Assembly (NCBI GenBank): GCA_020831885.1
Contig: JAFIFU010000002.1
Span: 1 to 64,000 of the forward strand
Direction: 5' to 3'
Source of the DNA: Ectothiorhodospiraceae bacterium
GTDB lineage: Bacteria > Pseudomonadota > Gammaproteobacteria > Nitrococcales > Aquisalimonadaceae
Length of the DNA: 64,000 nucleotides
Below, piece by piece: positions 1 through 64,000 of this stretch (within the stretch, counting starts at the first letter, position 1; the number at the start of each line of letters is the position of its first letter). The position numbers were made by a program, and so were the translations under genes. The notes under the pieces are model-generated. The model made no database searches. It worked only from the letters and a program-made list of their open reading frames with translations, and was not told where the DNA came from.

Positions 1-208
1 GGTTGTGCCGCTCGTCTGGGCGGCCCAGTTCATCCCACCATCGGTGGTGTGGAGGATCGTGCCGCCAGTTCCCACCGCCCAGCCGGTCAACGGGTCGACG
101 AAGTCCAGATCCCGGAGACCAGCGGTTGTGCCGCTCGTCTGGGCGGCCCAGTTCATCCCACCATCGGGGGTGTGGAGGATCGTGCCGCCATCTCCCACCG
201 CCCAGCCG
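1..208 (-). repeat. 123-bp in-frame tandem repeat
   Basis: Bases 1-85 recur at 124-208 with only a few differences, an offset of exactly 123 bp (41 codons). The array continues past the left edge, so total copy number is unknown. It encodes successive blades of the Ycf48/BNR-like protein, so it can expand or contract without breaking the frame. Confidence 0.85.
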
Positions 209-354
209 ATCGGGCCGGCGACAGCCGCGCCCGTCGTTGCAAGAGATGCAGCGAGAACCACGAGCGCCGAGGCGAGCATGCGACGGGTTCTGGTAATCCA
301 CAAGGGCCGGGCACCGGAGGCGCATCGGCGAGGGCTTCTGGGTGACAGCTTCAT
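1..354 (-). CDS. Exported Ycf48/BNR-like repeat protein, N-terminal part only
   Basis: Reading the minus strand from ATG at 354 gives 118 open codons running off the window edge. Residues 1-46 look like an export signal: basic start, a twin-arginine-like TRTRRML, a hydrophobic stretch, and AVA before GP. From residue 50 the protein consists of 41-residue units of the type GWAVGDGGTILHTPDGG..NW, the pattern of Ycf48/photosystem II assembly-factor and BNR (Asp-box) beta-propeller blades. The start is supported by GGAGGTGG six bases upstream. Known family members are secreted or cell-surface propellers; the substrate or partner cannot be inferred here. The two visible units are almost identical at DNA level, indicating recent duplication. 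The C-terminus is outside the window. Confidence 0.75.
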   Translation of the reverse strand, partial: MKLSPRSPRRCASGARPLWITRTRRMLASALVVLAASLATTGAAVAGPIGWAVGDGGTILHTPDGGMNWAAQTSGTTAGLRDLDFVDPLTGWAVGTGGTILHTTDGGMNWAAQTSGTT

Positions 355-875
355 TGGTCCACCTCCACCGGCTGAGCGCCGGAACCCGGGTCAAAACCGA
401 TGACCACGGGTGGGTTGGTCAAAACAATGGTCATTGACAAGCGAGTGTGTGTGCTCGTGCCTGCCGCAATGCAGCCCTTGTTTCCAATGCAAGTTCCCCG
501 CCACGATGATTCCGGCATCATAAAGTGGCATCGAATAACACTACGCAATAGATGGAATTTCAATGGAATGCCGCGCCTTGGATACAGCTGCCGGACGCAG
601 CGAAAGGCTGACGCCCTGCGTCCTGGTCCGTAAGTCGAGGAAGGAAAGGTGTAAGGAATTCCGACGGCTGAAACGGACAATATCGTGTCTGACTGCGCCC
701 CGTCTCAACGACATGCAGATCGCAATAACGCAGTGCGAAGACTGGCTGCATTCCCGCATGCCAAACATGAGATTGCCCAGCGGCACCTATGCTTTCTCAC
801 AGCTAGCAGTCTGTCGGATTTTCGAGCGGGTCATGGGATAATTGCGCATGATGCCGCCGCAACGGGAACGACGCC
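355..875. other. 521-bp non-coding stretch between repeat-protein gene and IS1182 remnant
   Basis: It holds the upstream region of the minus-strand repeat-protein gene, including a direct repeat of GGTTTTGACC-like sequence near 385-425. I see no convincing gene, RNA or -35/-10 pair. Short open frames here have no family signature and no ribosome binding site. Part of 780-875 is probably the left end of the IS1182 element, but I could not place its terminal repeat. Confidence 0.5.
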
Positions 876-1583
876 ATGAACCGTTTTATCCCCGTAGACC
901 GCCGGACTGATTATCTGCTGCCGCCGTCGGTGGATGATTGGTTTCCGGATGACCATCTGGCGCGCTTCGTGGTGGATGTGGTCGAGCAACTCGATCTCTC
1001 GGAGCTGACGCGGCAATACACCGGTCGCGGGCGCAAGGCGCATCACCCGTCGGTGCTGTTGAGCCTGCTGGTCTATGGCTACGCCACCGGGGTGTTCTCC
1101 AGCCGCAAGATCGAGCGTGCGACCTATGATTCGGTGGCGTTTCGCTACCTGGCTGCCAACACCCACCCTGATCACGACACCCTGGCGACGTTTCGCCGGC
1201 GCTTTCTGCCGGAGCTGGAGCGGTTGTTCGTCCAGGTGCTGCGGTTGGCGCGGGAGATGAAGCTGCTCAAGCTCGGCACCATCGCCCTGGATGGCACCAA
1301 GCTCAAGGCCAATGCGAGCAAGCACAAGGCGTTGTCGTATGCCCATGCCACGCGGCTGGAGGAGCAGCTCAACGCCGAGGTCAAGGCGCTGACCGGACGT
1401 GCCGAAGCCGCCGATCGCGATGAGGCGGCCGATGGCATGGACATCCCCGCGGAGATCGCCCGGCGCGAGGAGCGTCTGGCCGCGATCGCCGCGGCCAAGG
1501 CCAAGATCGAGGCGCGTGCCAGCGAGCGCGATGATGCCGAGCAGCAGGCCTATGAGGCCAAACAGGCCAAGCGCGAGGCCCAG
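876..1583 (+). pseudogene. IS1182-family transposase, 5' part, truncated by IS21 insertion
   Basis: The frame opens with MNRFIPVDRRTDYLLPPSV and continues with the conserved N-terminal block of IS1182-family transposases, including RKIERATYDSVAFRYLA, NTHPDHDTLATFRRRFL and the DGTKLKANASKHKALSY segment that carries the first catalytic aspartate. A helical charged linker follows to about residue 236 (AKREAQ). There the family sequence stops: the next 14 codons translate the end of an IS21-type element before a stop at 1626-1628. The C-terminal catalytic half is missing, so the protein should be inactive. It would have been about 450-550 residues intact. The left boundary of the element was not resolved. 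Confidence 0.85.
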
Positions 1584-1588
1584 TGCGT

Positions 1589-1732
1589 ATTCCGCCCCAT
1601 CGTGACCGCCCATTCCGATCCATCGTGACCGCTGATTCCGGCGGAACGTGACCGGTGATTCCGATTGATTGTGACCGATTCCGGCGCTGGAACCGGAATC
1701 CGTGGTCACGTTCCGCCGGAAACCGCGGTCAC
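1589..1732. repeat. Phased 23-bp terminal repeats of the IS21 element
   Basis: ATTCCG occurs at 1589, 1612, 1635 and 1658 and GTGACCG at 1602, 1625, 1648 and 1671, each exactly 23 bp apart. A further ATTCCG lies at 1678. Two inverted copies of the GGTCAC core follow at 1704 and 1727, again 23 bp apart. Multiple repeated transposase-binding sites at the tips are known for IS21-family elements; the phasing places each site on nearly the same helix face. Confidence 0.8.
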
Positions 1733-1820
1733 GAGGCCGGAATCCCGGCGGTGTGCGCTGGTAATCCCGAACAGCCACAGGCATATAGCTCTCCTTTTGC
1801 CATTTGACGGGGGAGAGCGG

Positions 1821-2226
1821 ATGCCGGCACCGAGGATCACCATGCGCAAACTCAGCGATATCCTGCGCCTGAAGCACCAGGCCGGACTCAGCCATGCGAA
1901 GATCGCCGCCGTACTCGGCCTCCCCAAGGGCGTTGTCGGCAAGTACGTCAGCCTCGCCAACGCCAAGGGCATTGCCTGGCCACACTGCCCGAGGCCATGG
2001 ACGAGGCGGCGCTCGAGCGGCTGCTCTTCCCGGCCCCAAGCAGGGCCGCGCGGTTCACCGACCCCGATTTCCTGGAGATCCACCAGGAACTCAAGCGCAA
2101 GGGCGTGACACTGCAACTCCTCTGGGGCGAATACGCCGCCACCCATGGACAGCGCGCCCTGCGCTACAGCCAGTTCTGTGCGCGCTACCGCGACTGGCGC
2201 GCCGCGCAGCGCCGCTCCATGCGCCA
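1821..2226 (+). pseudogene. IS21-family transposase IstA, frameshifted N-terminal fragment
   Basis: ATG 1821 follows GGGGGAGA. The first frame reads MPAPRITMRKLSDILRLKHQ and contains the N-terminal helix-turn-helix typical of IstA (GLSHAKIAAVLGLPKGVVGKY). At about 1978-1985 the reading changes frame: removing two bases from CCACACTG restores the expected GIAWPLPEAMDEAALERLLF. The second frame then continues IstA through ALRYSQFCARYRDWRAAQRR and loses similarity at about 2226. The DDE catalytic domain is absent. This fragment is inactive twice over, by frameshift and by truncation. Confidence 0.8.
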
Positions 2227-2821
2227 TGCATCAACCCCAAATCCGACAGACTGCTAGGCGCAAACTAAACAAGTAGAAAACCCGTAAAAAATCCGGACAG
2301 CGTCGGGACTTACCTGGTGACTTGGGTGGGGCGTCTGACCCGTCGCGGACTCCATCAATGCTGCAATCGGAAAATTGAAAAGGGGGCAATCTTCACATGA
2401 CAGCTATTCGGAACCTTGATGTAGAAGGGATTACGAGACTCGATCTCTGCGGGTCTGCAGTCGCTGCTGACGTTCGATCGGAGGCTTGGTGAGAAGGGGC
2501 GCAAAAGCCACGAGGAGCTAATCTCCCCAGGCCGTGAAAAGAAGCGCTTCGCCGGGTGGCGAGGAGACGGGCCGTAGCCACTCTACCAATTCCGTTCGAG
2601 TTTCAAATGAAACTGGAACCCACACAATCCAGGGGGACGCCGTGCCACTAACATAATTTAACATAAGATACCTTATGCGCAGTTTGTGGTGTGCAAGATG
2701 GATGCGGGCGACGATGAAGTTGACTGACAAGTGATATGCTTCCCTCCTTCTTCCTGCAGTACGCACCCCACAGGATTCAGGCGCTGCAGGTTGCCAGTGA
2801 CCCTGGAGAATGTGAGGTTTC
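2227..2821. other. Non-coding stretch between IS remnants and azlC
   Basis: About 595 bp with no convincing gene. A 31-codon open frame at 2398 has no family match I recognise and no clear ribosome binding site. Composition is mixed, with an AT-rich patch at 2640-2690 listed separately. The stretch probably contains scar sequence from IS decay followed by the azlC promoter region. Confidence 0.5.
2649..2677. promoter_or_regulatory. AT-rich candidate operator upstream of azlCD
   Basis: The patch contains a direct repeat (TAACATAA at 2649, TTAACATAAG at 2658) and an inverted repeat CATAAG-ATAC-CTTATG at 2662-2677, in otherwise GC-rich DNA about 145 bp upstream of azlC. azlCD genes are often controlled by an Lrp-type regulator (AzlB in Bacillus). 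Assigning this site to such a regulator is inference. Confidence 0.3.
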
Positions 2822-3541
2822 ATGATGATGCGCAAGGAGACGCAGCAGGCCCTGTTCACCGGCTTGCGGGATGTGTCGCCGATGCTGCCGGGCGTGGTTC
2901 CGTTCGGCATGCTGGCCGGAATCGCCGCCATCGAGGCCGGCATGGGGCCCCTGGCGGGCCTTGGTATGTCGGTCATCATCTTCGCCGGCGCCTCCCAATT
3001 GATCGTCGCGCAATTGGTTGCCGAAGGCGCGTTGCCGTTGGTGATCATCGCCACGGCGCTGCTGATCAATTTGCGCATGGTCATGTACAGCGCCTCGCTG
3101 GCGCCATACTTCGGCGGCCTGTCATTCCGTTGGAAAGCCGTGATCGCATATCTGCTCACGGACCAGGCCTATGCACTGACCATCGCCCGTTACTTCGGCA
3201 CGCCGGCCCAGGTGGAACAGCGCTGGTATTACATGGGAGTCGCGGCTATGGGCTGGGTGGTCTGGCTGCTGTCCACCGGACTGGGCGTGTGGCTGGGGGC
3301 GGCCGTCCCGCCCGCCTGGCAGATCGGCTTCGCTCTGCCGCTGGTCTTCCTGGTCCTGTTGGTTCCCGTGGTCAATGACCGGCCCAGTGTTGTGGCGGCT
3401 GTGGTGGGCGGCTCGGTGGCGGTGCTGGCCTACGACGCACCCTATCATCTGGGGCTCACCATAGGCGCCGTTGCAGGAATCTGCAGCGGTATGCTGGCCG
3501 AGAGCCTGCTGGCGCGACGACGGAGCCCGGGCCATGGATAG
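2822..3541 (+). CDS. azlC: AzlC-family branched-chain amino acid exporter, large subunit
   Basis: This 239-residue inner-membrane protein begins MMMRKETQQALFTGLRDVSP and has the conserved AzlC features: a MLPGVVPFGMLAGIAAIEAG segment, the FAGASQLIVAQL stretch, and NLRMVMYSASLAPYF, followed by several further hydrophobic helices. AzlC and AzlD together export branched-chain amino acids and analogues (the E. coli equivalent is YgaZH). Length matches the family. Three consecutive candidate ATG/ATG codons occur at the start; GGAGAATGTGAGG lies upstream of 2822. Its stop overlaps the start of azlD by 8 bp, implying translational coupling. Confidence 0.9.
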   Translation: MMMRKETQQALFTGLRDVSPMLPGVVPFGMLAGIAAIEAGMGPLAGLGMSVIIFAGASQLIVAQLVAEGALPLVIIATALLINLRMVMYSASLAPYFGGLSFRWKAVIAYLLTDQAYALTIARYFGTPAQVEQRWYYMGVAAMGWVVWLLSTGLGVWLGAAVPPAWQIGFALPLVFLVLLVPVVNDRPSVVAAVVGGSVAVLAYDAPYHLGLTIGAVAGICSGMLAESLLARRRSPGHG

Positions 3542-3857
3542 CTGGCTGATCTGGCTGCTCATCCTGGTGATCGGTGCAGGCACGTATCTGATGCGGCTCT
3601 CTGGTATCCAGCTATTCGGAGAGCACGGCATGCCGCCGCAGCTCAAGCTAGCCCTGCGTTTTGTCCCATCCGCGGTGATCGCGGCCATCGTCGTTCCGGC
3701 CATCGTCTATGGTGGCCCGGAGCCGGGACTGCATCTTGAGAATGCGCGCCTGCTGGCGGGGATTGCCGCCGCCGTGGTGGCCTGGACCACCCGGAGTGTG
3801 CTGGCCACGCTGGGCACTGGCATGGGCAGTCTGTGGCTGCTTCAATGGTGGCTGTAA
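3534..3857 (+). CDS. azlD: AzlD-family branched-chain amino acid exporter, small subunit
   Basis: Starting at ATG 3534 (MDSWLIWLLILVIGAGTYLM), inside the last codons of azlC, the 107-residue product has about four hydrophobic segments with the AzlD pattern TYLMRLSGIQLF and LKLALRFVPSAVIAAIVVPA. The family is 100-120 residues long, which favours this start over an in-frame start further upstream within azlC. It should pair with AzlC in the inner membrane as the second subunit of the exporter. Confidence 0.88.
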   Translation: MDSWLIWLLILVIGAGTYLMRLSGIQLFGEHGMPPQLKLALRFVPSAVIAAIVVPAIVYGGPEPGLHLENARLLAGIAAAVVAWTTRSVLATLGTGMGSLWLLQWWL

Positions 3858-3875
3858 CGGAATCAGGAGCTGCTA

Positions 3876-5015
3876 ATGTCTCATCCGGAGTTTCCGCTGG
3901 ACCCGAGCCTGATCTACCTGAACCACGCCGGCGTCAGCCCCTGGCCGAAGCGCACCCGCGACGCGGTGGCCGGCTTTGCCGACGCCAATCTCAGCCGCGG
4001 CGCAGCGGATTACGCGCAGTGGCTGCGGCATGAACAGGCGTTGCGCGACCGGCTTGCCCGCCTGGTGGGCGCCGCGTCCCCGGACGACATCGCGCTGATC
4101 AAAAACACCTCCGAGGGCCTGTCTCTGGTGGCCTTCGGGCTGGACTGGGAGCCCGGCGACGAGGTGATCATCAACCGATCGGAATTCCCTTCCAACCGTG
4201 TGGTTTGGGAAGCCTTGAGCGGCCGTTTCGGCGTGCGGGTGGTGGATGTGGATCTGGCGGACGGGGAAACACCGGAAGCCGCCCTGCTCCAGGCCATCAC
4301 GCCGAAAACGCGTCTGCTGGCGGTGAGTTCCGTGCAGTACGGTACCGGCCTCAGAATGGATCTGGAGCCGTTGGGAAAGGGCTGCCGGGGCCATGGTGTA
4401 CTGTTCTGCCTGGACGCGATTCAGAGCCTGGGCGCCCTGCGGTTCAACCACCGGAGCGCGGATCCGGATTTCATCATCGCCGACGGGCATAAATGGATGC
4501 TCGGGCCGGAGGGGCTTGGTGTGTTCTGGTGCCGCCCGGAACTGCGTGAGCGCCTGAAGTTGAACCAATTCGGCTGGCATATGCTGGAGCATGCGGGTGA
4601 CTATGGCCGTCTGGAATGGGACGTGGCCAGTACCGCTCGCCGTTTCGAATGCGGTAGCCCGAACATGCTGGGCATCTTCGGACTCGAGGCCAGTCTGTCC
4701 CTGCTTCAGGACACGGAAGGCATGGCTTCGGTGGAACGACGGGTTCTGGAGAACACAGCCGGACTGATGGACGCGATTAGCCAGGAACCAACCCTGGCCC
4801 TGCTGTCGGACGGGAGTCCGGACCGGCGCTCCGGAATCGTTACCTTTCATGCGCCCGGCAAGGACAGCACCGCCCTTTACCGGGCGCTGATGCGGGACGG
4901 GGTGATCTGCGCGGCGCGTGGCGGCGGGGTGCGTTATTCACCCCATTTCCATAACACGGCGGATCAGTTGCATCGTGCGGTTGAGGCGGCCGCCCGCCTC
5001 GCCCGCGCGCTCTGA
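3876..5015 (+). CDS. Class V PLP-dependent aminotransferase (cysteine desulfurase-like)
   Basis: This 379-residue protein opens with YLNHAGVSPWPKRTRDAV, the LDNAxxxP-type start of fold-type I class V enzymes. It has the phosphate-binding KNTSEGLSLVAF, the aspartate contact FCLDAIQSLGAL and the PLP lysine in IIADGHKWMLGPEGLGVFW. No conserved cysteine loop typical of IscS/SufS is evident at the expected position, so it is closer to the isopenicillin N epimerase-like/CsdA-like branch whose substrates vary. It lies 18 bp after azlD on the same strand, so co-transcription with the amino acid exporter is likely. The substrate is not predictable from sequence. Confidence 0.8.
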   Translation: MSHPEFPLDPSLIYLNHAGVSPWPKRTRDAVAGFADANLSRGAADYAQWLRHEQALRDRLARLVGAASPDDIALIKNTSEGLSLVAFGLDWEPGDEVIINRSEFPSNRVVWEALSGRFGVRVVDVDLADGETPEAALLQAITPKTRLLAVSSVQYGTGLRMDLEPLGKGCRGHGVLFCLDAIQSLGALRFNHRSADPDFIIADGHKWMLGPEGLGVFWCRPELRERLKLNQFGWHMLEHAGDYGRLEWDVASTARRFECGSPNMLGIFGLEASLSLLQDTEGMASVERRVLENTAGLMDAISQEPTLALLSDGSPDRRSGIVTFHAPGKDSTALYRALMRDGVICAARGGGVRYSPHFHNTADQLHRAVEAAARLARAL

Positions 5016-5020
5016 GGCCG

Positions 5021-5806
5021 TCAGGCCGCTTGGGGGAACAGGCGGTGAAAGTTCTCCGTGGTCTGCTCGGCCACCGCCTCCAGCGCCTGCCCCCGCACCT
5101 CGGCCAGGCACTCGGCCACTTCCCGCACGTAGGCGGGTTGGTTTTGCTTGCCGCGATGCGGGACCGGAGCAAGATAGGGGCAGTCGGTTTCCACCAGCAG
5201 GCAACGTTCGGGCAGTTTCCTGGCCACCTTGCGCAGCGCATCCGCGTTGCGGAACGTGAGGATGCCGGACAGGGAGATGTGGAAACCCAGATCGAGGAAT
5301 GCGCAGGCGGCCTTCCAGTTCTCGGTGAAGCAGTGAATGATGCCCCCCACCTGGTCCGCACCCTCTTCCTTCAGGATCCGAGCGGTATCCTCCGGTGCAC
5401 CCCGGGAATGGATGATCAGCGGCTTGGCCGTCAGTCGTGCGGCCCGGATCTGGTCGCGGAAACGCTGATGCTGCCATTCGTGATCATCCGCCGAATCGAT
5501 ACACAGATAATCCAGCCCCGTTTCCCCGATCGCCAGCACCCGCGGGTGATCGGCCAGCGCCGCCAGCGTCTCCGGTGCCTCCATCCGCAGGTGCGGACCG
5601 CACGGATGGACACCCACAGACGTATAGACCTGTGGATAGCGTTCCGTCAGCGCAAGCAGCCGCGGCACACTGTCCAGATCCACGGATACGGTCAGAAACT
5701 GGTTAACACCACGGCTTTCCGCGGCGACCAGATAGTGCTCCGGATGATGTTCCTGCGCATCAAGCAACTGCAGATGGCAGTGGGAATCCACCAGACGAAT
5801 GCTCAT
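5021..5806 (-). CDS. TatD-family metal-dependent hydrolase (YcfH-like)
   Basis: All metal-binding landmarks of the TatD family are present in 261 residues: SHCHL near the N-terminus, the glutamate of AIGETGLDYLC, histidines in LIIHSRGAPEDT and GIIHCFTENW, and VETDCPYLAPVPHRG with the late aspartate. TatD proteins are cytosolic metal-dependent deoxyribonucleases/exonucleases. Its place directly after pilZ and holB at the end of the fatty-acid/tmk cluster matches ycfH of Enterobacteria and Pseudomonas. A second TatD lies at 52461. Confidence 0.9.
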   Translation of the reverse strand: MSIRLVDSHCHLQLLDAQEHHPEHYLVAAESRGVNQFLTVSVDLDSVPRLLALTERYPQVYTSVGVHPCGPHLRMEAPETLAALADHPRVLAIGETGLDYLCIDSADDHEWQHQRFRDQIRAARLTAKPLIIHSRGAPEDTARILKEEGADQVGGIIHCFTENWKAACAFLDLGFHISLSGILTFRNADALRKVARKLPERCLLVETDCPYLAPVPHRGKQNQPAYVREVAECLAEVRGQALEAVAEQTTENFHRLFPQAA

Positions 5807-5842
5807 GTCGGTTGGGTGTGATGCCTGTCCGTCTCGCGACAG

Positions 5843-6229
5843 TTACATGGTGTGGGTGGGGCGTTCGGCCTCCAGGGAGCCGGCCAGCAGGTTCTCGAAC
5901 TTCGCCCGGGCGGCGCCGTTGTCCCGATCACTGAACTGCAGGCCAATGCCCGCGGAACGGTTACCCTGGGCACCCCGCGGGGTGATCCAGATCACCTTCC
6001 CGACCACGGGCACTTTCTCGTTCTCGAACTGGAGTGACACCAGGACGAACACATCGTCACCCAGGCGGTAGCTGTCCTGGATCGGGTCGCCGTTCTTCAG
6101 GGGCACGAACAACCCGCCCCCCTTCACGTAAGGCATGTAGGCCTTGTACAGGGCCGCCTTGTCCTGGATGGTGAGATTCAGTACGCCCTGTTTTCCGTGG
6201 CCGCTGCCACCCTTGCGAACGTCCATCAC
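5843..6229 (-). CDS. pilZ: PilZ-domain protein (type IV pilus assembly PilZ type)
   Basis: The 128-residue product has a short PilZ fold: KAAYMPYVKGG-type N-terminal strand region (GGLFVPL), DDVFVLVSLQFENEKVPVVG, and GKVIWITPRGAQGNRSAGIG near the end. The N-terminal RxxxR c-di-GMP motif of canonical PilZ domains is not visible, as in the founding PilZ of type IV pilus assembly, which does not bind c-di-GMP. Placement between holB and a tatD gene is the same as for Pseudomonas and Xanthomonas pilZ. No other pilus gene is in this window. Start at 6229 or one codon later. Confidence 0.85.
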   Translation of the reverse strand: MMDVRKGGSGHGKQGVLNLTIQDKAALYKAYMPYVKGGGLFVPLKNGDPIQDSYRLGDDVFVLVSLQFENEKVPVVGKVIWITPRGAQGNRSAGIGLQFSDRDNGAARAKFENLLAGSLEAERPTHTM

Positions 6230-6241
6230 CCTGTCTCCAAC

Positions 6242-8851
<2,610 letters not shown>

Positions 8852-8858
<7 letters not shown>

Positions 8859-9748
8859 CTTGCCGAACCTTCTCTCCTTGCGGTATCCGGTACCATGGCA
8901 AAGCCGTCCTCGCGCAGAGCCTGTTGCAGCCGGCGGGTAATCGGGCCCGGCCGCCACTGCCGCTCCGCCACCATACGGATCGGCCAGATGCCGATGAGAC
9001 TGTTGGTGAGAAACAGTTCATCGCTGTCCAGCCACCGTTGCAGCGTGTAGTCGCCCTGCTCCACCGGAATCCCCATCCTATCGGCCCGCCGCAGCACCTC
9101 CTGCCGCATGATCCCGTGTACCCCGCATCGGGACAACGCCGGCGTCAGCAAGCCCCCGGCCTGAACGGCGAACAGGTTGCTGACGGTTCCCTCGACCACG
9201 TATCCCGATGCGTCCAGCATCAGACCTTCCGCCACATCTTCGTCAGCCCACTCGCCCCGGGCAAGCACGTAATCCAGGCGGCTGCAATGCTTGACACCGG
9301 CCAAGCGCGGCTGTTCCGGCAGCCGGGTCCGGCACAGGTGCACGTGAACACCGTCCAGCCAGCACGCTGTCGGCCGCAGAGGAAACGGCAGCATGGCACT
9401 GACCCGCGTCACCTGCGGCGATAGCGGGCGACGCAGGCCGCCCCCGCCCGGCCCGGCCGTGTACTGGAGACGCAGCACCGCCTTATCCGGCACTGATCCG
9501 GCATTCAACAAAGACGCCACATCCTGGCGGAAATCAGCCTCCCGCGGTTCCGGAAGCCCCAGACAGGCCGCCCCGCGTTGCAGGCGGGCCCAGTGCTCCG
9601 ACCAGCATGGAATCCGGCCCTCCAGCACGGCGATGGTTTCGAACACACCGTCCCCATAAAGAAAACCCCGATCCGCCGGGTCGACGGCGGATTCGGGGTT
9701 TCCATTGACCAGGCGGCGGGGAGACATCCCGGCGTCAGACTGTGTCAA
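8852..9748 (-). CDS. pabC: Aminodeoxychorismate lyase
   Basis: PabC converts 4-amino-4-deoxychorismate to p-aminobenzoate for folate synthesis. The 298-residue frame has the class IV PLP-enzyme pattern: [19 protein letters not shown] near the start, the lysine-bearing [15 protein letters not shown], and [14 protein letters not shown]. The most upstream start is a TTG at 9748 that overlaps the fabF stop and has AGGAAG in front; ATG 9727 (MSPRRLVNG) is the alternative and has a poor ribosome site. fabF-pabC-mltG is a conserved order. Confidence 0.9.
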
Positions 9749-10986
9749 TCCGGCTTCCTGAAGAGCACTGTACCGTTGGTCCCGCCAAAGCCGAAGGAGT
9801 TCGACGCGGCGACCCGGATCGGCATCTCCCGGGCGTTATGGGGCGCATAATCCAGATCGCACTCCGGATCAGGGTTGTCCAGGTTAATCGTGGGCGGTGC
9901 CACCTGATCGCGAATGGCCAGCACCGAGAACACGGCTTCAACACCGCCGGCCGCGCCCAGCAGATGGCCGGTCATGGACTTGGTGGAACTGACCACCAGT
10001 TTGCGGGCGTGATCACCGAAGGTGCGCTTTACTGCCTTGGTTTCCGCCACATCCCCTGCCGGGGTGGATGTCCCATGGGCGTTGATGTAATCGATTTCCT
10101 CGGCGTTCATGCCGGCATCCTTCAACGCCAGCTCCATGCAGCGGGAGGCACCCTCGCCGCCTTCGGAAGGCAGGGTCATGTGATAGGCGTCCCCGTTCAT
10201 GGCAAATCCGGCCAGTTCGGCGTAGATGGTGGCGCCGCGTTTGCGGGCATGCTCGTACTCTTCCAGCATGAGCACACCGGCACCGTCGCTGAGCACGAAG
10301 CCGTCGCGGTCCTTGTCCCAGGGGCGGCTGGCCGCTTTCGGAGCATCGTTCCGGGAGGAGAGCGCCCGGGCCGAGGCAAACCCGCCGAGACCGGTGGGTG
10401 TGGTGGCGAACTCGGCGCCGCCGGCCAGCATCACATCGGCGTCGCCATAGGCGATTATGCGCCCGGCCTCACCGATGTTGTGCGTACCGGTGGTGCAGGC
10501 GGTGACGATGGAAATGTTGGGGCCTTTGATCCCGTGAATGATGGACAGATGGCCGGATACCATGTTGATGATCGCGCCCGGGATGAAGAACGGCGACAAT
10601 TTGCGCGGTCCCCCATCCAGGTACCCCTTGTGGCCGTTCTCGATCCAGTTGATGCCACCGATACCGGAGCCGATGGCCACACCCACCCGTTCGGCGTTCT
10701 CTTCGGTGATCTCGAGCCCGGAGTCCTGCAGCGCCTGAGTGGCCGCCGCGATCCCGTAATGAATGAACGGATCCATCTTCCGCGCATCCTTGGGATTGAT
10801 GTAGTCCTTCGGGTCGAATCCCTCGATGGTGCCACCGAAACGCGTGGCGAAGGCGCTGGTATCGAACCCCGTAATCGGACGGATACCGCTCCGCCCGGCG
10901 AGAATGTTGTCCCAGGCTTCCTTAACGGAATTGCCCACCGGCGAGATGATGCCGAGGCCAGTGACTACGACGCGCCGCTTAGCCAA
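9745..10986 (-). CDS. fabF: 3-oxoacyl-ACP synthase II (KAS II)
   Basis: FabF elongates acyl-ACP by condensation with malonyl-ACP. In 413 residues the Cys-His-His triad is intact: cysteine 164 in [25 protein letters not shown], and [13 protein letters not shown]. The start is a TTG (TTGGCTAAGCGGCGC) preceded four bases upstream by a strong GGGGGTAG; no in-frame ATG lies nearby, and the family's usual start [10 protein letters not shown] supports it. It follows acpP with a terminator-like hairpin in between (11021-11066). Confidence 0.95.
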
Positions 10987-11020
10987 AGGACTACCCCCTT
11001 GATATCCTGATTAAACAATA

Positions 11021-11066
11021 AACTCGAGAAGGGCGGTGGATCATGGATCCGGGCCCTTCCCGAGTC
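11021..11066 (-). terminator. Terminator-like hairpin between acpP and fabF
   Basis: On the minus strand CTCGGGAAGGGC and GCCCTTCTCGAG pair with one mismatch around a 16-17 nt loop, followed by TTTATTGTTT. Located after acpP and before fabF, it probably terminates part of the transcripts so that acpP mRNA exceeds fabF mRNA. The hairpin is seen; partial termination is inference. Confidence 0.6.
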
Positions 11067-11095
11067 AGTCCGGTCGGCAGACCCACCTGGGCGAT

Positions 11096-11335
11096 TCAGT
11101 CGCCCAAGTGGTTATTGACGTAATCAATTGCCTGCTGAACCGTGGTGATTTTCTCGGCTTCTTCATCGGGAATTTCGCACTCGAATTCCTCTTCCAGGGC
11201 CATCACCAGTTCCACGGTGTCCAGGGAATCCGCGCCAAGATCGTCCACAAACGAAGCCTCGGGGGTGACCTCCTCTTCCTTCACGCCCAGCTGCTCAACC
11301 ACGATTTTCTTGACGCGCTCTTCGATGCTGCTCAT
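11096..11335 (-). CDS. acpP: Acyl carrier protein
   Basis: The 79-residue acidic protein contains [19 protein letters not shown] with serine 37, the 4'-phosphopantetheine attachment site. It carries growing acyl chains for all Fab enzymes encoded around it and donates to LpxK-pathway precursors and phospholipids. GGGAG precedes the ATG. A TAGAAT at 11383-11388 (minus strand) could be the -10 box of an internal promoter in the 109-bp gap after fabG, which would fit the high demand for ACP. Confidence 0.97.
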
Positions 11336-11445
11336 AAGTTATTACTCCCGATTTGAGCCGGTCCAGATTGCATTGACGGCGTATTCTATGAAAACAGGTA
11401 CGCTCTTACCATAGCGGTTCGACAGTCGGTCCGCCGACCACCTTT

Positions 11446-12186
11446 TCACCCCATGTGCATGCCGCCGTTCACGTGCAGCGTTTCACCGGTGATGTACTCA
11501 GCCTCTTCGGAGGCCAGGAAGGCCACCGCCGCGGCGATGTGTTCCGGCTGCCCCAAAGTGCCCACGGGGATCTGCCGGACCAGTTCCTCCCGCTGCTGAT
11601 TCTCCAGCGCGCGGGTCATGTCGGTATCGATGAATCCCGGAGCGACGGCATTGACCGTCACCCCCCGGCTACCCACCTCCCGCGCCAGCGATTTGGTCAA
11701 CCCGACCAGACCTGCCTTGGCTGCAGCATAGTTGGTTTGTCCGGGATTGCCGGTGGCACCGACCACCGAGGAAATATTGATGATGCGTCCCCAGCGCGCC
11801 TTCATCATGGCGCGCATACACGCCTTGCTCATGCGAAAGGCCGAGGTCAGGTTGGTCTCAAGGATGCTCTCCCACTCCTCGTCCTTCATGCGCATCATCA
11901 GATTGTCGCGGGTGATCCCGGCGTTGTTCACCAGGATCAGGGGCGCGCCGAACGTCTTACCGATGCCGTCCATGAGCGCGGCGATGCTGTCCGGATCCGT
12001 CACGTTCAGCACTTCACCGCCACCCTGCGCCCCGGCTTCCTTCAGATAGGTGGAAATGCCGGAAGCGCCCTGCTCGGTGGTGGCGGTCCCGATCACCACG
12101 TTGCCCTTCCGGGCAAGCGTCAGCGCGATAGCCTTGCCGATGCCTCGGCTGGCCCCGGTGACCAGGGCAACACGTTGTTCTGCCAT
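11446..12186 (-). CDS. fabG: 3-oxoacyl-ACP reductase
   Basis: This NADPH-dependent short-chain dehydrogenase has 246 residues from ATG 12186 (MAEQRVALVTGASRGIG). The cofactor motif GASRGIG, the NNAG motif, a serine in NISSVVG and the catalytic YAAAK (tyrosine 153, lysine 157) are all present. It reduces 3-oxoacyl-ACP in fatty-acid elongation. It starts one base after the fabD stop, so translation is almost certainly coupled. Confidence 0.96.
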   Translation of the reverse strand: MAEQRVALVTGASRGIGKAIALTLARKGNVVIGTATTEQGASGISTYLKEAGAQGGGEVLNVTDPDSIAALMDGIGKTFGAPLILVNNAGITRDNLMMRMKDEEWESILETNLTSAFRMSKACMRAMMKARWGRIINISSVVGATGNPGQTNYAAAKAGLVGLTKSLAREVGSRGVTVNAVAPGFIDTDMTRALENQQREELVRQIPVGTLGQPEHIAAAVAFLASEEAEYITGETLHVNGGMHMG

Positions 12187-12187
12187 G

Positions 12188-13126
12188 TCAACTTCCCTCG
12201 TTGATTGCCTTGTCCAGGGTATCCGGGTCGAACACCGCCTGGGCGACAAGACCGCGCTCAATCCGCTTGGTCAGGCCGGCCAGCACCTTTCCCGGACCAG
12301 CCTCCACCAACCGGCCGACACCCTGGGACGCCAGCCACTGCACGGTCTCCACCCAGCGCACGGGGCTGTGGAGCTGCTGCACCAGGCGCGCCCGCATGGC
12401 GTCCGGCTCACCGGCCAGGCTCACATCGGCATTGTGTACCACGGGAATACGCGGCGTGCGCAGCGCGACATCCGCGAGCGCCTGAGCCAGCCGCTCGGAG
12501 GCCGGGCGCATCAACGCGCAATGGGACGGCACACTGACCGGCAGCGGCATGGCGCGTTTGGCTCCGGCAGCCTTGGCTGCCTCGCAGGCCCGTTCCACCG
12601 CTTCCCGATCACCGGCCACGACAACCTGTCCCGGCGCATTGAAATTCACCGCTTCCACCACCGCGCCCTGCGCTACGTCGGCGCAGACCTGCCGGACGGC
12701 GTCATCCTCAAGGCCGAGGACAGCGGCCATCGCACCTTTGCCTTCTGGCACCGCTTCCTGCATGAACCGGCCGCGCTCGGCCACCAGGCGTACCGCCTCG
12801 TTGAAATCCAGGGCCTCGGCGCAGACCAGTGCGGTGTATTCCCCCAGGGAGTGGCCGGCCATGAAGGCCGGTTCGGCACCGCCCCGGGCCTTCCAGACCC
12901 GCCACACCGCCACGCCGGCGGCAAGCATGGCGGGCTGCGTCCGGTCCGTGCGGTTCAGGGTCTCAGCGGGCCCTTTCTGGCTGAGCTGCCAGAGATCATC
13001 ACCCAGGGCATCGGAGGCTTGCTGGAAGGTCTCGCGGACCTGGGGATAGGCACCGGCCAGCTCGGCCAGCATGCCCACGGCCTGCGAGCCCTGGCCGGGA
13101 AACACGAATGCGGTCTTCTCTGCCAT
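12188..13126 (-). CDS. fabD: Malonyl-CoA:ACP transacylase
   Basis: FabD (312 residues) loads malonate from CoA onto ACP. Serine 93 of GHSLGEY is the nucleophile, and the N-terminal FVFPGQGSQAVGM and a later histidine in SVPSHCALM are as expected. It lies between fabH and fabG in the standard order, with 30 bp between it and fabH. Confidence 0.96.
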   Translation of the reverse strand: MAEKTAFVFPGQGSQAVGMLAELAGAYPQVRETFQQASDALGDDLWQLSQKGPAETLNRTDRTQPAMLAAGVAVWRVWKARGGAEPAFMAGHSLGEYTALVCAEALDFNEAVRLVAERGRFMQEAVPEGKGAMAAVLGLEDDAVRQVCADVAQGAVVEAVNFNAPGQVVVAGDREAVERACEAAKAAGAKRAMPLPVSVPSHCALMRPASERLAQALADVALRTPRIPVVHNADVSLAGEPDAMRARLVQQLHSPVRWVETVQWLASQGVGRLVEAGPGKVLAGLTKRIERGLVAQAVFDPDTLDKAINEGS

Positions 13127-13156
13127 GATCTGGCTCCTGTTCTTCTTGCCCGCGGT

Positions 13157-14128
13157 TCAGAAACGCACCAATGCCGAACCCCACGTGAAGCCACCACCGA
13201 ATGCCTCCAGCAATAGCAGATCACCGGGCTTGATGCGGCCATCCCGCACGGCGGCATCCAGCGCCAGCGGAATGGAAGCGGAGGATGTGTTGCCATGATG
13301 CTGGACCGTCTGCACCACGCGATCCATGGGCAAGCCCAGCTTGCGCGCGGTGGCCTGGATGATGCGGACATTGGCCTGGTGCGGCACCAGCCAGTCCACG
13401 TCCTCCTTCTTCAGACCGTTGGCTGCCAGCGTCTCATCGACGATGCGGCCCAGCGTCCGCACAGCCACCTTGAAAACCTCGTTCCCGCGCATGCTGATCT
13501 TGCCGCTGGTCTCATCCAGGCGTTCATACCCCAGGCCGGGTCCCCAGGGCACGTTGAGCAGATCCTCCTGGGTTCCGTCCGCGTGCAGATGGGTGGACAG
13601 GATACCCGGCGTGTCGGAGGCCTCCACCACCACGGCCCCGGCACCGTCACCGAAGAGCACGCAGGTACCCCGGTCCCGCCAGTTCAGCAGACGGGTCATG
13701 GTGTCCGCGCCGATGACCAGCGCCCGGCGGGCGCCCCCGGTGCGCAGAAAACGATCCGTCACATCCAGCGCGAACACGAAACTGGAACACGCCGCCGCCA
13801 CGTCGAATGCCGGGGCCCCCTGCTGCACACCCAGGGCTCGTTGCACCAGGCAGGCATTGCTGGGAAAGACCCGGTCCGGCGTGCAGGTGCCCAGTACGAT
13901 CAGGTCGATATCCGCCGCGGCGACCCCCGCGCTGTCCAGGGCGGCACGCGCGGCCTCGATGGCCATGTCGCTGCAAGTCTGGTTCTCTGCCACCACGCGC
14001 CGCTCCGCGATCCCGGTCCGCTCCCGGATCCAGGTGTCGCTCGTGTCCACCAGCGCCTCCAGCTCGGCGTTGGTCATGATGCGCTCAGGCAGATAACTGC
14101 CAGTCCCGATGATGCGTGTATAGGTCAC
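13157..14128 (-). CDS. fabH: 3-oxoacyl-ACP synthase III (KAS III)
   Basis: FabH starts fatty-acid synthesis by condensing acetyl-CoA with malonyl-ACP. The 323-residue sequence has cysteine 114 in [10 protein letters not shown], the histidine of [11 protein letters not shown], the asparagine of HGNTSSAS, and the C-terminal [12 protein letters not shown]. The start ATG overlaps the plsX stop as ATGA. Nothing is unusual in length or residues. Confidence 0.96.
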
Positions 14129-15159
14129 TTGTCGTCTCTTTCTGACAGCATCTGATCCAGCCGCTCGTCGATCAGGGTCGGTACACCCTTTTCGACCTCC
14201 AGCATGGCCGTCTCAATGGCCTGGCCGAAGGCGACCTCGTCCGCGCCCCCGTGGCTCTTCAGCACGATACCACGCAGCCCCAGCAAACTTGCACCATTGT
14301 ACCGGCGAGGATCAATGCGTCGACTCAGATTGCGCAGCACCGGCATGGCAACCAAACCGGCCAGCCGGGTGAACAGGTTACGCCGGAACTCTTCCCGCAT
14401 GTACTGCGCGATGAGCGAGGCAACCCCTTCCGATGTCTTCAGTGCGACATTGCCCACGAAACCGTCGCAGACAACCACGTCGGCCACTCCCTTGAAGATG
14501 TCATCCCCTTCCACGTAACCGACATAATTGAGGCGGCTCTGGGACAGCGCCCGGGCTGCCTGCTTGACCTGGTCGCTACCCTTGATTTCCTCTTCGCCGA
14601 TATTCAGCAAGCCCACACTGGGCGCCCCGCGGTTGTCGAGCGCCTCGGCCATCACAGCCCCCATCACGGCGAACTGGAACAGGTGCTCCGCGGAACTGTC
14701 CACGTTGGCGCCGAGATCCAGCATGCGGGTGTAGCCCCCGATGGAAGGGATGGTGGTGATAATCGCGGGCCGGTCGATTCCGGGGAGGGTTTTGAGAACG
14801 TAGCGGGCAGTTGCCATTAATGCGCCGGTGTTGCCCGCGCTGACGCAGGCTCCGGCTTCGCCGGATTTGACCAGATTGATAGCCACCCGCATGGAGGAAT
14901 CCTTCTTCAGCCGCAGGGCCTGGGAAGGCGGTTCGTCCATGCCCACCGTCTGGGATGCGTGATGCACCAGCAGACGGTCATTCTCACCGGCGCCGTGCCG
15001 GCCGAGTTCATCGCGTAATACCGCCTCGTCGCCCACAAGAATGAGCCGCAGACCAGGGTGGCGGCGGAGGATGGACAGCGCTGACGGGACAACCACGCTG
15101 GGGCCGTGGTCACCACCCATCGCGTCCAGCGCAATGGTCACGGTTTCGGTCATGGGCAT
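14125..15159 (-). CDS. plsX: Phosphate acyltransferase PlsX
   Basis: PlsX makes acyl-phosphate from acyl-ACP for glycerolipid synthesis at the membrane. The 344-residue product shows [19 protein letters not shown] near the start and the [15 protein letters not shown] and [17 protein letters not shown] segments typical of the family. Two ATGs lie close together (15159 MPMTETV and 15153 MTETV); neither has a strong ribosome binding site. A terminator-like hairpin sits upstream, between rpmF and plsX. Confidence 0.95.
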
Positions 15160-15189
15160 CCGGAAAGAAGCACAACGCGTTGCCGGTTT

Positions 15190-15233
15190 CGAAAACGAAA
15201 CGCTCGCGCCCCGGTACTCCGGCCGCGCGAGCG
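15190..15233 (-). terminator. Terminator-like hairpin between rpmF and plsX
   Basis: On the minus strand CGCTCGCGCGGCCGG-type sequence pairs with CCGGGGCGCGAGCG, followed by TTTCGTTTTCG. It probably reduces read-through from the ribosomal protein gene rpmF into plsX/fab genes. The stem is strong but the U-run is interrupted, so partial termination is the likelier outcome. Confidence 0.6.
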
Positions 15234-15248
15234 TCCTGCCCGGCCTGA

Positions 15249-15431
15249 TTATTCTTCGTTACTGGTGTCCAGTACCTTGCGCCCGCGGTAGAACCCGTCC
15301 GGCGTGATGTGGTGCCGGCGATGGGTTTCGCCCGACGTGCTGTCCACGGACAGCGTCGGGCCCGTCAGGGCGTCGTGCGCGCGACGCATGCCGCGCTTGG
15401 ACCGGGTTTTACGATTCTGCTGAACCGCCAT
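15249..15431 (-). CDS. rpmF: 50S ribosomal protein L32
   Basis: ATG 15431 gives the 60-residue [20 protein letters not shown], the near-invariant start of bacterial L32, with a basic N-terminus and [18 protein letters not shown]. No zinc-binding cysteine pair is present, as in other gammaproteobacterial L32. It follows yceD by 25 bp and belongs to the classic yceD-rpmF-plsX-fab order. Confidence 0.97.
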
Positions 15432-15456
15432 GGTCAATCTCCTTACACTTGAGTAC

Positions 15457-15993
15457 TCAGTTCTCGTCCCGTTTTTTCAGGACGTCAAGAACGGCAAATG
15501 GATTCGGCCGCCGGCCCTCCCCGCCCTGTTCCACGGCCGACGCCCCGATCGTCACCGAAACCGGCTCACAATCAGGGGTGTCCTCGTGCCTGGCCAACGC
15601 GGGGAGCGCCAGGATCAATTCGTCTTCCACCAACTCCGCCAGGCGCTGCGGCGTTTCTTCCAGCAGCAGCGGATCGTAGTCATCGGGTAGCGCGGCAGCC
15701 TCCTCCTCGGACAGGCAGACCGCAAGCGCCACCCGGGCTTCCAGCGTCAGCGGCATGGGCTGCAGGCAGCGCTGACAGGCCAGTGCCACGCTGGCCCGCA
15801 CCGACCCGGTCACCGTGGCCCGACGCGCTTGATCCCGTTCGAACACAAGGACCAGGTGCGCCTCCCCGGCGTCGTCCACCAGCGCCTCGCACAAGCGGGG
15901 CATCCGGCGCAGCGCCAGGCTTCCTGCCAGCTCCTGGCCACGATCCACGAGCTTCAGCACATCTATCGTCACGGGCAGGGGCCGGGCAGTCAT
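15457..15993 (-). CDS. yceD: YceD/DUF177 family protein (23S rRNA accumulation)
   Basis: The 178-residue protein begins [19 protein letters not shown] and carries the conserved CQRCLQPM pair of cysteines in the middle and an acidic C-terminal half ([15 protein letters not shown]-type). YceD homologues are linked to 23S rRNA accumulation in E. coli and plants. A consensus promoter ends ten bases before the ATG, so the transcript should have almost no leader, and no Shine-Dalgarno is visible. It heads the yceD-rpmF-plsX-fab operon. Confidence 0.88.
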
Positions 15994-16002
15994 AAGAGGC
16001 GC

Positions 16003-16031
16003 ATATTATCCGCGCTGTCTGGGACTGTCAA
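16003..16031 (-). promoter_or_regulatory. Consensus sigma70 promoter for the yceD-rpmF-fab operon
   Basis: On the minus strand TTGACA (16031-16026), a 17-bp spacer and TAATAT (16008-16003) form a near-perfect sigma70 promoter. The expected transcription start, 6-8 bases downstream, is at about 15995-15997, only 0-4 bases before the yceD ATG at 15993. Confidence 0.8.
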
Positions 16032-16107
16032 AAGCATCGACGGCTGCTGACCACCGGGCGGAATTATGTCATGGTCTGAGCCGGATCCCTGCTGTATGGC
16101 AACTGTG

Positions 16108-16698
16108 ATGACCCGAACCCCGCCCCCACTGATACTGGCCTCCGGTTCCCGCTACCGCCGCGCGCTGCTGGACCGCCTGCGGATACCGTATCAGGTGGAT
16201 GCCCCGGACATCGACGAACAACGCAACGATGGCGAACCCCCGCAGGATTATGTGCGCCGCCTGGCCCACGAAAAGGCGTTGGCCGTCGCGGGCCGGCACC
16301 CGGGAGCACTGGTGATCGGCTCCGATCAGGCCGCGGAACTTGACGGGCGCGTGCTGGGCAAGCCGGGAACCCGCGAACTGGCCCACGCCCAACTCATGGC
16401 CGCCTCGGGCAGAACCGTGCGTTTTGTGACCGGACTCTGCGTGCTGGACACGCGGGACGGCGGAACCCGGCTGGACGTGATCCCGTTCGAGGTCCGTTTC
16501 CGGGTGCTGGATGCGCCCACCGTTCAGCGCTATCTGGACAAGGAGCCGGCTCTGGACGCGGCCGGCAGCTTTCACGCGGAAGGCCTGGGCATCAGCCTGT
16601 TCAGCGCCATGCACGGAGAGGACCCCACCGCCCTCATCGGCCTCCCCCTGATCCGGTTGGCAGCGTTCCTGCGCGCATCAGGCGTACCGGTACCTTGA
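16108..16698 (+). CDS. Maf-family nucleotide pyrophosphatase (YceF-like)
   Basis: Maf proteins hydrolyse non-canonical or modified nucleoside triphosphates; the YceF branch prefers 7-methyl-GTP. Visible motifs are LILASGSRYRRALLDRL, APDIDEQRNDGEPPQDYVRR, VIGSDQAAEL with the catalytic aspartate, and AGSFHAEGLGISLF. I place the start at 16108 (MTRTPPPLILAS), giving 196 residues; in-frame ATGs at 16096 and 16066 are possible. It is divergent from yceD, as in many gammaproteobacteria. Confidence 0.88.
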   Translation: MTRTPPPLILASGSRYRRALLDRLRIPYQVDAPDIDEQRNDGEPPQDYVRRLAHEKALAVAGRHPGALVIGSDQAAELDGRVLGKPGTRELAHAQLMAASGRTVRFVTGLCVLDTRDGGTRLDVIPFEVRFRVLDAPTVQRYLDKEPALDAAGSFHAEGLGISLFSAMHGEDPTALIGLPLIRLAAFLRASGVPVP

Positions 16699-16717
16699 GG
16701 AAGGCGCCAGTGCTTCC

Positions 16718-17719
16718 CTAGCGCAATGTCGCCTCGCTGAGCAACAGCTCCTCGATCCTGTTCATCACGCTGGAGCCGATCCGCCCGCCGAGTTGCTGCA
16801 GGAGGTTGGGACGAACGGTGAAATCCTTCAGGTGTTCCACCCCCACCACGTCGCGGGCCACCGAATGGAGACTTCCGATATCGTCCGCCAGGCCGAGCTC
16901 GACCCCCTGCTGGCCGGTCCAGACGAGCCCGCTGAAAAGGTCGGCGTTGTCCGCGAGCCGGTCACCCCGCCCGGTGCGCACCGCATCGATGAATTGCTGG
17001 TGGATCTCATCCAACAGGCCTTCGATCCAGGCCACGTCCTCCTCCCGCTCCGGCGAGAAGGGGTCCAGCAAGGCTTTGCTTTCGCCGGCGGTGTACAGCC
17101 GTCGCTCAATACCGAGCCGGTCAAGCGCCTCATCCACCCCGAAACCCTGGGCAATCACACCGATGGAACCGATCATCGTCGCACGGTCGACGAAGATGCG
17201 ATCAGCGGACACCGCCAGGTAGTAGGCGCCCGAGGTGAACATGTCGTCAGCCACCGCATAGACGGGGATCTCCGGATACGCTTCCTTCAGCCGGCGGACC
17301 TCGTCATTGATCTGGCTGGCCTGCACGGGACTTCCACCGGGGCTGTTGACATAAAGCACCACGGCCCGGGTTCCGCTATCCCGGAAGGCCGCCTGCAACC
17401 CGCGAATCACCAGTTCCGCACGGTTGCTGCTGTCCGGGAGCAGCACGCCGCTGACCTTGACCACGGCAGTATGCTCCCGCGGCCCGGGGTCCGGCCCGAA
17501 TACCCAGCCACGGGCCAGGGCCAGCACCAGGAACAGATACCCCAGGAACAGCAGCTTGAAGAAGATGCCCCAGCGTCGCGCCAGCCGGCGCTCGCGAATC
17601 CCCTCCAGCGCGATGTCCCGCAGGGCTTCCCGTTCCCAGCGCTCATCATCGGTCCGGGAGGTGTCCGCGGCGCGGGACCGACGTGTCAGCGGACCAGAGG
17701 TCCAGCGATCATCACTCAT
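16718..17719 (-). CDS. sppA: Signal peptide peptidase SppA, S49 family
   Basis: This 333-residue inner-membrane protease degrades cleaved signal peptides. A basic cytoplasmic N-terminus leads to one membrane segment (FFKLLFLGYLFLVLALARGW), then a periplasmic S49 domain with LYVNSPGGSPVQASQI, the nucleophile serine in MFTSGAYYLAVSAD and the general-base lysine in TAGESKALLDPFS. The length is that of the short, single-domain SppA. It lies 5 bp after rluC on the minus strand; this pairing is common in gammaproteobacteria. Confidence 0.92.
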   Translation of the reverse strand: MSDDRWTSGPLTRRSRAADTSRTDDERWEREALRDIALEGIRERRLARRWGIFFKLLFLGYLFLVLALARGWVFGPDPGPREHTAVVKVSGVLLPDSSNRAELVIRGLQAAFRDSGTRAVVLYVNSPGGSPVQASQINDEVRRLKEAYPEIPVYAVADDMFTSGAYYLAVSADRIFVDRATMIGSIGVIAQGFGVDEALDRLGIERRLYTAGESKALLDPFSPEREEDVAWIEGLLDEIHQQFIDAVRTGRGDRLADNADLFSGLVWTGQQGVELGLADDIGSLHSVARDVVGVEHLKDFTVRPNLLQQLGGRIGSSVMNRIEELLLSEATLR

Positions 17720-17724
17720 TCCCT

Positions 17725-18714
17725 TTACTCCACGATTCCGTTGTCCTGTGGGGGCGCCTGCAGCCGGTCCAGGACCACCCGCAGGTCCGGGCTCAGCTCT
17801 GCAGACAGCACGCGCCGTTCGCCGGTTTCCGGATCATCGAAAGCCAGGTAATGGGCGTGCAGGAACAGGCGCTTGAGCCCCAGTGCGCGGAAACGCCGGT
17901 TGTCTTCACTGTCCCCGTAACGGGTGTCGCCCGCAACCGGCAGACCCAGGTGCGCCGCATGCACGCGTATCTGGTGCGTTCGCCCGGTGGCGATATCCAC
18001 TTCCGCAAGGCAACAGCCCGGATAACGCTCAAGGGCGCGGAACACGCTCCTGGAAGCCTTTCCTTCCGCCGACACCCGGACCGTACGTTCCCCGTCACGC
18101 CGCGCATTCCGGTCCAGGGCTGCTTCCACCGGCACCGGGCCGCGGGGAAGCTGCCCCACCAGCAGGGTCAGATAGCGTTTCTCCAGTCCACCATCCCGGA
18201 TCAGTGTGTGCATCCGTCGCAGAACGCTTCGCCGCCGCGCCACCAGCAGGACACCACTGGTCTCCCGATCCAGCCGGTGCACAAGCTCCAGAAACGGATC
18301 CTCGGGTCGCAGGATGCGGAGCGCCTCGATCAACCCGAAACGAAGTCCGCTTCCGCCGTGGACGGCGAGACCAGCCGGCTTGTTGATGGCCAGCAGCCCC
18401 CGATCCTGGTAGATCACACCGGCACGCAACTGGCGCGCGAGCCACGGCGGAATCTCCGGCTCCGCTCCGTTTCCTGCCGGTGCCACCCGCACGGGTGGCA
18501 ATCGGATCGAGGCGCCGGCCTGCAGACGATCGGAGGGATTGGCGCGCCGCCCATCCACCCGCACCTCGCCCTTGCGCAGCAGGCGATAGATCCGTGTCCG
18601 CGGAACCCCCTTGAGTTCACGCATCAAAAAGTTGTCCACACGCTGACCCGCCGTCGCCTCATCAACGGTCACGTGGCGCACACCCGGCTTGCTGGATTTC
18701 GCTGAACTATCCAC
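17725..18714 (-). CDS. rluC: 23S rRNA pseudouridine synthase RluC
   Basis: RluC modifies U955, U2504 and U2580 of 23S rRNA. The 329-residue protein has an N-terminal S4 RNA-binding domain (RVDNFLMRELKGVPRTRIYR) and the catalytic aspartate in LELVHRLDRETSGVLL, then TGRTHQIRVHAAHLGLPV. Its position divergent from rne matches E. coli and Pseudomonas, which supports RluC rather than RluD. Confidence 0.93.
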   Translation of the reverse strand: MDSSAKSSKPGVRHVTVDEATAGQRVDNFLMRELKGVPRTRIYRLLRKGEVRVDGRRANPSDRLQAGASIRLPPVRVAPAGNGAEPEIPPWLARQLRAGVIYQDRGLLAINKPAGLAVHGGSGLRFGLIEALRILRPEDPFLELVHRLDRETSGVLLVARRRSVLRRMHTLIRDGGLEKRYLTLLVGQLPRGPVPVEAALDRNARRDGERTVRVSAEGKASRSVFRALERYPGCCLAEVDIATGRTHQIRVHAAHLGLPVAGDTRYGDSEDNRRFRALGLKRLFLHAHYLAFDDPETGERRVLSAELSPDLRVVLDRLQAPPQDNGIVE

Positions 18715-18743
18715 CGGGCGATGATACTAAATGCTGACGCCGT

Positions 18744-18772
18744 TTGCTGCACTACGGCAAGGCTGATATATT
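18744..18772 (+). promoter_or_regulatory. Sigma70 promoter of rne
   Basis: TTGCTG (18744-18749), a 17-bp spacer and TATATT (18767-18772) form a good sigma70 promoter oriented toward rne. It implies a start near 18779 and a leader of about 334 nt, close to the long autoregulatory leader known for E. coli rne. Confidence 0.75.
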
Positions 18773-18778
18773 GGCGGC

Positions 18779-19112
18779 ACGTCCGCCGGCGCGCTTGCAT
18801 GCGGCGATTAGGCCTGACAGGCCTTTTGCGGGCTACAAACAAACGATGGTTTCGCGACACCTGCCGCTGGCAGGTGGTTTTTTTATTTGGACTGATCCTG
18901 CTCCGGTCAACGACCGGAGCACCAATTCGCTCCCATGCCCATGTCCCGGACGGTTCTATCCAATCTGGTTGTCTGGCGCCTGGCTGCCCTGCTGCTGATT
19001 CGGCTGGCGGGCCGGCGCGATGCCGGCTGGTTCCGCGCCGCGATGGCTGCCAACACCCAAGGTCTGACTGACGGAGGACCGCGCATGGTTGAGCGTCGGA
19101 GACAGAAACACC
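18779..19112 (+). promoter_or_regulatory. Structured 5' leader of rne with three hairpins
   Basis: The 398-bp gap between rluC and rne holds no credible gene. Three hairpins are visible: AGGCCT-gac-AGGCCT with TTT after it (18810-18826), CACCTGCC-gct-GGCAGGTG followed by seven Ts (18858-18884), and GCTCCGGTC-aac-GACCGGAGC (18900-18920). The second has the form of an intrinsic terminator. E. coli rne also has three leader hairpins through which RNase E controls its own mRNA. By analogy this leader is probably autoregulatory; the terminator-like second hairpin could also cause premature termination. Confidence 0.65.
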
Positions 19113-21509
19113 ATGAAAAGAATGCTCATCAACGCTACCCAGCCGGAAGAGCTGCGGGTGGCCCTGGTCGATGGTCAGAAGCTCTATGATCTCGATATAG
19201 AGACCCCGTCACGGGAGCAGAAGAAGTCCAATATATACAAGGGGCGCATCACCCGGGTTGAACCGAGCCTGGAAGCGGCCTTCGTGCAGTTCGGTTCGGA
19301 ACGGCACGGCTTCCTCCCGTTCAAGGAAATTTCACGTCAGTACTACGCTGACGACAGCAGCGACAGCGGGCGCACCTCCATCAAGGACGTCATCAAGGAG
19401 GGGCAGGAAGTCCTGGTCCAAGTGGACAAGGAAGAGCGCGGCAACAAGGGGGCGGCGCTCACAACGTTCATCAGCCTGGCGGGCCGGTACCTGGTCCTGA
19501 TGCCCAACAATCCCCGCGCCGGCGGCGTGTCGCGTCGCATCGAGGGCGAGGAACGCGACGAGATCCGCGAGGCGCTGCGCCAGCTCCAGGTGCCGGAAGG
19601 CATGGGGCTGATTGTGCGCACCGCCGGGGTCGGCCGGAACATCGAGGAGTTGCAGTGGGATCTGAATTACCTCCTGCAACTCTGGGACATGATCCAGAAG
19701 GCCGGCGAGGAGCGCGAAGCCCCGTTCCTGATCTACCAGGAAAGCAATGTCATCATCCGTGCACTCCGGGATTACCTGCGCTCGGATACCGGCGAGATCC
19801 TGATCGATGATCCGGTGGTGTTCAAACAGGCAACGAGCTTCGTTCAGCAGGTGATGCCTCACTTCCTGGCGAAGGTGAAGCACTACGACGATACCGTCCC
19901 CCTGTTCACCCGCTACCAGATCGAGAGTCAGATCGAATCCGCCTTCGACAGGCAGGTGCAGCTCCCCTCTGGTGGTGCCATCGTGATCGACCACACAGAA
20001 GCGCTGATATCCATCGATATCAACTCTGCCCGCGCCACCAAGGGCAGCGATATCGAGGAGACGGCCCTGAACACCAACCTGGAAGCCGCGGATGAAATCG
20101 CCCGGCAACTTCGCATCCGGGACCTGGGTGGCCTGATCGTGATCGATTTCATCGACATGGGCCCGAACCGGAATCAGCGGGAGGTGGAACAGCGCCTGCG
20201 TGAGGCGGTGAAGATGGACCGCGCGCGGGTGCAGATCGGCCGTATCTCCCGTTTCGGGCTCCTGGAAATGTCCCGTCAACGGCTGCGGACCTCTCTGGGA
20301 GAAGCAAGCCAGGAGGTCTGCTCCCGATGCAACGGCCAGGGAACTGTCCGCAGCGTGGAATCCCTTGCCCTGTCCATTCTCCGTATCGTCGAAGAAGAGG
20401 CGATGAAGGAGAAGACCTCCAAGGTGCTGGCCCAGGTGCCGGTGGAAGTGGCGACCTTCCTCCTGAACGAAAAACGGGCCTCCATCTCGCAGATCGAGCA
20501 ACGCCACGGCGTCCAGGTGCTGATGATCCCCAATGCATCGCTGGAGACGCCGCACTACTCCGTGCAACGCATCCGAAGCGACGACAGCTCGGCGGATGGC
20601 ATCAGCTATACACTGGCCACCCGGGATGAAGCACCGACACTGCCACCTTCGCTGACCGACCGGCCCCGCCAGGAGGAACCCGCGGTGAAGACGGTGGTGC
20701 CGGCAACCGCACCACCGCCAACGCCTGCCGCACCCGAGCCAGAGCAGCAGCAACCCGCAGCCCGGCGGCAGGCGCCGGAACACGTCGTCGCAGACAACGG
20801 CGCAGGCATGAAAGGCTTCTTCCGCTGGCTTGGTTCCATTTTCTCCGGCAATCAAAGCCAGCCCCCGGAGTCGAAAGCCAGCGCCCCCACCGAACGCCGC
20901 GGAGAACCGGAATCGGATCGCAGCAAGGGCCGGAACGGCCAGCAGCGCCGGGGCGGCGGCCGGGGCCGTGGCCGGCGCGGTACCGGCGACGGGGGCCAGA
21001 CGCGCCAGGACCACGCCGCTGCCCCGCAGCGCCAGCGTGGGACTGCAAAGACGGATAGCGATCAACGCAAGGACCCGCGCAAACCGGCTCAGGCCGAGGC
21101 GGATAAGCCCGCGACCGCCGCCACACCGCAGAACACCGGGCCCGCCGGCGGTTCCGCCGGTCCGACTGAAGAACAGGAAGGTACGGGGCGCAGCCGGCGC
21201 GGACGCCGTGGCGGCCGGCGGCGGCGGCGCGGTGGCGCTGGACAGCCGCAATCCGCCGAGACGCCTGACCAGAAGCAGGACACCACGGAAACGGTGAAAC
21301 AACCGGCAGCGCAGACCAACGGGGACCAGAGCGACAAGGTCCGGGATCCGCGCCAAAGAGATGGCCGTCCCCGCATACCGGCCGGTCAAACCCGCTCCGA
21401 GCCGAAGCCTGAGCCGAAGCCTGAGCCGAAGCCTGAGCCGAAGCCTGAGCCGAAGCCTGAGCCCGAGGGGGATACCGAGCAGCCGAGAGGCGGCGGCTCA
21501 GGTAACTGA
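19113..21509 (+). CDS. rne: Ribonuclease E
   Basis: ATG 19113 ([20 protein letters not shown]) gives 798 residues. The N-terminal half is the catalytic part: S1 domain ([20 protein letters not shown]), RNase H/DNase-like domains with [20 protein letters not shown] and [13 protein letters not shown], and the zinc-link [10 protein letters not shown]. Near residue 566 [16 protein letters not shown] matches the amphipathic membrane-binding segment A. The tail is disordered and basic, with arginine-rich stretches ([14 protein letters not shown]) for RNA binding and a final (EPKP)n repeat. RNase E initiates mRNA decay and rRNA/tRNA processing and scaffolds the degradosome; an RhlB-like helicase is at 40886. 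Confidence 0.96.
21399..21458 (+). repeat. Five perfect copies of a 12-bp repeat in rne
   Basis: GAGCCGAAGCCT occurs five times head to tail and encodes EPKP units at the very end of RNase E. Perfect identity suggests recent slippage; copy number probably varies between strains. The unit is three-fold in length, so changes keep the frame. Confidence 0.9.
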
Positions 21510-21520
21510 TTCGCCAGCAC

Positions 21521-21567
21521 GGCATGAAAACGCCCGCCCCGGTTACCGGGGCGGCCTTTTTCATGCC
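21521..21567. terminator. Bidirectional intrinsic terminator between rne and the PTP gene
   Basis: CGCCCCGGTTACCGGGGCG is a strong hairpin nested in GGCATGAAAA...TTTTTCATGCC, so there is a T-run on the plus strand after rne and on the minus strand after the convergent phosphatase gene. It should end both transcripts. Confidence 0.85.
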
Positions 21568-21594
21568 CTTGGCGCGCGGCGCCGACAACTGTCG

Positions 21595-22086
21595 TCAGAA
21601 CCCGTGGCGGTCGCGGATCGCTTTCAACAGTCCGCGGGAACCGCTTTCCACCAGGTCCAGGACATGGCGGAAACCGGCATCCCCGCCGAAATAGGGATCA
21701 GGAACCTCCGATTCCGCCCGGTCCGGGGCGAAATCCAGCAAACGATGGATGCGGTCATGGAGATCCGCAGGGCATTCCGCCCTGAGGTTGATCAAGTTGT
21801 CATTATCCATGGCCACGATCCAGTGAAACACCTCGAAATCCGCACGAGTGACCTGGCGTGCACGGAGATCGCTGATATCCAGGCCCCGCGCCTTGGCTGC
21901 TGCCTGGGCACGGGCATCCGCCGGTCGGCCCACATGGTAGCCGTGGGTCCCGGCCGAGTCGGTGTCGATCCGGTGCTCGAGCCCGTGCTCACGCACAAGT
22001 TGCCGAAACATCCCTTCCGCCGTGGGGGAACGGCAAATGTTGCCCATGCACACAAAGAGCACCCTCACGATGTCCGTATCATCCAT
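21595..22086 (-). CDS. Low-molecular-weight protein-tyrosine phosphatase
   Basis: From ATG 22086 (MDDTDIVRVLFVCMGNICRS) the 163-residue enzyme has the P-loop CMGNICRSPTAEGM (CX5RS) and the general-acid DPYFGGDAGF. AAAGGTTGG precedes the start; a TTG six codons upstream is less likely. Such phosphatases dephosphorylate tyrosine kinases of exopolysaccharide export or other substrates; none is nearby. It follows kdsB, as in Pseudomonas. Confidence 0.9.
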   Translation of the reverse strand: MDDTDIVRVLFVCMGNICRSPTAEGMFRQLVREHGLEHRIDTDSAGTHGYHVGRPADARAQAAAKARGLDISDLRARQVTRADFEVFHWIVAMDNDNLINLRAECPADLHDRIHRLLDFAPDRAESEVPDPYFGGDAGFRHVLDLVESGSRGLLKAIRDRHGF

Positions 22087-22109
22087 CACGTACCAACCTT
22101 TCAAAACGT

Positions 22110-22880
22110 CTATTCATCGGCCTGCCCGCTGATCAGTCGCTCCGCCCGCTGGAGATCATCCGGTGTATCGATGCCAGGGCCACCATCCCGGGAGACGGTG
22201 GCGGTGATGATCCGATGGCCGTGCCAGAGGGCGCGCAATTGCTCCAGTGCTTCCAGGTTTTCCATTGGCGGTCTGTCCAGGCCCGGGTAACAGCGCAGGA
22301 AGCCGGCCCGGTATCCGTACAGTCCCATGTGACGGTACCAGCCCGGCGCGTCTCCAGGCGGTCGCCCGTCTCCGTCCCGATACCAGGGAATGGGCGCGCG
22401 ACTGAAATACAGCGCGTAACCGTTCCGATCCACCACCGCTTTGACCACGTTCGGGCTGGAGACTTCCCCGGAATCCCGGACCGGAACCACCAGGGTACTC
22501 ATCTCCGCGTCCGGGGTCTCCGCCAGCAGTTCCGCCACCAGGCGGATGTGATCCGGGGGCATCAACGGCTCATCACCCTGGAGATTGACCACCAGAGCCT
22601 TATCCGGCAGCCCCAGCCGCTCAACCACCTCCGCAAGCCGGTCTGTACCGGATTGATGGTCATCGCGGGTCAGCACCACCTGGGCTGCGCCCGCCTCCGC
22701 CACCACATCGCCGATGCGGGCATCGTCCGTGGCCACGACCACCAGCCCCGCCCCGCTGCGCCGGGCCTGATCGCAGGCGTGCAGGATCATCGCCCTGCCA
22801 GCCAGTGGCGCCAATGGTTTCCCGGGGAAACGGGAGGACGCGTAACGGGCGGGGATCATGACGGCAAACCGCAAGGTCAC
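22110..22880 (-). CDS. kdsB: 3-deoxy-manno-octulosonate cytidylyltransferase
   Basis: KdsB makes CMP-Kdo for the inner core of LPS. The 256-residue protein has the N-terminal nucleotide-binding MIPARYASSRFPGKPLAPL, the metal-binding LQGDEPLMPP and the SRAPIPWYRDGDG and YGYRAGFLRCYPGL segments of the family. The start overlaps the lpxK stop by ATGA, so the two lipid A/core genes are coupled. Confidence 0.95.
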   Translation of the reverse strand: MTLRFAVMIPARYASSRFPGKPLAPLAGRAMILHACDQARRSGAGLVVVATDDARIGDVVAEAGAAQVVLTRDDHQSGTDRLAEVVERLGLPDKALVVNLQGDEPLMPPDHIRLVAELLAETPDAEMSTLVVPVRDSGEVSSPNVVKAVVDRNGYALYFSRAPIPWYRDGDGRPPGDAPGWYRHMGLYGYRAGFLRCYPGLDRPPMENLEALEQLRALWHGHRIITATVSRDGGPGIDTPDDLQRAERLISGQADE

Positions 22881-23923
22881 GACGGGCTTCTCCCGGCGAG
22901 CCGCTCCAGCGCGCGCTGCGCCCGCCGCGCGCGCGTCCGTCTGTCCAGTGCGGCGCTGATCCTGGAAATCAGAACCCGCTCAGTCTCAGCGGTCAAGACG
23001 GTTTCCGCGGGCACCGCCCAGTGACGGTCGGTTGCGAACCGGACACACTTCACGGCGTCCTTTTCCGTCATCAGGACCGGAAGCCCGTCATCGAACTGGA
23101 TGTCCTTCTCCTGGAACGGATAGTGATCGGCAAACGGGTGCGGAATCACCTCGAGACCAAAACGGGCGAGCGCGGCGAAAAAACGGTCCGGATTGCCGAT
23201 ACCGGTCACCGCGTGAACCTGCTGGCCGGAGAAATCCTTGAGCGGCCGGATGGTCTCCGGTGCGGGCAGCGACCAGGCCTTGTCCAGACGCAGCGTGAAG
23301 TAGTAGCGGGTCAAGACCGACGGTCCACCGTTGGCAACCAGCGCGTCCACGCGGCGCAGCCGCCGGCGCGGCTCGCGCAGGGGGCCCGCGGGCAGGCATT
23401 GCCCGTTGCCGAGCCCGCGGGCGGCATCGATCACCACAATCTCAAGATCCCGCTCCAGCCGGTAGTGCTGAAGTCCATCATCGGAGACGATCACGTTGCA
23501 GCCGTACCTGTCGATCAGCGCCTCGGCCGCCTGCACCCGATCCGGGCTGGCAACCACCGGGCAACCACTGCGCTGCGCCAGCAGGACAGGTTCGTCCCCC
23601 ACCACGGCGGGATCGCTGTCCGCCTCCACCAGTTGCGGCCAGTGCGTCGCGTTGCCCCCGTACCCACGGGTAATGATCCCCGGACGGAGTTGCCGCGACT
23701 TCAGATGTCGCGTCACCCAGAGCACCAGGGGGGTCTTGCCTGTCCCCCCGACGAAGATGTTGCCGACGACGATCACCGGCACCGGGACCTTATGCCGCTT
23801 CAGGATCCCGGTCCGGTACAGCAGGCGCCGTCCCCACACCACGAAGCGATAAGCCCAGGAGAGCGGCAGCAGCGCAAAGGAGCGCGGCGTCATCGTCAGC
23901 CAGAATTCCGGAAAAGCACTCAT
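22877..23923 (-). CDS. lpxK: Tetraacyldisaccharide 4'-kinase
   Basis: LpxK adds the 4'-phosphate to lipid A precursor at the inner membrane. The 348-residue sequence has an N-terminal membrane-associated segment (FALLPLSWAYRFVVWGRRLL), the Walker A NIFVGGTGKTPLVLWV and the SDDGLQHYRLERDLEIVVID motif, and a late MTEKDAVKC. msbA, its usual partner in E. coli, is not here; exbD lies upstream, as in Pseudomonas. Confidence 0.94.
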   Translation of the reverse strand: MSAFPEFWLTMTPRSFALLPLSWAYRFVVWGRRLLYRTGILKRHKVPVPVIVVGNIFVGGTGKTPLVLWVTRHLKSRQLRPGIITRGYGGNATHWPQLVEADSDPAVVGDEPVLLAQRSGCPVVASPDRVQAAEALIDRYGCNVIVSDDGLQHYRLERDLEIVVIDAARGLGNGQCLPAGPLREPRRRLRRVDALVANGGPSVLTRYYFTLRLDKAWSLPAPETIRPLKDFSGQQVHAVTGIGNPDRFFAALARFGLEVIPHPFADHYPFQEKDIQFDDGLPVLMTEKDAVKCVRFATDRHWAVPAETVLTAETERVLISRISAALDRRTRARRAQRALERLAGRSPS

Positions 23924-23986
23924 CTGGGATCCACCCAGGTTCGCCCGTATTGCATGATGTACCAGCCTTCGGGATTCGGCCCCGCC

Positions 23987-24406
23987 TCAGTCATCCGTGG
24001 GCGGGACAGTAGCAATGGACAGACGCGAGATATTGGCCTGACCGGCCGCGTCCATGGCGGTGACCACGCTCTGGTGCGTGCTGCGCGCGTCGGCACGAAT
24101 GACCAGTGGCGCGTCGGGCATCTCTGCCCGGGCCTGCTCCAGCGCCCGCCGCACGGTTTCCAACTGCGTGTTGACCAGCGGTTCGCCGTTGACGAAATAC
24201 TGCCCGTCCGCATTGATGGCAAGTTCGATACTGTCGGCTGCCTGCTCCCGGGGATCCTGGCTGGCCTCCGGAAGCGTGAGTTCCAGGTCGGCCTGGCGCA
24301 TGAACGTAGTGCTGACCATGAAGAAGATCAGCATCAGGAAGACCACGTCGATCAGCGGTGTCAGGTTGATTTCGGGCTCATCCTGCCTCCGCGGACGCAG
24401 ATTCAT
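23987..24406 (-). CDS. exbD: ExbD/TolR-family biopolymer transport protein
   Basis: The 139-residue protein has a short cytoplasmic start, one membrane helix with the proton-path aspartate (INLTPLIDVVFLMLIFFMV) and a periplasmic domain. With ExbB it forms a proton-driven motor energising a TonB-type or similar system. No tonB is nearby. Its start overlaps the exbB stop by ATGA. Confidence 0.9.
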   Translation of the reverse strand: MNLRPRRQDEPEINLTPLIDVVFLMLIFFMVSTTFMRQADLELTLPEASQDPREQAADSIELAINADGQYFVNGEPLVNTQLETVRRALEQARAEMPDAPLVIRADARSTHQSVVTAMDAAGQANISRLSIATVPPTDD

Positions 24407-25035
24407 GATCGCGCCTCCGGGCCGCGGGGTCTACGCTGTCCTTGAATGGCCTCCACCAGTTTCAACGCTTCCTGCTCCATCTCCACGATGTACTTGTCCA
24501 CCAGCCCGCGGAAGTACCGGTACGCGATCAGTGAAGGAATGGCGATGGACAGACCGGCCGCGGTGGTGATCAGCGCCTCCGAGATACCCCCGGCCAGTAC
24601 AGGAGCATTACCCACGCCATGGGCGGTGATTGCGCTGAACACCTTGATCATACCGATGACGGTCCCCAATAGACCCAGCAGTGGTGTGATCGCGGCAATC
24701 GTGCCCAGGGTGTTCAGGAACCGCTCCAGCCCGTGCGCCTCGTGCCTGCCCACGTCCTCGATGCTTTCCATCATCACCTCGCGGCTGAGGTGCATGTTCA
24801 CCAGGCCGGCCGCCAGCACACGACCCAGCGGGGAAGCCTCCCGGACCGCTCGGATCTGCGCGGCATCCAGTTCCCGGTTCTTCACCTGGTTCCAGAGCCT
24901 GGCCACCAGGTGCGGGGGTATGATCCGCTTGCGCTGCAGACTCCAGAAACGTTCACAGATAATGCCCATTGCCACGATCGAGCAGGCAATGATGGGCACC
25001 ATCAGCCAGCCGCCGGCCTTTACCAGTTCCCACAC
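24403..25035 (-). CDS. exbB: ExbB/TolQ/MotA-family proton channel protein
   Basis: The 210-residue product has three membrane helices; the first (GGWLMVPIIACSIVAMGIIC) is near the N-terminus, the others flank LNTLGTIAAITPLLGLLGTVIGMIKVFSAI and ISEALITTAAGLSIAIPSLI, the most conserved part of the family. It should assemble as a pentamer around ExbD. comEC-exbB-exbD-lpxK order is as in Pseudomonas. The 274-bp gap to comEC shows nothing else I can identify. Confidence 0.9.
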   Translation of the reverse strand: MWELVKAGGWLMVPIIACSIVAMGIICERFWSLQRKRIIPPHLVARLWNQVKNRELDAAQIRAVREASPLGRVLAAGLVNMHLSREVMMESIEDVGRHEAHGLERFLNTLGTIAAITPLLGLLGTVIGMIKVFSAITAHGVGNAPVLAGGISEALITTAAGLSIAIPSLIAYRYFRGLVDKYIVEMEQEALKLVEAIQGQRRPRGPEARS

Positions 25036-25309
25036 GTTGCAGTCATCCCTTCGAAGCCTTCGTTCCAGTCCCTGTCAGGTTCCAGGCTTTCATGACGTGT
25101 TGCATCGCAAGAGTCCCTGAAAGCCCGGCAGGCCGTCCGCCGCCGCACCCAAGATCCGCAAACCGGCCTTTCCCAACGGAGGGGCATGATACTCGCCTTT
25201 CGGCCAGTATTGCCAGGCCACCGCAAGCCCGATCAAGGACCCAGGGAAGCAACGGTACTATCCGATCAGCAGCGGATTCCGGAAGCAGTTCGCTGTTTGC
25301 GCACCCGGG

Positions 25310-27457
25310 TCACTGACACCCTGCTGGGGCTTCCTGGCGCCACCAACGGCGCTCGCCGGCCGGCACGCGAACGCCGGCGTGACGGCCAAGCCGAATCCGG
25401 AGCTCACCGGAGCATCCGGTCACCCATAACCGGGCGCCCCGGCTCTCCACCGCATGGCGGAACACGTCATGGGGTAGTCCCCAACGATTACCGGCGTTCA
25501 CCGAAACCAGCACATGTTCTGGGGAGAGGCTGTCCAGCAGTTCCGGCGGGTGATACGCCCCGTGACCGTGAGCGGCCGCCACCAGAAATCTGACCGGGGG
25601 CAGTGGTCCGAATGCTTGTCCCGGGGACTGACCCGGAGGCCGTTCCAGCCCCGACAGCACAAGCAGCCGTTCATCGCCGGCCTCGATCAGCAGCAGGCAA
25701 CCGGCTTCGTGTGTGATCCGGGATAAGCGCACCCCGTCCACCTGCGTCCACGCCGGGAATGCACACAGATGGGAGGGCTCGAGACCGGCCGCATCGTAGG
25801 CCCCCCGGTAACCGGCCCGGTCACGGCTATACAACAGCGTGGGGCTGCCTCCCCGCGGCAGCAGATCCCGCCCGGGACGCTCCGGGCCGGAGTCCAGCAG
25901 TATCACCTGGGACCGTGTCGTGATACGCAACGCATGCCCGTGACCCACATCGTGCAGCCGGATCTCCGCCTGCCCCTCCGGAACACCGGAAGTCACCGGC
26001 AACAGCAAGGGGGCGATCAGCATGGGAGCGAATCTCCGGCCCGGGAAACCCCGGGGCATCAGCAGCAAGGCGGCACCAAGGGCCGCTGTCAGCGCAAGCC
26101 ATGCCGGGGTGGGTTCCGGAGCGCGGTACAGGCCAGGAACCCGGGTCAACTGCCAGGTGAGCCAGTCGAGGCCCTCCAACAGCCAACCGCCCCAGGCCCA
26201 GAGAAAGGCCGCAGCCCCATCCGTCGCCGGGCTGACTGCCGCACCCAGCAGTAGCACCGGAACCACCAGCCCCCCAACCAGCGGCACCGCGACCAGATTG
26301 GCCAACGGGGCAACCCAGACCGCCTGATCAAACCAGTAGACGGTCAACGGAAGCAGGCCCACCAACAGGGCGAACTGGGCCCGGACCCAACTCCCCACGG
26401 GCCGGGCGGGGCTGCCCAGCGCGGCCAGCACCAGGACGGCCACGGCCACGGTGGAGAGCCAGAACGTCGGCGCCAGCGGCGCCAAGGGGTCAAGGATCAG
26501 CATACAGGCCACTGCGCTGATCAATGCCTGCCCCGGAGCCAGGCTTCTGCGGGCAAGCAGCACCAGTACCAGCACGGCAAGCATCAGCAGGGCGCGTTGC
26601 GTAGGCAGTGCAAACCCGGCAAGCATGGCGTACGCAGCGGCCGCAACCAGGGCCGGCCAGGCGCCGGCAAGTCGCGCCGGATAGTTGCGGCAAAGGGGCG
26701 GGACAGCACGCCAGCCCGCGGATGCCAGCAACCAGACCGCACCTGCCAGCAGGCTGACATGGAGACCGGAAATGGCAACCAGGTGATTGGTGCCTGTGGC
26801 GATGAGCTGATGCCAGAGCCCGTCGCTGAGGTACTGCCGGTCACCCACCACCAGCGCAACCGCCAGCGCCGCCGCGTTGCCATCCGGAACCGCGTCCCGT
26901 ATGCCTTCGGACAGTTGCTGGCGCAGCGCATGGACGCCACCCGGGGGGGTCAGCCGGCGTGCTCCTCCCCCCGGCACAACCTGGCCGCGGGCATGGATCC
27001 GGGCCGCCAGGGCCCAACGTTCCCGGTCCGCGCCGTGGACATTGCGGAATCCGGTCGGCCTGCTCAGGCGCAATGGTAGCTGCCAGGTTTCCCCGGCCCG
27101 GGGAGCCACCGGTGGTGCGGGCCAGAACACATGGATGCGGCGTGCCTCCAGTTGCGGTGTGGCATCCAGTATCCGCAGCGTGAGCGTGACCCCGTGCTCC
27201 CCCTGCCTGGGGATATCGGCAATCCGGACCCGTGCCGAAACGGTGATCGGTTCCGACTCTGCGGATGGCCAGCGATTCAGCTCCCGCTCGGCATAGACCG
27301 CCGCCCAGAGGGATCCCAGCGTCACGCCCAGCAGTAATGCGGTGCGCGCCGGCAACACGGCGGCACAGGCCGTGGCCAGCAGCCAGATCGGCGGGATCAC
27401 GGGCAGCCAGAGCAGCAGACACACACCGGCAATGAAACCGATGCAGAGACGAAACAT
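25310..27457 (-). CDS. comEC: ComEC/Rec2-type DNA uptake channel with degenerate C-terminal domain
   Basis: From ATG 27457 (MFRLCIGFIAGVCLLLWLPV; GGGAAGGAAT upstream) the 715-residue protein has an N-terminal OB-like DUF4131 region, a Competence domain of many membrane helices including TGTNHLVAISGLHVSLLAG, and a C-terminal metallo-beta-lactamase-like domain. ComEC carries single-stranded DNA across the inner membrane. In the C-terminal domain DVGHGHAL and the late NRWGLPHDV are kept, but where HxHxDH is expected the sequence is YSRDRAGYRGAYD, so the metal site appears lost. Transport may still work; nuclease activity is doubtful. Confidence 0.88.
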   Translation of the reverse strand: MFRLCIGFIAGVCLLLWLPVIPPIWLLATACAAVLPARTALLLGVTLGSLWAAVYAERELNRWPSAESEPITVSARVRIADIPRQGEHGVTLTLRILDATPQLEARRIHVFWPAPPVAPRAGETWQLPLRLSRPTGFRNVHGADRERWALAARIHARGQVVPGGGARRLTPPGGVHALRQQLSEGIRDAVPDGNAAALAVALVVGDRQYLSDGLWHQLIATGTNHLVAISGLHVSLLAGAVWLLASAGWRAVPPLCRNYPARLAGAWPALVAAAAYAMLAGFALPTQRALLMLAVLVLVLLARRSLAPGQALISAVACMLILDPLAPLAPTFWLSTVAVAVLVLAALGSPARPVGSWVRAQFALLVGLLPLTVYWFDQAVWVAPLANLVAVPLVGGLVVPVLLLGAAVSPATDGAAAFLWAWGGWLLEGLDWLTWQLTRVPGLYRAPEPTPAWLALTAALGAALLLMPRGFPGRRFAPMLIAPLLLPVTSGVPEGQAEIRLHDVGHGHALRITTRSQVILLDSGPERPGRDLLPRGGSPTLLYSRDRAGYRGAYDAAGLEPSHLCAFPAWTQVDGVRLSRITHEAGCLLLIEAGDERLLVLSGLERPPGQSPGQAFGPLPPVRFLVAAAHGHGAYHPPELLDSLSPEHVLVSVNAGNRWGLPHDVFRHAVESRGARLWVTGCSGELRIRLGRHAGVRVPAGERRWWRQEAPAGCQ

Positions 27458-27600
27458 ATTCCTTCCCTGGACAGTTCGTGGATAATGGCGCCGTGCACAT
27501 CCGGTTGTCACGGCGGGGACGCAGCGTTACCGCAGCGATGCGGTGGCGCCGGACCCGACACCCATAGGTAATCATCTCACGGTCACGTTTCAAGCGTTAC

Positions 27601-28137
27601 ATGCCACGGAAATTCCTCCGGCGCTACCTGCCCAACCCCGGGGAACTCAGACGCCACCGGCGCCTGAGAGTGCTCGGCGTGCTCCTTTATGATCCGAATC
27701 TGTGGCATCTCAATCGGCACACGGTGTCCGGAGGCATGGCCATCGGGCTTTTCCTGGCATTCATCCCCATGCCGATGCAGATGCTGGTGGCGGCGGCGCT
27801 CGCGGTACCGTTTCGCGTGAATCTGCCCATCGCCGTTGCGGCGGTCTGGGTGTCAAACCCCCTGACCATGCCACCCATGTTCTATTTTTCCTATCGGGTG
27901 GGGACGTGGTTCGTCGGCGCGCCGGTGCGGGACCGCGGCTTTGAGCCCAGCCTGGAGTGGTTCTGGTACGAACTGGGGAATATCTGGCAACCGCTGTATC
28001 TGGGCGGCGTCATCTGCGGGCTGGTAGCGGGGCTGGCCGGCTACGGCCTGGTGCACCTGATCTGGCGTCTCCACATACGGGCTCACCTGCGGCGGCGGGC
28101 GAAACGCCGCCTGGCCGTCAGGCGGGATCCGGACTGA
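27601..28137 (+). CDS. DUF2062 inner-membrane protein
   Basis: The 178-residue protein has a basic N-terminus, the conserved [20 protein letters not shown] stretch, the [17 protein letters not shown] motif and a second hydrophobic pair near the C-terminus, followed by a basic [12 protein letters not shown] tail. DUF2062 proteins have no settled function. It is divergent from comEC and overlaps the lolD stop by 20 bp convergently; comEC-DUF2062-lolD adjacency is conserved in Pseudomonas. Confidence 0.85.
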
Positions 28138-28819
28138 GATTGGTCAACCGGCCATCGTCCATGCTCAGGGTGCGTTCCATCCGGGCGGCCAGCGCACTGT
28201 CGTGGGTGACCAGCACCAGGCTCGTGCCCTCTTCCCGGTTCAGTTCCTGAAGCAGCTCAAAGACCGCATCCGCCGTCTGGCTGTCCAGGTTTCCGGTGGG
28301 TTCGTCCGCCAGCACGCAGCGGGGGCGCGTGACCAGCGCGCGGGCGATCGCGGTTCGCTGGCGTTCGCCGCCGGAAAGTTCCGCCGGCTTGTGCTCCATG
28401 CGCGGTCCCAGCCCTACCCGTTCCAGCAACGCGACGGCGGCCTGGCGTGCCACCGCCGCCGACTCACGCCGAATCAACAATGGCATGGCCACGTTCTCCA
28501 GCGCCGTGAATTCCGGCAGCAGGTGATGAAACTGGTAGATGAAGCCCAGGTTGCGGTTCCGTAACCGTCCCCGTTCCGCATTGCCCAGACGGTACACCGC
28601 CTCACCGGCGATCTCCACGTCACCTTCGGTGGGCTGTTCTAATCCTCCGAGGATGTGCAGCAATGTGCTTTTCCCCGAGCCGGAACGTCCGACGATGGCA
28701 AGCTGTTCCCCTTTCGCCACCGACAGGTTGACGTTCCGGAGCACCTGCACAGGACTGGGCCCTTCGGTGAAGGTCTTGCCAACGTTACTGCAGCGCAAAA
28801 CCAGTGCATCATCACTCAT
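28118..28819 (-). CDS. lolD: Lipoprotein-releasing system ATPase LolD
   Basis: LolD powers extraction of outer-membrane lipoproteins from the inner membrane. The 233-residue ABC ATPase has Walker [10 protein letters not shown], the signature [15 protein letters not shown], Walker [13 protein letters not shown] and the switch histidine in [11 protein letters not shown]. It overlaps the LolC/E permease gene by 8 bp. Confidence 0.94.
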
Positions 28820-30059
28820 AACGCAGCGCCTCCGCCGGTTCGGTACGCGCGGCCCGCCAGGCCGGATACAACGTGGCCAGCAAAGAAAGCACCAGCGCGA
28901 CGCTGGAGATGCGGATCACGTCCCCGCTGCGCAGATCCGATGGCAGGTCGCTGATGTAGTACACGTCCGCCGGCAGGAACTGGGTGCCCAACAGACTCTC
29001 GATGGCCGGGACAAGGGTTTCCACATTCAGTGCCAGCGCAATGCCGCCGGCGGTGCCCAACAGCGTCCCGAACACCCCGATCACCGCACCCTGGATGACA
29101 AAAATGCGCATCACGCTGCCAGGGGTGGCCCCCAGGGTACGCAGGATAGCGATATCGGCGCGTTTCTCGTTCACCACCATGACCAGTGTGGAAACGATGT
29201 TAAAGGCCGCCACGGCAATGATGAGCGTCAGGATGACGAACATCACGGTCTTCTCCGTCTGCACCGCCCGGAAGAAATTGGCATGCTCCCGTGTCCAGTC
29301 CCGCACCCGATAGCGGCCATCCAGCGTCAAGGCCAGTTCCCGGGACAGCCATGGCGCCGCCATGAGATCATCGAACTCCAGCCGCAGCCCGGTCGCGCCT
29401 TCGCCCAGCCGCATGACGGTGGCGGCATCCTCCATGTGCACCAGGGCCAGTCCCCGGTCGTACTCGTACATGCCGATATGGAAGGTTCCGGCCACCTCGA
29501 AGCGCTTGATGCGCGGCACGATACCGGCCACCGTTGCCCGGGCTTCCGGCGTCACCACGGTCACGCTGTCGCCCACCCCGACGCCCAGCAGCCTGGCCAG
29601 CGCGCTCCCCAAGACAATCCGGTAGCCCCCGGCTTCCAGACCGTCCGCTGAGCCGGAGGCGATATGCTCCATGACCCGTGACACGTCGCCCTCGTACTCC
29701 GGCACAATGCCACGCAGCATGGCACCGCTGACCTCGCCTCCCCGGGTGACCATGACTTCGCCGGTGACGTAGGGCGCAGCGCCCGTGACCCGGGGGTGCC
29801 GCAGGACCTCCTCACGGAGCCCGGTCCAGTCCTGAACCGGACCGGCAGCCGACTGGATGGAGGCATGGGCCACCATTCCGAGGATGCGCTCCCGCAGTTC
29901 CTTCTCGAACCCGTTCATCACAGACAGCACCGTGATCAGCGCCGTGACGCCCAAGCCGATACCCAGCATGGAACTCAGGGAGATGAAGGAGACGAACTGG
30001 TTACGGCGCTTGGCCCGGGTGTAACGCAGCCCGATGAACAGCTCCAGGGGTTTGAACAT
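28812..30059 (-). CDS. Lipoprotein-releasing system permease LolC/LolE family
   Basis: The 415-residue protein has the LolC/E layout: one N-terminal helix ([22 protein letters not shown]), a large periplasmic domain, and three C-terminal helices ([19 protein letters not shown], then [20 protein letters not shown] and [20 protein letters not shown]). Only one such permease gene is here, so the complex may be a LolF-type homodimer, or a second copy may lie elsewhere. Its substrates would include the lipoproteins at 42933, 48053 and 55378. Confidence 0.9.
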
Positions 30060-30074
30060 GGTTTGTACGATTCC

Positions 30075-30788
30075 TCAGGGACAGACCACGGGCAGCGGCC
30101 GGTGCAAAGCGATTTCCCGCGGGGACACCCGGGCACCCAGGGCATACACATTCACCCCGGCACGGATCGCCGCACGCAGGGCCTTTCCATAGGCGGGGTC
30201 GATGGTGTCCGCCGGCCGCACCTCGGCCACATCGGCGCGCTGTACGCAGAACACCAGCGCAGCGCCCGCCTCGCCGCGGCGGACCAGCCCGGCGAGTTCC
30301 TCCAGGTGGCGCGTACCCCGCGTACTGACCGCATCGGGAAACAGCGCCACACCCTGGTCCACCGCCGCTGTCACGTTCTTGACCTCCAGGTAACAGGGCG
30401 GCCTTTCGCTGTACGAGAGCAGGAAGTCGATCCGGCTCCGGGTCTGCTTGAGCTGGACCTCGGCACGAACTTCCGTGAAACCATCAAGGGCCGGAATCCG
30501 GCCCGCCTCCAGCGCCTCGCGGACCAGGGCATTGGAACGCCCCGTGTGGATACCCACCAGCGTTCCGCCGTCAGCCTCCACCATCTCCCAGGTAAACCGG
30601 GTACGCCGGGCAGGATCATCGGCGGGACTGAGCCACACCCGCGAACCCGGCGCGCGGCAACCGAGCATGGAACCCGTGTTGGGACAATGCGCGGTGACAC
30701 GGGTTCCGTTTTCCAGCTCCACGTCCGCCAGGAAACGCTGGTAACGACGGATCAGGCGGCCGGGGACCAGACCGGTCTGAAAACGCAT
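30075..30788 (-). CDS. sfsA: Sugar fermentation stimulation protein A (SfsA)
   Basis: ATG 30788 (MRFQTGLVPGRLIRRYQRFL) with GAGGGTGG upstream yields 237 residues. Family landmarks include VTAHCPNTGSMLGCRAPGS, YLEVKNVTAAVDQGVALFPD and RGTRHLEELAGL, consistent with a PD-(D/E)XK nuclease-like fold and OB-like N-terminus. SfsA was named for effects on maltose genes in E. coli; its biochemical role is unsettled. Confidence 0.92.
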   Translation of the reverse strand: MRFQTGLVPGRLIRRYQRFLADVELENGTRVTAHCPNTGSMLGCRAPGSRVWLSPADDPARRTRFTWEMVEADGGTLVGIHTGRSNALVREALEAGRIPALDGFTEVRAEVQLKQTRSRIDFLLSYSERPPCYLEVKNVTAAVDQGVALFPDAVSTRGTRHLEELAGLVRRGEAGAALVFCVQRADVAEVRPADTIDPAYGKALRAAIRAGVNVYALGARVSPREIALHRPLPVVCP

Positions 30789-30994
30789 CCATCCACCCTC
30801 TCCAACTCCGGAACGCACAGCCGCCGGTCCGGTTGCAGCACGCCCGCCATGCACCGGCGGCATTCTATCAGCGCCGGCGTCCGGCCGCACAACAGTCCGG
30901 AAATCACCGCACTGCAAAGGTTAAGGCCCGGCAATTGCCCCCCGCCCCGGGATGTAATACGCTCGACGCAACACTTGCAGGGAGTCTACGCGCG

Positions 30995-31291
30995 ATGTCA
31001 CAGGGAGTATCGCCCCGCCTGAGCCTGACCCTATTTCTGCTGCTGCTGTTCGTGGCCCCGGGCATTCATGCCGACCGGCTTCTGATCGAGGCCGTCGAAG
31101 AAGCAGAGGCCTCCACTACGGATCGACCCCGACACGGTCAGACCATGGATCAGGTCCGCAGCCGCTTCGGTGAGCCGGAGCGCCGGGTGGAACCGGTGGG
31201 GGAACCGCCCATCGCCCGCTGGGAGTACGCCGGTTTCACGGTTTACTTCGAGCACGATCGCGTGCTCCGTGCGGTCATGCGCCGCGACTGA
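30995..31291 (+). CDS. Small exported protein with BamE/SmpA-like domain
   Basis: From ATG 30995 (AGGGAG 12 bases upstream) the 98-residue protein starts with a signal peptide (LSLTLFLLLLFVAPGIHA) and continues with RPRHGQTMDQVRSRFGEPER and PPIARWEYAGFTVYFEHDRV. This G-x-T-x-x-x-V-x-x-x-F/G-x-P pattern is typical of BamE/SmpA-like periplasmic domains; similar short proteins are widespread and often mislabelled phosphodiesterase. No lipobox is present, so it is probably periplasmic. Six bases separate it from aguA, suggesting co-transcription, but no functional link is known. Confidence 0.75.
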   Translation: MSQGVSPRLSLTLFLLLLFVAPGIHADRLLIEAVEEAEASTTDRPRHGQTMDQVRSRFGEPERRVEPVGEPPIARWEYAGFTVYFEHDRVLRAVMRRD

Positions 31292-31297
31292 ACCCCC

Positions 31298-32317
31298 GTG
31301 ACCCGTCGCCGTCTGCCCGCGGAATGGGAACCGCAGTCCGCCCTGCTCCTCACCTGGCCTCACCGTGACGGCGACTGGGGCAATGATCTGGAAGACGTCC
31401 AGCAGACCTTCGCCGCCATGGCTCGTGCGGTGGCGCCGCGCCAGCGCCTGGTGGTGGCCTGCCACGACCAGACGACCGAGACCGAAGTCCGCCGGCGGAC
31501 CCGCGGCCTCAGCAGCGTCACCTACCTTCAGATCCCGTCCAATGACATCTGGGTCCGGGATCACGGACCGATAACGGTACTGGAGGACGGTCGTCCCCGC
31601 TTGCTGGATTTCCGCTTCAACGGTTGGGGCAACAAGTATCCGTCGGCGCTGGATGACCGTCTGACTGCCGCGCTGGCTCCGGAGGCCTTCCCCGGGCTTC
31701 CGCTGGAATCCATCAACGTGGTCCTGGAAGGCGGCAGCATCGAAACCGACGGTGCCGGTACCCTGCTGACCACGACGCGCTGCCTGTTGCACCCGAGCCG
31801 CAACCCGGGGGTGGAGCGCACCAAGCTGGAGCGCTGGCTGCACGACTGGTTCGGGGTCCGCCGGGTGCTCTGGCTGGAGCATGGGGAACTGGAAGGGGAT
31901 GACACGGACGGCCACATCGACATGCTCGCCCGCTTCGCGCCCGGAAACCGAATCCTCTATACCGCCTGCGATGACCGGAGTGACCCCCACCACGCGCCCC
32001 TGGAGGCCATGGCCCAGGAGCTGGAACGGTTCCGCGCCGCGGACGGAAGCGCCTATCGCCTGCTCCCGCTACCCTGGCCGCCGGCCCGCCATGACGAGAA
32101 CGGCGAACGCCTGCCGCTCAGCTACGCGAATTTTCTGGTCATCAACGGCGCCGTCCTGGTGCCGGTCTACGACCTGCCCACCGATGAGCCCGCCATGGAT
32201 GTGATCCGCCACGCCTTCCCGCACCGCGCTGTCATCCCCGTTCCGGCCCACCCCCTGGTGCGCCAGCACGGCAGCGTGCATTGTGCGAGCATGCAGATTC
32301 CCGCGGCTGTGGCCTGA
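31298..32317 (+). CDS. aguA: Agmatine deiminase
   Basis: AguA hydrolyses agmatine to N-carbamoylputrescine and ammonia. The 339-residue sequence has the guanidino-modifying enzyme motifs: PSNDIWVRDHGPITV, VLEGGSIETDGAGTLLTTTR, DDTDGHIDMLARF, and the nucleophile cysteine in QHGSVHCASMQ. The start is GTG 31298. aguB follows after 140 bp on the same strand; together they make putrescine without ornithine decarboxylase. Confidence 0.92.
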   Translation: MTRRRLPAEWEPQSALLLTWPHRDGDWGNDLEDVQQTFAAMARAVAPRQRLVVACHDQTTETEVRRRTRGLSSVTYLQIPSNDIWVRDHGPITVLEDGRPRLLDFRFNGWGNKYPSALDDRLTAALAPEAFPGLPLESINVVLEGGSIETDGAGTLLTTTRCLLHPSRNPGVERTKLERWLHDWFGVRRVLWLEHGELEGDDTDGHIDMLARFAPGNRILYTACDDRSDPHHAPLEAMAQELERFRAADGSAYRLLPLPWPPARHDENGERLPLSYANFLVINGAVLVPVYDLPTDEPAMDVIRHAFPHRAVIPVPAHPLVRQHGSVHCASMQIPAAVA

Positions 32318-32457
32318 GTGAACGACATACCGCCCGCAAGCCTGGCAAGCAGGCGCTGATTGGCGCCACAATCCCGAGTACAATGCCTGCCTGCCCGGCA
32401 AGGGCAGGCGTCACCAGGTTCTCTGACGGTTCAGGTAACCCGCACAACGAGACAGCC

Positions 32458-33354
32458 ATGACCAAGCGCATACTGCCGGCGGCACTGGTTCAACACAGTT
32501 GCAGCGCCGACCCGGACGACAACCTGGCCCGAAGCGTGGCCGGCATCCGAGAGGCGGCGGCTGGCGGCGCCCGCCTGGTGCTGCTCCAGGAGCTGCACCG
32601 CAGCCGGTACTTCTGTCAGCAGGAGGATCCGGCGTTGTTCGACCTGGCCGAACCGATTCCGGGCCCCACCGCGGCGCTGCTGGGAGATCTGGCACGGGAG
32701 CTGGGCGTGGTGATTGTGGGATCGCTGTTCGAGCGTCGCGCACCGGGGCTGTACCACAACACGGCCGTCGTTCTGGACAGCGACGGCCGCCTGGCCGGTC
32801 GTTACCGCAAAATGCACATTCCTGACGACCCGGGCTATTACGAGAAGTTCTACTTCACCCCTGGTGACCTGGGCTTCCAGCCGGTGGATACCGCCGTCGG
32901 CAGACTGGGCGTACTGGTCTGCTGGGATCAATGGTTCCCGGAAGCCGCCCGGCTGATGGCGCTGGCCGGCGCCGAGGTGCTGCTCTACCCCACAGCCATC
33001 GGCTGGTCCCGGGAAGACGATGCCGGCGAACAGGCCCGTCAGCGGGATGCCTGGATCACGGTTCAGCGCGCCCATGGGGTGGCCAACGGTATTCCCGTCC
33101 TTGCCTGCAACCGTGTGGGTTTCGAGCCGGACCCCGCAAACCCGGATCACGGTGCCCTGTTCTGGGGCAGCAGTTTCGTCGCCGGCCCCCAAGGGGAAAT
33201 CCTTGCCCAGGCACCCGGGGATGCCGACTGCGTGCTGCATGCGGCGCTGGATCTTGAGCGCAGCGAGCAGGTACGCCGGATCTGGCCTTACCTGCGGGAT
33301 CGACGGGTGGATCATTACCAGGATCTGCTGCGCCTGTATCGCGACGGCGTATAA
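32458..33354 (+). CDS. aguB: N-carbamoylputrescine amidase
   Basis: This nitrilase-superfamily enzyme (298 residues from ATG 32458) converts N-carbamoylputrescine to putrescine, CO2 and ammonia. The Glu-Lys-Cys triad is visible in VLLQELHRSRYF, GRYRKMHIPDDPGYYEKFYF and VLVCWDQWFPEAAR. Length and the PDDPGYYEK segment fit AguB better than other nitrilases. It follows aguA and precedes a DAHP synthase gene by 30 bp. Confidence 0.93.
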   Translation: MTKRILPAALVQHSCSADPDDNLARSVAGIREAAAGGARLVLLQELHRSRYFCQQEDPALFDLAEPIPGPTAALLGDLARELGVVIVGSLFERRAPGLYHNTAVVLDSDGRLAGRYRKMHIPDDPGYYEKFYFTPGDLGFQPVDTAVGRLGVLVCWDQWFPEAARLMALAGAEVLLYPTAIGWSREDDAGEQARQRDAWITVQRAHGVANGIPVLACNRVGFEPDPANPDHGALFWGSSFVAGPQGEILAQAPGDADCVLHAALDLERSEQVRRIWPYLRDRRVDHYQDLLRLYRDGV

Positions 33355-33384
33355 ACGACCACTTTATATTTAATTGGCAAATTA

Positions 33385-34512
33385 ATGATTTTAATACTTT
33401 ATCCTGATATTGACAAACGGGGTGAGGACTACCGTCACCTGCTGGAGTACCTGGATGCGCTGCAGGGCATCAGACACCGTGTCCATGACGTGGCCGGCGC
33501 ACAGCAGACCCTGACGGAAATCTATCTCATCGGGGACACGGCTGCACTGGATGTGGACGACATGCAGGCCCTTCCCGGCGTCGAACGGGTTATCCGCGTC
33601 TCCGATGCCTATCGGGTGCTGGGCCGTCATCGCGACGACCACCGCGCCAGCGAATTCCACTACAACGGCATCACCTTCAGCCAGGACAGCTTCCACGTCT
33701 TTGCCGGGCTCTGCGCCGTTGACAACCCGACCAACGTGGAGCGGATGTTCCAGGCTTTACAGCAACACGGCCAGAGCTGCGCCCGCATGGGGGCCTACAA
33801 GCCGCGTACCAATCCCTACTCGTTCCAGGGCCACGGCAAGGAATGTCTGCCCTGGGTCTTCGAGCTGGCCGGCAAATACGGCATTCGCGTCATCGCCATG
33901 GAGATCACCCACGATCGCCATATCCGCGAGATCGAGGAAGCGCTGGCGCAGACAGGCAATCCCACCGGTGTGATGCTCCAGATCGGCACGCGCAACACGC
34001 AGAATTTCGAACTCCTGAAGCACGTGGGCCGGCAGACCCGCTTCCCCGTCCTGCTGAAACGGGGTTTCGGCATCACCCTGGAGGAATCGCTGAACGCCGC
34101 GGAGTATCTCGCCAGTGAGGGCAACAGCCAGGTCATCTTCGCCTTGCGCGGGATGAAGACGAACATGGGCGACCCCCATCGCAACTTCGTGGATTTCGCC
34201 CATGTCCCGGTGGTGAAGCGCCTGACCCGCATGCCGGTGTGTATCGATCCGTCCCATTCCGTGGGGTCCCGCGCGGCCTCTCCCGAGGGCATTCCGGACA
34301 TGCTGCACGTGACCGCGCAGGGGATCGTGGCCGGCGCCAATATGGTCCTGGTGGATTTCCATCCGGACCCTGCCCACGCCCTGGTGGACGGCCCTCAGGC
34401 ACTGACGCTGGACGAACTGCCCTGGTTCCTGGATGACGCCGCCCTTGCCCGGGAAACCTATCTGCAACGCCGGGAACGGGCCCGGCGTCACCGGGCGGAA
34501 CGGGGCCGCTGA
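33385..34512 (+). CDS. DAHP synthase, type I-beta with N-terminal regulatory domain
   Basis: This enzyme condenses PEP and erythrose 4-phosphate, the first shikimate step. Of 375 residues, the first 90 or so form a ferredoxin-like/ACT-like domain (EIYLIGDTAALD, LPGVERVIRVSDAYRVL) as in Thermotoga-type enzymes, where it mediates feedback inhibition by tyrosine or phenylalanine. The barrel follows with ARMGAYKPRTNPYSFQGHG, VMLQIGTRNTQNFELL, LLKRGFGITLEESLNAAEYL and MPVCIDPSHSVGSR. The first 12 codons and the 25 bases upstream are unusually AT-rich and no Shine-Dalgarno is visible. The stop overlaps the mfd start by one base. Confidence 0.9.
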   Translation: MILILYPDIDKRGEDYRHLLEYLDALQGIRHRVHDVAGAQQTLTEIYLIGDTAALDVDDMQALPGVERVIRVSDAYRVLGRHRDDHRASEFHYNGITFSQDSFHVFAGLCAVDNPTNVERMFQALQQHGQSCARMGAYKPRTNPYSFQGHGKECLPWVFELAGKYGIRVIAMEITHDRHIREIEEALAQTGNPTGVMLQIGTRNTQNFELLKHVGRQTRFPVLLKRGFGITLEESLNAAEYLASEGNSQVIFALRGMKTNMGDPHRNFVDFAHVPVVKRLTRMPVCIDPSHSVGSRAASPEGIPDMLHVTAQGIVAGANMVLVDFHPDPAHALVDGPQALTLDELPWFLDDAALARETYLQRRERARRHRAERGR

Positions 34513-37500
34513 TGAGCCAGGCAACCGCGATAAACCCGAATCAGCACAGCCCGCTGAGCCCCGTTCTGCCGCGCAAGACCGGCCGTCACCTGCGCTGGTC
34601 CGGGCTGCATGGAAGTGCGCCGGCGCTTGCCCTGTGGCAGGCAGCATCCCAGGCCGAGGCCGGCCTCATCATGGCCGTGACCGCGTCCAGCCAGGAAGCA
34701 CAGCAACTGGAGACCGAACTGCGCTTCTATGCCGGAAAGGCGGCAGATGAACTGATCTTCAGCCTCCCGGACTGGGAAACACTGCCCTACGATGTCTTCT
34801 CCCCGCATCAGGATATCGTCTCCCAACGCATCGCCACGCTGTACCGGCTACCGGCGCTGCAACAGGGCATCCTCATCGTTCCCGTGGGTACGCTCTTGCA
34901 GCGCCTGCCGCCACGCAGTTACCTGGACGGTCGCGTACTGATGCTGGCCACCGGCGCGCGGCTGGAGCTGGAACGCAGTCGTGAGCGCCTGGAACGCGCC
35001 GGTTACCGCTGCGTGCCGGAAGTGATGGAGCATGGGGAGTTCGCCGTGCGCGGGGCGCTGCTGGACTTGTTCCCCATGGGCAGCCGCCATCCCTATCGGA
35101 TCGATCTGTTCGACGACGAGGTGGAAAGCATCCGGGTGTTCGATCCGGAGACCCAGCGCAGTTCCCATCGGGTGGACAGGGTGGAACTGCTCCCAGGGCG
35201 GGAGTTCCCCGTGGACGAGGATGCCATTGCGCGGTTCCGTCAACAGTTCCGGGCGGCCTTCGAGGGCGATCCCACCCGCAGTCTGATCTACCGGGAGGTG
35301 AGCAACGGTGTCATGCCCAACGGCATCGAGTATTACCTCTCGTTGTTCTTCGAGGAGACCGCCACCCTGTTCGACTATCTGCCCGACCAGCGCTGCCTGC
35401 TGCTCGGAGAGGATGTGGGGCCGGCGGTGGACGGACTCTGGCAGGAGATCGGCCACCGGTACGAGCAACGGCGGCATGATCCCGACCGCCCCCTGCTGCC
35501 ACCCGACACCCTGTTCATGGCACCGCGGGAGCTGCAGGCGCGCTTTACCGCATCCACCGTGGTGGAACTGCACCAGGAAGACGAGCAGGCCCTCTCCCGG
35601 GGTCCCGCGCCATCCGTGATCCGCTATGAAACCGAGACGTTGCCGCCCCTGTGTCTGCGTCCCGCGGGCCCGGAGGAGAAGCGGATGCCGGTGGCGGATT
35701 TCGTCGCCGCGCATGCCCGCGGCAGGGTGCTGTTCGTGGCGGAAACCCCGGGACACCGGGAAGCCCTGGTGGAGGCGCTGGAGGAACGCGGCATCCGGCC
35801 GAAAACACTCGCCGGCTGGGCGGATTTCCTGGAAGGCACGGAATCCATCGCCATCACCGTGGCACCCGTGGAGCGGGGGCTGGTGCTGTCCTCGCCCGAC
35901 ATCACGGTGATCACCGAGGCGGCCCTGTTGGGCGACCGCGCCCAGCAACGCCGCCGCCGCCGCCGGCACGAGCGCGATCCTGCATTGATGATCCGGGATC
36001 TCAACGACTTGCGACCAGGATCTCCGGTCGTGCATGAGGAACACGGCGTGGGCCGTTACCTGGGCCTGCAGACCCTCAATGTGGGGGATTATCCCACCGA
36101 ATTCCTGACCCTGGAATACGCCGGCGGCGACAAGCTGTACGTGCCGGTGGCCTCGCTGAATCTGATCAGCCGCTACACCGGCGCCGACGATGAGCATGCC
36201 CCACTCCACCGCCTGGGCAGTGACCAGTGGGAAAAGGCGCGCCGCCGTGCCGCGGAGAAGGTCCGGGATGTGGCCGCCGAATTGCTGGACCTCTATGCCC
36301 GGCGGGCGGCGCGCAAGGGCAAGGCCATCGCCTGCTCCGCCGAAGACTATCAGGCCTTCGCCGCTGCTTTCCCGTTCGAGGAGACCCCCGATCAGCAGGA
36401 TGCCATCGACGCGGTGATCGCGGACCTGGGCTCGGATCAGCCCATGGACCGCGTGGTCTGCGGCGACGTGGGCTTCGGCAAGACAGAAGTGGCCATGCGA
36501 GCCGCCTTCGTTGCCGTCCAGGGCGGTCACCAGGTGATCATTCTGGTGCCCACCACCCTGCTTGCCCAGCAGCATTATCAGAATTTCCGTGACCGCTTTG
36601 CGGACTGGCCGATCCGCGTGGATGTCCTGTCCCGTTTCAACAACAGCCGCGAACAGGCCGCGACGCTGGAGGCCCTTCGGGCCGGGAAGGCGGACATCCT
36701 GATCGGTACCCACAAACTGCTGCAGACCGGCCTGGAGGCGAAGAACCTGGGGCTGGTGATCATCGACGAGGAACACCGCTTCGGCGTGCGACAAAAGGAG
36801 CGGTTGAAGCAGCTCCGTGCGGAGGTGGATCTGCTGACACTCACGGCCACCCCCATACCACGGACACTGAACATGGCGCTTGCCGGCATGCGGGATCTGT
36901 CGATCATTGCCACCCCCCCCGCCCGACGGCTTGCGGTGAAGACCTTCGTCAACGAGTGGAACGACGCCCTGATCCAGGAGGCCTGCCTGCGGGAGCTCAA
37001 GCGCGGGGGGCAGGTGTATTTCCTCCACAATGACGTGCAGAGCATCGAACGGGTGGCCGCACAGCTTGCCGACCTGGTGCCTCAGGCCCGTATCGGCATT
37101 GCCCACGGCCAGTTGCCGGAACGGGAACTGGAGCGCGTCATGCTGGATTTCTACCATCAGCGCTTCAACGTGCTGCTCTGTACCACGATCATCGAGTCCG
37201 GCATCGACGTGCCCACCGCCAACACCATCATCATCAACCGCGCCGACCGCTTCGGACTGGCCCAGTTGCATCAGATGCGCGGCCGCGTCGGGCGATCCCA
37301 TCACCGCGCCTATGCCTATCTGATCGCCCCGCCCCGCCGCGCCATGACCGCCGACGCGGCCAAACGGTTGGATGCCATCTCCGCCCATGATGACCTGGGC
37401 GTCGGTTTCCTACTTGCCAGCCATGATCTGGAGATCCGCGGCGCCGGGGAACTGTTAGGCTCCGAACAGAGCGGCCAGATCAGCGAAGTGGGCTTCAGCA

Positions 37501-38024
37501 TGTACAATGATTTGCTGGAGCGCGCGGTGAAAGCGCTACGCTCGGGCAAGGAGCCCGCACTGGATCAGCCGCTGCACCAGGGTACCGAGGTGGACTTGCG
37601 GATTCCGGCTCTGCTGCCGGACGACTACCTGCCGGACGTCCACAGCCGGCTGGTCCTGTACAAGCGCATCGCCAACGCGCGCAGCAACGAGGCGCTCAAG
37701 GATCTGCAGGTGGAGATGATCGACCGCTTCGGCCTGCTGCCGGAACCGGCCAAGAATCTCTTCCGCATCGCCCGGGTCAAGCTGCGGGCGGAACCCCTGG
37801 GGATCCGTCGCATCGAACTCGGCACGGACGGGGGCGCGCTGGTCTTCGGCCCGCAGACGGAACTGGATCCCGCGGCGCTGGTCACCCTGATTCAGGGCGC
37901 ACCGGAGCGTTACCGGCTTGAGGGCCAGGAGCGGCTGCGCATCCGCATGGCGCTCCCCAAGGCGGAGCAGCGCTTCGATCTGCTGGATCGGCTCCTGTAC
38001 GAACTGAAACCCGAGGCCGCCTGA
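34512..38024 (+). CDS. mfd: Transcription-repair coupling factor Mfd
   Basis: Mfd removes RNA polymerase stalled at DNA lesions and recruits UvrA. At 1170 residues it is full length: a UvrB-homology region at the N-terminus (VGTLLQRLPPRSYLDGRV), the RNA-polymerase interaction domain starting HEEHGVGRYLGLQTL, the translocase domain with Walker A CGDVGFGKTEVAMRAAF and DEEH box IIDEEHRFGVRQKERL, the TRG motif region RADRFGLAQLHQMRGRVGRS, and the C-terminal inhibitory domain. The start shares a base with the DAHP synthase stop (TGATG), so translation is probably coupled. Confidence 0.97.
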   Translation: MSQATAINPNQHSPLSPVLPRKTGRHLRWSGLHGSAPALALWQAASQAEAGLIMAVTASSQEAQQLETELRFYAGKAADELIFSLPDWETLPYDVFSPHQDIVSQRIATLYRLPALQQGILIVPVGTLLQRLPPRSYLDGRVLMLATGARLELERSRERLERAGYRCVPEVMEHGEFAVRGALLDLFPMGSRHPYRIDLFDDEVESIRVFDPETQRSSHRVDRVELLPGREFPVDEDAIARFRQQFRAAFEGDPTRSLIYREVSNGVMPNGIEYYLSLFFEETATLFDYLPDQRCLLLGEDVGPAVDGLWQEIGHRYEQRRHDPDRPLLPPDTLFMAPRELQARFTASTVVELHQEDEQALSRGPAPSVIRYETETLPPLCLRPAGPEEKRMPVADFVAAHARGRVLFVAETPGHREALVEALEERGIRPKTLAGWADFLEGTESIAITVAPVERGLVLSSPDITVITEAALLGDRAQQRRRRRRHERDPALMIRDLNDLRPGSPVVHEEHGVGRYLGLQTLNVGDYPTEFLTLEYAGGDKLYVPVASLNLISRYTGADDEHAPLHRLGSDQWEKARRRAAEKVRDVAAELLDLYARRAARKGKAIACSAEDYQAFAAAFPFEETPDQQDAIDAVIADLGSDQPMDRVVCGDVGFGKTEVAMRAAFVAVQGGHQVIILVPTTLLAQQHYQNFRDRFADWPIRVDVLSRFNNSREQAATLEALRAGKADILIGTHKLLQTGLEAKNLGLVIIDEEHRFGVRQKERLKQLRAEVDLLTLTATPIPRTLNMALAGMRDLSIIATPPARRLAVKTFVNEWNDALIQEACLRELKRGGQVYFLHNDVQSIERVAAQLADLVPQARIGIAHGQLPERELERVMLDFYHQRFNVLLCTTIIESGIDVPTANTIIINRADRFGLAQLHQMRGRVGRSHHRAYAYLIAPPRRAMTADAAKRLDAISAHDDLGVGFLLASHDLEIRGAGELLGSEQSGQISEVGFSMYNDLLERAVKALRSGKEPALDQPLHQGTEVDLRIPALLPDDYLPDVHSRLVLYKRIANARSNEALKDLQVEMIDRFGLLPEPAKNLFRIARVKLRAEPLGIRRIELGTDGGALVFGPQTELDPAALVTLIQGAPERYRLEGQERLRIRMALPKAEQRFDLLDRLLYELKPEAA

Positions 38025-38054
38025 GCGGCGGCCCGCCCATCGAGGGAAGGCGGT

Positions 38055-38741
38055 ATGCACCACCTGCGACGAAACGGATCAGGACTGCTGGCGCTGTTGC
38101 TGAGCTTACTGCTGCCTGCGGCAGCGCTTGCCGATCAGCAGTATTTTGACGTGGAACTGATCCTATTCCGGCATGCCGAGGCCACCAGCCAGCAGGCGGG
38201 GGAGCGCTGGCCGCGGACACCGGATGCTCCACACCACGCCCGTTACGCCGATCTGGTATCCGATGGCGAACCGACGGCGGACAGCTATGTGAGGCTTGGC
38301 GAAAACGCCCTGCAACTGCGTGGGGTTGCCCAGCGCCTGGAGCGCCACGGCGGCTACACGGTGTTGCTGCACACCGGTTGGCGTCAACCCGGGCTGGGCA
38401 ACGCCGAGGCCGCCGCGGTGCGGCTGCCGCCGGGGGGTGCCGCTTCCGGTGGCGGGGACGAGATGCCCGACACCGGCAGTCTCGCGCCGCGGCGCCCACC
38501 GCCTGGTCTCTCCGGTCATGTGCGCATCTACCGGGAGCGGTTCCTCCACGCGGAGTTCGACCTGCGTTACCTGCGCGGGGAACAGGCCGACGGGCAAGCG
38601 GGCCGGGCATCACTGCCGCTGTTTGAACAACTGGCGCCCGTGGTGGTCATGCAGGATCGCCGCCGTATGCGCAGTGGGGAACTCCACCACCTGGATCACC
38701 CGGTGATCGGTGCTCTGGTCCGCGTGACACCGGTGGAGTGA
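38055..38741 (+). CDS. CsiV-like exported protein
   Basis: The 228-residue protein has a signal peptide (LLALLLSLLLPAAALA then DQQYFDVELILFRH) and the CsiV-family pattern of an FDVELILFR strand early and LRGVAQRLERHGGYTVLLHTGWRQP, RIYRERFLHAEFDLRYLRG and FEQLAPVVVMQDRRRMRSGE later. CsiV in Pseudomonas/Vibrio relatives is a periplasmic or membrane-anchored protein commonly encoded just after mfd; a peptidoglycan-related role is suggested for some. Position 30 bp after mfd supports the call. Confidence 0.75.
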   Translation: MHHLRRNGSGLLALLLSLLLPAAALADQQYFDVELILFRHAEATSQQAGERWPRTPDAPHHARYADLVSDGEPTADSYVRLGENALQLRGVAQRLERHGGYTVLLHTGWRQPGLGNAEAAAVRLPPGGAASGGGDEMPDTGSLAPRRPPPGLSGHVRIYRERFLHAEFDLRYLRGEQADGQAGRASLPLFEQLAPVVVMQDRRRMRSGELHHLDHPVIGALVRVTPVE

Positions 38742-38784
38742 GTCCAGCCGTTGCGCCTCTCGGCCATGGATGGCCCGGTCCGGA

Positions 38785-39522
38785 TTACAAGTTGGGAATC
38801 AGCTCGCCGAGCAGGCTGCGCACCCGGTCCATGCCCAACCGCAGATTGCGGTCGATGTCATCCATGGTGATGGCAGCGGAATGCAGGCCTGCCGCCCAGT
38901 TCGCCACCACGGCGCAGCAGGCATAAGACAGGCCCAGTTCCCTGGCCAGGGCCGCTTCCGGCATACCGGTCATGCCCACCATGTCGCAGCCGTCCTGTTT
39001 GAGCCGGCGGATCTCCGCTGCCGTCTCCAACCGGGGCCCCTGGGTGGCGGCGTAGGTACCCCGGTCCACCAGGGGCACGTCGGCCGCACGCCCGGCCGCC
39101 ACCATCAGTTTGCGCAGTTCGCCGTCGTAGGGTTCGGTAAAGTCGATGTGGGTGACATGGGTCAGATCATCGGTGAACAGGGTGTGCTCGCGCCCCCAGG
39201 TGTAGTCGATAACCTGGTCAGGCACCGCCAGCACGGAGGGCGCCATGTTCTCTGTGATACCGCCCACCGCCGCAACCGCAACCAGACGCTCCACCCCCAG
39301 GTGATGCAGTGCCCAGAGATTGGCCCGGTAATTAACCCGATGGGGCGGGATGGTATGCCCGTAACCATGGCGTGCCAGGAAGATGACCTCCCGGCCATGG
39401 AAAATACCGTGGGTGACCGGCCCGGACGGCTCGCCGTACGGGGTATGCACCACCTCCCGTCGCTGGATTTCCAGTCCCTTCAGGGAGGTCAATCCGGTAC
39501 CGCCGATGATCGCCACACCCAT
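38785..39522 (-). CDS. S-methyl-5'-thioinosine phosphorylase (MTA phosphorylase family)
   Basis: This 245-residue nucleoside phosphorylase has AIIGGTGLTSLKGLEI (phosphate-binding GGTG), RHGYGHTIPPHRVNYRAN, and GTYAATQGPRLETAAEI and MVGMTGMPEAALARELG that form the base and ribose sites. In Pseudomonas the close homologue acts on methylthioinosine after MTA deamination; distinguishing that from MTA phosphorylase needs assay or phylogeny. It is 14 bp after hpt, so the two purine-salvage genes share a transcript. Confidence 0.88.
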   Translation of the reverse strand: MGVAIIGGTGLTSLKGLEIQRREVVHTPYGEPSGPVTHGIFHGREVIFLARHGYGHTIPPHRVNYRANLWALHHLGVERLVAVAAVGGITENMAPSVLAVPDQVIDYTWGREHTLFTDDLTHVTHIDFTEPYDGELRKLMVAAGRAADVPLVDRGTYAATQGPRLETAAEIRRLKQDGCDMVGMTGMPEAALARELGLSYACCAVVANWAAGLHSAAITMDDIDRNLRLGMDRVRSLLGELIPNL

Positions 39523-39536
39523 GGTCTGTCCCCCGT

Positions 39537-40085
39537 TCAGTCGTCAGCCGCAGCGTAAATACCCGGTACGTTACGCAGCATGTCCCGATAGTCCATACCG
39601 CTGCCGAACACGTAGCGGTCTTCGGTGGTGAGCCCCACGTACTCCGCGGAAACGCCGGAGACGCAGCGATCATGCAGTTTTTTCACCAGAACGGCCGTGC
39701 GCACGGTGGACGCGCCTCGGGCGTAACAGTCCTGGATGATTCCCTGAAGGGTATGCCCTTCGTCCAGGATATCGTCGATGATCAGCACCGTCCGGCCCTT
39801 GAGGGCCGTACGGGGCCGGGCCAGCCAGACCAGCTCGCCACCGGCGGTTTCCCCGCGATAACGGGTGGCATGCACGTAATCCACTTCCAGCGGGAACTCC
39901 AGCTTGGGTAACAGGCGGCCCGCCGGTATCAGGGCCCCCACCATCACGCACAGCACCACCGGCAGCGTGTCCCGCAACTCGGCGGTGATCTCCTCCGCCA
40001 TGCGATCCAGCGCGGCCTCCACCTGTCGATCGTCATAGAGCCGGTCGGCCGCCGCGAGTGCCGCGGCGATGTCGTCTCGATTCAT
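39537..40085 (-). CDS. hpt: Hypoxanthine-guanine phosphoribosyltransferase
   Basis: The enzyme transfers ribose-5-phosphate from PRPP to hypoxanthine or guanine. From ATG 40085 (MNRDDIAAALAAADRLYDD) it has 182 residues with the PRPP loop VLIIDDILDEGHTLQGI and VKKLHDRC for base recognition. It would use the hypoxanthine released by the neighbouring thioinosine phosphorylase, which makes the pair a coherent salvage unit. Confidence 0.9.
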   Translation of the reverse strand: MNRDDIAAALAAADRLYDDRQVEAALDRMAEEITAELRDTLPVVLCVMVGALIPAGRLLPKLEFPLEVDYVHATRYRGETAGGELVWLARPRTALKGRTVLIIDDILDEGHTLQGIIQDCYARGASTVRTAVLVKKLHDRCVSGVSAEYVGLTTEDRYVFGSGMDYRDMLRNVPGIYAAADD

Positions 40086-40193
40086 GCCAGTCTTTCCGCT
40101 TTGCAAGCCAACAGTGTCCGTTGATCGTGGCGGAAGCCCGGATGCCGCCGCCAGTACGGACGGGCAACCGACCGACGCCGCACCTCCCACGGT

Positions 40194-40547
40194 TCAGAAG
40201 GTGAGTACCACGGTATCGTCGCGCAGGGACTCGGTCACCAGCCAGGCGGCGCCCACCACCTCGTCCACCTCCCGTTCCAGCTCCGGCCCGAACCGGGCCA
40301 GTGCCGGTGAGCACAGCAACAGCCGGACGCCCAGCTCCCGTGCCTGTGTCAAAGCGGTGGCCACCGTGCGTCCGGATCCATCGGGCAACAGCGCCTGACG
40401 TTGTTGCTCCTGCAGCACACCGGCCGCATCGCCGGTGAACGCCACATCCACCGCCACCTCCATGGCAGCGGCGACGCTGGCCTGGGCCAGTGCGGATGCC
40501 AGCGCGCCGGTACCCGCTTCCCCGGCATTGGCCAGAATGAACAGCAT
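40194..40547 (-). CDS. DsrE-family protein
   Basis: From ATG 40547 ([20 protein letters not shown]) the 117-residue protein shows the DsrE/DsrF/TusD-like Rossmann-type pattern: [17 protein letters not shown], a central helix, and [15 protein letters not shown] with a single conserved cysteine, ending DDTVVLTF. Family members handle persulfide sulfur or are peroxiredoxin-like; no dsr or tus genes are nearby, so the role is unknown. In-frame codons continue upstream into the inverted-repeat element, but similarity begins at MLFI. Confidence 0.7.
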
Positions 40548-40580
40548 GCGCCGGGCCACGTCTTCCCCTCCACGGAAGTC

Positions 40581-40790
40581 AGGGAAGCACTGATCGATTC
40601 CCATGGCGCTCTGCGGAGCCCTTCGAGCGGGCTGACAAGGCGGCGTTTGCAGGCAATGGCCGTGGTCCTTGTCAAGAACGCCAACGCCCTTCAGCGTGCG
40701 CGAAGGGCCCGCCATTGCCTGCGAGCCGCGCCTTGCCCCCGAACACGCTGCTATGCCAGAGCGCCATGGGAATCGATCAGCGCTTCCTTA
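40581..40790. repeat. 210-bp MITE-like inverted-repeat element
   Basis: The first 34 bases (AGGGAAGCACTGATCGATTC...) and the reverse complement of the last 34 match at 31 positions. Inside, CAAGGCGGCGTTTGCAGGCAATGGC-type sequence is mirrored by GCCATTGCCTGCGAGCCGCG, so nearly the whole element can fold on itself. It has no gene. The form fits a miniature inverted-repeat transposable element or a large REP-like palindrome in the 338-bp gap between the DsrE-like gene and the helicase gene. The rest of the gap (40791-40885) shows nothing else. Confidence 0.7.
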
Positions 40791-40885
40791 GGGGCAAGAC
40801 GATACCGGAATCGTCGCCGGGGGGCCACGCCGGAGCATGCGGAGAGACAGGACAAAACCGCACAAATCCTGTAGTCTCTGCGCGC

Positions 40886-42193
40886 ATGAAAAACGATGCC
40901 ATGACCGATATCAGCTTCAAGTCCCTGGGCCTCACCCAGTGCCTGCTCGACGGCCTGGACGAGGCAGGATTCACCCATTGCACGCCGATCCAGGCGGCAA
41001 CGCTGCCGCTGATTCTCCAGCGACGTGACGTGGCCGGCCAGGCCCAGACGGGAACGGGGAAATCCGCCGCCTTTCTGCTGGGAACCATGCATTATCTGAT
41101 GGAGACCCCGGTGGAGGAGGACAAGCAGGGGCCCTGGACGCTGATCCTTGCACCAACCCGGGAACTGGCGCTGCAAATCCACAAGGATGCCCAGTTGCTG
41201 GGCCGCTTCACCGGACTCAAGGCGGTTGCGGTTTACGGCGGCACCGGCTACGAGTCCCAGCGCAAGGCCCTGCAGGAGGGCGTGGACATCATCGTCGGCA
41301 CCCCGGGGCGGATCATCGACTACTACAAGCAGGGCGTGTTCCGACTCGACAACATCGAGGTGGTGGTGCTGGATGAGGCCGACCGGATGTTCGACCTGGG
41401 CTTCATCGACGACATCCGCTACCTGCTCCGCCGTATGCCTCCGCCGGAGAAACGGATCAACCTGCTGTTCTCCGCCACGCTGTCCCAGCGGGTGCTGGAA
41501 CTGGCCTACGAACACATGAACGATCCGGAAACCGTGCGCATCGAGCCGGAACAGGTGACGGCACAGAAAGTCACACAGAAGCTCTACCACGTGCCCAAGG
41601 AAGACAAGATCCCCCTGCTGATCGGCCTGCTGCGCTCCCATGACCCGCGTCGCACCATCATCTTCGTGAACACCAAGCGGGCGGCGGAAACGGTCACCGG
41701 CTATCTGAAGGGCAACGACTTCGACGCCGCCGTGATTTCCGGCGACATTCCCCAGAAGCAGCGGGAGAACCTGCTGAAGCGTTTTCAGGAGGGCGATCTG
41801 CCCATCCTGGTTGCCACCGACGTGGCGGCGCGGGGTCTGCACATTCCGGGGGTGAGCCACGTGGTCAACTTCGACCTGCCCCAGGATGCCGAGGACTATG
41901 TGCACCGCATCGGCCGGACCGCCCGTGCCGGCGCAACCGGTGACGCCATCAGTCTGGCCTGTGATGAGTACGTGTACTCCCTGCCGGACATCGAGGCGTA
42001 TATCGAGCAGAAGATTCCATCCGAGTTCCCGGAAGAATCGGCCCTGGCCCGGGATCTGAAGCCCCCGGTGCGAGCGCCCCGCCGCAAGCCCGCTGGCGGC
42101 CCCCGAAGCGGCGGCGGCGGCCGGCGGCGGGACGGGGATGCACCGCGACGGCGGAACGCGGGATCATCCGGGGCCCGTAACAGCGCGGACTGA
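40886..42193 (+). CDS. rhlB: DEAD-box RNA helicase, RhlB-like
   Basis: From ATG 40886 the 435-residue protein has the Q motif [17 protein letters not shown], Walker [26 protein letters not shown] (LFSATLSQR), and [19 protein letters not shown] with [10 protein letters not shown], then a basic glycine/arginine-rich tail. The N-terminal GFTHCTPIQ and overall length match RhlB, the degradosome helicase, and an RNase E scaffold is encoded at 19113. Start at 40901 ([10 protein letters not shown]) is equally possible; neither has a clear ribosome binding site. RhlE is the main alternative. Confidence 0.88.
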
Positions 42194-42223
42194 ACCGGTC
42201 CATCGTGTCCGGAGGCAGGCCTG

Positions 42224-42832
42224 ATGAATTATCTGGCCCATCTCTACCTTGCCGACCCGGACGACGCCCACCGTCTGGGCAACCTCGCCGGGGACTGGAT
42301 CAAGGGTCGCCTGCAGACGCAGCCCCTCCCGGACCGCGTGCTTGACGGCGTGCGCCGCCACCGGGCGGTGGACAGCTACAGCGACCGGCATCCCGTGATG
42401 ATCCGTGCCCGCGCCCGGCTGCCGGCTCACCGCCGTCGGGTGGGCGGGATCATTCTGGACATGCTCTGGGACCATTTCCTGGTCTGTCACTGGTCCCGGT
42501 ACCACAGCGTCCCCCTGCCCCAGTTCCTGAGCGCCTGCTATGCCGGGCTGGAGCGCATGGAACCCCACTGGCCGGACCCGGCCCGACGAGTGCTGCCGCG
42601 CATCATCCGGGAGGACTGGCTGTCCGCCTACGGAGATCTGGACGCCGTGGCCTTCAGCCTGGACCGCATCGCCACACGCCTGAACCGGGATCCGGGGCTG
42701 GCCGGTGCCATGCGGGATGTTCGCCCGCTCTATCGGTTACTGGAAGCGGATTTCCTCGCCTTCAAGCTGCTGCGCATTCCCCGAGAACGTCTGGACCGGG
42801 AATTGGGCCTGTCCGGCACCGGGTCCGGGTAG
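42224..42832 (+). CDS. acpH: ACP phosphodiesterase (AcpH family)
   Basis: AcpH removes the phosphopantetheine arm from holo-ACP. The 202-residue protein has NYLAHLYLADPDDAHRLGNL, GDWIKGRL and GVRRHRAVDSYSDRHPVM, where the histidines and aspartates of this HD-like metalloenzyme lie, and GIILDMLWDHFLVCHWS. AGGCAGGCC precedes ATG 42224. It would act on the ACP encoded at 11096. Confidence 0.88.
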   Translation: MNYLAHLYLADPDDAHRLGNLAGDWIKGRLQTQPLPDRVLDGVRRHRAVDSYSDRHPVMIRARARLPAHRRRVGGIILDMLWDHFLVCHWSRYHSVPLPQFLSACYAGLERMEPHWPDPARRVLPRIIREDWLSAYGDLDAVAFSLDRIATRLNRDPGLAGAMRDVRPLYRLLEADFLAFKLLRIPRERLDRELGLSGTGSG

Positions 42833-42932
42833 CCACACCACGCAAGCCTTCGGAATCACCGCCAGGCCTGCTTCGCTCTGCGACGTTACGGACTAAACTG
42901 CGGGAATGACACCTGCAATAGACGGCATTGTC

Positions 42933-43334
42933 ATGGGTACGCGACACTTCGGCCTTTTGCTTCTCCTGGCGCTGTTACTGACCGGCTGTGGCGATGGCGG
43001 TCAACCGAGCACCGGCGAGGATCCTACCGCGGCCTACCGGACTTTCTTCACCGAGCTTTCCCGCGGCAACACCCAACGGGCCCTGGAAGGGCTGGCGCCG
43101 GAAGGCGCACTGGGCAACACCTTCCAGGGAGCCGGCTATTACATGCTGGCGGACACGGTGAATACCAGTCTGGAGGAACATGGCGGCCTGTCGGAGATCA
43201 TCATCGACCACACCCGGGAGCACGATGATGATTCGGTCACCGTGGAAGGCCGGTTGATCCTGCGGGACGGCACGGAACTGGAGCGTCGCATCCGGTTCAG
43301 CCGGGAAAACGGCCGCTGGGTCGGCCGCGTCTGA
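42933..43334 (+). CDS. Small lipoprotein, DUF4878-like
   Basis: From ATG 42933 the 133-residue protein has a lipoprotein signal with lipobox LLTGC, then a roughly 100-residue domain starting DPTAAYRTFFTELSRGNTQR and ending in alternating strands (VEGRLILRDG, RIRFSRENGRWVGRV). This is the layout of DUF4878/NTF2-like lipoproteins. An upstream ATG at 42906 would lengthen the signal peptide unfavourably. Function unknown. Confidence 0.7.
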   Translation: MGTRHFGLLLLLALLLTGCGDGGQPSTGEDPTAAYRTFFTELSRGNTQRALEGLAPEGALGNTFQGAGYYMLADTVNTSLEEHGGLSEIIIDHTREHDDDSVTVEGRLILRDGTELERRIRFSRENGRWVGRV

Positions 43335-43340
43335 ACGGAT

Positions 43341-43370
43341 TTGGGTTTGGCCGCCCGGCCGGGCTATAGT
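43341..43370 (+). promoter_or_regulatory. Possible promoter before the patatin-like gene
   Basis: TTGGGT (43341-43346), an 18-bp GC-rich spacer and TATAGT (43365-43370) lie 93 bp before the GTG start at 43463. A CCCCTG-aaa-CAGGGG hairpin at about 43408-43421 lies in the implied leader. Match to consensus is moderate. Confidence 0.4.
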
Positions 43371-43462
43371 CTCCGCCGACTTTTCCAGGCTTTCAGAGCG
43401 TATGGCCCCCTGAAACAGGGGAATGCGTTCTGTACGGTTAGTGAAACCACGGAGGCCCCAGG

Positions 43463-44539
43463 GTGGCGGAAGCGGGGACGGAACTGGAGCTACGCGCCGG
43501 ACCACAGGCACTGGAACGCATTCGCGCCGAGGGGCTGCGGCCGGAAATGGTGCGCGGGCTTGCCGGCGCCGCCGGTGGCCCGAAGTGGCTGGCACTGCAT
43601 CATCTCGACCGTCTGCTTTTCGGACACTGGCTGCCACAGGCTCCACGCCCCCGCTTCCTTATCGGCTCCTCCATCGCCACCTGGCGTTTCGCCATGGGCG
43701 CACAGCAGGATCCGGAAGCCGCCTACGAACGTTTCGCCCGGACCTATATTCACGAGCAGCGCTACAGCCAACGCCCCACACCGGCGGAGGTCAGCGCGGA
43801 GGCCCGCCGGCTGGTGGATGTGTTGCTGGGGCCAGACGGCCCCCACGAGATTCTGAACAACACGCGCCTGCAGCTCCAGATCATGGCGGTGCGCTGCCGG
43901 GGACTGCTACGGCGGGAGGGCGCTGCGCTGGGGGTCGGGCTCGCCTTGGCCGGGGCAGGGAATCTGCTCAGCCGGCGCACTCTGGCCCTGGGTTTCCAGC
44001 GGGCCCTGTTCCAGCATCCGGAATCCACGCAACCGCTGCCCGACCTCAACCACTTCGGCTTGCGCCGCTACCGGCTTACGGAGAGGAATCTGCGTTCCGC
44101 CCTGCTCGCCTCCGGCTCGATTCCGACGGTTATGGAACCGGAGCGGGATATTCCAGGTGCTGATCCGGGCGTCTACCGCGACGGCGGCCTGGTGGACTAC
44201 CAGATGGCCGTTGACTACGGCAGTGATGGGGATATCGTCCTGTTCCCCCACTACGAACACCGCATGGTCCCCGGCTGGTTCGACAAACCCCTGCCCTGGC
44301 GCCGGGCGCCGGGCGGAGCGATGGACTCGGTCCTACTGGTGGCGCCGTCGGCGGGGTTTGTGGAATCGCTGCCGCGGCGCCGGATTCCGGACCGGAAGGA
44401 TTTCTATCGCTATGCCGGCGACGATGCCGCCCGGGCCAGGGACTGGCAGCGGGTCAGTGACGCCACGCGCCGACTGGCGGACGCCTTCCACGACGCCTGC
44501 GAAAGCGGCCGTATCCGTTACCTGATCAAACCCTTGTAG
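43463..44539 (+). CDS. Patatin-like phospholipase family protein
   Basis: The 358-residue protein (GTG start 43463) has the oxyanion-type LAGAAGGPKWLAL, a nucleophile elbow FLIGSSIATWRFAMG and the dyad aspartate in VYRDGGLVDYQMAVDYG. The elbow reads GSSIA instead of the usual GxSxG, a variant seen in this uncharacterised bacterial branch. No signal peptide is visible, so it is probably cytosolic or peripheral. It may hydrolyse phospholipids or other acyl esters. A secreted hydrolase gene follows after 12 bp. Confidence 0.8.
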   Translation: MAEAGTELELRAGPQALERIRAEGLRPEMVRGLAGAAGGPKWLALHHLDRLLFGHWLPQAPRPRFLIGSSIATWRFAMGAQQDPEAAYERFARTYIHEQRYSQRPTPAEVSAEARRLVDVLLGPDGPHEILNNTRLQLQIMAVRCRGLLRREGAALGVGLALAGAGNLLSRRTLALGFQRALFQHPESTQPLPDLNHFGLRRYRLTERNLRSALLASGSIPTVMEPERDIPGADPGVYRDGGLVDYQMAVDYGSDGDIVLFPHYEHRMVPGWFDKPLPWRRAPGGAMDSVLLVAPSAGFVESLPRRRIPDRKDFYRYAGDDAARARDWQRVSDATRRLADAFHDACESGRIRYLIKPL

Positions 44540-44551
44540 AGAGGATATCCC

Positions 44552-45820
44552 GTGTTGCGCATCATCTTCGGTGCCTTTGCCCTGCTATGCCACAGCCTGG
44601 TCGCCGCCACGCAGAACCCGGATTCGGAACGCTGGGTTCTGGACGAGGACAACCTCCCCTTCGATTCCGCCCCGGGCCTGGAAACGGAGACCGGATGGGG
44701 CACGCTGGATGGTGCCGGTTATCGGTGGGAGATCCCGGAGCACTGGAACGGGGATCTGGTGATCTACGCGCGGCCGCTGCGGAGCAGCCGGCAGCCGACG
44801 CTGGAAGTCATCAACCCTCCGGGGCGCGAGGATCTGCTGGATCGGGGTTTCGCCTGGGCGGCGTCCAGCTTCGACTACAACGGCTATCACGTGCAGTCCG
44901 GTGTGGATCACAGCCACCGATTGCTCCAGCACTTCATCGGGATGCATCCGGTGCCGGGTCGCGTTTATCTGGTGGGCCATGATCTGGGCGGCCAGGTGGC
45001 CGCCGCCAGCGCGGAGCAGCATCCGGACAGCTACGACGGCGTCCTGGCTCTGTGCGCGCCTCTGGTGGATACCGCCCTGCTGGACTATCTCATGGCGTAC
45101 ACCCTTGCCGCCAAGGCGCTGGCCGGTATCGACGCCCGCTTTCCGGATCCGGAATTCCAGGAGCGCACGCGCCCGGACACGCTGGCCGCCCTTGGCCCCG
45201 ACTACCCGTCCATGGTCCATCCGGCCGGTGAGGAACTGATCTATCTGCACACCCGACTGGCAGGCGGGCCACATGTGCTGTCGGATGCCGCCATCGAGGC
45301 CTGGGCCACCCTGCTGTTCGATTTCGGCCACATGGACGGCAGCCTCGGGGGGCTGGCCCCGGGCAATGTGATCGATACCCGGGAGATACTCTACCGCCTA
45401 CCGGATCCGGAGCGGGCCGCCTGGCTCAACGGCCAGGTGCTGCGCCTGGAGCCGGAGCCGCAGATCCAGCGCGGCGGGCTGGAAGCGATTCCTCCCACCA
45501 CCGGGGAGATCGGGATCCCGGTCCTGACCGTGGCTGCGCTGGGCGATCTCTACGTGCCGCTCAGCATGCAGCAACTGTTCGCGGAGCGGGTTGCGGATGC
45601 CGGGCGAGCCCAACTGCTGGTCCAGTGGGTGATTCGCGATCTGGGCCATTGCACCCTGACCACCGAGGAGGAGGCGCAGGCATTCGACGCCCTGGTGACG
45701 TGGGTGGAAGACGGCCGCCGGCCCCGGGGAGACCGGGTCCGCGATCCGGATGCCGTGGCCGCGAAAGATTTCGGCTGCCGGCATACCCGCACGGACCGCC
45801 CAGGCCTGCCGGCCTGCTGA
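44552..45820 (+). CDS. Exported alpha/beta-hydrolase
   Basis: A 422-residue protein (GTG start with GAGAGGATA upstream) begins with a signal peptide (IIFGAFALLCHSLVAA). The domain has the nucleophile elbow VYLVGHDLGGQVAAA, where aspartate takes the nucleophile position of the usual GxSxG; an early acidic residue and the late histidine in IRDLGHCTL fit the fold. An aspartate nucleophile is typical of haloalkane dehalogenases and epoxide hydrolases, but the long insert after the elbow and the secreted location are not, so the substrate is open. It probably shares a transcript with the patatin-like gene. Confidence 0.72.
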   Translation: MLRIIFGAFALLCHSLVAATQNPDSERWVLDEDNLPFDSAPGLETETGWGTLDGAGYRWEIPEHWNGDLVIYARPLRSSRQPTLEVINPPGREDLLDRGFAWAASSFDYNGYHVQSGVDHSHRLLQHFIGMHPVPGRVYLVGHDLGGQVAAASAEQHPDSYDGVLALCAPLVDTALLDYLMAYTLAAKALAGIDARFPDPEFQERTRPDTLAALGPDYPSMVHPAGEELIYLHTRLAGGPHVLSDAAIEAWATLLFDFGHMDGSLGGLAPGNVIDTREILYRLPDPERAAWLNGQVLRLEPEPQIQRGGLEAIPPTTGEIGIPVLTVAALGDLYVPLSMQQLFAERVADAGRAQLLVQWVIRDLGHCTLTTEEEAQAFDALVTWVEDGRRPRGDRVRDPDAVAAKDFGCRHTRTDRPGLPAC

Positions 45821-45866
45821 GCCGGATACCCCCGCTCGTGCCGGGGTGATCCGAATGATATCCGGG

Positions 45867-46430
45867 CTAGAACCGCACCCGCAGGCCGGCTGTCCCCAGG
45901 TAGGTGAACCGGGTGCTCAGGCCCAGATACTGGACGCCGGCATCGGTGATCAGGTCCAGTCGCTCGGTCAGGTTGTAGCCGAGACCCAGTCCCACGCCGA
46001 GTCGCCCCTGGTGCCGTGCACTCCGATGGGACTCGTCCAGATACCGATACACGCCGCCCAGGCGCGCCCGGAAGAAGCTGCGCTCCCCCATGGCGGTGTT
46101 GGCGGCAAGGTAGAAGCCCGCCGACCGGAGATCACCCTCGATACGGCGGCTGCCATGGGATCGCCGGTAACTGTCCGTGGTTTCCATCAGTTCCAGCTCC
46201 AGGGCGAAAAACGACCGCGGAGCCCCGGGGCTGTGGTAGGGCATGCGCCAGCCCAGGTTGAGATACACGCCATAGCCCTCCCGGCCGCCCTCCGGCGCGA
46301 TCACGGCACCACCGGCAGTCAGCGACCAGGGGCCGGGCCCCGTGTCCTCCGCCGGCCCGGCCAGCGCCGACCCGAGCCCGCCCAGAACAAGCAATCCCGC
46401 CGCAAACGCACCCCGCAACATCCTGTTCAT
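45867..46430 (-). CDS. Outer-membrane beta-barrel protein, uncharacterised
   Basis: The 187-residue protein has a signal peptide ending GSALA before GPAED and then alternating amphipathic strands rich in aromatic residues (GYGVYLNLGWRM, SFFALELELMETTDSYR, SAGFYLAANTAMG, RARLGGVYRYLDE, LGVGLGLGYNLTERLDL), closing with LRVRF, a typical barrel C-terminal phenylalanine for BAM recognition. It resembles 8-strand OmpA/OmpW-type or porin-like small barrels. Its start overlaps the mazG stop by ATGA, which is an odd partner for an outer-membrane protein. Confidence 0.75.
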   Translation of the reverse strand: MNRMLRGAFAAGLLVLGGLGSALAGPAEDTGPGPWSLTAGGAVIAPEGGREGYGVYLNLGWRMPYHSPGAPRSFFALELELMETTDSYRRSHGSRRIEGDLRSAGFYLAANTAMGERSFFRARLGGVYRYLDESHRSARHQGRLGVGLGLGYNLTERLDLITDAGVQYLGLSTRFTYLGTAGLRVRF

Positions 46431-47251
46431 CCACTCCGTTCCTCCGTGCCGCCCCGTTCATCACGCTTGGCCGCTTCCCAGGCCGCCTCCCGGGCATCAG
46501 CATCCACCTCGTCCAGCCGCTGGCCCCGCTCGGCCAGCGCCTGTTCCATGTGCCGGAAACGGCGTTCAAACTTGGCGTTGGCGCGGCGTAGCGCCGATTC
46601 CGGATCCACTTGGAGGTGCCGCGACAGGTTGGCCGCGGCGAACAGGAGGTCGCCCAGTTCCTCCTCCAGCAGTTCCCCATCCGAAGGCGTCTGATGCAGG
46701 ACCTCCTCCAGTTCGGCCAACTCCTCGCGGATCTTGTCCAGCACACCGCTGGCGTCCTGCCAGTCGAAGCCCACCCGCGCCGCCCGCCGGGTGAGTTTCA
46801 CCGCCCGCAACAACCCGGGAAGGGCCAGGCTCACGCCGGCCAAGGCCGAAACCGGCCCTTGATCCCCGTACTTGCGTGCCCGCTCTTCGGCCTTGATGGC
46901 CTCCCAACTCACCGTCTGGGATTCGGCGTCGTGCGCCTGTCCGGGGTCACGGAACACATGCGGATGACGCCGCACGATCTTGTCCCGGATGCCTGCCGCC
47001 ACGTCGGCGAAGTCGAACTGCCCCGCCTCCTCCGCCATGCGGGCGTGGAACACCACCTGGAAGAGAAGATCACCCAGTTCATCCCGGAGATCGGTCAGAT
47101 TCTCCCGCTGGATGGCATCGGCTACCTCGTAGGCTTCCTCGATGGTATACGGGGCGATGGTCTCGAAACTCTGCTGAAGATCCCAGGGGCACCCCGTCTC
47201 CGGGTCCCGCAGCCGTGCCATCACCTGCAACAATTCGTCCAGCACCTTCAC
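46427..47251 (-). CDS. mazG: Nucleoside triphosphate pyrophosphohydrolase MazG
   Basis: MazG hydrolyses NTPs to monophosphates and pyrophosphate and removes damaged nucleotides. The 274-residue sequence has two MazG domains: LRDPETGCPWDLQQSFETIA and EEAYEVADAI with ELGDLLFQVVFHA first, and then REELAELEEVLHQT with EEELGDLLFAAANL. Length is typical. It is divergent from the TetR gene at 47412. Confidence 0.94.
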   Translation of the reverse strand: MKVLDELLQVMARLRDPETGCPWDLQQSFETIAPYTIEEAYEVADAIQRENLTDLRDELGDLLFQVVFHARMAEEAGQFDFADVAAGIRDKIVRRHPHVFRDPGQAHDAESQTVSWEAIKAEERARKYGDQGPVSALAGVSLALPGLLRAVKLTRRAARVGFDWQDASGVLDKIREELAELEEVLHQTPSDGELLEEELGDLLFAAANLSRHLQVDPESALRRANAKFERRFRHMEQALAERGQRLDEVDADAREAAWEAAKRDERGGTEERSG

Positions 47252-47340
47252 CGGTCATTCCCCTGAATCGCCTAATCCGCGCCCGTATTTCACCACACTC
47301 CCCCGACGGTGTATGCTTCCCGCGCGGACGACAGCCTTTG

Positions 47341-47391
47341 GCAAACATGGCAGTTGAACCAGTTGACATGTTTTGCATGCTTGCATAACGT
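47341..47391 (+). promoter_or_regulatory. TetR-gene promoter overlapped by an inverted repeat (candidate operator)
   Basis: A consensus -35 TTGACA at 47363-47368 is followed after 17 bp by TAACGT (47386-47391); TTGCATAAC is an alternative extended -10. GCAAACATG (47341-47349) and CATGTTTTGC (47367-47376) form a near-perfect inverted repeat around the -35 box, and CAGTTGA is directly repeated between the arms. TetR proteins commonly bind such repeats at their own promoter. Confidence 0.55.
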
Positions 47392-47411
47392 CGAGGCGGT
47401 TACCCTAGAGC

Positions 47412-48050
47412 ATGGAAGAGGATCCTGCCTTGGCCAAAGCGGCAAGAAAACCCCTGACCCCTCGCGGGGAACTGACCCGCCAGAAGCTCCTTGCCGCCGC
47501 CGAGTACGAATTTGGCGAGAAAGGTTTTCATACGGCCTCGGTCAGCAGCATCACCCGTCGCGCCGGTGTGGCACAGGGTACGTTCTATATCTATTACTCG
47601 TCCAAGGAAGAGATCCTGCGGGAACTCGTGCGGTTCATGAGCCGCAAACTCCGCCACGCCCTCACCCAGGCCACCCGCGGCCTGACCGACCGGATCCAGA
47701 TCGAACGCCAGGGGCTGATCGCCTTTCTGGAGTTCGCCGTGCGGGAGAAGAATCTCTATCGGGTGGTGCTGGAGTCCCAGTTCATTGATGAGAGCATCTA
47801 CCGGGAATACTATGAGCGCTTGGCCAGCACTTACGAGGTCCGGCTGAAGCGGGCACAGGATGACGGCCAGATCCGCAAGGGCTCCGCCTATGGCCAGGCC
47901 TGGGCGCTGATGGGCATCGGCTCCTTCCTGGGGCTTCGCTATCCGGTATGGGAAGGCCGGGTGCCACCGGATGAGGTGATCGAGGCCGCCATGGCGTTTA
48001 TCCGCGGCGGCCTGCTACCGGAACCGGAGAACACCGATCAGGGCGCCTGA
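47412..48050 (+). CDS. TetR/AcrR-family transcriptional regulator
   Basis: The 212-residue protein has the TetR DNA-binding domain near its N-terminus (RQKLLAAAEYEFGEKGFHTA and SVSSITRRAGVAQGTFYIYY with SSKEEILREL), then an all-helical ligand domain of unrecognised type (FLEFAVREKNLYRVVLESQF). The ligand is unknown. The gene stands alone: mazG is divergent and a TPR lipoprotein gene is convergent. It likely represses itself through the repeat at 47341. Confidence 0.88.
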   Translation: MEEDPALAKAARKPLTPRGELTRQKLLAAAEYEFGEKGFHTASVSSITRRAGVAQGTFYIYYSSKEEILRELVRFMSRKLRHALTQATRGLTDRIQIERQGLIAFLEFAVREKNLYRVVLESQFIDESIYREYYERLASTYEVRLKRAQDDGQIRKGSAYGQAWALMGIGSFLGLRYPVWEGRVPPDEVIEAAMAFIRGGLLPEPENTDQGA

Positions 48051-48052
48051 GT

Positions 48053-48520
48053 TCAGTCATCGCAACTGACGGTGATATCCACCGTCTGCACCAGATCGAC
48101 CAGCAGGTGGCTCAGGTAACGGTCACTCTCCATCACCACCTGTGGGCGATCCAGTGTACGCCGTGCCTCCCTCAGATGCTGCGCGCCACGCCGTATCTGG
48201 ACCAGTCCCAGGTTATGCCGTGCCTCGGCATTCTCCGGCTCCAGCCTGAGTGATTCCGAGTAACTCTGGATGGCTTTATCCAGCCGACCTTCACGGACCT
48301 GGAGGTTACCGAGACGGTACCAGGCCAGCGCCCGCCCGGGATCCGCCTCCACCAGTTGCTCGTACAGGGGCAGGGCCTCGTCCCACCGCTGGCCGTGATA
48401 CGCATCCATGGCCGCGGCGTTGAGACGCAGAATGTCCATACGCGACTCGGTCCCAGGCGTGGCACAGCCGGTGAGGAGCACGGAAAGCAGCGCCGCGACG
48501 GCGGCAGTACGAATGATCAT
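48053..48520 (-). CDS. TPR-repeat lipoprotein
   Basis: From ATG 48520 the 155-residue protein has a lipobox (SVLLTGC) and two to three TPR-type helical repeats (AAMDAYHGQRWDEALPLYEQ, ALAWYRLGNLQVREGRLDKA, and SYSESLRLEPENAEARHNLG). It lies divergent from ispG, recalling pilF/pilW near ispG in Pseudomonas, but it is shorter than PilF and no pilus genes are adjacent. I leave it unnamed. Partners unknown. Confidence 0.78.
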   Translation of the reverse strand: MIIRTAAVAALLSVLLTGCATPGTESRMDILRLNAAAMDAYHGQRWDEALPLYEQLVEADPGRALAWYRLGNLQVREGRLDKAIQSYSESLRLEPENAEARHNLGLVQIRRGAQHLREARRTLDRPQVVMESDRYLSHLLVDLVQTVDITVSCDD

Positions 48521-48652
48521 GAGGCAGGCACCCGGTCTGCTGTGTGAATCGTGCAGAGCTTGCTTTATCATTGCAGCAGTTTCCAGTGGTCCCGCGGTTT
48601 CCGCCACCGGCAGACCCCGCGGCACTTCGCAACGCACACCCGATGGAACAGC

Positions 48653-49903
48653 ATGACCTCTAACCAGCTTCCCCAACGGCGACCCACGGTGCCCGTACGC
48701 ATCGGCCATGTCACGGTGGGCGGCGACGCTCCCATCGTCGTTCAGTCCATGACCAATACCGACACCGCCGACGAAGTGGCCACCGCGGTCCAGGTGGCGG
48801 ACCTGGCCCGGGCCGGTTCGGAAGTGGTCCGGATTACGGTCAACAACGAGGCGGCGGCGGAGGCGGTGCCCCGCATCCGGGACCGCTTGCTGGCCATGGG
48901 ACTCGATGTTCCCCTGGTGGGCGATTTCCATTTCAACGGCCATAAGCTCCTGCGGCAGTATCCGTCCTGCGCCGAGGCGCTGGCGAAGTACCGGATCAAC
49001 CCGGGCAATGTGGGCCGGGGCTCACGCCGGGACTCCCAATTCGCAGAAATGATCGAAATTGCCTGCCGTTACCGGAAACCGGTGAGAATCGGGGTGAACT
49101 GGGGCAGTCTGGATCAGGATCTGCTTGCCCGGATGATGGACGACAATGCGTCGCACCCGGAGCCGGCCGACCCCAACACGGTGATGAAGGAGGCACTCAT
49201 CACCTCGGCACTGGAAAGCGCCGCCCGGGCGGAGCAACTGGGCCTGCCTCACGACGCCATTGTCATCTCCTGCAAACTCAGCGGCGTACAGGAGTTGATC
49301 GCCGTCTACCGGGAGCTGGCCCGACGCTGCGATTACCCGCTGCACCTGGGTTTGACCGAGGCCGGCATGGGCTCCAAGGGCATCGTCGCCTCGTCGGCGG
49401 CGCTGGCGGTCCTGCTGCAGGAGGGCATCGGCGACACCATCCGTATCAGCCTGACACCGGAGCCTGGCGGTTCCCGTACCAGGGAAGTCATCGTCGCCCA
49501 GGAGCTGCTGCAGACCATGGGCCTGCGGGCCTTCACCCCGCTGGTGGCCGCCTGCCCCGGTTGTGGCCGGACCACCAGCACGTTCTTCCAGGAGCTGGCG
49601 GACGACATCCAGGCTTATGTCCGGGAGCGCATGCCGGAGTGGCGCAAACGGCATGCGGGGGTGGAGAGCATGACCCTGGCCGTGATGGGCTGCGTGGTGA
49701 ACGGCCCCGGCGAGAGCAAGCAGGCCAATATCGGAATCAGCCTGCCCGGGACCGGGGAACGGCCGGTGGCCCCCGTGTACGAGGACGGCGAGAAGACGGT
49801 CACGCTCAAGGGCGATGGGATTGCCGAGGAGTTCCGGGCCATTATCGAACGTTACGTGGCCCGGACCTACCCCTCGCCGGATACCTTCGCCGAGGCGGAC
49901 TGA
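48653..49903 (+). CDS. ispG: 4-hydroxy-3-methylbut-2-en-1-yl diphosphate synthase
   Basis: IspG (GcpE) is an iron-sulfur enzyme of the MEP isoprenoid pathway. From ATG 48653 ([20 protein letters not shown]) the 416-residue protein has [20 protein letters not shown], the barrel core and the [4Fe-4S] ligands in ACPGCGRTT and [19 protein letters not shown], with the conserved glutamate in the latter. A 416-residue length is the usual bacterial form. Start upstream at 48551 is unsupported. Confidence 0.95.
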
Positions 49904-49915
49904 CCCGTTCTGTGC

Positions 49916-50758
49916 TCAGTCCGCCTCCGGATGTTCGGCGCACAACGCCTTCACCCGCTCAGCGTCCACGGTATGCAGGTGATTGACCGGGCCCGCGCCC
50001 TGGCCCAACCCCGGCGCTTGGGCGATGGCTTGCAGAAGGTAGTTCCTGCCGCGTATGACGGCCTGTTCCAGTGCCAGTCCCTGGGCCAGTCCGGCGCTGA
50101 TGGCGGAAGCCAGGGTACAGCCGGTGCCGTGGGTGTGCCGGGTGGGGATCCGATCGTGGCGGAACACCCGGCAGCCGCCCGGGTGCTGGAGCACGTCGAA
50201 CAGGACATCCCCCGGGAGGTGACCACCCTTGAGTAACACCGCTGCGCCGCTCATGCGCTGCAGCGCCCGGGCGGCATCCGGCATGGCTTCCGCGTCGGGG
50301 ATGGGCGCGCCCAGCAAGGTCTCGGCTTCCGGCAGGTTGGGCGTGATCAGGGTGGCGCGGGGGAGCAGATGCTCCACCAGCGCCGCGAGCGCGCTGTCCT
50401 GCAACAACCGCGCCCCGGTCTGGGAGAGCATCACCGGATCCACCACCAGGGGAATGCCCCGGGCACCCGCATCCAGCCCCTCCACCACGGCGCGAACCAC
50501 CTCCGCATCGTGCAGCATGCCGGTCTTGATGCAATCGGCGCCCAGATCACCCAGTACCACATCCATCTGCTGTCGGATGAATCCCGGGGAAACCGGCATT
50601 ACGCCTTGTACGCCCTGGGTGTTCTGTGCAGTGAGCGCGGTGATCGCTGTGGCACCGAAGGCACCCAGCGCGGATACTGCCTTGATGTCGGCCTGAATTC
50701 CCGCCCCCCCACCGGAGTCGGAACCGGCCACGATCATGACCCGTCCTTGCAGCCTCAC
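49916..50758 (-). CDS. thiD: Hydroxymethylpyrimidine/phosphomethylpyrimidine kinase
   Basis: ThiD phosphorylates HMP to HMP-PP for thiamine. The 280-residue ribokinase-like enzyme opens with IVAGSDSGGGAGIQADIKAV and contains LLKGGHLPGDVLFDVL and the anion-hole/catalytic HTHGTGCTLASAISAGLAQG. The start overlaps the stop of the acyl-CoA ligase gene (50755) by ATGA. No other thi gene is in the window. Confidence 0.94.
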   Translation of the reverse strand: MRLQGRVMIVAGSDSGGGAGIQADIKAVSALGAFGATAITALTAQNTQGVQGVMPVSPGFIRQQMDVVLGDLGADCIKTGMLHDAEVVRAVVEGLDAGARGIPLVVDPVMLSQTGARLLQDSALAALVEHLLPRATLITPNLPEAETLLGAPIPDAEAMPDAARALQRMSGAAVLLKGGHLPGDVLFDVLQHPGGCRVFRHDRIPTRHTHGTGCTLASAISAGLAQGLALEQAVIRGRNYLLQAIAQAPGLGQGAGPVNHLHTVDAERVKALCAEHPEAD

Positions 50759-52329
50759 TGCGTCCCCTCCTCGAACAGCTTCACCAGGGCGTTACGGTCC
50801 AGCTTGCCCGCCCCGGTGACAGGCAGCGCCTGGACAAGCCGGATGTCTTTGGGAATCTTGAAGCCGGCCAGTTCCTCCCTGCAGTGGGCGCGCAACGCCT
50901 CCACCAGCCCGGGACCCGCATCCGGAGCCACGACCAACGCCGCCGGCACCTGGCCCCAGCGTGCGTCCGGGATTGCGGTCACTCCCACCTGGACAACGGC
51001 GGGATGCTGGCTCAGCACCTCCTCAATCTCCTCCGGTGAGACATTTTCGCCCCCGCTGATAAACATGTTGTCGGAGCGCCCGACGATATAGACAAAGCCT
51101 TCCTCGTCCTCCCGGGCCAGATCACCGCTCCAGACCCAGCCATCGCCGATGAAGGCCTTCTTTGTGCGTTCCGGATCATTCAGATAGCCGTCGAAACTAT
51201 GCAGGCTGCGCACGCAGAGCACGCCCACCTCACCCTGTGGGACGGGTTCCAGGGTTTCCTGATCCAGGATGGCGTGGTCGCAGTGCATCATGCTGGTGCC
51301 GATGCTCCGGTTATGGCGCCAGACCTCTTCCAGGGGGTCGTCCAGGGGGTTGTAGATGAAGTTGGACGGGCCACCCTCCGTCAGTCCGTATGCCTGGTAG
51401 ATGGGGACGCCGCGATCGATAAACGCCTTCATCACCGGCTCGGCGCATGGCGCCCCGGCACTGGTGATGCCCTCGAGACTGCTCAGATCCGTGTTGTGGA
51501 ACTCCGGATGTTCGATGATGAAGCGGAACATCGCTTCCACGCCGCCGAAATGCGTCACCCGATGTCTGGGAATGAGCTCCAGCAGTTGCCCCGGATCGAA
51601 CTGACGCATGAGAACCGAGAACGCCCCGGTGTGCAGCATGGGGGTGAACGAGTTCCAGCCGCCAATGTGAAAGAAGGGGAAGGTGATGATCTGACAGACC
51701 GCATTGTGGGAGCTTCCGGCGAACACCATGTCGATGGAATTCCAGACCATCTGCCGGTAGGAGACGATGCAGACCTTGGGCGTGGCCGTGGTTCCCCCGG
51801 TATGGATGTAAAGGAAGGTCTGATTCATGGCCAGTGGCCGGTTCATCTCCGGGGCCTCATCCCGCAGCACCTGGGCATGGTACTGGCTGTCGCCACCCTC
51901 CTCGGACAGGCGAACCTGCTGGCGGACACTGTCGGGAACCTGCAACTGCGCCACGAGTTCATCAAACACGTCCTCATACACCAACCCACGGGGCTGGATC
52001 CGGGCCAGGAGGTCATTCAGTTCCCGCGGCCGCAGCCGGTAGCTCAGCGGCGCCAGGATAACGCCGAGCTTGCCGCAGGCCAGGTAAATATCCACCGCCT
52101 CGATCCGGTTGCGACAGATCAGGCAGACAGCATCACCCGCCTTCAAGCCGGCACGGTCCATCCATTGCGCCACCTGATTGGCGCGCCGGTTGAGCTCCCC
52201 ATAGGTGAATGTGCGGTCGATCCCCGCGTCGTGCAGTGCCGGTCGTTCCGGCCGCATGGCCGCCCACTTGCCGACCCAGTTGCCGACCCAGTTCATCGGC
52301 TGCTTGTCCCATTCGACCTCGGCCTGCAT
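50755..52329 (-). CDS. AMP-binding acyl-CoA synthetase
   Basis: This 524-residue enzyme of the ANL superfamily activates a carboxylic acid to acyl-AMP then acyl-CoA. It has the phosphate loop FLYIHTGGTTATPKVCIVSY, the YQAYGLTEGGPSNF motif, VYIVGRSDNMFISGGENVSP and the catalytic lysine in VTGAGKLDRNALV. The TGGTT form of the P-loop is a known variant. Likely substrate is a fatty or short-chain acid, but it cannot be told from sequence. ATGA overlap with thiD is presumably positional only. Confidence 0.88.
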   Translation of the reverse strand: MQAEVEWDKQPMNWVGNWVGKWAAMRPERPALHDAGIDRTFTYGELNRRANQVAQWMDRAGLKAGDAVCLICRNRIEAVDIYLACGKLGVILAPLSYRLRPRELNDLLARIQPRGLVYEDVFDELVAQLQVPDSVRQQVRLSEEGGDSQYHAQVLRDEAPEMNRPLAMNQTFLYIHTGGTTATPKVCIVSYRQMVWNSIDMVFAGSSHNAVCQIITFPFFHIGGWNSFTPMLHTGAFSVLMRQFDPGQLLELIPRHRVTHFGGVEAMFRFIIEHPEFHNTDLSSLEGITSAGAPCAEPVMKAFIDRGVPIYQAYGLTEGGPSNFIYNPLDDPLEEVWRHNRSIGTSMMHCDHAILDQETLEPVPQGEVGVLCVRSLHSFDGYLNDPERTKKAFIGDGWVWSGDLAREDEEGFVYIVGRSDNMFISGGENVSPEEIEEVLSQHPAVVQVGVTAIPDARWGQVPAALVVAPDAGPGLVEALRAHCREELAGFKIPKDIRLVQALPVTGAGKLDRNALVKLFEEGTQ

Positions 52330-52460
52330 GGCTGTCTCTCCCGTTCACGTGTATCCCGCTGACGACCATACCCCAGGGCCGCCGGCACCCGCCAGACCTG
52401 ACAAGCATGCACGGAATCGCCATAATGCGGGCCGGCAACGCGTCCGGGACAGACACGCTC

Positions 52461-53261
52461 ATGGAACTCATTGATATCGGCCTGAACCTGACCAGTGAAC
52501 GTTTCCGGAAGGATCGGGAGGCAGTGGTGCAGCACGCCCGGGAGGCCGGCGTGCGCCGGATGATCATCACCGGCACCAGCGTGCAGGAAAGCCGGCGCGC
52601 CCTACGGTTGGCGGGTGAGCATCCGGACGTGCTCTACGCCACCGCCGGGGTTCACCCCCATGTGGCCAAGGACGTCGCCGAAGACTGGCTTCAACAATTG
52701 CGGGCACTGCACGCCGAACCGCCGGTGGTGGCCGCCGGCGAGACCGGACTGGATTTCAACCGGGACTTCTCCCCCCGCCCCGTGCAGGAACGGGTATTCG
52801 AGCAGCAACTGGAACTGGCCTGCGAGACCGGGTTACCGGTGTTCATCCATCAGCGGGATGCCCACGATCGGCTGCTGCCGATCGTCCGGGCGTTCCGTGA
52901 CCAGCTCGCGGATGCGGTGGTGCACTGTTTCACGGACACCCGGCGGGCGCTGTGGGACTACCTGGACCTGGATCTGTACATCGGGGTTACCGGCTGGGTC
53001 TGTGATGAACGCCGCGGGCGGGATCTGCAGGAGCTGGTTCCGGAGATTCCCGCCAATCGCCTGATGCTGGAGACGGACGCGCCGTATCTGCTGCCCCGGG
53101 ATCTGGAGCCGAAACCGGAACACAACCGCAACGAACCCCGTGTTCTGCCCCATATCCTGCAAACCGTGGCCCGCCTGCGCGGTGAGTCCCCGGCAATGCT
53201 GGCCGGGATCACCACTGCCAACGCCCAACGGTTCTTCCGCCTGCCGGCGGCGGACTCCTGA
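52461..53261 (+). CDS. tatD: TatD-family deoxyribonuclease
   Basis: The 266-residue protein (MELIDIGLNLTSERFRKDRE) matches E. coli TatD more closely than YcfH at the start, where the usual HxH is replaced by DIGLNL. It keeps AAGETGLDFNRDF, PVFIHQRDAHDRLLPI, AVVHCFTDTRRALWDYL and MLETDAPYLLPRDL, so the remaining metal ligands are present. E. coli TatD has 3'-5' exonuclease and deoxyribonuclease activity. It is convergent with dusA. Confidence 0.9.
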   Translation: MELIDIGLNLTSERFRKDREAVVQHAREAGVRRMIITGTSVQESRRALRLAGEHPDVLYATAGVHPHVAKDVAEDWLQQLRALHAEPPVVAAGETGLDFNRDFSPRPVQERVFEQQLELACETGLPVFIHQRDAHDRLLPIVRAFRDQLADAVVHCFTDTRRALWDYLDLDLYIGVTGWVCDERRGRDLQELVPEIPANRLMLETDAPYLLPRDLEPKPEHNRNEPRVLPHILQTVARLRGESPAMLAGITTANAQRFFRLPAADS

Positions 53262-53272
53262 GGCACCACCCT

Positions 53273-54259
53273 CTAGCCTGCCATGCGCTCGTGGTGTTCG
53301 GGGACCAGCGCCGCCGCCTGCTCCAGGACCTCAGGGCCGGCACCGGGCCGGTGGGCATGCTCGCTGATATAGCGGCGGAACCGGCGTGCGCCCGGCACCC
53401 CCTGAAACAGGCCCAGCAGATGTCGGCTCATCGCCGGCAGGGCGATGCCGGCGGCGAGCTGCTGCTCGACGAATGGGAGATACTGTCGGAGCACCTCATG
53501 GCGACCCGGCACCGGCTGCTCCTCACCGAAAACCCGCCGATCCACCTCCGCGAGCAGATATGGGGAATGGTACGCCGCGCGCCCCAGCATCACCCCATCC
53601 ACCTGCTCCAGGTGGGCCTTGCAGGCCTCCAGTGAGTCGATCCCGCCGTTGATGACGATCTCCAGATCCGGAAAATCCCGTTTCAGACGGTAAACCCTCG
53701 GGTAATCCAGGGGCGGGATCTCCCGGTTCTGCTTCGGACTCAGACCCTGCAGCCAGGCCTTGCGGGCATGGATGGTGAAACTGCGGCAGCCCGCCTCCGC
53801 CACCCGCGCCACGAAACCGGTCAGCGCTTCGTAGCTGTCCTGGTGATCGATGCCGATCCGAGTCTTCACGGTCACCGGCAAGGCGCCGGCGTCCCGCATC
53901 GCCGCGACGCAGTCCGCCACGCGGTCCGGTTCCGCCATCAGACAGGCACCGAACCGACCCGCCTGGACGCGGTCGCTGGGGCAGCCCACGTTGAGATTCA
54001 CCTCGTCATAGCCATAGCGCTCCGCTTCCCGGGCGCAACGGGCCAGTTCCCGGGGCTCACTCCCGCCGAACTGAACCGCAACCGGATGCTCGCTGTCATG
54101 GAAAGGCAGGAACTGCTCCGACTTGCCATGCACGATGGCCGCAGCGGGCACCATCTCGGTATAGAGCAGGGCCCGACGGCTGAGCAGGCGCAGGAAGTAA
54201 CGGGCGAAGCGGTCCGTGCAGTCCATCATCGGGGCAACGGAAAAGCGGCGGTCGGGCAT
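53273..54259 (-). CDS. dusA: tRNA-dihydrouridine synthase A
   Basis: DusA reduces uridines 20 and 20a of tRNA using FMN and NADPH. From ATG 54259 (MPDRRFSVAPMMDCTDRFAR) the 328-residue protein has LLYTEMVPAAAIVHG, the catalytic cysteine region NVGCPSDRVQAGRFGACLM, VKTRIGIDHQDSYEALTGFV and IVINGGIDSL for FMN phosphate. The longer open frame upstream is not supported by similarity. Confidence 0.94.
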   Translation of the reverse strand: MPDRRFSVAPMMDCTDRFARYFLRLLSRRALLYTEMVPAAAIVHGKSEQFLPFHDSEHPVAVQFGGSEPRELARCAREAERYGYDEVNLNVGCPSDRVQAGRFGACLMAEPDRVADCVAAMRDAGALPVTVKTRIGIDHQDSYEALTGFVARVAEAGCRSFTIHARKAWLQGLSPKQNREIPPLDYPRVYRLKRDFPDLEIVINGGIDSLEACKAHLEQVDGVMLGRAAYHSPYLLAEVDRRVFGEEQPVPGRHEVLRQYLPFVEQQLAAGIALPAMSRHLLGLFQGVPGARRFRRYISEHAHRPGAGPEVLEQAAALVPEHHERMAG

Positions 54260-54370
54260 AGTGGCGCGAAGTCTCCGGAGCGATTGGGAAAAACCCGGAC
54301 GCCGCCGATTGCCGGGCCGGCGCGGGAATGGTACAAAGCGTGCATTATACGGTAGCCGGAACACCACCGC

Positions 54371-54625
54371 ATGGTCATCCACCTGCTGCTCTACGGAACC
54401 GACGGCTGTCACCTCTGTGAGGAGGCTGCGCGTCTGGTGCATGAAGCGCTTTCCGAGTACGACGTCACGGTTCAGGAGATCGATATCGTGGAAGATTCGG
54501 CATTGTTGAACCGCTACGGGCAACGGATCCCCGTGATCCGGCGTGTGGGCGCCATGGAGGAACTGTCCTGGCCCTTCGACCGCGCCGACCTGGTCCGCCT
54601 TGCCCGGACACGGCCCTTTGCCTGA
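54371..54625 (+). CDS. Glutaredoxin-family protein
   Basis: This 84-residue protein has a thioredoxin-like fold with CHLC (GTDGCHLCEEAARL) in place of CPYC, the EIDIVEDSALLNRYGQRIPV segment with a cis-proline, and a C-terminal helix. It resembles the DUF836/glutaredoxin 2-like group. It should act as a cytosolic thiol-disulfide oxidoreductase. A gene for an L,D-transpeptidase, another thiol enzyme, starts 15 bp downstream. Confidence 0.82.
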   Translation: MVIHLLLYGTDGCHLCEEAARLVHEALSEYDVTVQEIDIVEDSALLNRYGQRIPVIRRVGAMEELSWPFDRADLVRLARTRPFA

Positions 54626-54640
54626 TAGCGAGTACCCTCG

Positions 54641-55189
54641 ATGATCCGATTGTTCCTGCTGATTGCCGCGCTGCTCATCCCGTACGCCGTCCCCGCCAGT
54701 GATAACGGCAACACCTGGCTACTGGTGGAGACCGAGCAACGGCGCCTGCACGTCTATCAGGGGGACACGCCGGTGCTTGAGATCTCCCAGGTGGCGCTCG
54801 GGCGTGGCGGAGCCGCTCCGGACCGCTTGCGCGGTGATCGACGAACCCCTAAGGGCGAGTTCCGCATCGCCTGGGTAAACCATGAGAGCCAGTACCACAT
54901 CTTCCTGGGCCTGGATTACCCAACCTTTCAACACGCGCGGCGCGCCTACGCCGCCGGCCGCATCACACTGGACGAGTTCCTGGCCGTGACCGACGCCATC
55001 CGGGCGGGTCGACTGCCACCGCAACGCACCCAGCTCGGCGGTCACATCGGTCTGCACGGGCTGGGCGCGGCCGATCCGGATATCCACCGCATCGCGGACT
55101 GGACACAGGGCTGCATTGCCATGACCGATGAGGAGATCGAGCAGCTCGCCAATCTGGTGGGTATCGGTACCCGTGTCGTGGTCCGCTGA
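54641..55189 (+). CDS. L,D-transpeptidase (YkuD), short form
   Basis: The 182-residue exported protein has a signal peptide (LFLLIAALLIPYAVPASD) and a single YkuD domain: WLLVETEQRRLHVYQGD, GDRRTPKGEFRI, HIGLHGLG and the catalytic WTQGCIAMTDEEI, where TQ replaces the usual SH before GC. Such enzymes form 3-3 crosslinks in peptidoglycan or attach lipoproteins to it. It lies on the same strand as, and 188 bp before, the Braun-type lipoprotein gene. Confidence 0.85.
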   Translation: MIRLFLLIAALLIPYAVPASDNGNTWLLVETEQRRLHVYQGDTPVLEISQVALGRGGAAPDRLRGDRRTPKGEFRIAWVNHESQYHIFLGLDYPTFQHARRAYAAGRITLDEFLAVTDAIRAGRLPPQRTQLGGHIGLHGLGAADPDIHRIADWTQGCIAMTDEEIEQLANLVGIGTRVVVR

Positions 55190-55289
55190 ACGGCCACACC
55201 GCGGAACCCGCTGGGAATAATGACCCTTTCGCAGGCCCTCCGCCCTTGAAAAATCCGACAAACGGTTTAATGCTAAGTAAAGCGGGCAC

Positions 55290-55318
55290 TTTTCAATCCG
55301 CTTTTCTATGCATAGAAT
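55290..55318 (+). promoter_or_regulatory. Candidate promoter of the Lpp-like gene
   Basis: TTTTCA (55290-55295), 17 bp and TAGAAT (55313-55318) lie 60 bp before the ATG. A perfect 12-bp palindrome TCTATGCATAGA (55305-55316) overlaps the -10 box. Another possible -35 (TTGAAA, 55246) lies further up. A strong promoter is expected for such an abundant lipoprotein. Confidence 0.5.
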
Positions 55319-55377
55319 GTGCACGAGCTGCCGTTCATGAAGTTCGGCGCGACAACAAAACCGAAAGGAGATGCCAA

Positions 55378-55665
55378 ATGTCCGATAGCCTGAAGAATCT
55401 GCTGAAGATCTCTGCCCTGGGTGCTTCCATGGCTTTTGTGGTTGGCTGCGCGACCGGCGCAAGTGACGAACAAGTGGCCATGATCGAAGACGCGCAGGCC
55501 AAGGCTGAAGAAGCGCTTGCTGTGGCGCACGAAGCCCGCGAGACCGCTCTGGACGCGGAAGGCACCGCCAACGCCGCGCAGTACCAGGCCAACCGCAACA
55601 GCAGCCGGATCGACGAACTGAATGAGAAAATCGACCGGATGTTCGAGCGCTCCATGACCAAGTAA
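55378..55665 (+). CDS. lpp: Braun-type (Lpp/OprI-like) alanine-zipper lipoprotein
   Basis: AAAGGAGATG before ATG 55378 is the strongest ribosome site in this area. The 95-residue product has lipobox VVGC (cysteine 24) and then an alanine-rich heptad coiled coil (AQAKAEEALAVAHEARETA) ending MFERSMTK. The terminal lysine is the residue that Ldt enzymes link to peptidoglycan in E. coli Lpp and Pseudomonas OprI. It should be a trimeric outer-membrane tether. L,D-transpeptidase genes flank it on both sides. A classic terminator follows. Confidence 0.9.
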   Translation: MSDSLKNLLKISALGASMAFVVGCATGASDEQVAMIEDAQAKAEEALAVAHEARETALDAEGTANAAQYQANRNSSRIDELNEKIDRMFERSMTK

Positions 55666-55680
55666 AACGCACGAAATCAG

Positions 55681-55710
55681 AAAAACCCCGCCTCATGGCG
55701 GGGTTTTTTT
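55681..55710 (+). terminator. Intrinsic terminator of the Lpp-like gene
   Basis: AAAAA-CCCCGCC-tcat-GGCGGGG-TTTTTTT is a textbook terminator 15 bp after the lpp stop. The A-run before the stem gives weaker function in the opposite direction too, serving the convergent L,D-transpeptidase gene. Confidence 0.95.
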
Positions 55711-55822
55711 ATGTCTTGAATTAACGACAATTGATACAGGGGGTACTGTCATCTATCAACAACAGTATTCCGGGCGGGATCTTTTCCCATCGATTCATCG
55801 AATAAGGAGGATCCGAACCAGC

Positions 55823-56854
55823 CTATCCGCTGGAAACCATTTCCGGTCGAATTTCCGATTGTCGGCTCACGCTGCGAGGCAATCCATCCGCCGTGTTCAC
55901 CACGGCCTTTAGTCGCTCGTAATCAATGCGGCCGGGCCGATCCTCCAGACGGGCCGCCACCGCCCGTACGGCGGATGCATAGGTCCCCACTTCCTGACCC
56001 TGATGCTCGTCCAGAACGGGATATGCCTGAACCAGCAGCTCGCCGGCAAACCAGCCGGCCTTGTAGGGCTGGTTTATGATGCGAACTTCGGTGCCAATTG
56101 GAAGGCGATACACCAGGGATTCGATATCCTCCGGATACATGCGAATGCAGCCATGGGTGGCGCGCATCCCGATGCCATATGGACGGTTCGTCCCGTGAAT
56201 GAAATAACCGGGAACGTTCAGACCAATGGCGTATTGGCCCAAAGGATTGTCGGGGCCCGGATCGATACGCCGGGGCAGCGTGCGGCCCTCCGCGGCATGC
56301 CGCGCCCGGACGGACTCCGGCGGGAACCAGGCCGGATTCTCGATCCGGTTGGTAACCCGATGGGTGCCGATGGGCGTATTCCAGTCCATCCGGCCGATAC
56401 TCACGGCATACGTCTCCACCACCCGCGGCTGCCCGGGTTTCGGCTCCGGGTAGAAGTAGATCCGCATTTCCGGCAGGTTCACCACCAGGCCTCTGCGGGG
56501 TCCGGGCGGCAGGATGAAGCGGGTGGGAATCACGATCTCCGTGTCCTCCCCCGGCATCCAGATATCCACGCCCGGGTTGGCCATCCGCATGGCCTCGAAG
56601 CCCACGCCATAGCGGCGCCCGATATCCAGCAAGGTATCCTCGGGACGTGCCTGGATGATCTGGATTTCCCCGATGACGTCCACATCCTTGGGCGGCAGCG
56701 GGAACACACTTCGCTTGAGGGCTTCGGGAGCAGCGGCCCCATCGGCAAGCTCATCCCCTTCGAGCTCTGCGTCGTCAGCCCGGAGCAATGACGGCAACAG
56801 CAGGCAAGCCGCCGCTGCCGTCATCGTCTGTGCGAGAAATCGGCGTCGCTTCAT
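55823..56854 (-). CDS. L,D-transpeptidase (ErfK/YbiS-like), long form
   Basis: The 343-residue protein starts MKRRRFLAQTMTAAAACLLL, a twin-arginine-like signal. An N-terminal LysM-like peptidoglycan-binding part (IQIIQARPEDTLLDIGRRYG, VDIWMPGEDTEIVIPTRFIL) is followed by a YkuD domain (VVNLPEMRIYFYPEP, GRMDWNTPIGTHRV, PGYFIHGTN) with catalytic ATHGCIRMYPEDI. This architecture is that of E. coli ErfK/YbiS/YcfS, which attach Lpp to peptidoglycan. It faces the lpp gene convergently. Confidence 0.92.
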   Translation of the reverse strand: MKRRRFLAQTMTAAAACLLLPSLLRADDAELEGDELADGAAAPEALKRSVFPLPPKDVDVIGEIQIIQARPEDTLLDIGRRYGVGFEAMRMANPGVDIWMPGEDTEIVIPTRFILPPGPRRGLVVNLPEMRIYFYPEPKPGQPRVVETYAVSIGRMDWNTPIGTHRVTNRIENPAWFPPESVRARHAAEGRTLPRRIDPGPDNPLGQYAIGLNVPGYFIHGTNRPYGIGMRATHGCIRMYPEDIESLVYRLPIGTEVRIINQPYKAGWFAGELLVQAYPVLDEHQGQEVGTYASAVRAVAARLEDRPGRIDYERLKAVVNTADGLPRSVSRQSEIRPEMVSSG

Positions 56855-57004
56855 TGATTTGTATCTCCATCAGGCCCGTGACAGGGCCAAGTCCCGATAC
56901 CACGAAAGACAACGGGCGGATCCGGCAGTTCATCGCCTGTTCCGGGCAACGCCGCGCTCCACCCCGCGCTCGGCCATACGGGCGGTTCCACACCGATCAC
57001 CGAC

Positions 57005-57613
57005 TCACGGATCGTCCGACACCACATGGTAGAAGTCCCGTAGTATGGCTGCTGTTGCGCCCCAGATGTAATAGTCCCTGTACGGCATGGCGTACAGATG
57101 ATACGTGCGGCCCTGATGCTCCCAGGTGTGCGGCCGGTGATTATCCGGGTTCAGGAAGAACGCCAGGGGAACAAAAAAAATCTCGTCCACCTCCGCCGGA
57201 TTGCGCCGTAACCGGACCGTCTCCTCTATCAGTCCCACCACGGGATGGATCAGATAGCCGGTACCGGTCTGGTAAGGACGCATGCGCCCCAACACCTCCA
57301 CCGTCTGCGGCGGGAGGCCGACTTCTTCCTCGGCTTCCCTGAGAGCTGCCGCCACCGGGCCGGTATCGGCCTTGTCGATGCGCCCCCCGGGAAAGCTGAT
57401 CTGCCCGGCATGGGCACGCAGTTCGGAACTGCGACGGGTCAACATGACCTGCAGCCCCTCGCCCCCGTTTCCGGCCATCAGGGGAAGCAGGACAGCCGCC
57501 GGCCGCAGCGACTCGGCGGGGGAGTCAAACGGCGCCACCGGTCGGCTGGCATCGTGCCGCGCGAGCCGTGTGGCCAGTTCCTGACGAAATCCGGCGGCGG
57601 TGTCCAGCCCCAT
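57005..57613 (-). CDS. Nudix hydrolase, CoA pyrophosphatase (NudL) type
   Basis: The 202-residue enzyme has the Nudix box GRIDKADTGPVAAALREAEE followed by EVGL. Before it lies VMLTRRSSELRAHAGQISFP, the UPF0035 sequence specific to the CoA/acyl-CoA diphosphatase subgroup (YeaB/NudL). It probably cleaves coenzyme A to 4'-phosphopantetheine and 3',5'-ADP. The 253 bp between it and the transporter gene contain no gene I can support. Confidence 0.88.
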   Translation of the reverse strand: MGLDTAAGFRQELATRLARHDASRPVAPFDSPAESLRPAAVLLPLMAGNGGEGLQVMLTRRSSELRAHAGQISFPGGRIDKADTGPVAAALREAEEEVGLPPQTVEVLGRMRPYQTGTGYLIHPVVGLIEETVRLRRNPAEVDEIFFVPLAFFLNPDNHRPHTWEHQGRTYHLYAMPYRDYYIWGATAAILRDFYHVVSDDP

Positions 57614-57866
57614 GGGTGACGGTTGTTCCGTATGGCTTCAGCGTATGCGCAATATACTAACCTTTCTGCGGGTAACGCCATGACTCAGCGTCATCATACG
57701 GCCTACCAGTCAAGCCACACGGCAGACGGTCGGAACCCCGGCGCGGGCTGCACCACGGCGCCGGAACATGGCAATCCTTTCTGAAAGCCTAGTAAAATCC
57801 GGGCCTCCGGCTGACGCCCTCCGCATTTCCGGTGTCGGTGGCATGATTCTCTGAAAGGTTTGCCCC

Positions 57867-59345
57867 GTGAGCCAAAGGCAGGATACAGACCCACCGCAAA
57901 GGCTGGAACCCCGTCATGTGGGCCTGTTTCTGGGCCCGGCTGCCGCCATTGCCATGCTGTTGATGGATCCTCCGGGTGCATTGGACCGGAGCGCCTGGAT
58001 GGTTGCCGCGTTGACCATCCTGATGGCCGTATGGTGGGTCACCGAGGCGCTTCCCATCCCCGTCACCGCCCTCCTGCCACTGGCGCTCTTGCCCCTGTTC
58101 GGCGTTGCCACTCCGGGGGAAGCGGCGGCTCCCTACGCGAATCCGCTGGTGTTTCTGTTTCTTGGCGGCTTTCTCATCGCCCTGGCGATCCAGCGCTGGA
58201 ACCTGCACCGGCGTATCGCCCTGTTCATCCTCCGCCACTCCGGCCAACGGCCGGATCGTCTGGTGGCCGGGTTCATGCTGGGAACCGCGGGGCTCAGCAT
58301 GTGGGTGAGCAATACGGCCACGGCGGCCATGATGCTGCCCATCGGCCTATCCGTCCTGCTGGTGATGGAGAGCCACCGGGGCGACGAGCAGCCGGAAGCG
58401 CAACAGCGGTTCGCGCGCGCCCTGCTACTGGGCATCGCCTTCGCTGCCAATATCGGCGGGATGGGGACGCTGATCGGTACACCACCGAATGCCATCCTGG
58501 CCGCCTTCATGGCGGAGACGTACGGCATTCAGATCGGCTTCGGCCAATGGATGCTGGTGGGGTTGCCGGTGAGTCTGGTACTGCTCTTCCTGTGCTGGTG
58601 GGTACTCACCCACTGGGCGTTCCGGCTGGAAACCGTGCCGATTCCGGGCGTGGCCGATCTGATCGAGCGCAAGCGGGGCGAGCTGGGCCCCATCTCCGCC
58701 AGCGAGCGGCGGGTACTGCTGATCTTCCTGCTGACCGCCCTGGCCTGGGTCCTCAGACCGGTGCTGGAAACCCGCCTGCCGGGGCTGCACCTGTCCGATG
58801 CCGGTATCGCCGTGCTTGGCGCCATCGGACTGTTTCTGGTTCCCGCGGCAGGCGCCGCCACCGGACCCCTGCTGAACTGGCGGGACACACGTGAACTGCC
58901 CTGGGGCGTGATCCTGCTGGTGGGCGGAGGACTGAGTCTGGGTACCGCCATCGAGGCCAGCGGCCTGTCCACTGCGGTGGCCGGTCAGTTGGTAGCCCTG
59001 GAGGGCCTGCCGGTGGCACTGGTCGTGTTCGCCGTGGCCACTCTGACCCTGTTCCTGAGCCATGTGGCCAGCAATACGGCGACTGCTGCCACACTGTTGC
59101 CACTTGTGACCAGCATCGCGCTGACCATCGGGCAGCCCCCGCTGACCCTGGCCGTCCCGGTGGCACTGGCCGCCTCCTGCGCCTTCATGCTGCCCGTGGC
59201 AACGCCACCCAACGCCATCGTGTTCGGGAGCGAGCGGCTGCACGTGGGCGACATGGTCCGGGCAGGCAGTCGGATCACCCTGCTCACCCTGCCCGTGGTT
59301 GTTATCGCCAGTCTGGTGCTGGCGCCCTGGGCTCTTGGCCGCTGA
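57867..59345 (+). CDS. SLC13/DASS-family sodium-coupled anion transporter
   Basis: This 492-residue, 11-12-helix inner-membrane protein has the two signature SNT motifs of the DASS family (WVSNTATAAMMLPIGLS and LFLSHVASNTATAATLLPLV) and GMGTLIGTPPNAILAAF with ATPPNAIVFGSERL at the second site. Members import di-/tricarboxylates or sulfate with sodium. The substrate is not decided by these motifs. Start is GTG 57867. Its last 44 bp overlap the convergent gene at 59302. Confidence 0.9.
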   Translation: MSQRQDTDPPQRLEPRHVGLFLGPAAAIAMLLMDPPGALDRSAWMVAALTILMAVWWVTEALPIPVTALLPLALLPLFGVATPGEAAAPYANPLVFLFLGGFLIALAIQRWNLHRRIALFILRHSGQRPDRLVAGFMLGTAGLSMWVSNTATAAMMLPIGLSVLLVMESHRGDEQPEAQQRFARALLLGIAFAANIGGMGTLIGTPPNAILAAFMAETYGIQIGFGQWMLVGLPVSLVLLFLCWWVLTHWAFRLETVPIPGVADLIERKRGELGPISASERRVLLIFLLTALAWVLRPVLETRLPGLHLSDAGIAVLGAIGLFLVPAAGAATGPLLNWRDTRELPWGVILLVGGGLSLGTAIEASGLSTAVAGQLVALEGLPVALVVFAVATLTLFLSHVASNTATAATLLPLVTSIALTIGQPPLTLAVPVALAASCAFMLPVATPPNAIVFGSERLHVGDMVRAGSRITLLTLPVVVIASLVLAPWALGR

Positions 59346-59778
59346 GCGCTCGCCCTAGTCTGGCGAAAATCAGCCCGCCGATGGCGCCGGCCACACTCAG
59401 CGCCGCGGTGCCAAGCGCATAGCGGGTGACTGCCAGCGGCGTCATGGGAAGAGCGGCGTTGATCAGCAGTATGGCCAACAGAATCCCCGCGCCGCCGGCC
59501 AGCGCATACAGCCAGACCGCGCCGCCGCGCAGTCGGCGCGCCAACAGACCGGCTATGGGGAACGCCACCAGGTAGGCGACCGCAACGACGATCGCGTAGA
59601 TCGGGGCAAAGCCGATCAGATCCTGCAGCGAAGTCCGGATCCACAGTCCCAGCGGTACGGGAACCCCCATCCCCTGTAACGCCGCGAGATTGAACTGCGA
59701 CTGCACCAGCGACCCCAGCGCCGCGGCACAGACCACCGCCACCAGAAACACCAGGACGTGCTGCGCGGCACGGATCAT
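59302..59778 (-). CDS. Small four-helix membrane protein, uncharacterised
   Basis: The 158-residue protein has a strong ribosome site (AGGAGGTGTC) and about four hydrophobic segments (VLVFLVAVVCAAALGSLV, PIYAIVVAVAYLVAFPIAGL, LYALAGGAGILLAILLI, and ALGTAALSVAGAIGGLIFA) with a polar C-terminus. It resembles short membrane proteins found scattered in Ectothiorhodospiraceae and Chromatiales. I do not recognise a named family. The gene end overlaps the SLC13 gene convergently by 44 bp. Confidence 0.7.
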   Translation of the reverse strand: MIRAAQHVLVFLVAVVCAAALGSLVQSQFNLAALQGMGVPVPLGLWIRTSLQDLIGFAPIYAIVVAVAYLVAFPIAGLLARRLRGGAVWLYALAGGAGILLAILLINAALPMTPLAVTRYALGTAALSVAGAIGGLIFARLGRALSGQEPRAPAPDWR

Positions 59779-59915
59779 GACACCTCCTGCGAATGATCCC
59801 CTTTAGGGAAACGCTTGATTCATGCAGGCTGGTAACACCTTGGACGGTTAGTATGATTTGACATCGGCAGACCAGGCAACCGACGAGCCCCGGCAATCAA
59901 CCACGGCGCAGAGAC

Positions 59916-61025
59916 ATGACAATGCATTTTCAAAGGCTCTTACTGTTCTTCGCCATCGCCGCTCTGATTCCCATGAGTGGCCACGCCCACGCCGACTACC
60001 GCATTGAAACCGTGGCGGAAGGCCTGGAGCACCCCTGGTCCGTTGCCTGGTTGCCGGACGGACGCCTGCTGGTCACTGAACGGGCTGGACGCCTTCGGGT
60101 GATCGAGCACGGCATACTGTCCCCCGAGCCGATCCAGGGGGTTCCCCAGGCCCATGTCCGCTCCCAGGCCGGCTTGTTCGAGGTGTTGCCGGCCCCGGAT
60201 TTCAGCGACAGCGGGATGATCTATCTGAGCCTGGCCAGTGGTGATTCCGCCGACAACACGCTGATCGTGGTGCGCGGTGTCCTGGACGGCAACCGTTTGC
60301 GGGATGTGGAAACGGTTTTCCGTGCCGAACCCGGACGGGACACCAGCGTGCACTATGGCGGCCGCCTGCTGTTTCTCCCCGACGACACACTGCTTGTGAC
60401 GCTGGGCGACGGGTTCGACTACCGGGAGCAGGCCCAGAATCCGTCCAACCACTACGGTGCCATCGTGCGCCTGTACCCGGACGGCAGCGTACCCAGGGAC
60501 AACCCCTTCGCTGGCGATGACGGTGTTCGCCCGGAGGTCTACACGCTGGGTCACCGGAATATCCAGGGCCTGGACCGGGATCCGGTCACCGGAGAACTCT
60601 GGGCCAACGAGCACGGCCCCCGGGGCGGCGACGAGATCAACCGCATCCGGCCGGGGGCGAACTACGGCTGGCCTGCGGCCACTCACGGGGTGGATTACTC
60701 CGGCGCCCGCATCAGCCCCTACCGGGAACTGCCGGGCATGGAATCCCCCCTGCTGGTCTGGACCCCGGCGACCGCGCCCTCCGGCCTGGCCGTATACCGT
60801 GGTGACCTGTTCCCGGAGTGGAACGGAGATCTGCTCAGTGGCGGTCTGGTCAGCCGCGCCGTCCACCGTCTGCGGGTCACGGAGGACGGGGTCCGGGAGG
60901 TGGAGCGGCTGTTCCGGGAACTGGACAGCCGCATCCGCGATGTGCGGGTGGGGCCGGAGGGCGCCATCTACCTGCTCACAGACGCTCCGCAGGGCCGGCT
61001 GCTCCGGGTTGTGCCCGCCGACTGA
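59916..61025 (+). CDS. PQQ-dependent aldose sugar dehydrogenase-like protein (YliI type)
   Basis: The 369-residue exported beta-propeller (signal peptide LLLFFAIAALIPMSGHAHA) has the YliI/soluble glucose dehydrogenase pattern: EGLEHPWSVAWLPDGRLLVT, RSQAGLFEVLPAPDF, VHYGGRLLFLPDDTLLVTLG, YTLGHRNIQGLDRDPVTGEL, NEHGPRGGDEINRI and the final APSGLAVYRGDLF. Homologues bind PQQ and oxidise aldoses. No PQQ synthesis gene is in this window, so cofactor supply is unknown. Confidence 0.87.
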   Translation: MTMHFQRLLLFFAIAALIPMSGHAHADYRIETVAEGLEHPWSVAWLPDGRLLVTERAGRLRVIEHGILSPEPIQGVPQAHVRSQAGLFEVLPAPDFSDSGMIYLSLASGDSADNTLIVVRGVLDGNRLRDVETVFRAEPGRDTSVHYGGRLLFLPDDTLLVTLGDGFDYREQAQNPSNHYGAIVRLYPDGSVPRDNPFAGDDGVRPEVYTLGHRNIQGLDRDPVTGELWANEHGPRGGDEINRIRPGANYGWPAATHGVDYSGARISPYRELPGMESPLLVWTPATAPSGLAVYRGDLFPEWNGDLLSGGLVSRAVHRLRVTEDGVREVERLFRELDSRIRDVRVGPEGAIYLLTDAPQGRLLRVVPAD

Positions 61026-61041
61026 GTGGTCAGATCAAGGC

Positions 61042-62172
61042 TCAGTCGAACACCACCACCTGGCGCACCGCCTTGCCGTCTGCCAGGGCGTCGAAACCCT
61101 CGTTGATCTGGTCCAGCGGCAGCGTCCGACTGAGCAGGCGCTCCACCGGCAGGCGCCCTTGACGGAAAAGCCCAACGTAACGGGCAACGTCGCGCACCGG
61201 CACACAGCTCCCCACATAGCTCCCCTTCAGGGTGCGCTCCTCCGCCACCAGACTCACCTGTTGGATGGACACGTTCCGTTCCGGATGGGCAAGCCCCCCG
61301 GTCACGGTCAACCCGCCCCGGCGGGTGATCCGGTATGCGAATTCCAGCGCCTTCTCGGACCCCGCCATCTCGATGGCACAGTCCACGCCCCCATCCGTGG
61401 CCTCCCTAATGCGGTCCACCGCATCGGCCGCGCTGCTGTTAAAGCTTTTCGTGGCACCGAGCTGCTCCGCCAGGGTCAGCTTCCCGTCATCCAGGTCAAC
61501 GGCCACCACCTCACCGGCGCCGGCCACGATAGCCCCGAGAATGCTGTTCAGCCCGACGCCGCCCAAACCCACCACGGCCACGCTCTGCCCGGCGCGGATA
61601 TCGGCGGAGTTCACCGCGGCACCCACCCCGGTGAGCACGGCGCAGCCGAACAGCGCGGCATGCTCGAACGGCAGCGCGGGATCAATCCGTACCAGCGAGT
61701 TGCGGGAGACCACCGCGTGATCGGCAAACGCCGACACCCCCAGATGGTGGTTCACCGGCGTCCCGTCCGCCCGATGCAGCCGGTGTGCGCCGCCGCTCAG
61801 CGTACCGGCGACATTGGCCTTGTTGCCGGGCTCGCACAGTGCCGGACGCCCCTCGGAACAAGGCGCACAGTGACCGCAACTGGGCACGAACACCGCCACC
61901 ACGTGATCACCTTCCGCCAGATCGGTGACACCGTGCCCCACCGCCTTCACCACGCCGGCCGCCTCGTGCCCCAGCGCCATGGGCACAGGCCGCGGGCGAT
62001 TGCCGTCCACCACCGACAGATCGGAGTGACAGATCCCTGCCGCCTTGATCTGCACCAGAACCTCGCCGTCACCGGGCGGATCCAGTTCCAGATCCTCGAT
62101 CACCAGCGGCTGGCTTGTCCGGTAGGGGCGTTTGGCCCCGATTTCCCGCAGAACCGCAGCCCGAATCTTCAT
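61042..62172 (-). CDS. Zinc-dependent alcohol dehydrogenase
   Basis: From ATG 62172 (GGAGG eight bases upstream) the 376-residue MDR enzyme has the catalytic-zinc cysteine in AAGICHSDLSVVDG, GHEAAGVVKAVG, four structural-zinc cysteines in VPSCGHCAPCSEGRPALCEP, and the NAD-binding VGLGGVGLNSILGAIVAGAG. It belongs to the class III-like branch with VSAFADHAVV. The glutathione-dependent formaldehyde function is possible but not shown by sequence alone. It is convergent with the sugar dehydrogenase-like gene. Confidence 0.88.
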   Translation of the reverse strand: MKIRAAVLREIGAKRPYRTSQPLVIEDLELDPPGDGEVLVQIKAAGICHSDLSVVDGNRPRPVPMALGHEAAGVVKAVGHGVTDLAEGDHVVAVFVPSCGHCAPCSEGRPALCEPGNKANVAGTLSGGAHRLHRADGTPVNHHLGVSAFADHAVVSRNSLVRIDPALPFEHAALFGCAVLTGVGAAVNSADIRAGQSVAVVGLGGVGLNSILGAIVAGAGEVVAVDLDDGKLTLAEQLGATKSFNSSAADAVDRIREATDGGVDCAIEMAGSEKALEFAYRITRRGGLTVTGGLAHPERNVSIQQVSLVAEERTLKGSYVGSCVPVRDVARYVGLFRQGRLPVERLLSRTLPLDQINEGFDALADGKAVRQVVVFD

Positions 62173-62434
62173 GCTTTGCTCCTCCGTTATTCCATCCACT
62201 GCTTTTCCGGATCCACCGGTATGGGTTCCTCGGCGCCGGTTGCCCAACGGCTCAAGGACCACGGGGTGATTGCCGCCCCTCGGCCGTGGCGTGACCGATT
62301 GCCGACACAAGGATAACCCGGATTCCGGCTCCTGCAGCGGCACACGTCGCCACCTGGCCCGCGGTACCTGCCTGGCCGGTGGATCAGAAATGAGCGGATT
62401 CGGATGGGTACAGGAACGGCGGCGCAGCGGAAAC

Positions 62435-62522
62435 TGGCGGAGAGGGAGGGATTCGAACCCCCGGACCCTTGCGGGTCAACGGTTTTCAAGACCGCCGCTT
62501 TCGACCGCTCAGCCACCTCTCC
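62435..62522 (-). tRNA. tRNA-Ser (anticodon UGA)
   Basis: On the minus strand GGAGAGG pairs with CCTCTCC, discriminator G and encoded CCA follow. The D-loop GTGGCTGAGCGG, anticodon loop CTTGAAA (anticodon TGA) in a GCGGT/ACCGT stem, a long variable arm GACCCGCAAGGGTC typical of serine tRNAs, and T-arm GGTTCGAATCC are all present. It decodes UCA and other UCN codons. Confidence 0.97.
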
Positions 62523-62531
62523 GTGGCGGCT

Positions 62532-62560
62532 ATTGTCGGGACTCCGACCCCGGCTTGCAA
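62532..62560 (-). promoter_or_regulatory. Promoter of tRNA-Ser(UGA)
   Basis: On the minus strand TTGCAA (62560-62555), 17 bp and GACAAT (62537-62532) lie just 9 bp before the mature 5' end, giving a very short pre-tRNA leader. It lies inside the 42-bp gap after the pyrD stop, so the tRNA could also be co-transcribed with pyrD. Confidence 0.55.
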
Positions 62561-62564
62561 GTCG

Positions 62565-63617
62565 TCATGCGCCCACCTGCAGCGGCACCGTGACCGATTC
62601 CACATCCGCCAGCGACCGCACGGTTTCCCCGATCAGGGCCGGACCCCGGTAGACCAGCCCGGAGTAAAGCTGAACCAGGCTGGCGCCGGCGCGCAACTTG
62701 ATGACCGCGTCGTGGCCGGACATGATCCCGCCGATACCGATGATGGGCAGAGCGCCCTGGAGATGGTCGTTCAGTACGCGGATCACATGCGTGGAACGAT
62801 CCCGCAGCGGGGCACCGCTCAGGCCGCCCGCCTCCGCGGCGTGCTCCTCGCCTTCCACGCCTTCCCGTGCCAGAGTGGTATTGGTGGCCGCTACCGCGTC
62901 CATGCCATGACGCACCAGCGCGTCCGCCAGACCGATGATCTGCTCATCGGTCATGTCCGGGGCGATCTTCACCACGATGGGCACATAGCGGTTCCAGGCC
63001 AGGGAAAGCCGCATCTGCTCGCCCTTCACCGCCGCCAGCAATTCGTCCAGCATCCCACCGTGTTGCAGGTCCCGCAGACCGGGGGTGTTGGGGGAGGAAA
63101 CATTCACCGTCACATAGCTTGCATAGGGGTAGACCTTCGCCAGGCAGTGCAGATAGTCCTCGGCGGCCCGCTCAACCGGCGTATCGAAATTCTTGCCGAT
63201 GTTGATTCCCAGGACGCCCTGATAACCCGACTGGGCCACACGGTTCACCAGGTAATCCACCCCTTTGTTGTTGAAGCCCATGCGATTGATCAGACCCCGG
63301 GCATGAGGCAGGCGGAACATGCGCGGGCGCGGGTTGCCCGCCTGCGGGCGCGGCGTCACGGTTCCCACCTCGATGAACCCGAAGCCCAGACCGGCCAGGG
63401 CGCGGATGTAATCGCCGTTCTTGTCCAGACCCGCCGCCAGCCCGACCGGATTGGGAAAGCGCAGCCCCAGCAGGTGCGTTTCCATCCGGGGCACCACACC
63501 GGTCAGAAGCCGCGGCACGCCCAGCGGACGGGAAGCACGCAGGGCACGCAGGCTGAGTTCGTGCGCATGTTCGGGATCGAGGCGGAACAACAGGCTTCGC
63601 AGCAGGGAATAGGCCAT
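62565..63617 (-). CDS. pyrD: Dihydroorotate dehydrogenase (quinone)
   Basis: Class 2 DHODH oxidises dihydroorotate to orotate with membrane quinone. The 350-residue protein has an N-terminal amphipathic membrane-contact segment ([20 protein letters not shown]), [18 protein letters not shown], the catalytic-base serine in [16 protein letters not shown] and FMN-binding [21 protein letters not shown] perfect 8-bp inverted repeat, CCATGGAC/GTCCATGG, spans the start codon and 63657-63664; its role is unknown. Confidence 0.95.
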
Positions 63618-63747
63618 GGACAGGTTTCCGGTTCTTACAAACTGTCAACGGATGCGGTCCATGGTCTATCAGCCGTCATCACTTGTCGAGCACAACCGGA
63701 CGGCAAGGAACTGGCAATCCGCGGGTAAAGGTGCGTAAACTCCGCAT

Positions 63748-63760
63748 GTTGCAGTGCAAC
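63748..63760. promoter_or_regulatory. Perfect palindrome upstream of parA
   Basis: GTTGCA-g-TGCAAC lies 24 bp before the ParA ATG. It could be an operator for the ATPase gene. ParA-type genes often have autoregulatory sites, but this assignment is inference. Confidence 0.35.
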
Positions 63761-63784
63761 TTCACAGCGCCCGGGAGGAGCCCC

Positions 63785-64000
63785 ATGCGCCGAGTGATCT
63801 TCAATCAGAAGGGCGGAGTCGGGAAATCCACTATCGCCAGCAATCTGGCGGCGATCAGCGCCACACGTGGGCTGCGTACCCTGGTGGTGGATCTGGATCC
63901 GCAGGCCAACACCACGGCTTATCTGCTCGGCCCTGACCGGCAGCAGGACAGTGGGTCGGGCATGGTGGGGTTATTCGAGCAATGCCTCAGCTTTCGCCTC
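63785..64000 (+). CDS. ParA/Soj-family ATPase, N-terminal part (cut by window edge)
   Basis: ATG 63785 follows GGGAGGAG and opens 72 codons to the window end. The N-terminus is the deviant Walker [20 protein letters not shown], then [20 protein letters not shown], the ParA signature. These ATPases position DNA, chemosensory arrays or other cargo. The second gene that would tell which (parB or a partner) lies outside the window, so the role is undecided. It is divergent from pyrD. Confidence 0.88.

Follow-up and report, generated by a model that had tools for sequence, protein, structure and literature searches.

Outer-membrane tethering is dynamic in E. coli, and the peptidoglycan-Lpp amidase DpaA (YafK, LdtF) hydrolyzes at least half of the Lpp bonds per generation (PMC11449479). 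Lys83 of this enzyme is essential, the Ala mutant being inactive (PMC10653827), and it is conserved in the DpaA homologue of Legionella (PMC13400389). In this organism the release gene is not close to lpp, and since cells without it look nearly normal, the purpose of release is hard to test. In P. aeruginosa, the lipoprotein OprI is anchored by LdtPae2, and LdtPae3, a protein with a hydrolase motif, produced neither of the two bonds in E. coli and was tentatively assigned to release (PMC10434034). In YkuD transpeptidases the second residue after the catalytic Cys (Cys+2) is an Arg, DpaA-like amidases have Ala or Asn at this position, and the carboxypeptidases lack the Arg (PMC8263019, PMC10653827). 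A third of the genomes with Lpp are said to have no DpaA-like protein (PMC8263019).

In the lpp-ldtE locus of E. coli and the oprI locus of Pseudomonas, the lipoprotein gene is convergent with the gene of a GCxR transpeptidase, and the same arrangement was found in the locus described here. Unlike those two loci, it also has a short YkuD gene, apparently of the hydrolase type, upstream of the lipoprotein gene and adjoining it. This differs from the distant dpaA of E. coli and from the LdtPae3 gene, which is not beside oprI in the one Pseudomonas genome examined. Tethering loci of this kind are already known; a lipoprotein-linked YkuD enzyme of the putative release type appears to be a variant for which no earlier report was found in the open-access literature.

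Organization of the Locus

The locus lies in a window of 64,000 nucleotides (the whole stretch of DNA analyzed) from an Ectothiorhodospiraceae bacterium. The original prediction placed an alanine-zipper lipoprotein ending in lysine between a short and a long YkuD enzyme, and all three reading frames were confirmed. The short periplasmic YkuD protein (54641..55189, plus strand; 182 aa; PF03734, 2.9e-19) has a signal-peptide-like N-terminus, and its gene is followed after 188 bp by that of the Braun/OprI-type lipoprotein (55378..55665, plus strand; 95 aa precursor, 72 aa when mature from Cys24). The long L,D-transpeptidase, of the LdtE/ErfK kind, is encoded on the minus strand (56854-55823; 343 aa; PF03734, 5.1e-23), convergently with the lipoprotein.

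The translated lipoprotein contains the lipobox FVVGC24 and ends in RSMTK. It matched the Lpp/OprI family model NF040598 with 66.2 bits (cut-off 43) and the Pfam family PF11839 with 50.4 bits (2.8e-13; cut-off 23.1), and it is the single alanine-zipper lipoprotein above cut-off in its genome, in agreement with the proposal of a compact tethering locus. Lys95 (codon 55660-55662), its last residue, is presumed to be the point of attachment to peptidoglycan. A terminal Lys was found in 47 of 47 linked relatives in the class-wide sample described below, and all of the lipoproteins recovered from 40 loci of relatives end in Lys. The length of the alanine zipper differs among the relatives' reading frames (loci L038-L073), whose precursors range from about 89 to about 106 aa, and species presumably differ in tether length as a result.

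An AAAGGAG ribosome-binding-like site (55364..55370, plus strand) can be read before the ATG of the lipoprotein gene. The terminator-like stem with a T tail found between the two convergent genes (55690..55704, plus strand) suits a terminator of the lipoprotein gene by its position, and a single stem in the region is no more than was obtained in shuffled sequences. A promoter-like site 5' of the lipoprotein gene was likewise not above chance expectation. On the other side of the short gene, a glutaredoxin-like DUF836 protein (54371..54625, plus strand; PF05768, 7.8e-18) is encoded by a gene that stops 15 bp before it, and the two genes are probably co-transcribed. Within the order, most relatives keep this neighbor next to the short gene; in the Halomonas loci no such neighbor was detected. 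The DUF836 protein has no signal peptide, and no role in tethering is assumed for it.

The long enzyme carries the motif THGCIRM (Cys236), which fits [ST]xGCxR. Its best NCBIfam model was LdtE, with 177 bits and under the cut-off of that model, and by profile it matched full-length solved L,D-transpeptidases (9tyw, 1e-109; 4lzh, 3.5e-66). It is presumed to be the lipoprotein-attaching enzyme. The LysM domain that had been assigned to it was not recovered by Pfam at E<=10, a search in which the LysM of E. coli LdtE scores 1.4e-8. In the AlphaFold model, however, residues 64-110 fold as a beta-alpha-alpha-beta module, and over its entire length the chain matches the full-length Klebsiella L,D-transpeptidase 4lzh; the protein therefore likely carries a LysM-like module that has diverged. 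The N-terminus of the long enzyme (56854-55823), MKRRRFLA, is a Tat-like signal, the chain opening with the twin-arginine-like MKRRRFLAQTMTAAAACLLLP, and a Sec signal is usual in the family.

Conservation of the Linkage in Gammaproteobacteria

The gene order TatD-DusA-glutaredoxin-short-Lpp-long-Nudix was largely kept in the 40 loci of relatives. A named set of 80 loci from Halomonas, Ectothiorhodospiraceae, Methylococcaceae, Chromatiaceae and others was collected with the short enzyme as the sole query; 79 of them contained an Lpp match and 69 the long gene, and the lipoprotein gene was usually directly downstream of the short gene (median gap 178 bp). Since this set is rich in Halomonas, the linkage was recounted in 369 gammaproteobacterial genomes drawn evenly, with 88 short-type genes. 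Lpp was encoded within 3 kb of the short gene for 44 of 45 homologues at 200 bits or more, 6 of 13 at 180-200 bits and none of 30 below 180 bits, so the proximity on which the original prediction depended is conserved. Both genes of the linked pairs were on the same strand in 50 of 50 cases, with Lpp directly downstream in 46. Two genomes (G315 and G411) have two short-Lpp pairs each, with every short gene beside its own Lpp. The linked loci with family labels span 25 families, a lower bound for Gammaproteobacteria, and the linkage is far beyond chance.

The explanation that the proximity is merely a local arrangement passed down in a single order was considered and rejected: outside the order of this bacterium, DusA and glutaredoxin upstream, as well as TatD and Nudix, were mostly undetected, and the short-Lpp pair stays together. 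When the short gene was elsewhere or absent, Lpp was still convergent with a GCxR enzyme gene in 37 of 40 loci. As this pair is found without the short gene in E. coli and Pseudomonas alike, the ancient unit consists of substrate and transpeptidase, and it is older and wider than the linkage to the short gene. According to the tree, the short gene appears to have joined, or stayed with, this unit in one clade (support 86/87).

Two further observations concern the arrangement and origin of these clusters. In seven loci (L083, L085, L086, L107, L248, L250 and L263) the order was Lpp, convergent long gene and then short gene, with the cluster kept. Locus L080 (JAFIEO010000029.1), filed under a Rhodobacteraceae metagenome bin, carries the gammaproteobacterial cluster in full, with 71% identity, and its assignment is probably a binning error.

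The Short Enzyme as a Probable Lipoprotein-Release Enzyme

The short enzyme has the motif WTQGCIAM, with Cys158 (codon 55112-55114) as catalytic residue. Its altered motif had been taken as a hint of a division of labor between the two enzymes. The hint is supported, the informative residue being the Ala after GCI and not the Thr-Gln before GC; the residues at the latter place are SIGC in DpaA and SHGC or THGC in transpeptidases. The Cys+2 Arg that marks transpeptidases is replaced by Ala160, with Ala in 47 of 47 linked homologues, and C158, A160, G137 and W154 are invariant among homologues of the short enzyme. In the tree, GCxA enzymes were split from GCxR enzymes by a branch with support 95/90, two long-branch rows aside (LdtD and long_L056), which were misplaced or badly trimmed and were left out of the interpretation.

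A phmmer search of the PDB with the single short-enzyme sequence gave no match, so a profile was needed. By profile, the nearest solved chain was DpaA (8ikr, E=2.8e-7), followed by Pgp2, Bd1075 and then YkuD. The Ala at Cys+2, together with DpaA as the nearest solved relative, leads us to read the short enzyme as a candidate for release and not for 3-3 cross-linking, and we consider it reasonably probable that it releases the lipoprotein. Of the roles first proposed, linking, 3-3 cross-linking and release, the last fits this enzyme best and is favored by the Cys+2 Ala, and the 3-3 cross-linking reading loses ground to an LdtD-like candidate elsewhere in the genome.

Like DpaA, the short enzyme is a periplasmic protein with a single YkuD domain, Ala at Cys+2 and an aromatic residue at the position of Tyr109 (Tyr85; F or Y in 45 of the 47 linked homologues, W in two). 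It differs in having no DpaA C-terminal tail and in keeping neither Lys83 nor Tyr131. A gap-free local alignment (G-x-x-G to GD) places Asp61 at the Lys83 position, adjoined by Arg62, and most of the linked short proteins have a basic residue one position after this site. Lys itself was found there in 9 of 47 linked homologues, 32 of 33 unlinked ones and 19 of 19 LdtPae3-like proteins. The Tyr131 position is His135 (Tyr in 16 of the 47). Because Lys83 was looked for and is absent, the short enzyme was not filed as DpaA; by its sequence it is not a plain DpaA, though it probably works like one. LdtPae3 (166 aa, DWTEGCIAL) resembles the short enzyme in motif and size class, but retains equivalents of Lys83 and Met133 that the short enzyme lacks. 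Between DpaA residues 118 and 129, linked and unlinked members of the short family alike have a stretch of 40 residues, compared with 17 in LdtPae3 and 12 in DpaA. In the AlphaFold model of the short enzyme (pLDDT 93.6) this insertion forms two helices, 96-104 and 110-121.

Several observations stand against release, among them Asp61 in place of Lys83, His135 in place of Tyr131, and structural matches in which Pgp2 (Z 15.4 over 128 residues) and YkuD 1y7m (14.8) rank above DpaA (11.8), although the Z scores do not separate the hydrolase and transpeptidase classes for this model. The aligned length was 120-128 residues with Pgp2, Bd1075 and DpaA, and about 110 with transpeptidases.

If the release reading is correct, the locus would be an outer-membrane tether-and-release module. 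The long enzyme (GCIR) would take a tetrapeptide stem of peptidoglycan, from which D-Ala4 leaves, and would then link the carboxyl group of mDAP3 to the side chain of the C-terminal Lys of the lipoprotein. The short enzyme (GCIA) would use the same Cys chemistry with water as the acceptor, reopening the mDAP-Lys bond and freeing the lipoprotein, as DpaA does in E. coli and as LdtPae3 probably does in Pseudomonas, the assignment of the latter being itself tentative. We infer in this scheme the activities of both enzymes, the direction of the reactions and the substrate.

Moreover, the linked short proteins could be a class of their own, dedicated to lipoprotein release and reading the bond in another way than DpaA: the mDAP-binding Lys, conserved elsewhere, would have disappeared or moved by one residue, and the two-helix insertion could recognize the conserved C-terminus of the lipoprotein; this proposal is tentative, and we rate its chances below even. 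The C-terminal pattern RxF..[ST]MxK was present in 33 of 47 lipoproteins with a linked short enzyme, 3 of 32 with an unlinked one and 4 of 20 without a short enzyme, an enrichment that may point to joint change of the enzyme and its substrate but is confounded by ancestry. If such a class exists, substrate, attaching enzyme and releasing enzyme side by side would set tether density at a single locus.

Alternative Functions of the Short Enzyme

An unlikely alternative, which nevertheless survives best, is that the short enzyme acts as an L,D-carboxypeptidase converting tetrapeptides into tripeptides, which would leave fewer donors for tethering and control attachment indirectly. The carboxypeptidases Pgp2, Csd6 and Bd1075 are its best structural matches and likewise lack the Cys+2 Arg, and Pgp2 was first by structure and second by profile. 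The Trp of their D-Ala pocket (at the DpaA Met133 position) is replaced by Gly137, with Gly in 47 of 47 linked proteins, and this argues against ordinary D-Ala trimming. Furthermore, a chain of 182 aa, much shorter than theirs, leaves no space for the C-terminal domain of Pgp2 and Csd6 (chains of 287-339 residues), and tight linkage to a lipoprotein would be unexpected for a general trimming enzyme.

Less likely again is that the short enzyme hydrolyzes another bond or releases another peptidoglycan-attached protein, its location reflecting shared regulation or inherited order. The replacement of the essential DpaA Lys in the linked group may mean a different substrate, and DpaA-like proteins also occur in species without Lpp (PMC8263019). 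Nevertheless, Lpp accompanies the short family in 81 of 85 genomes, even where the genes sit far apart, and the short-Lpp pair was duplicated together in two genomes.

It is quite improbable that the short enzyme is a transpeptidase, either a second lipoprotein-attaching enzyme or one that adds another acceptor, with the long enzyme as the cross-linker. In favor of this reading, YkuD 1y7m aligns nearly as well in structure, and 3-3 cross-linking is the role assigned to E. coli LdtE, which is the lpp neighbor and the family that the long enzyme matches best. Against it, the Cys+2 Arg is replaced by an invariant Ala, neither bond was made in E. coli by LdtPae3, which shares the motif (PMC10434034), and a separate LdtD-like enzyme is present for 3-3 bonds.

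Co-occurrence with Lpp and Other YkuD Genes

Counts over whole genomes also favor release of the lipoprotein, the reading preferred here. In the 369-genome sample, the 85 genomes that carry the short family included 81 with an Lpp match, compared with 32 among the 284 that lack it. With a profile of the LdtPae3/DpaA type, matches of at least 130 bits were obtained in 31 genomes. The 113 Lpp genomes comprised 4 with both types, 77 with the short family only, 17 with the LdtPae3 type only and 15 with neither; the two types thus exclude each other (Fisher p 3e-8, uncorrected for phylogeny), LdtPae3 occurring in Lpp genomes without the short family. This mutual avoidance is the outcome that functional replacement predicts. 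The sampling was even over many families, and the co-occurrence figures are uncorrected for shared ancestry. Part of the Lpp genomes without a DpaA-like protein may use the short family instead. Additionally, the tentative assignment of LdtPae3-type proteins to release is supported independently, on genomic grounds, by the linkage. In at least 25 families the candidate release gene is physically linked to the genes of the substrate and of the attaching enzyme, and these bacteria offer natural systems for the clean removal of release.

The genome of the bacterium itself has four YkuD genes: the short one, the long one, a 549-aa LdtD/YcbB-like gene (SSGCIR) and a 171-aa gene (SKGCIRM). A profile of LdtPae3 and DpaA found no match in this genome at E<=1e-8; a single E. 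coli DpaA query also gave none, a search that had no positive control and says little. The 549-aa enzyme is a candidate 3-3 cross-linker by its sequence type. The 171-aa protein (L003:1462-1977, contig C69) has no evident signal peptide and is encoded directly before a nagZ-like reading frame; it resembles the recycling enzyme ElsL and may, despite its SKGCIRM motif, act in the cytoplasm as an L,D-carboxypeptidase of recycling. With one candidate each for cross-linking, recycling and attachment, the fourth role is left to the short enzyme. A protein similar to the 171-aa one is also present in the Pseudomonas genome examined (L162).
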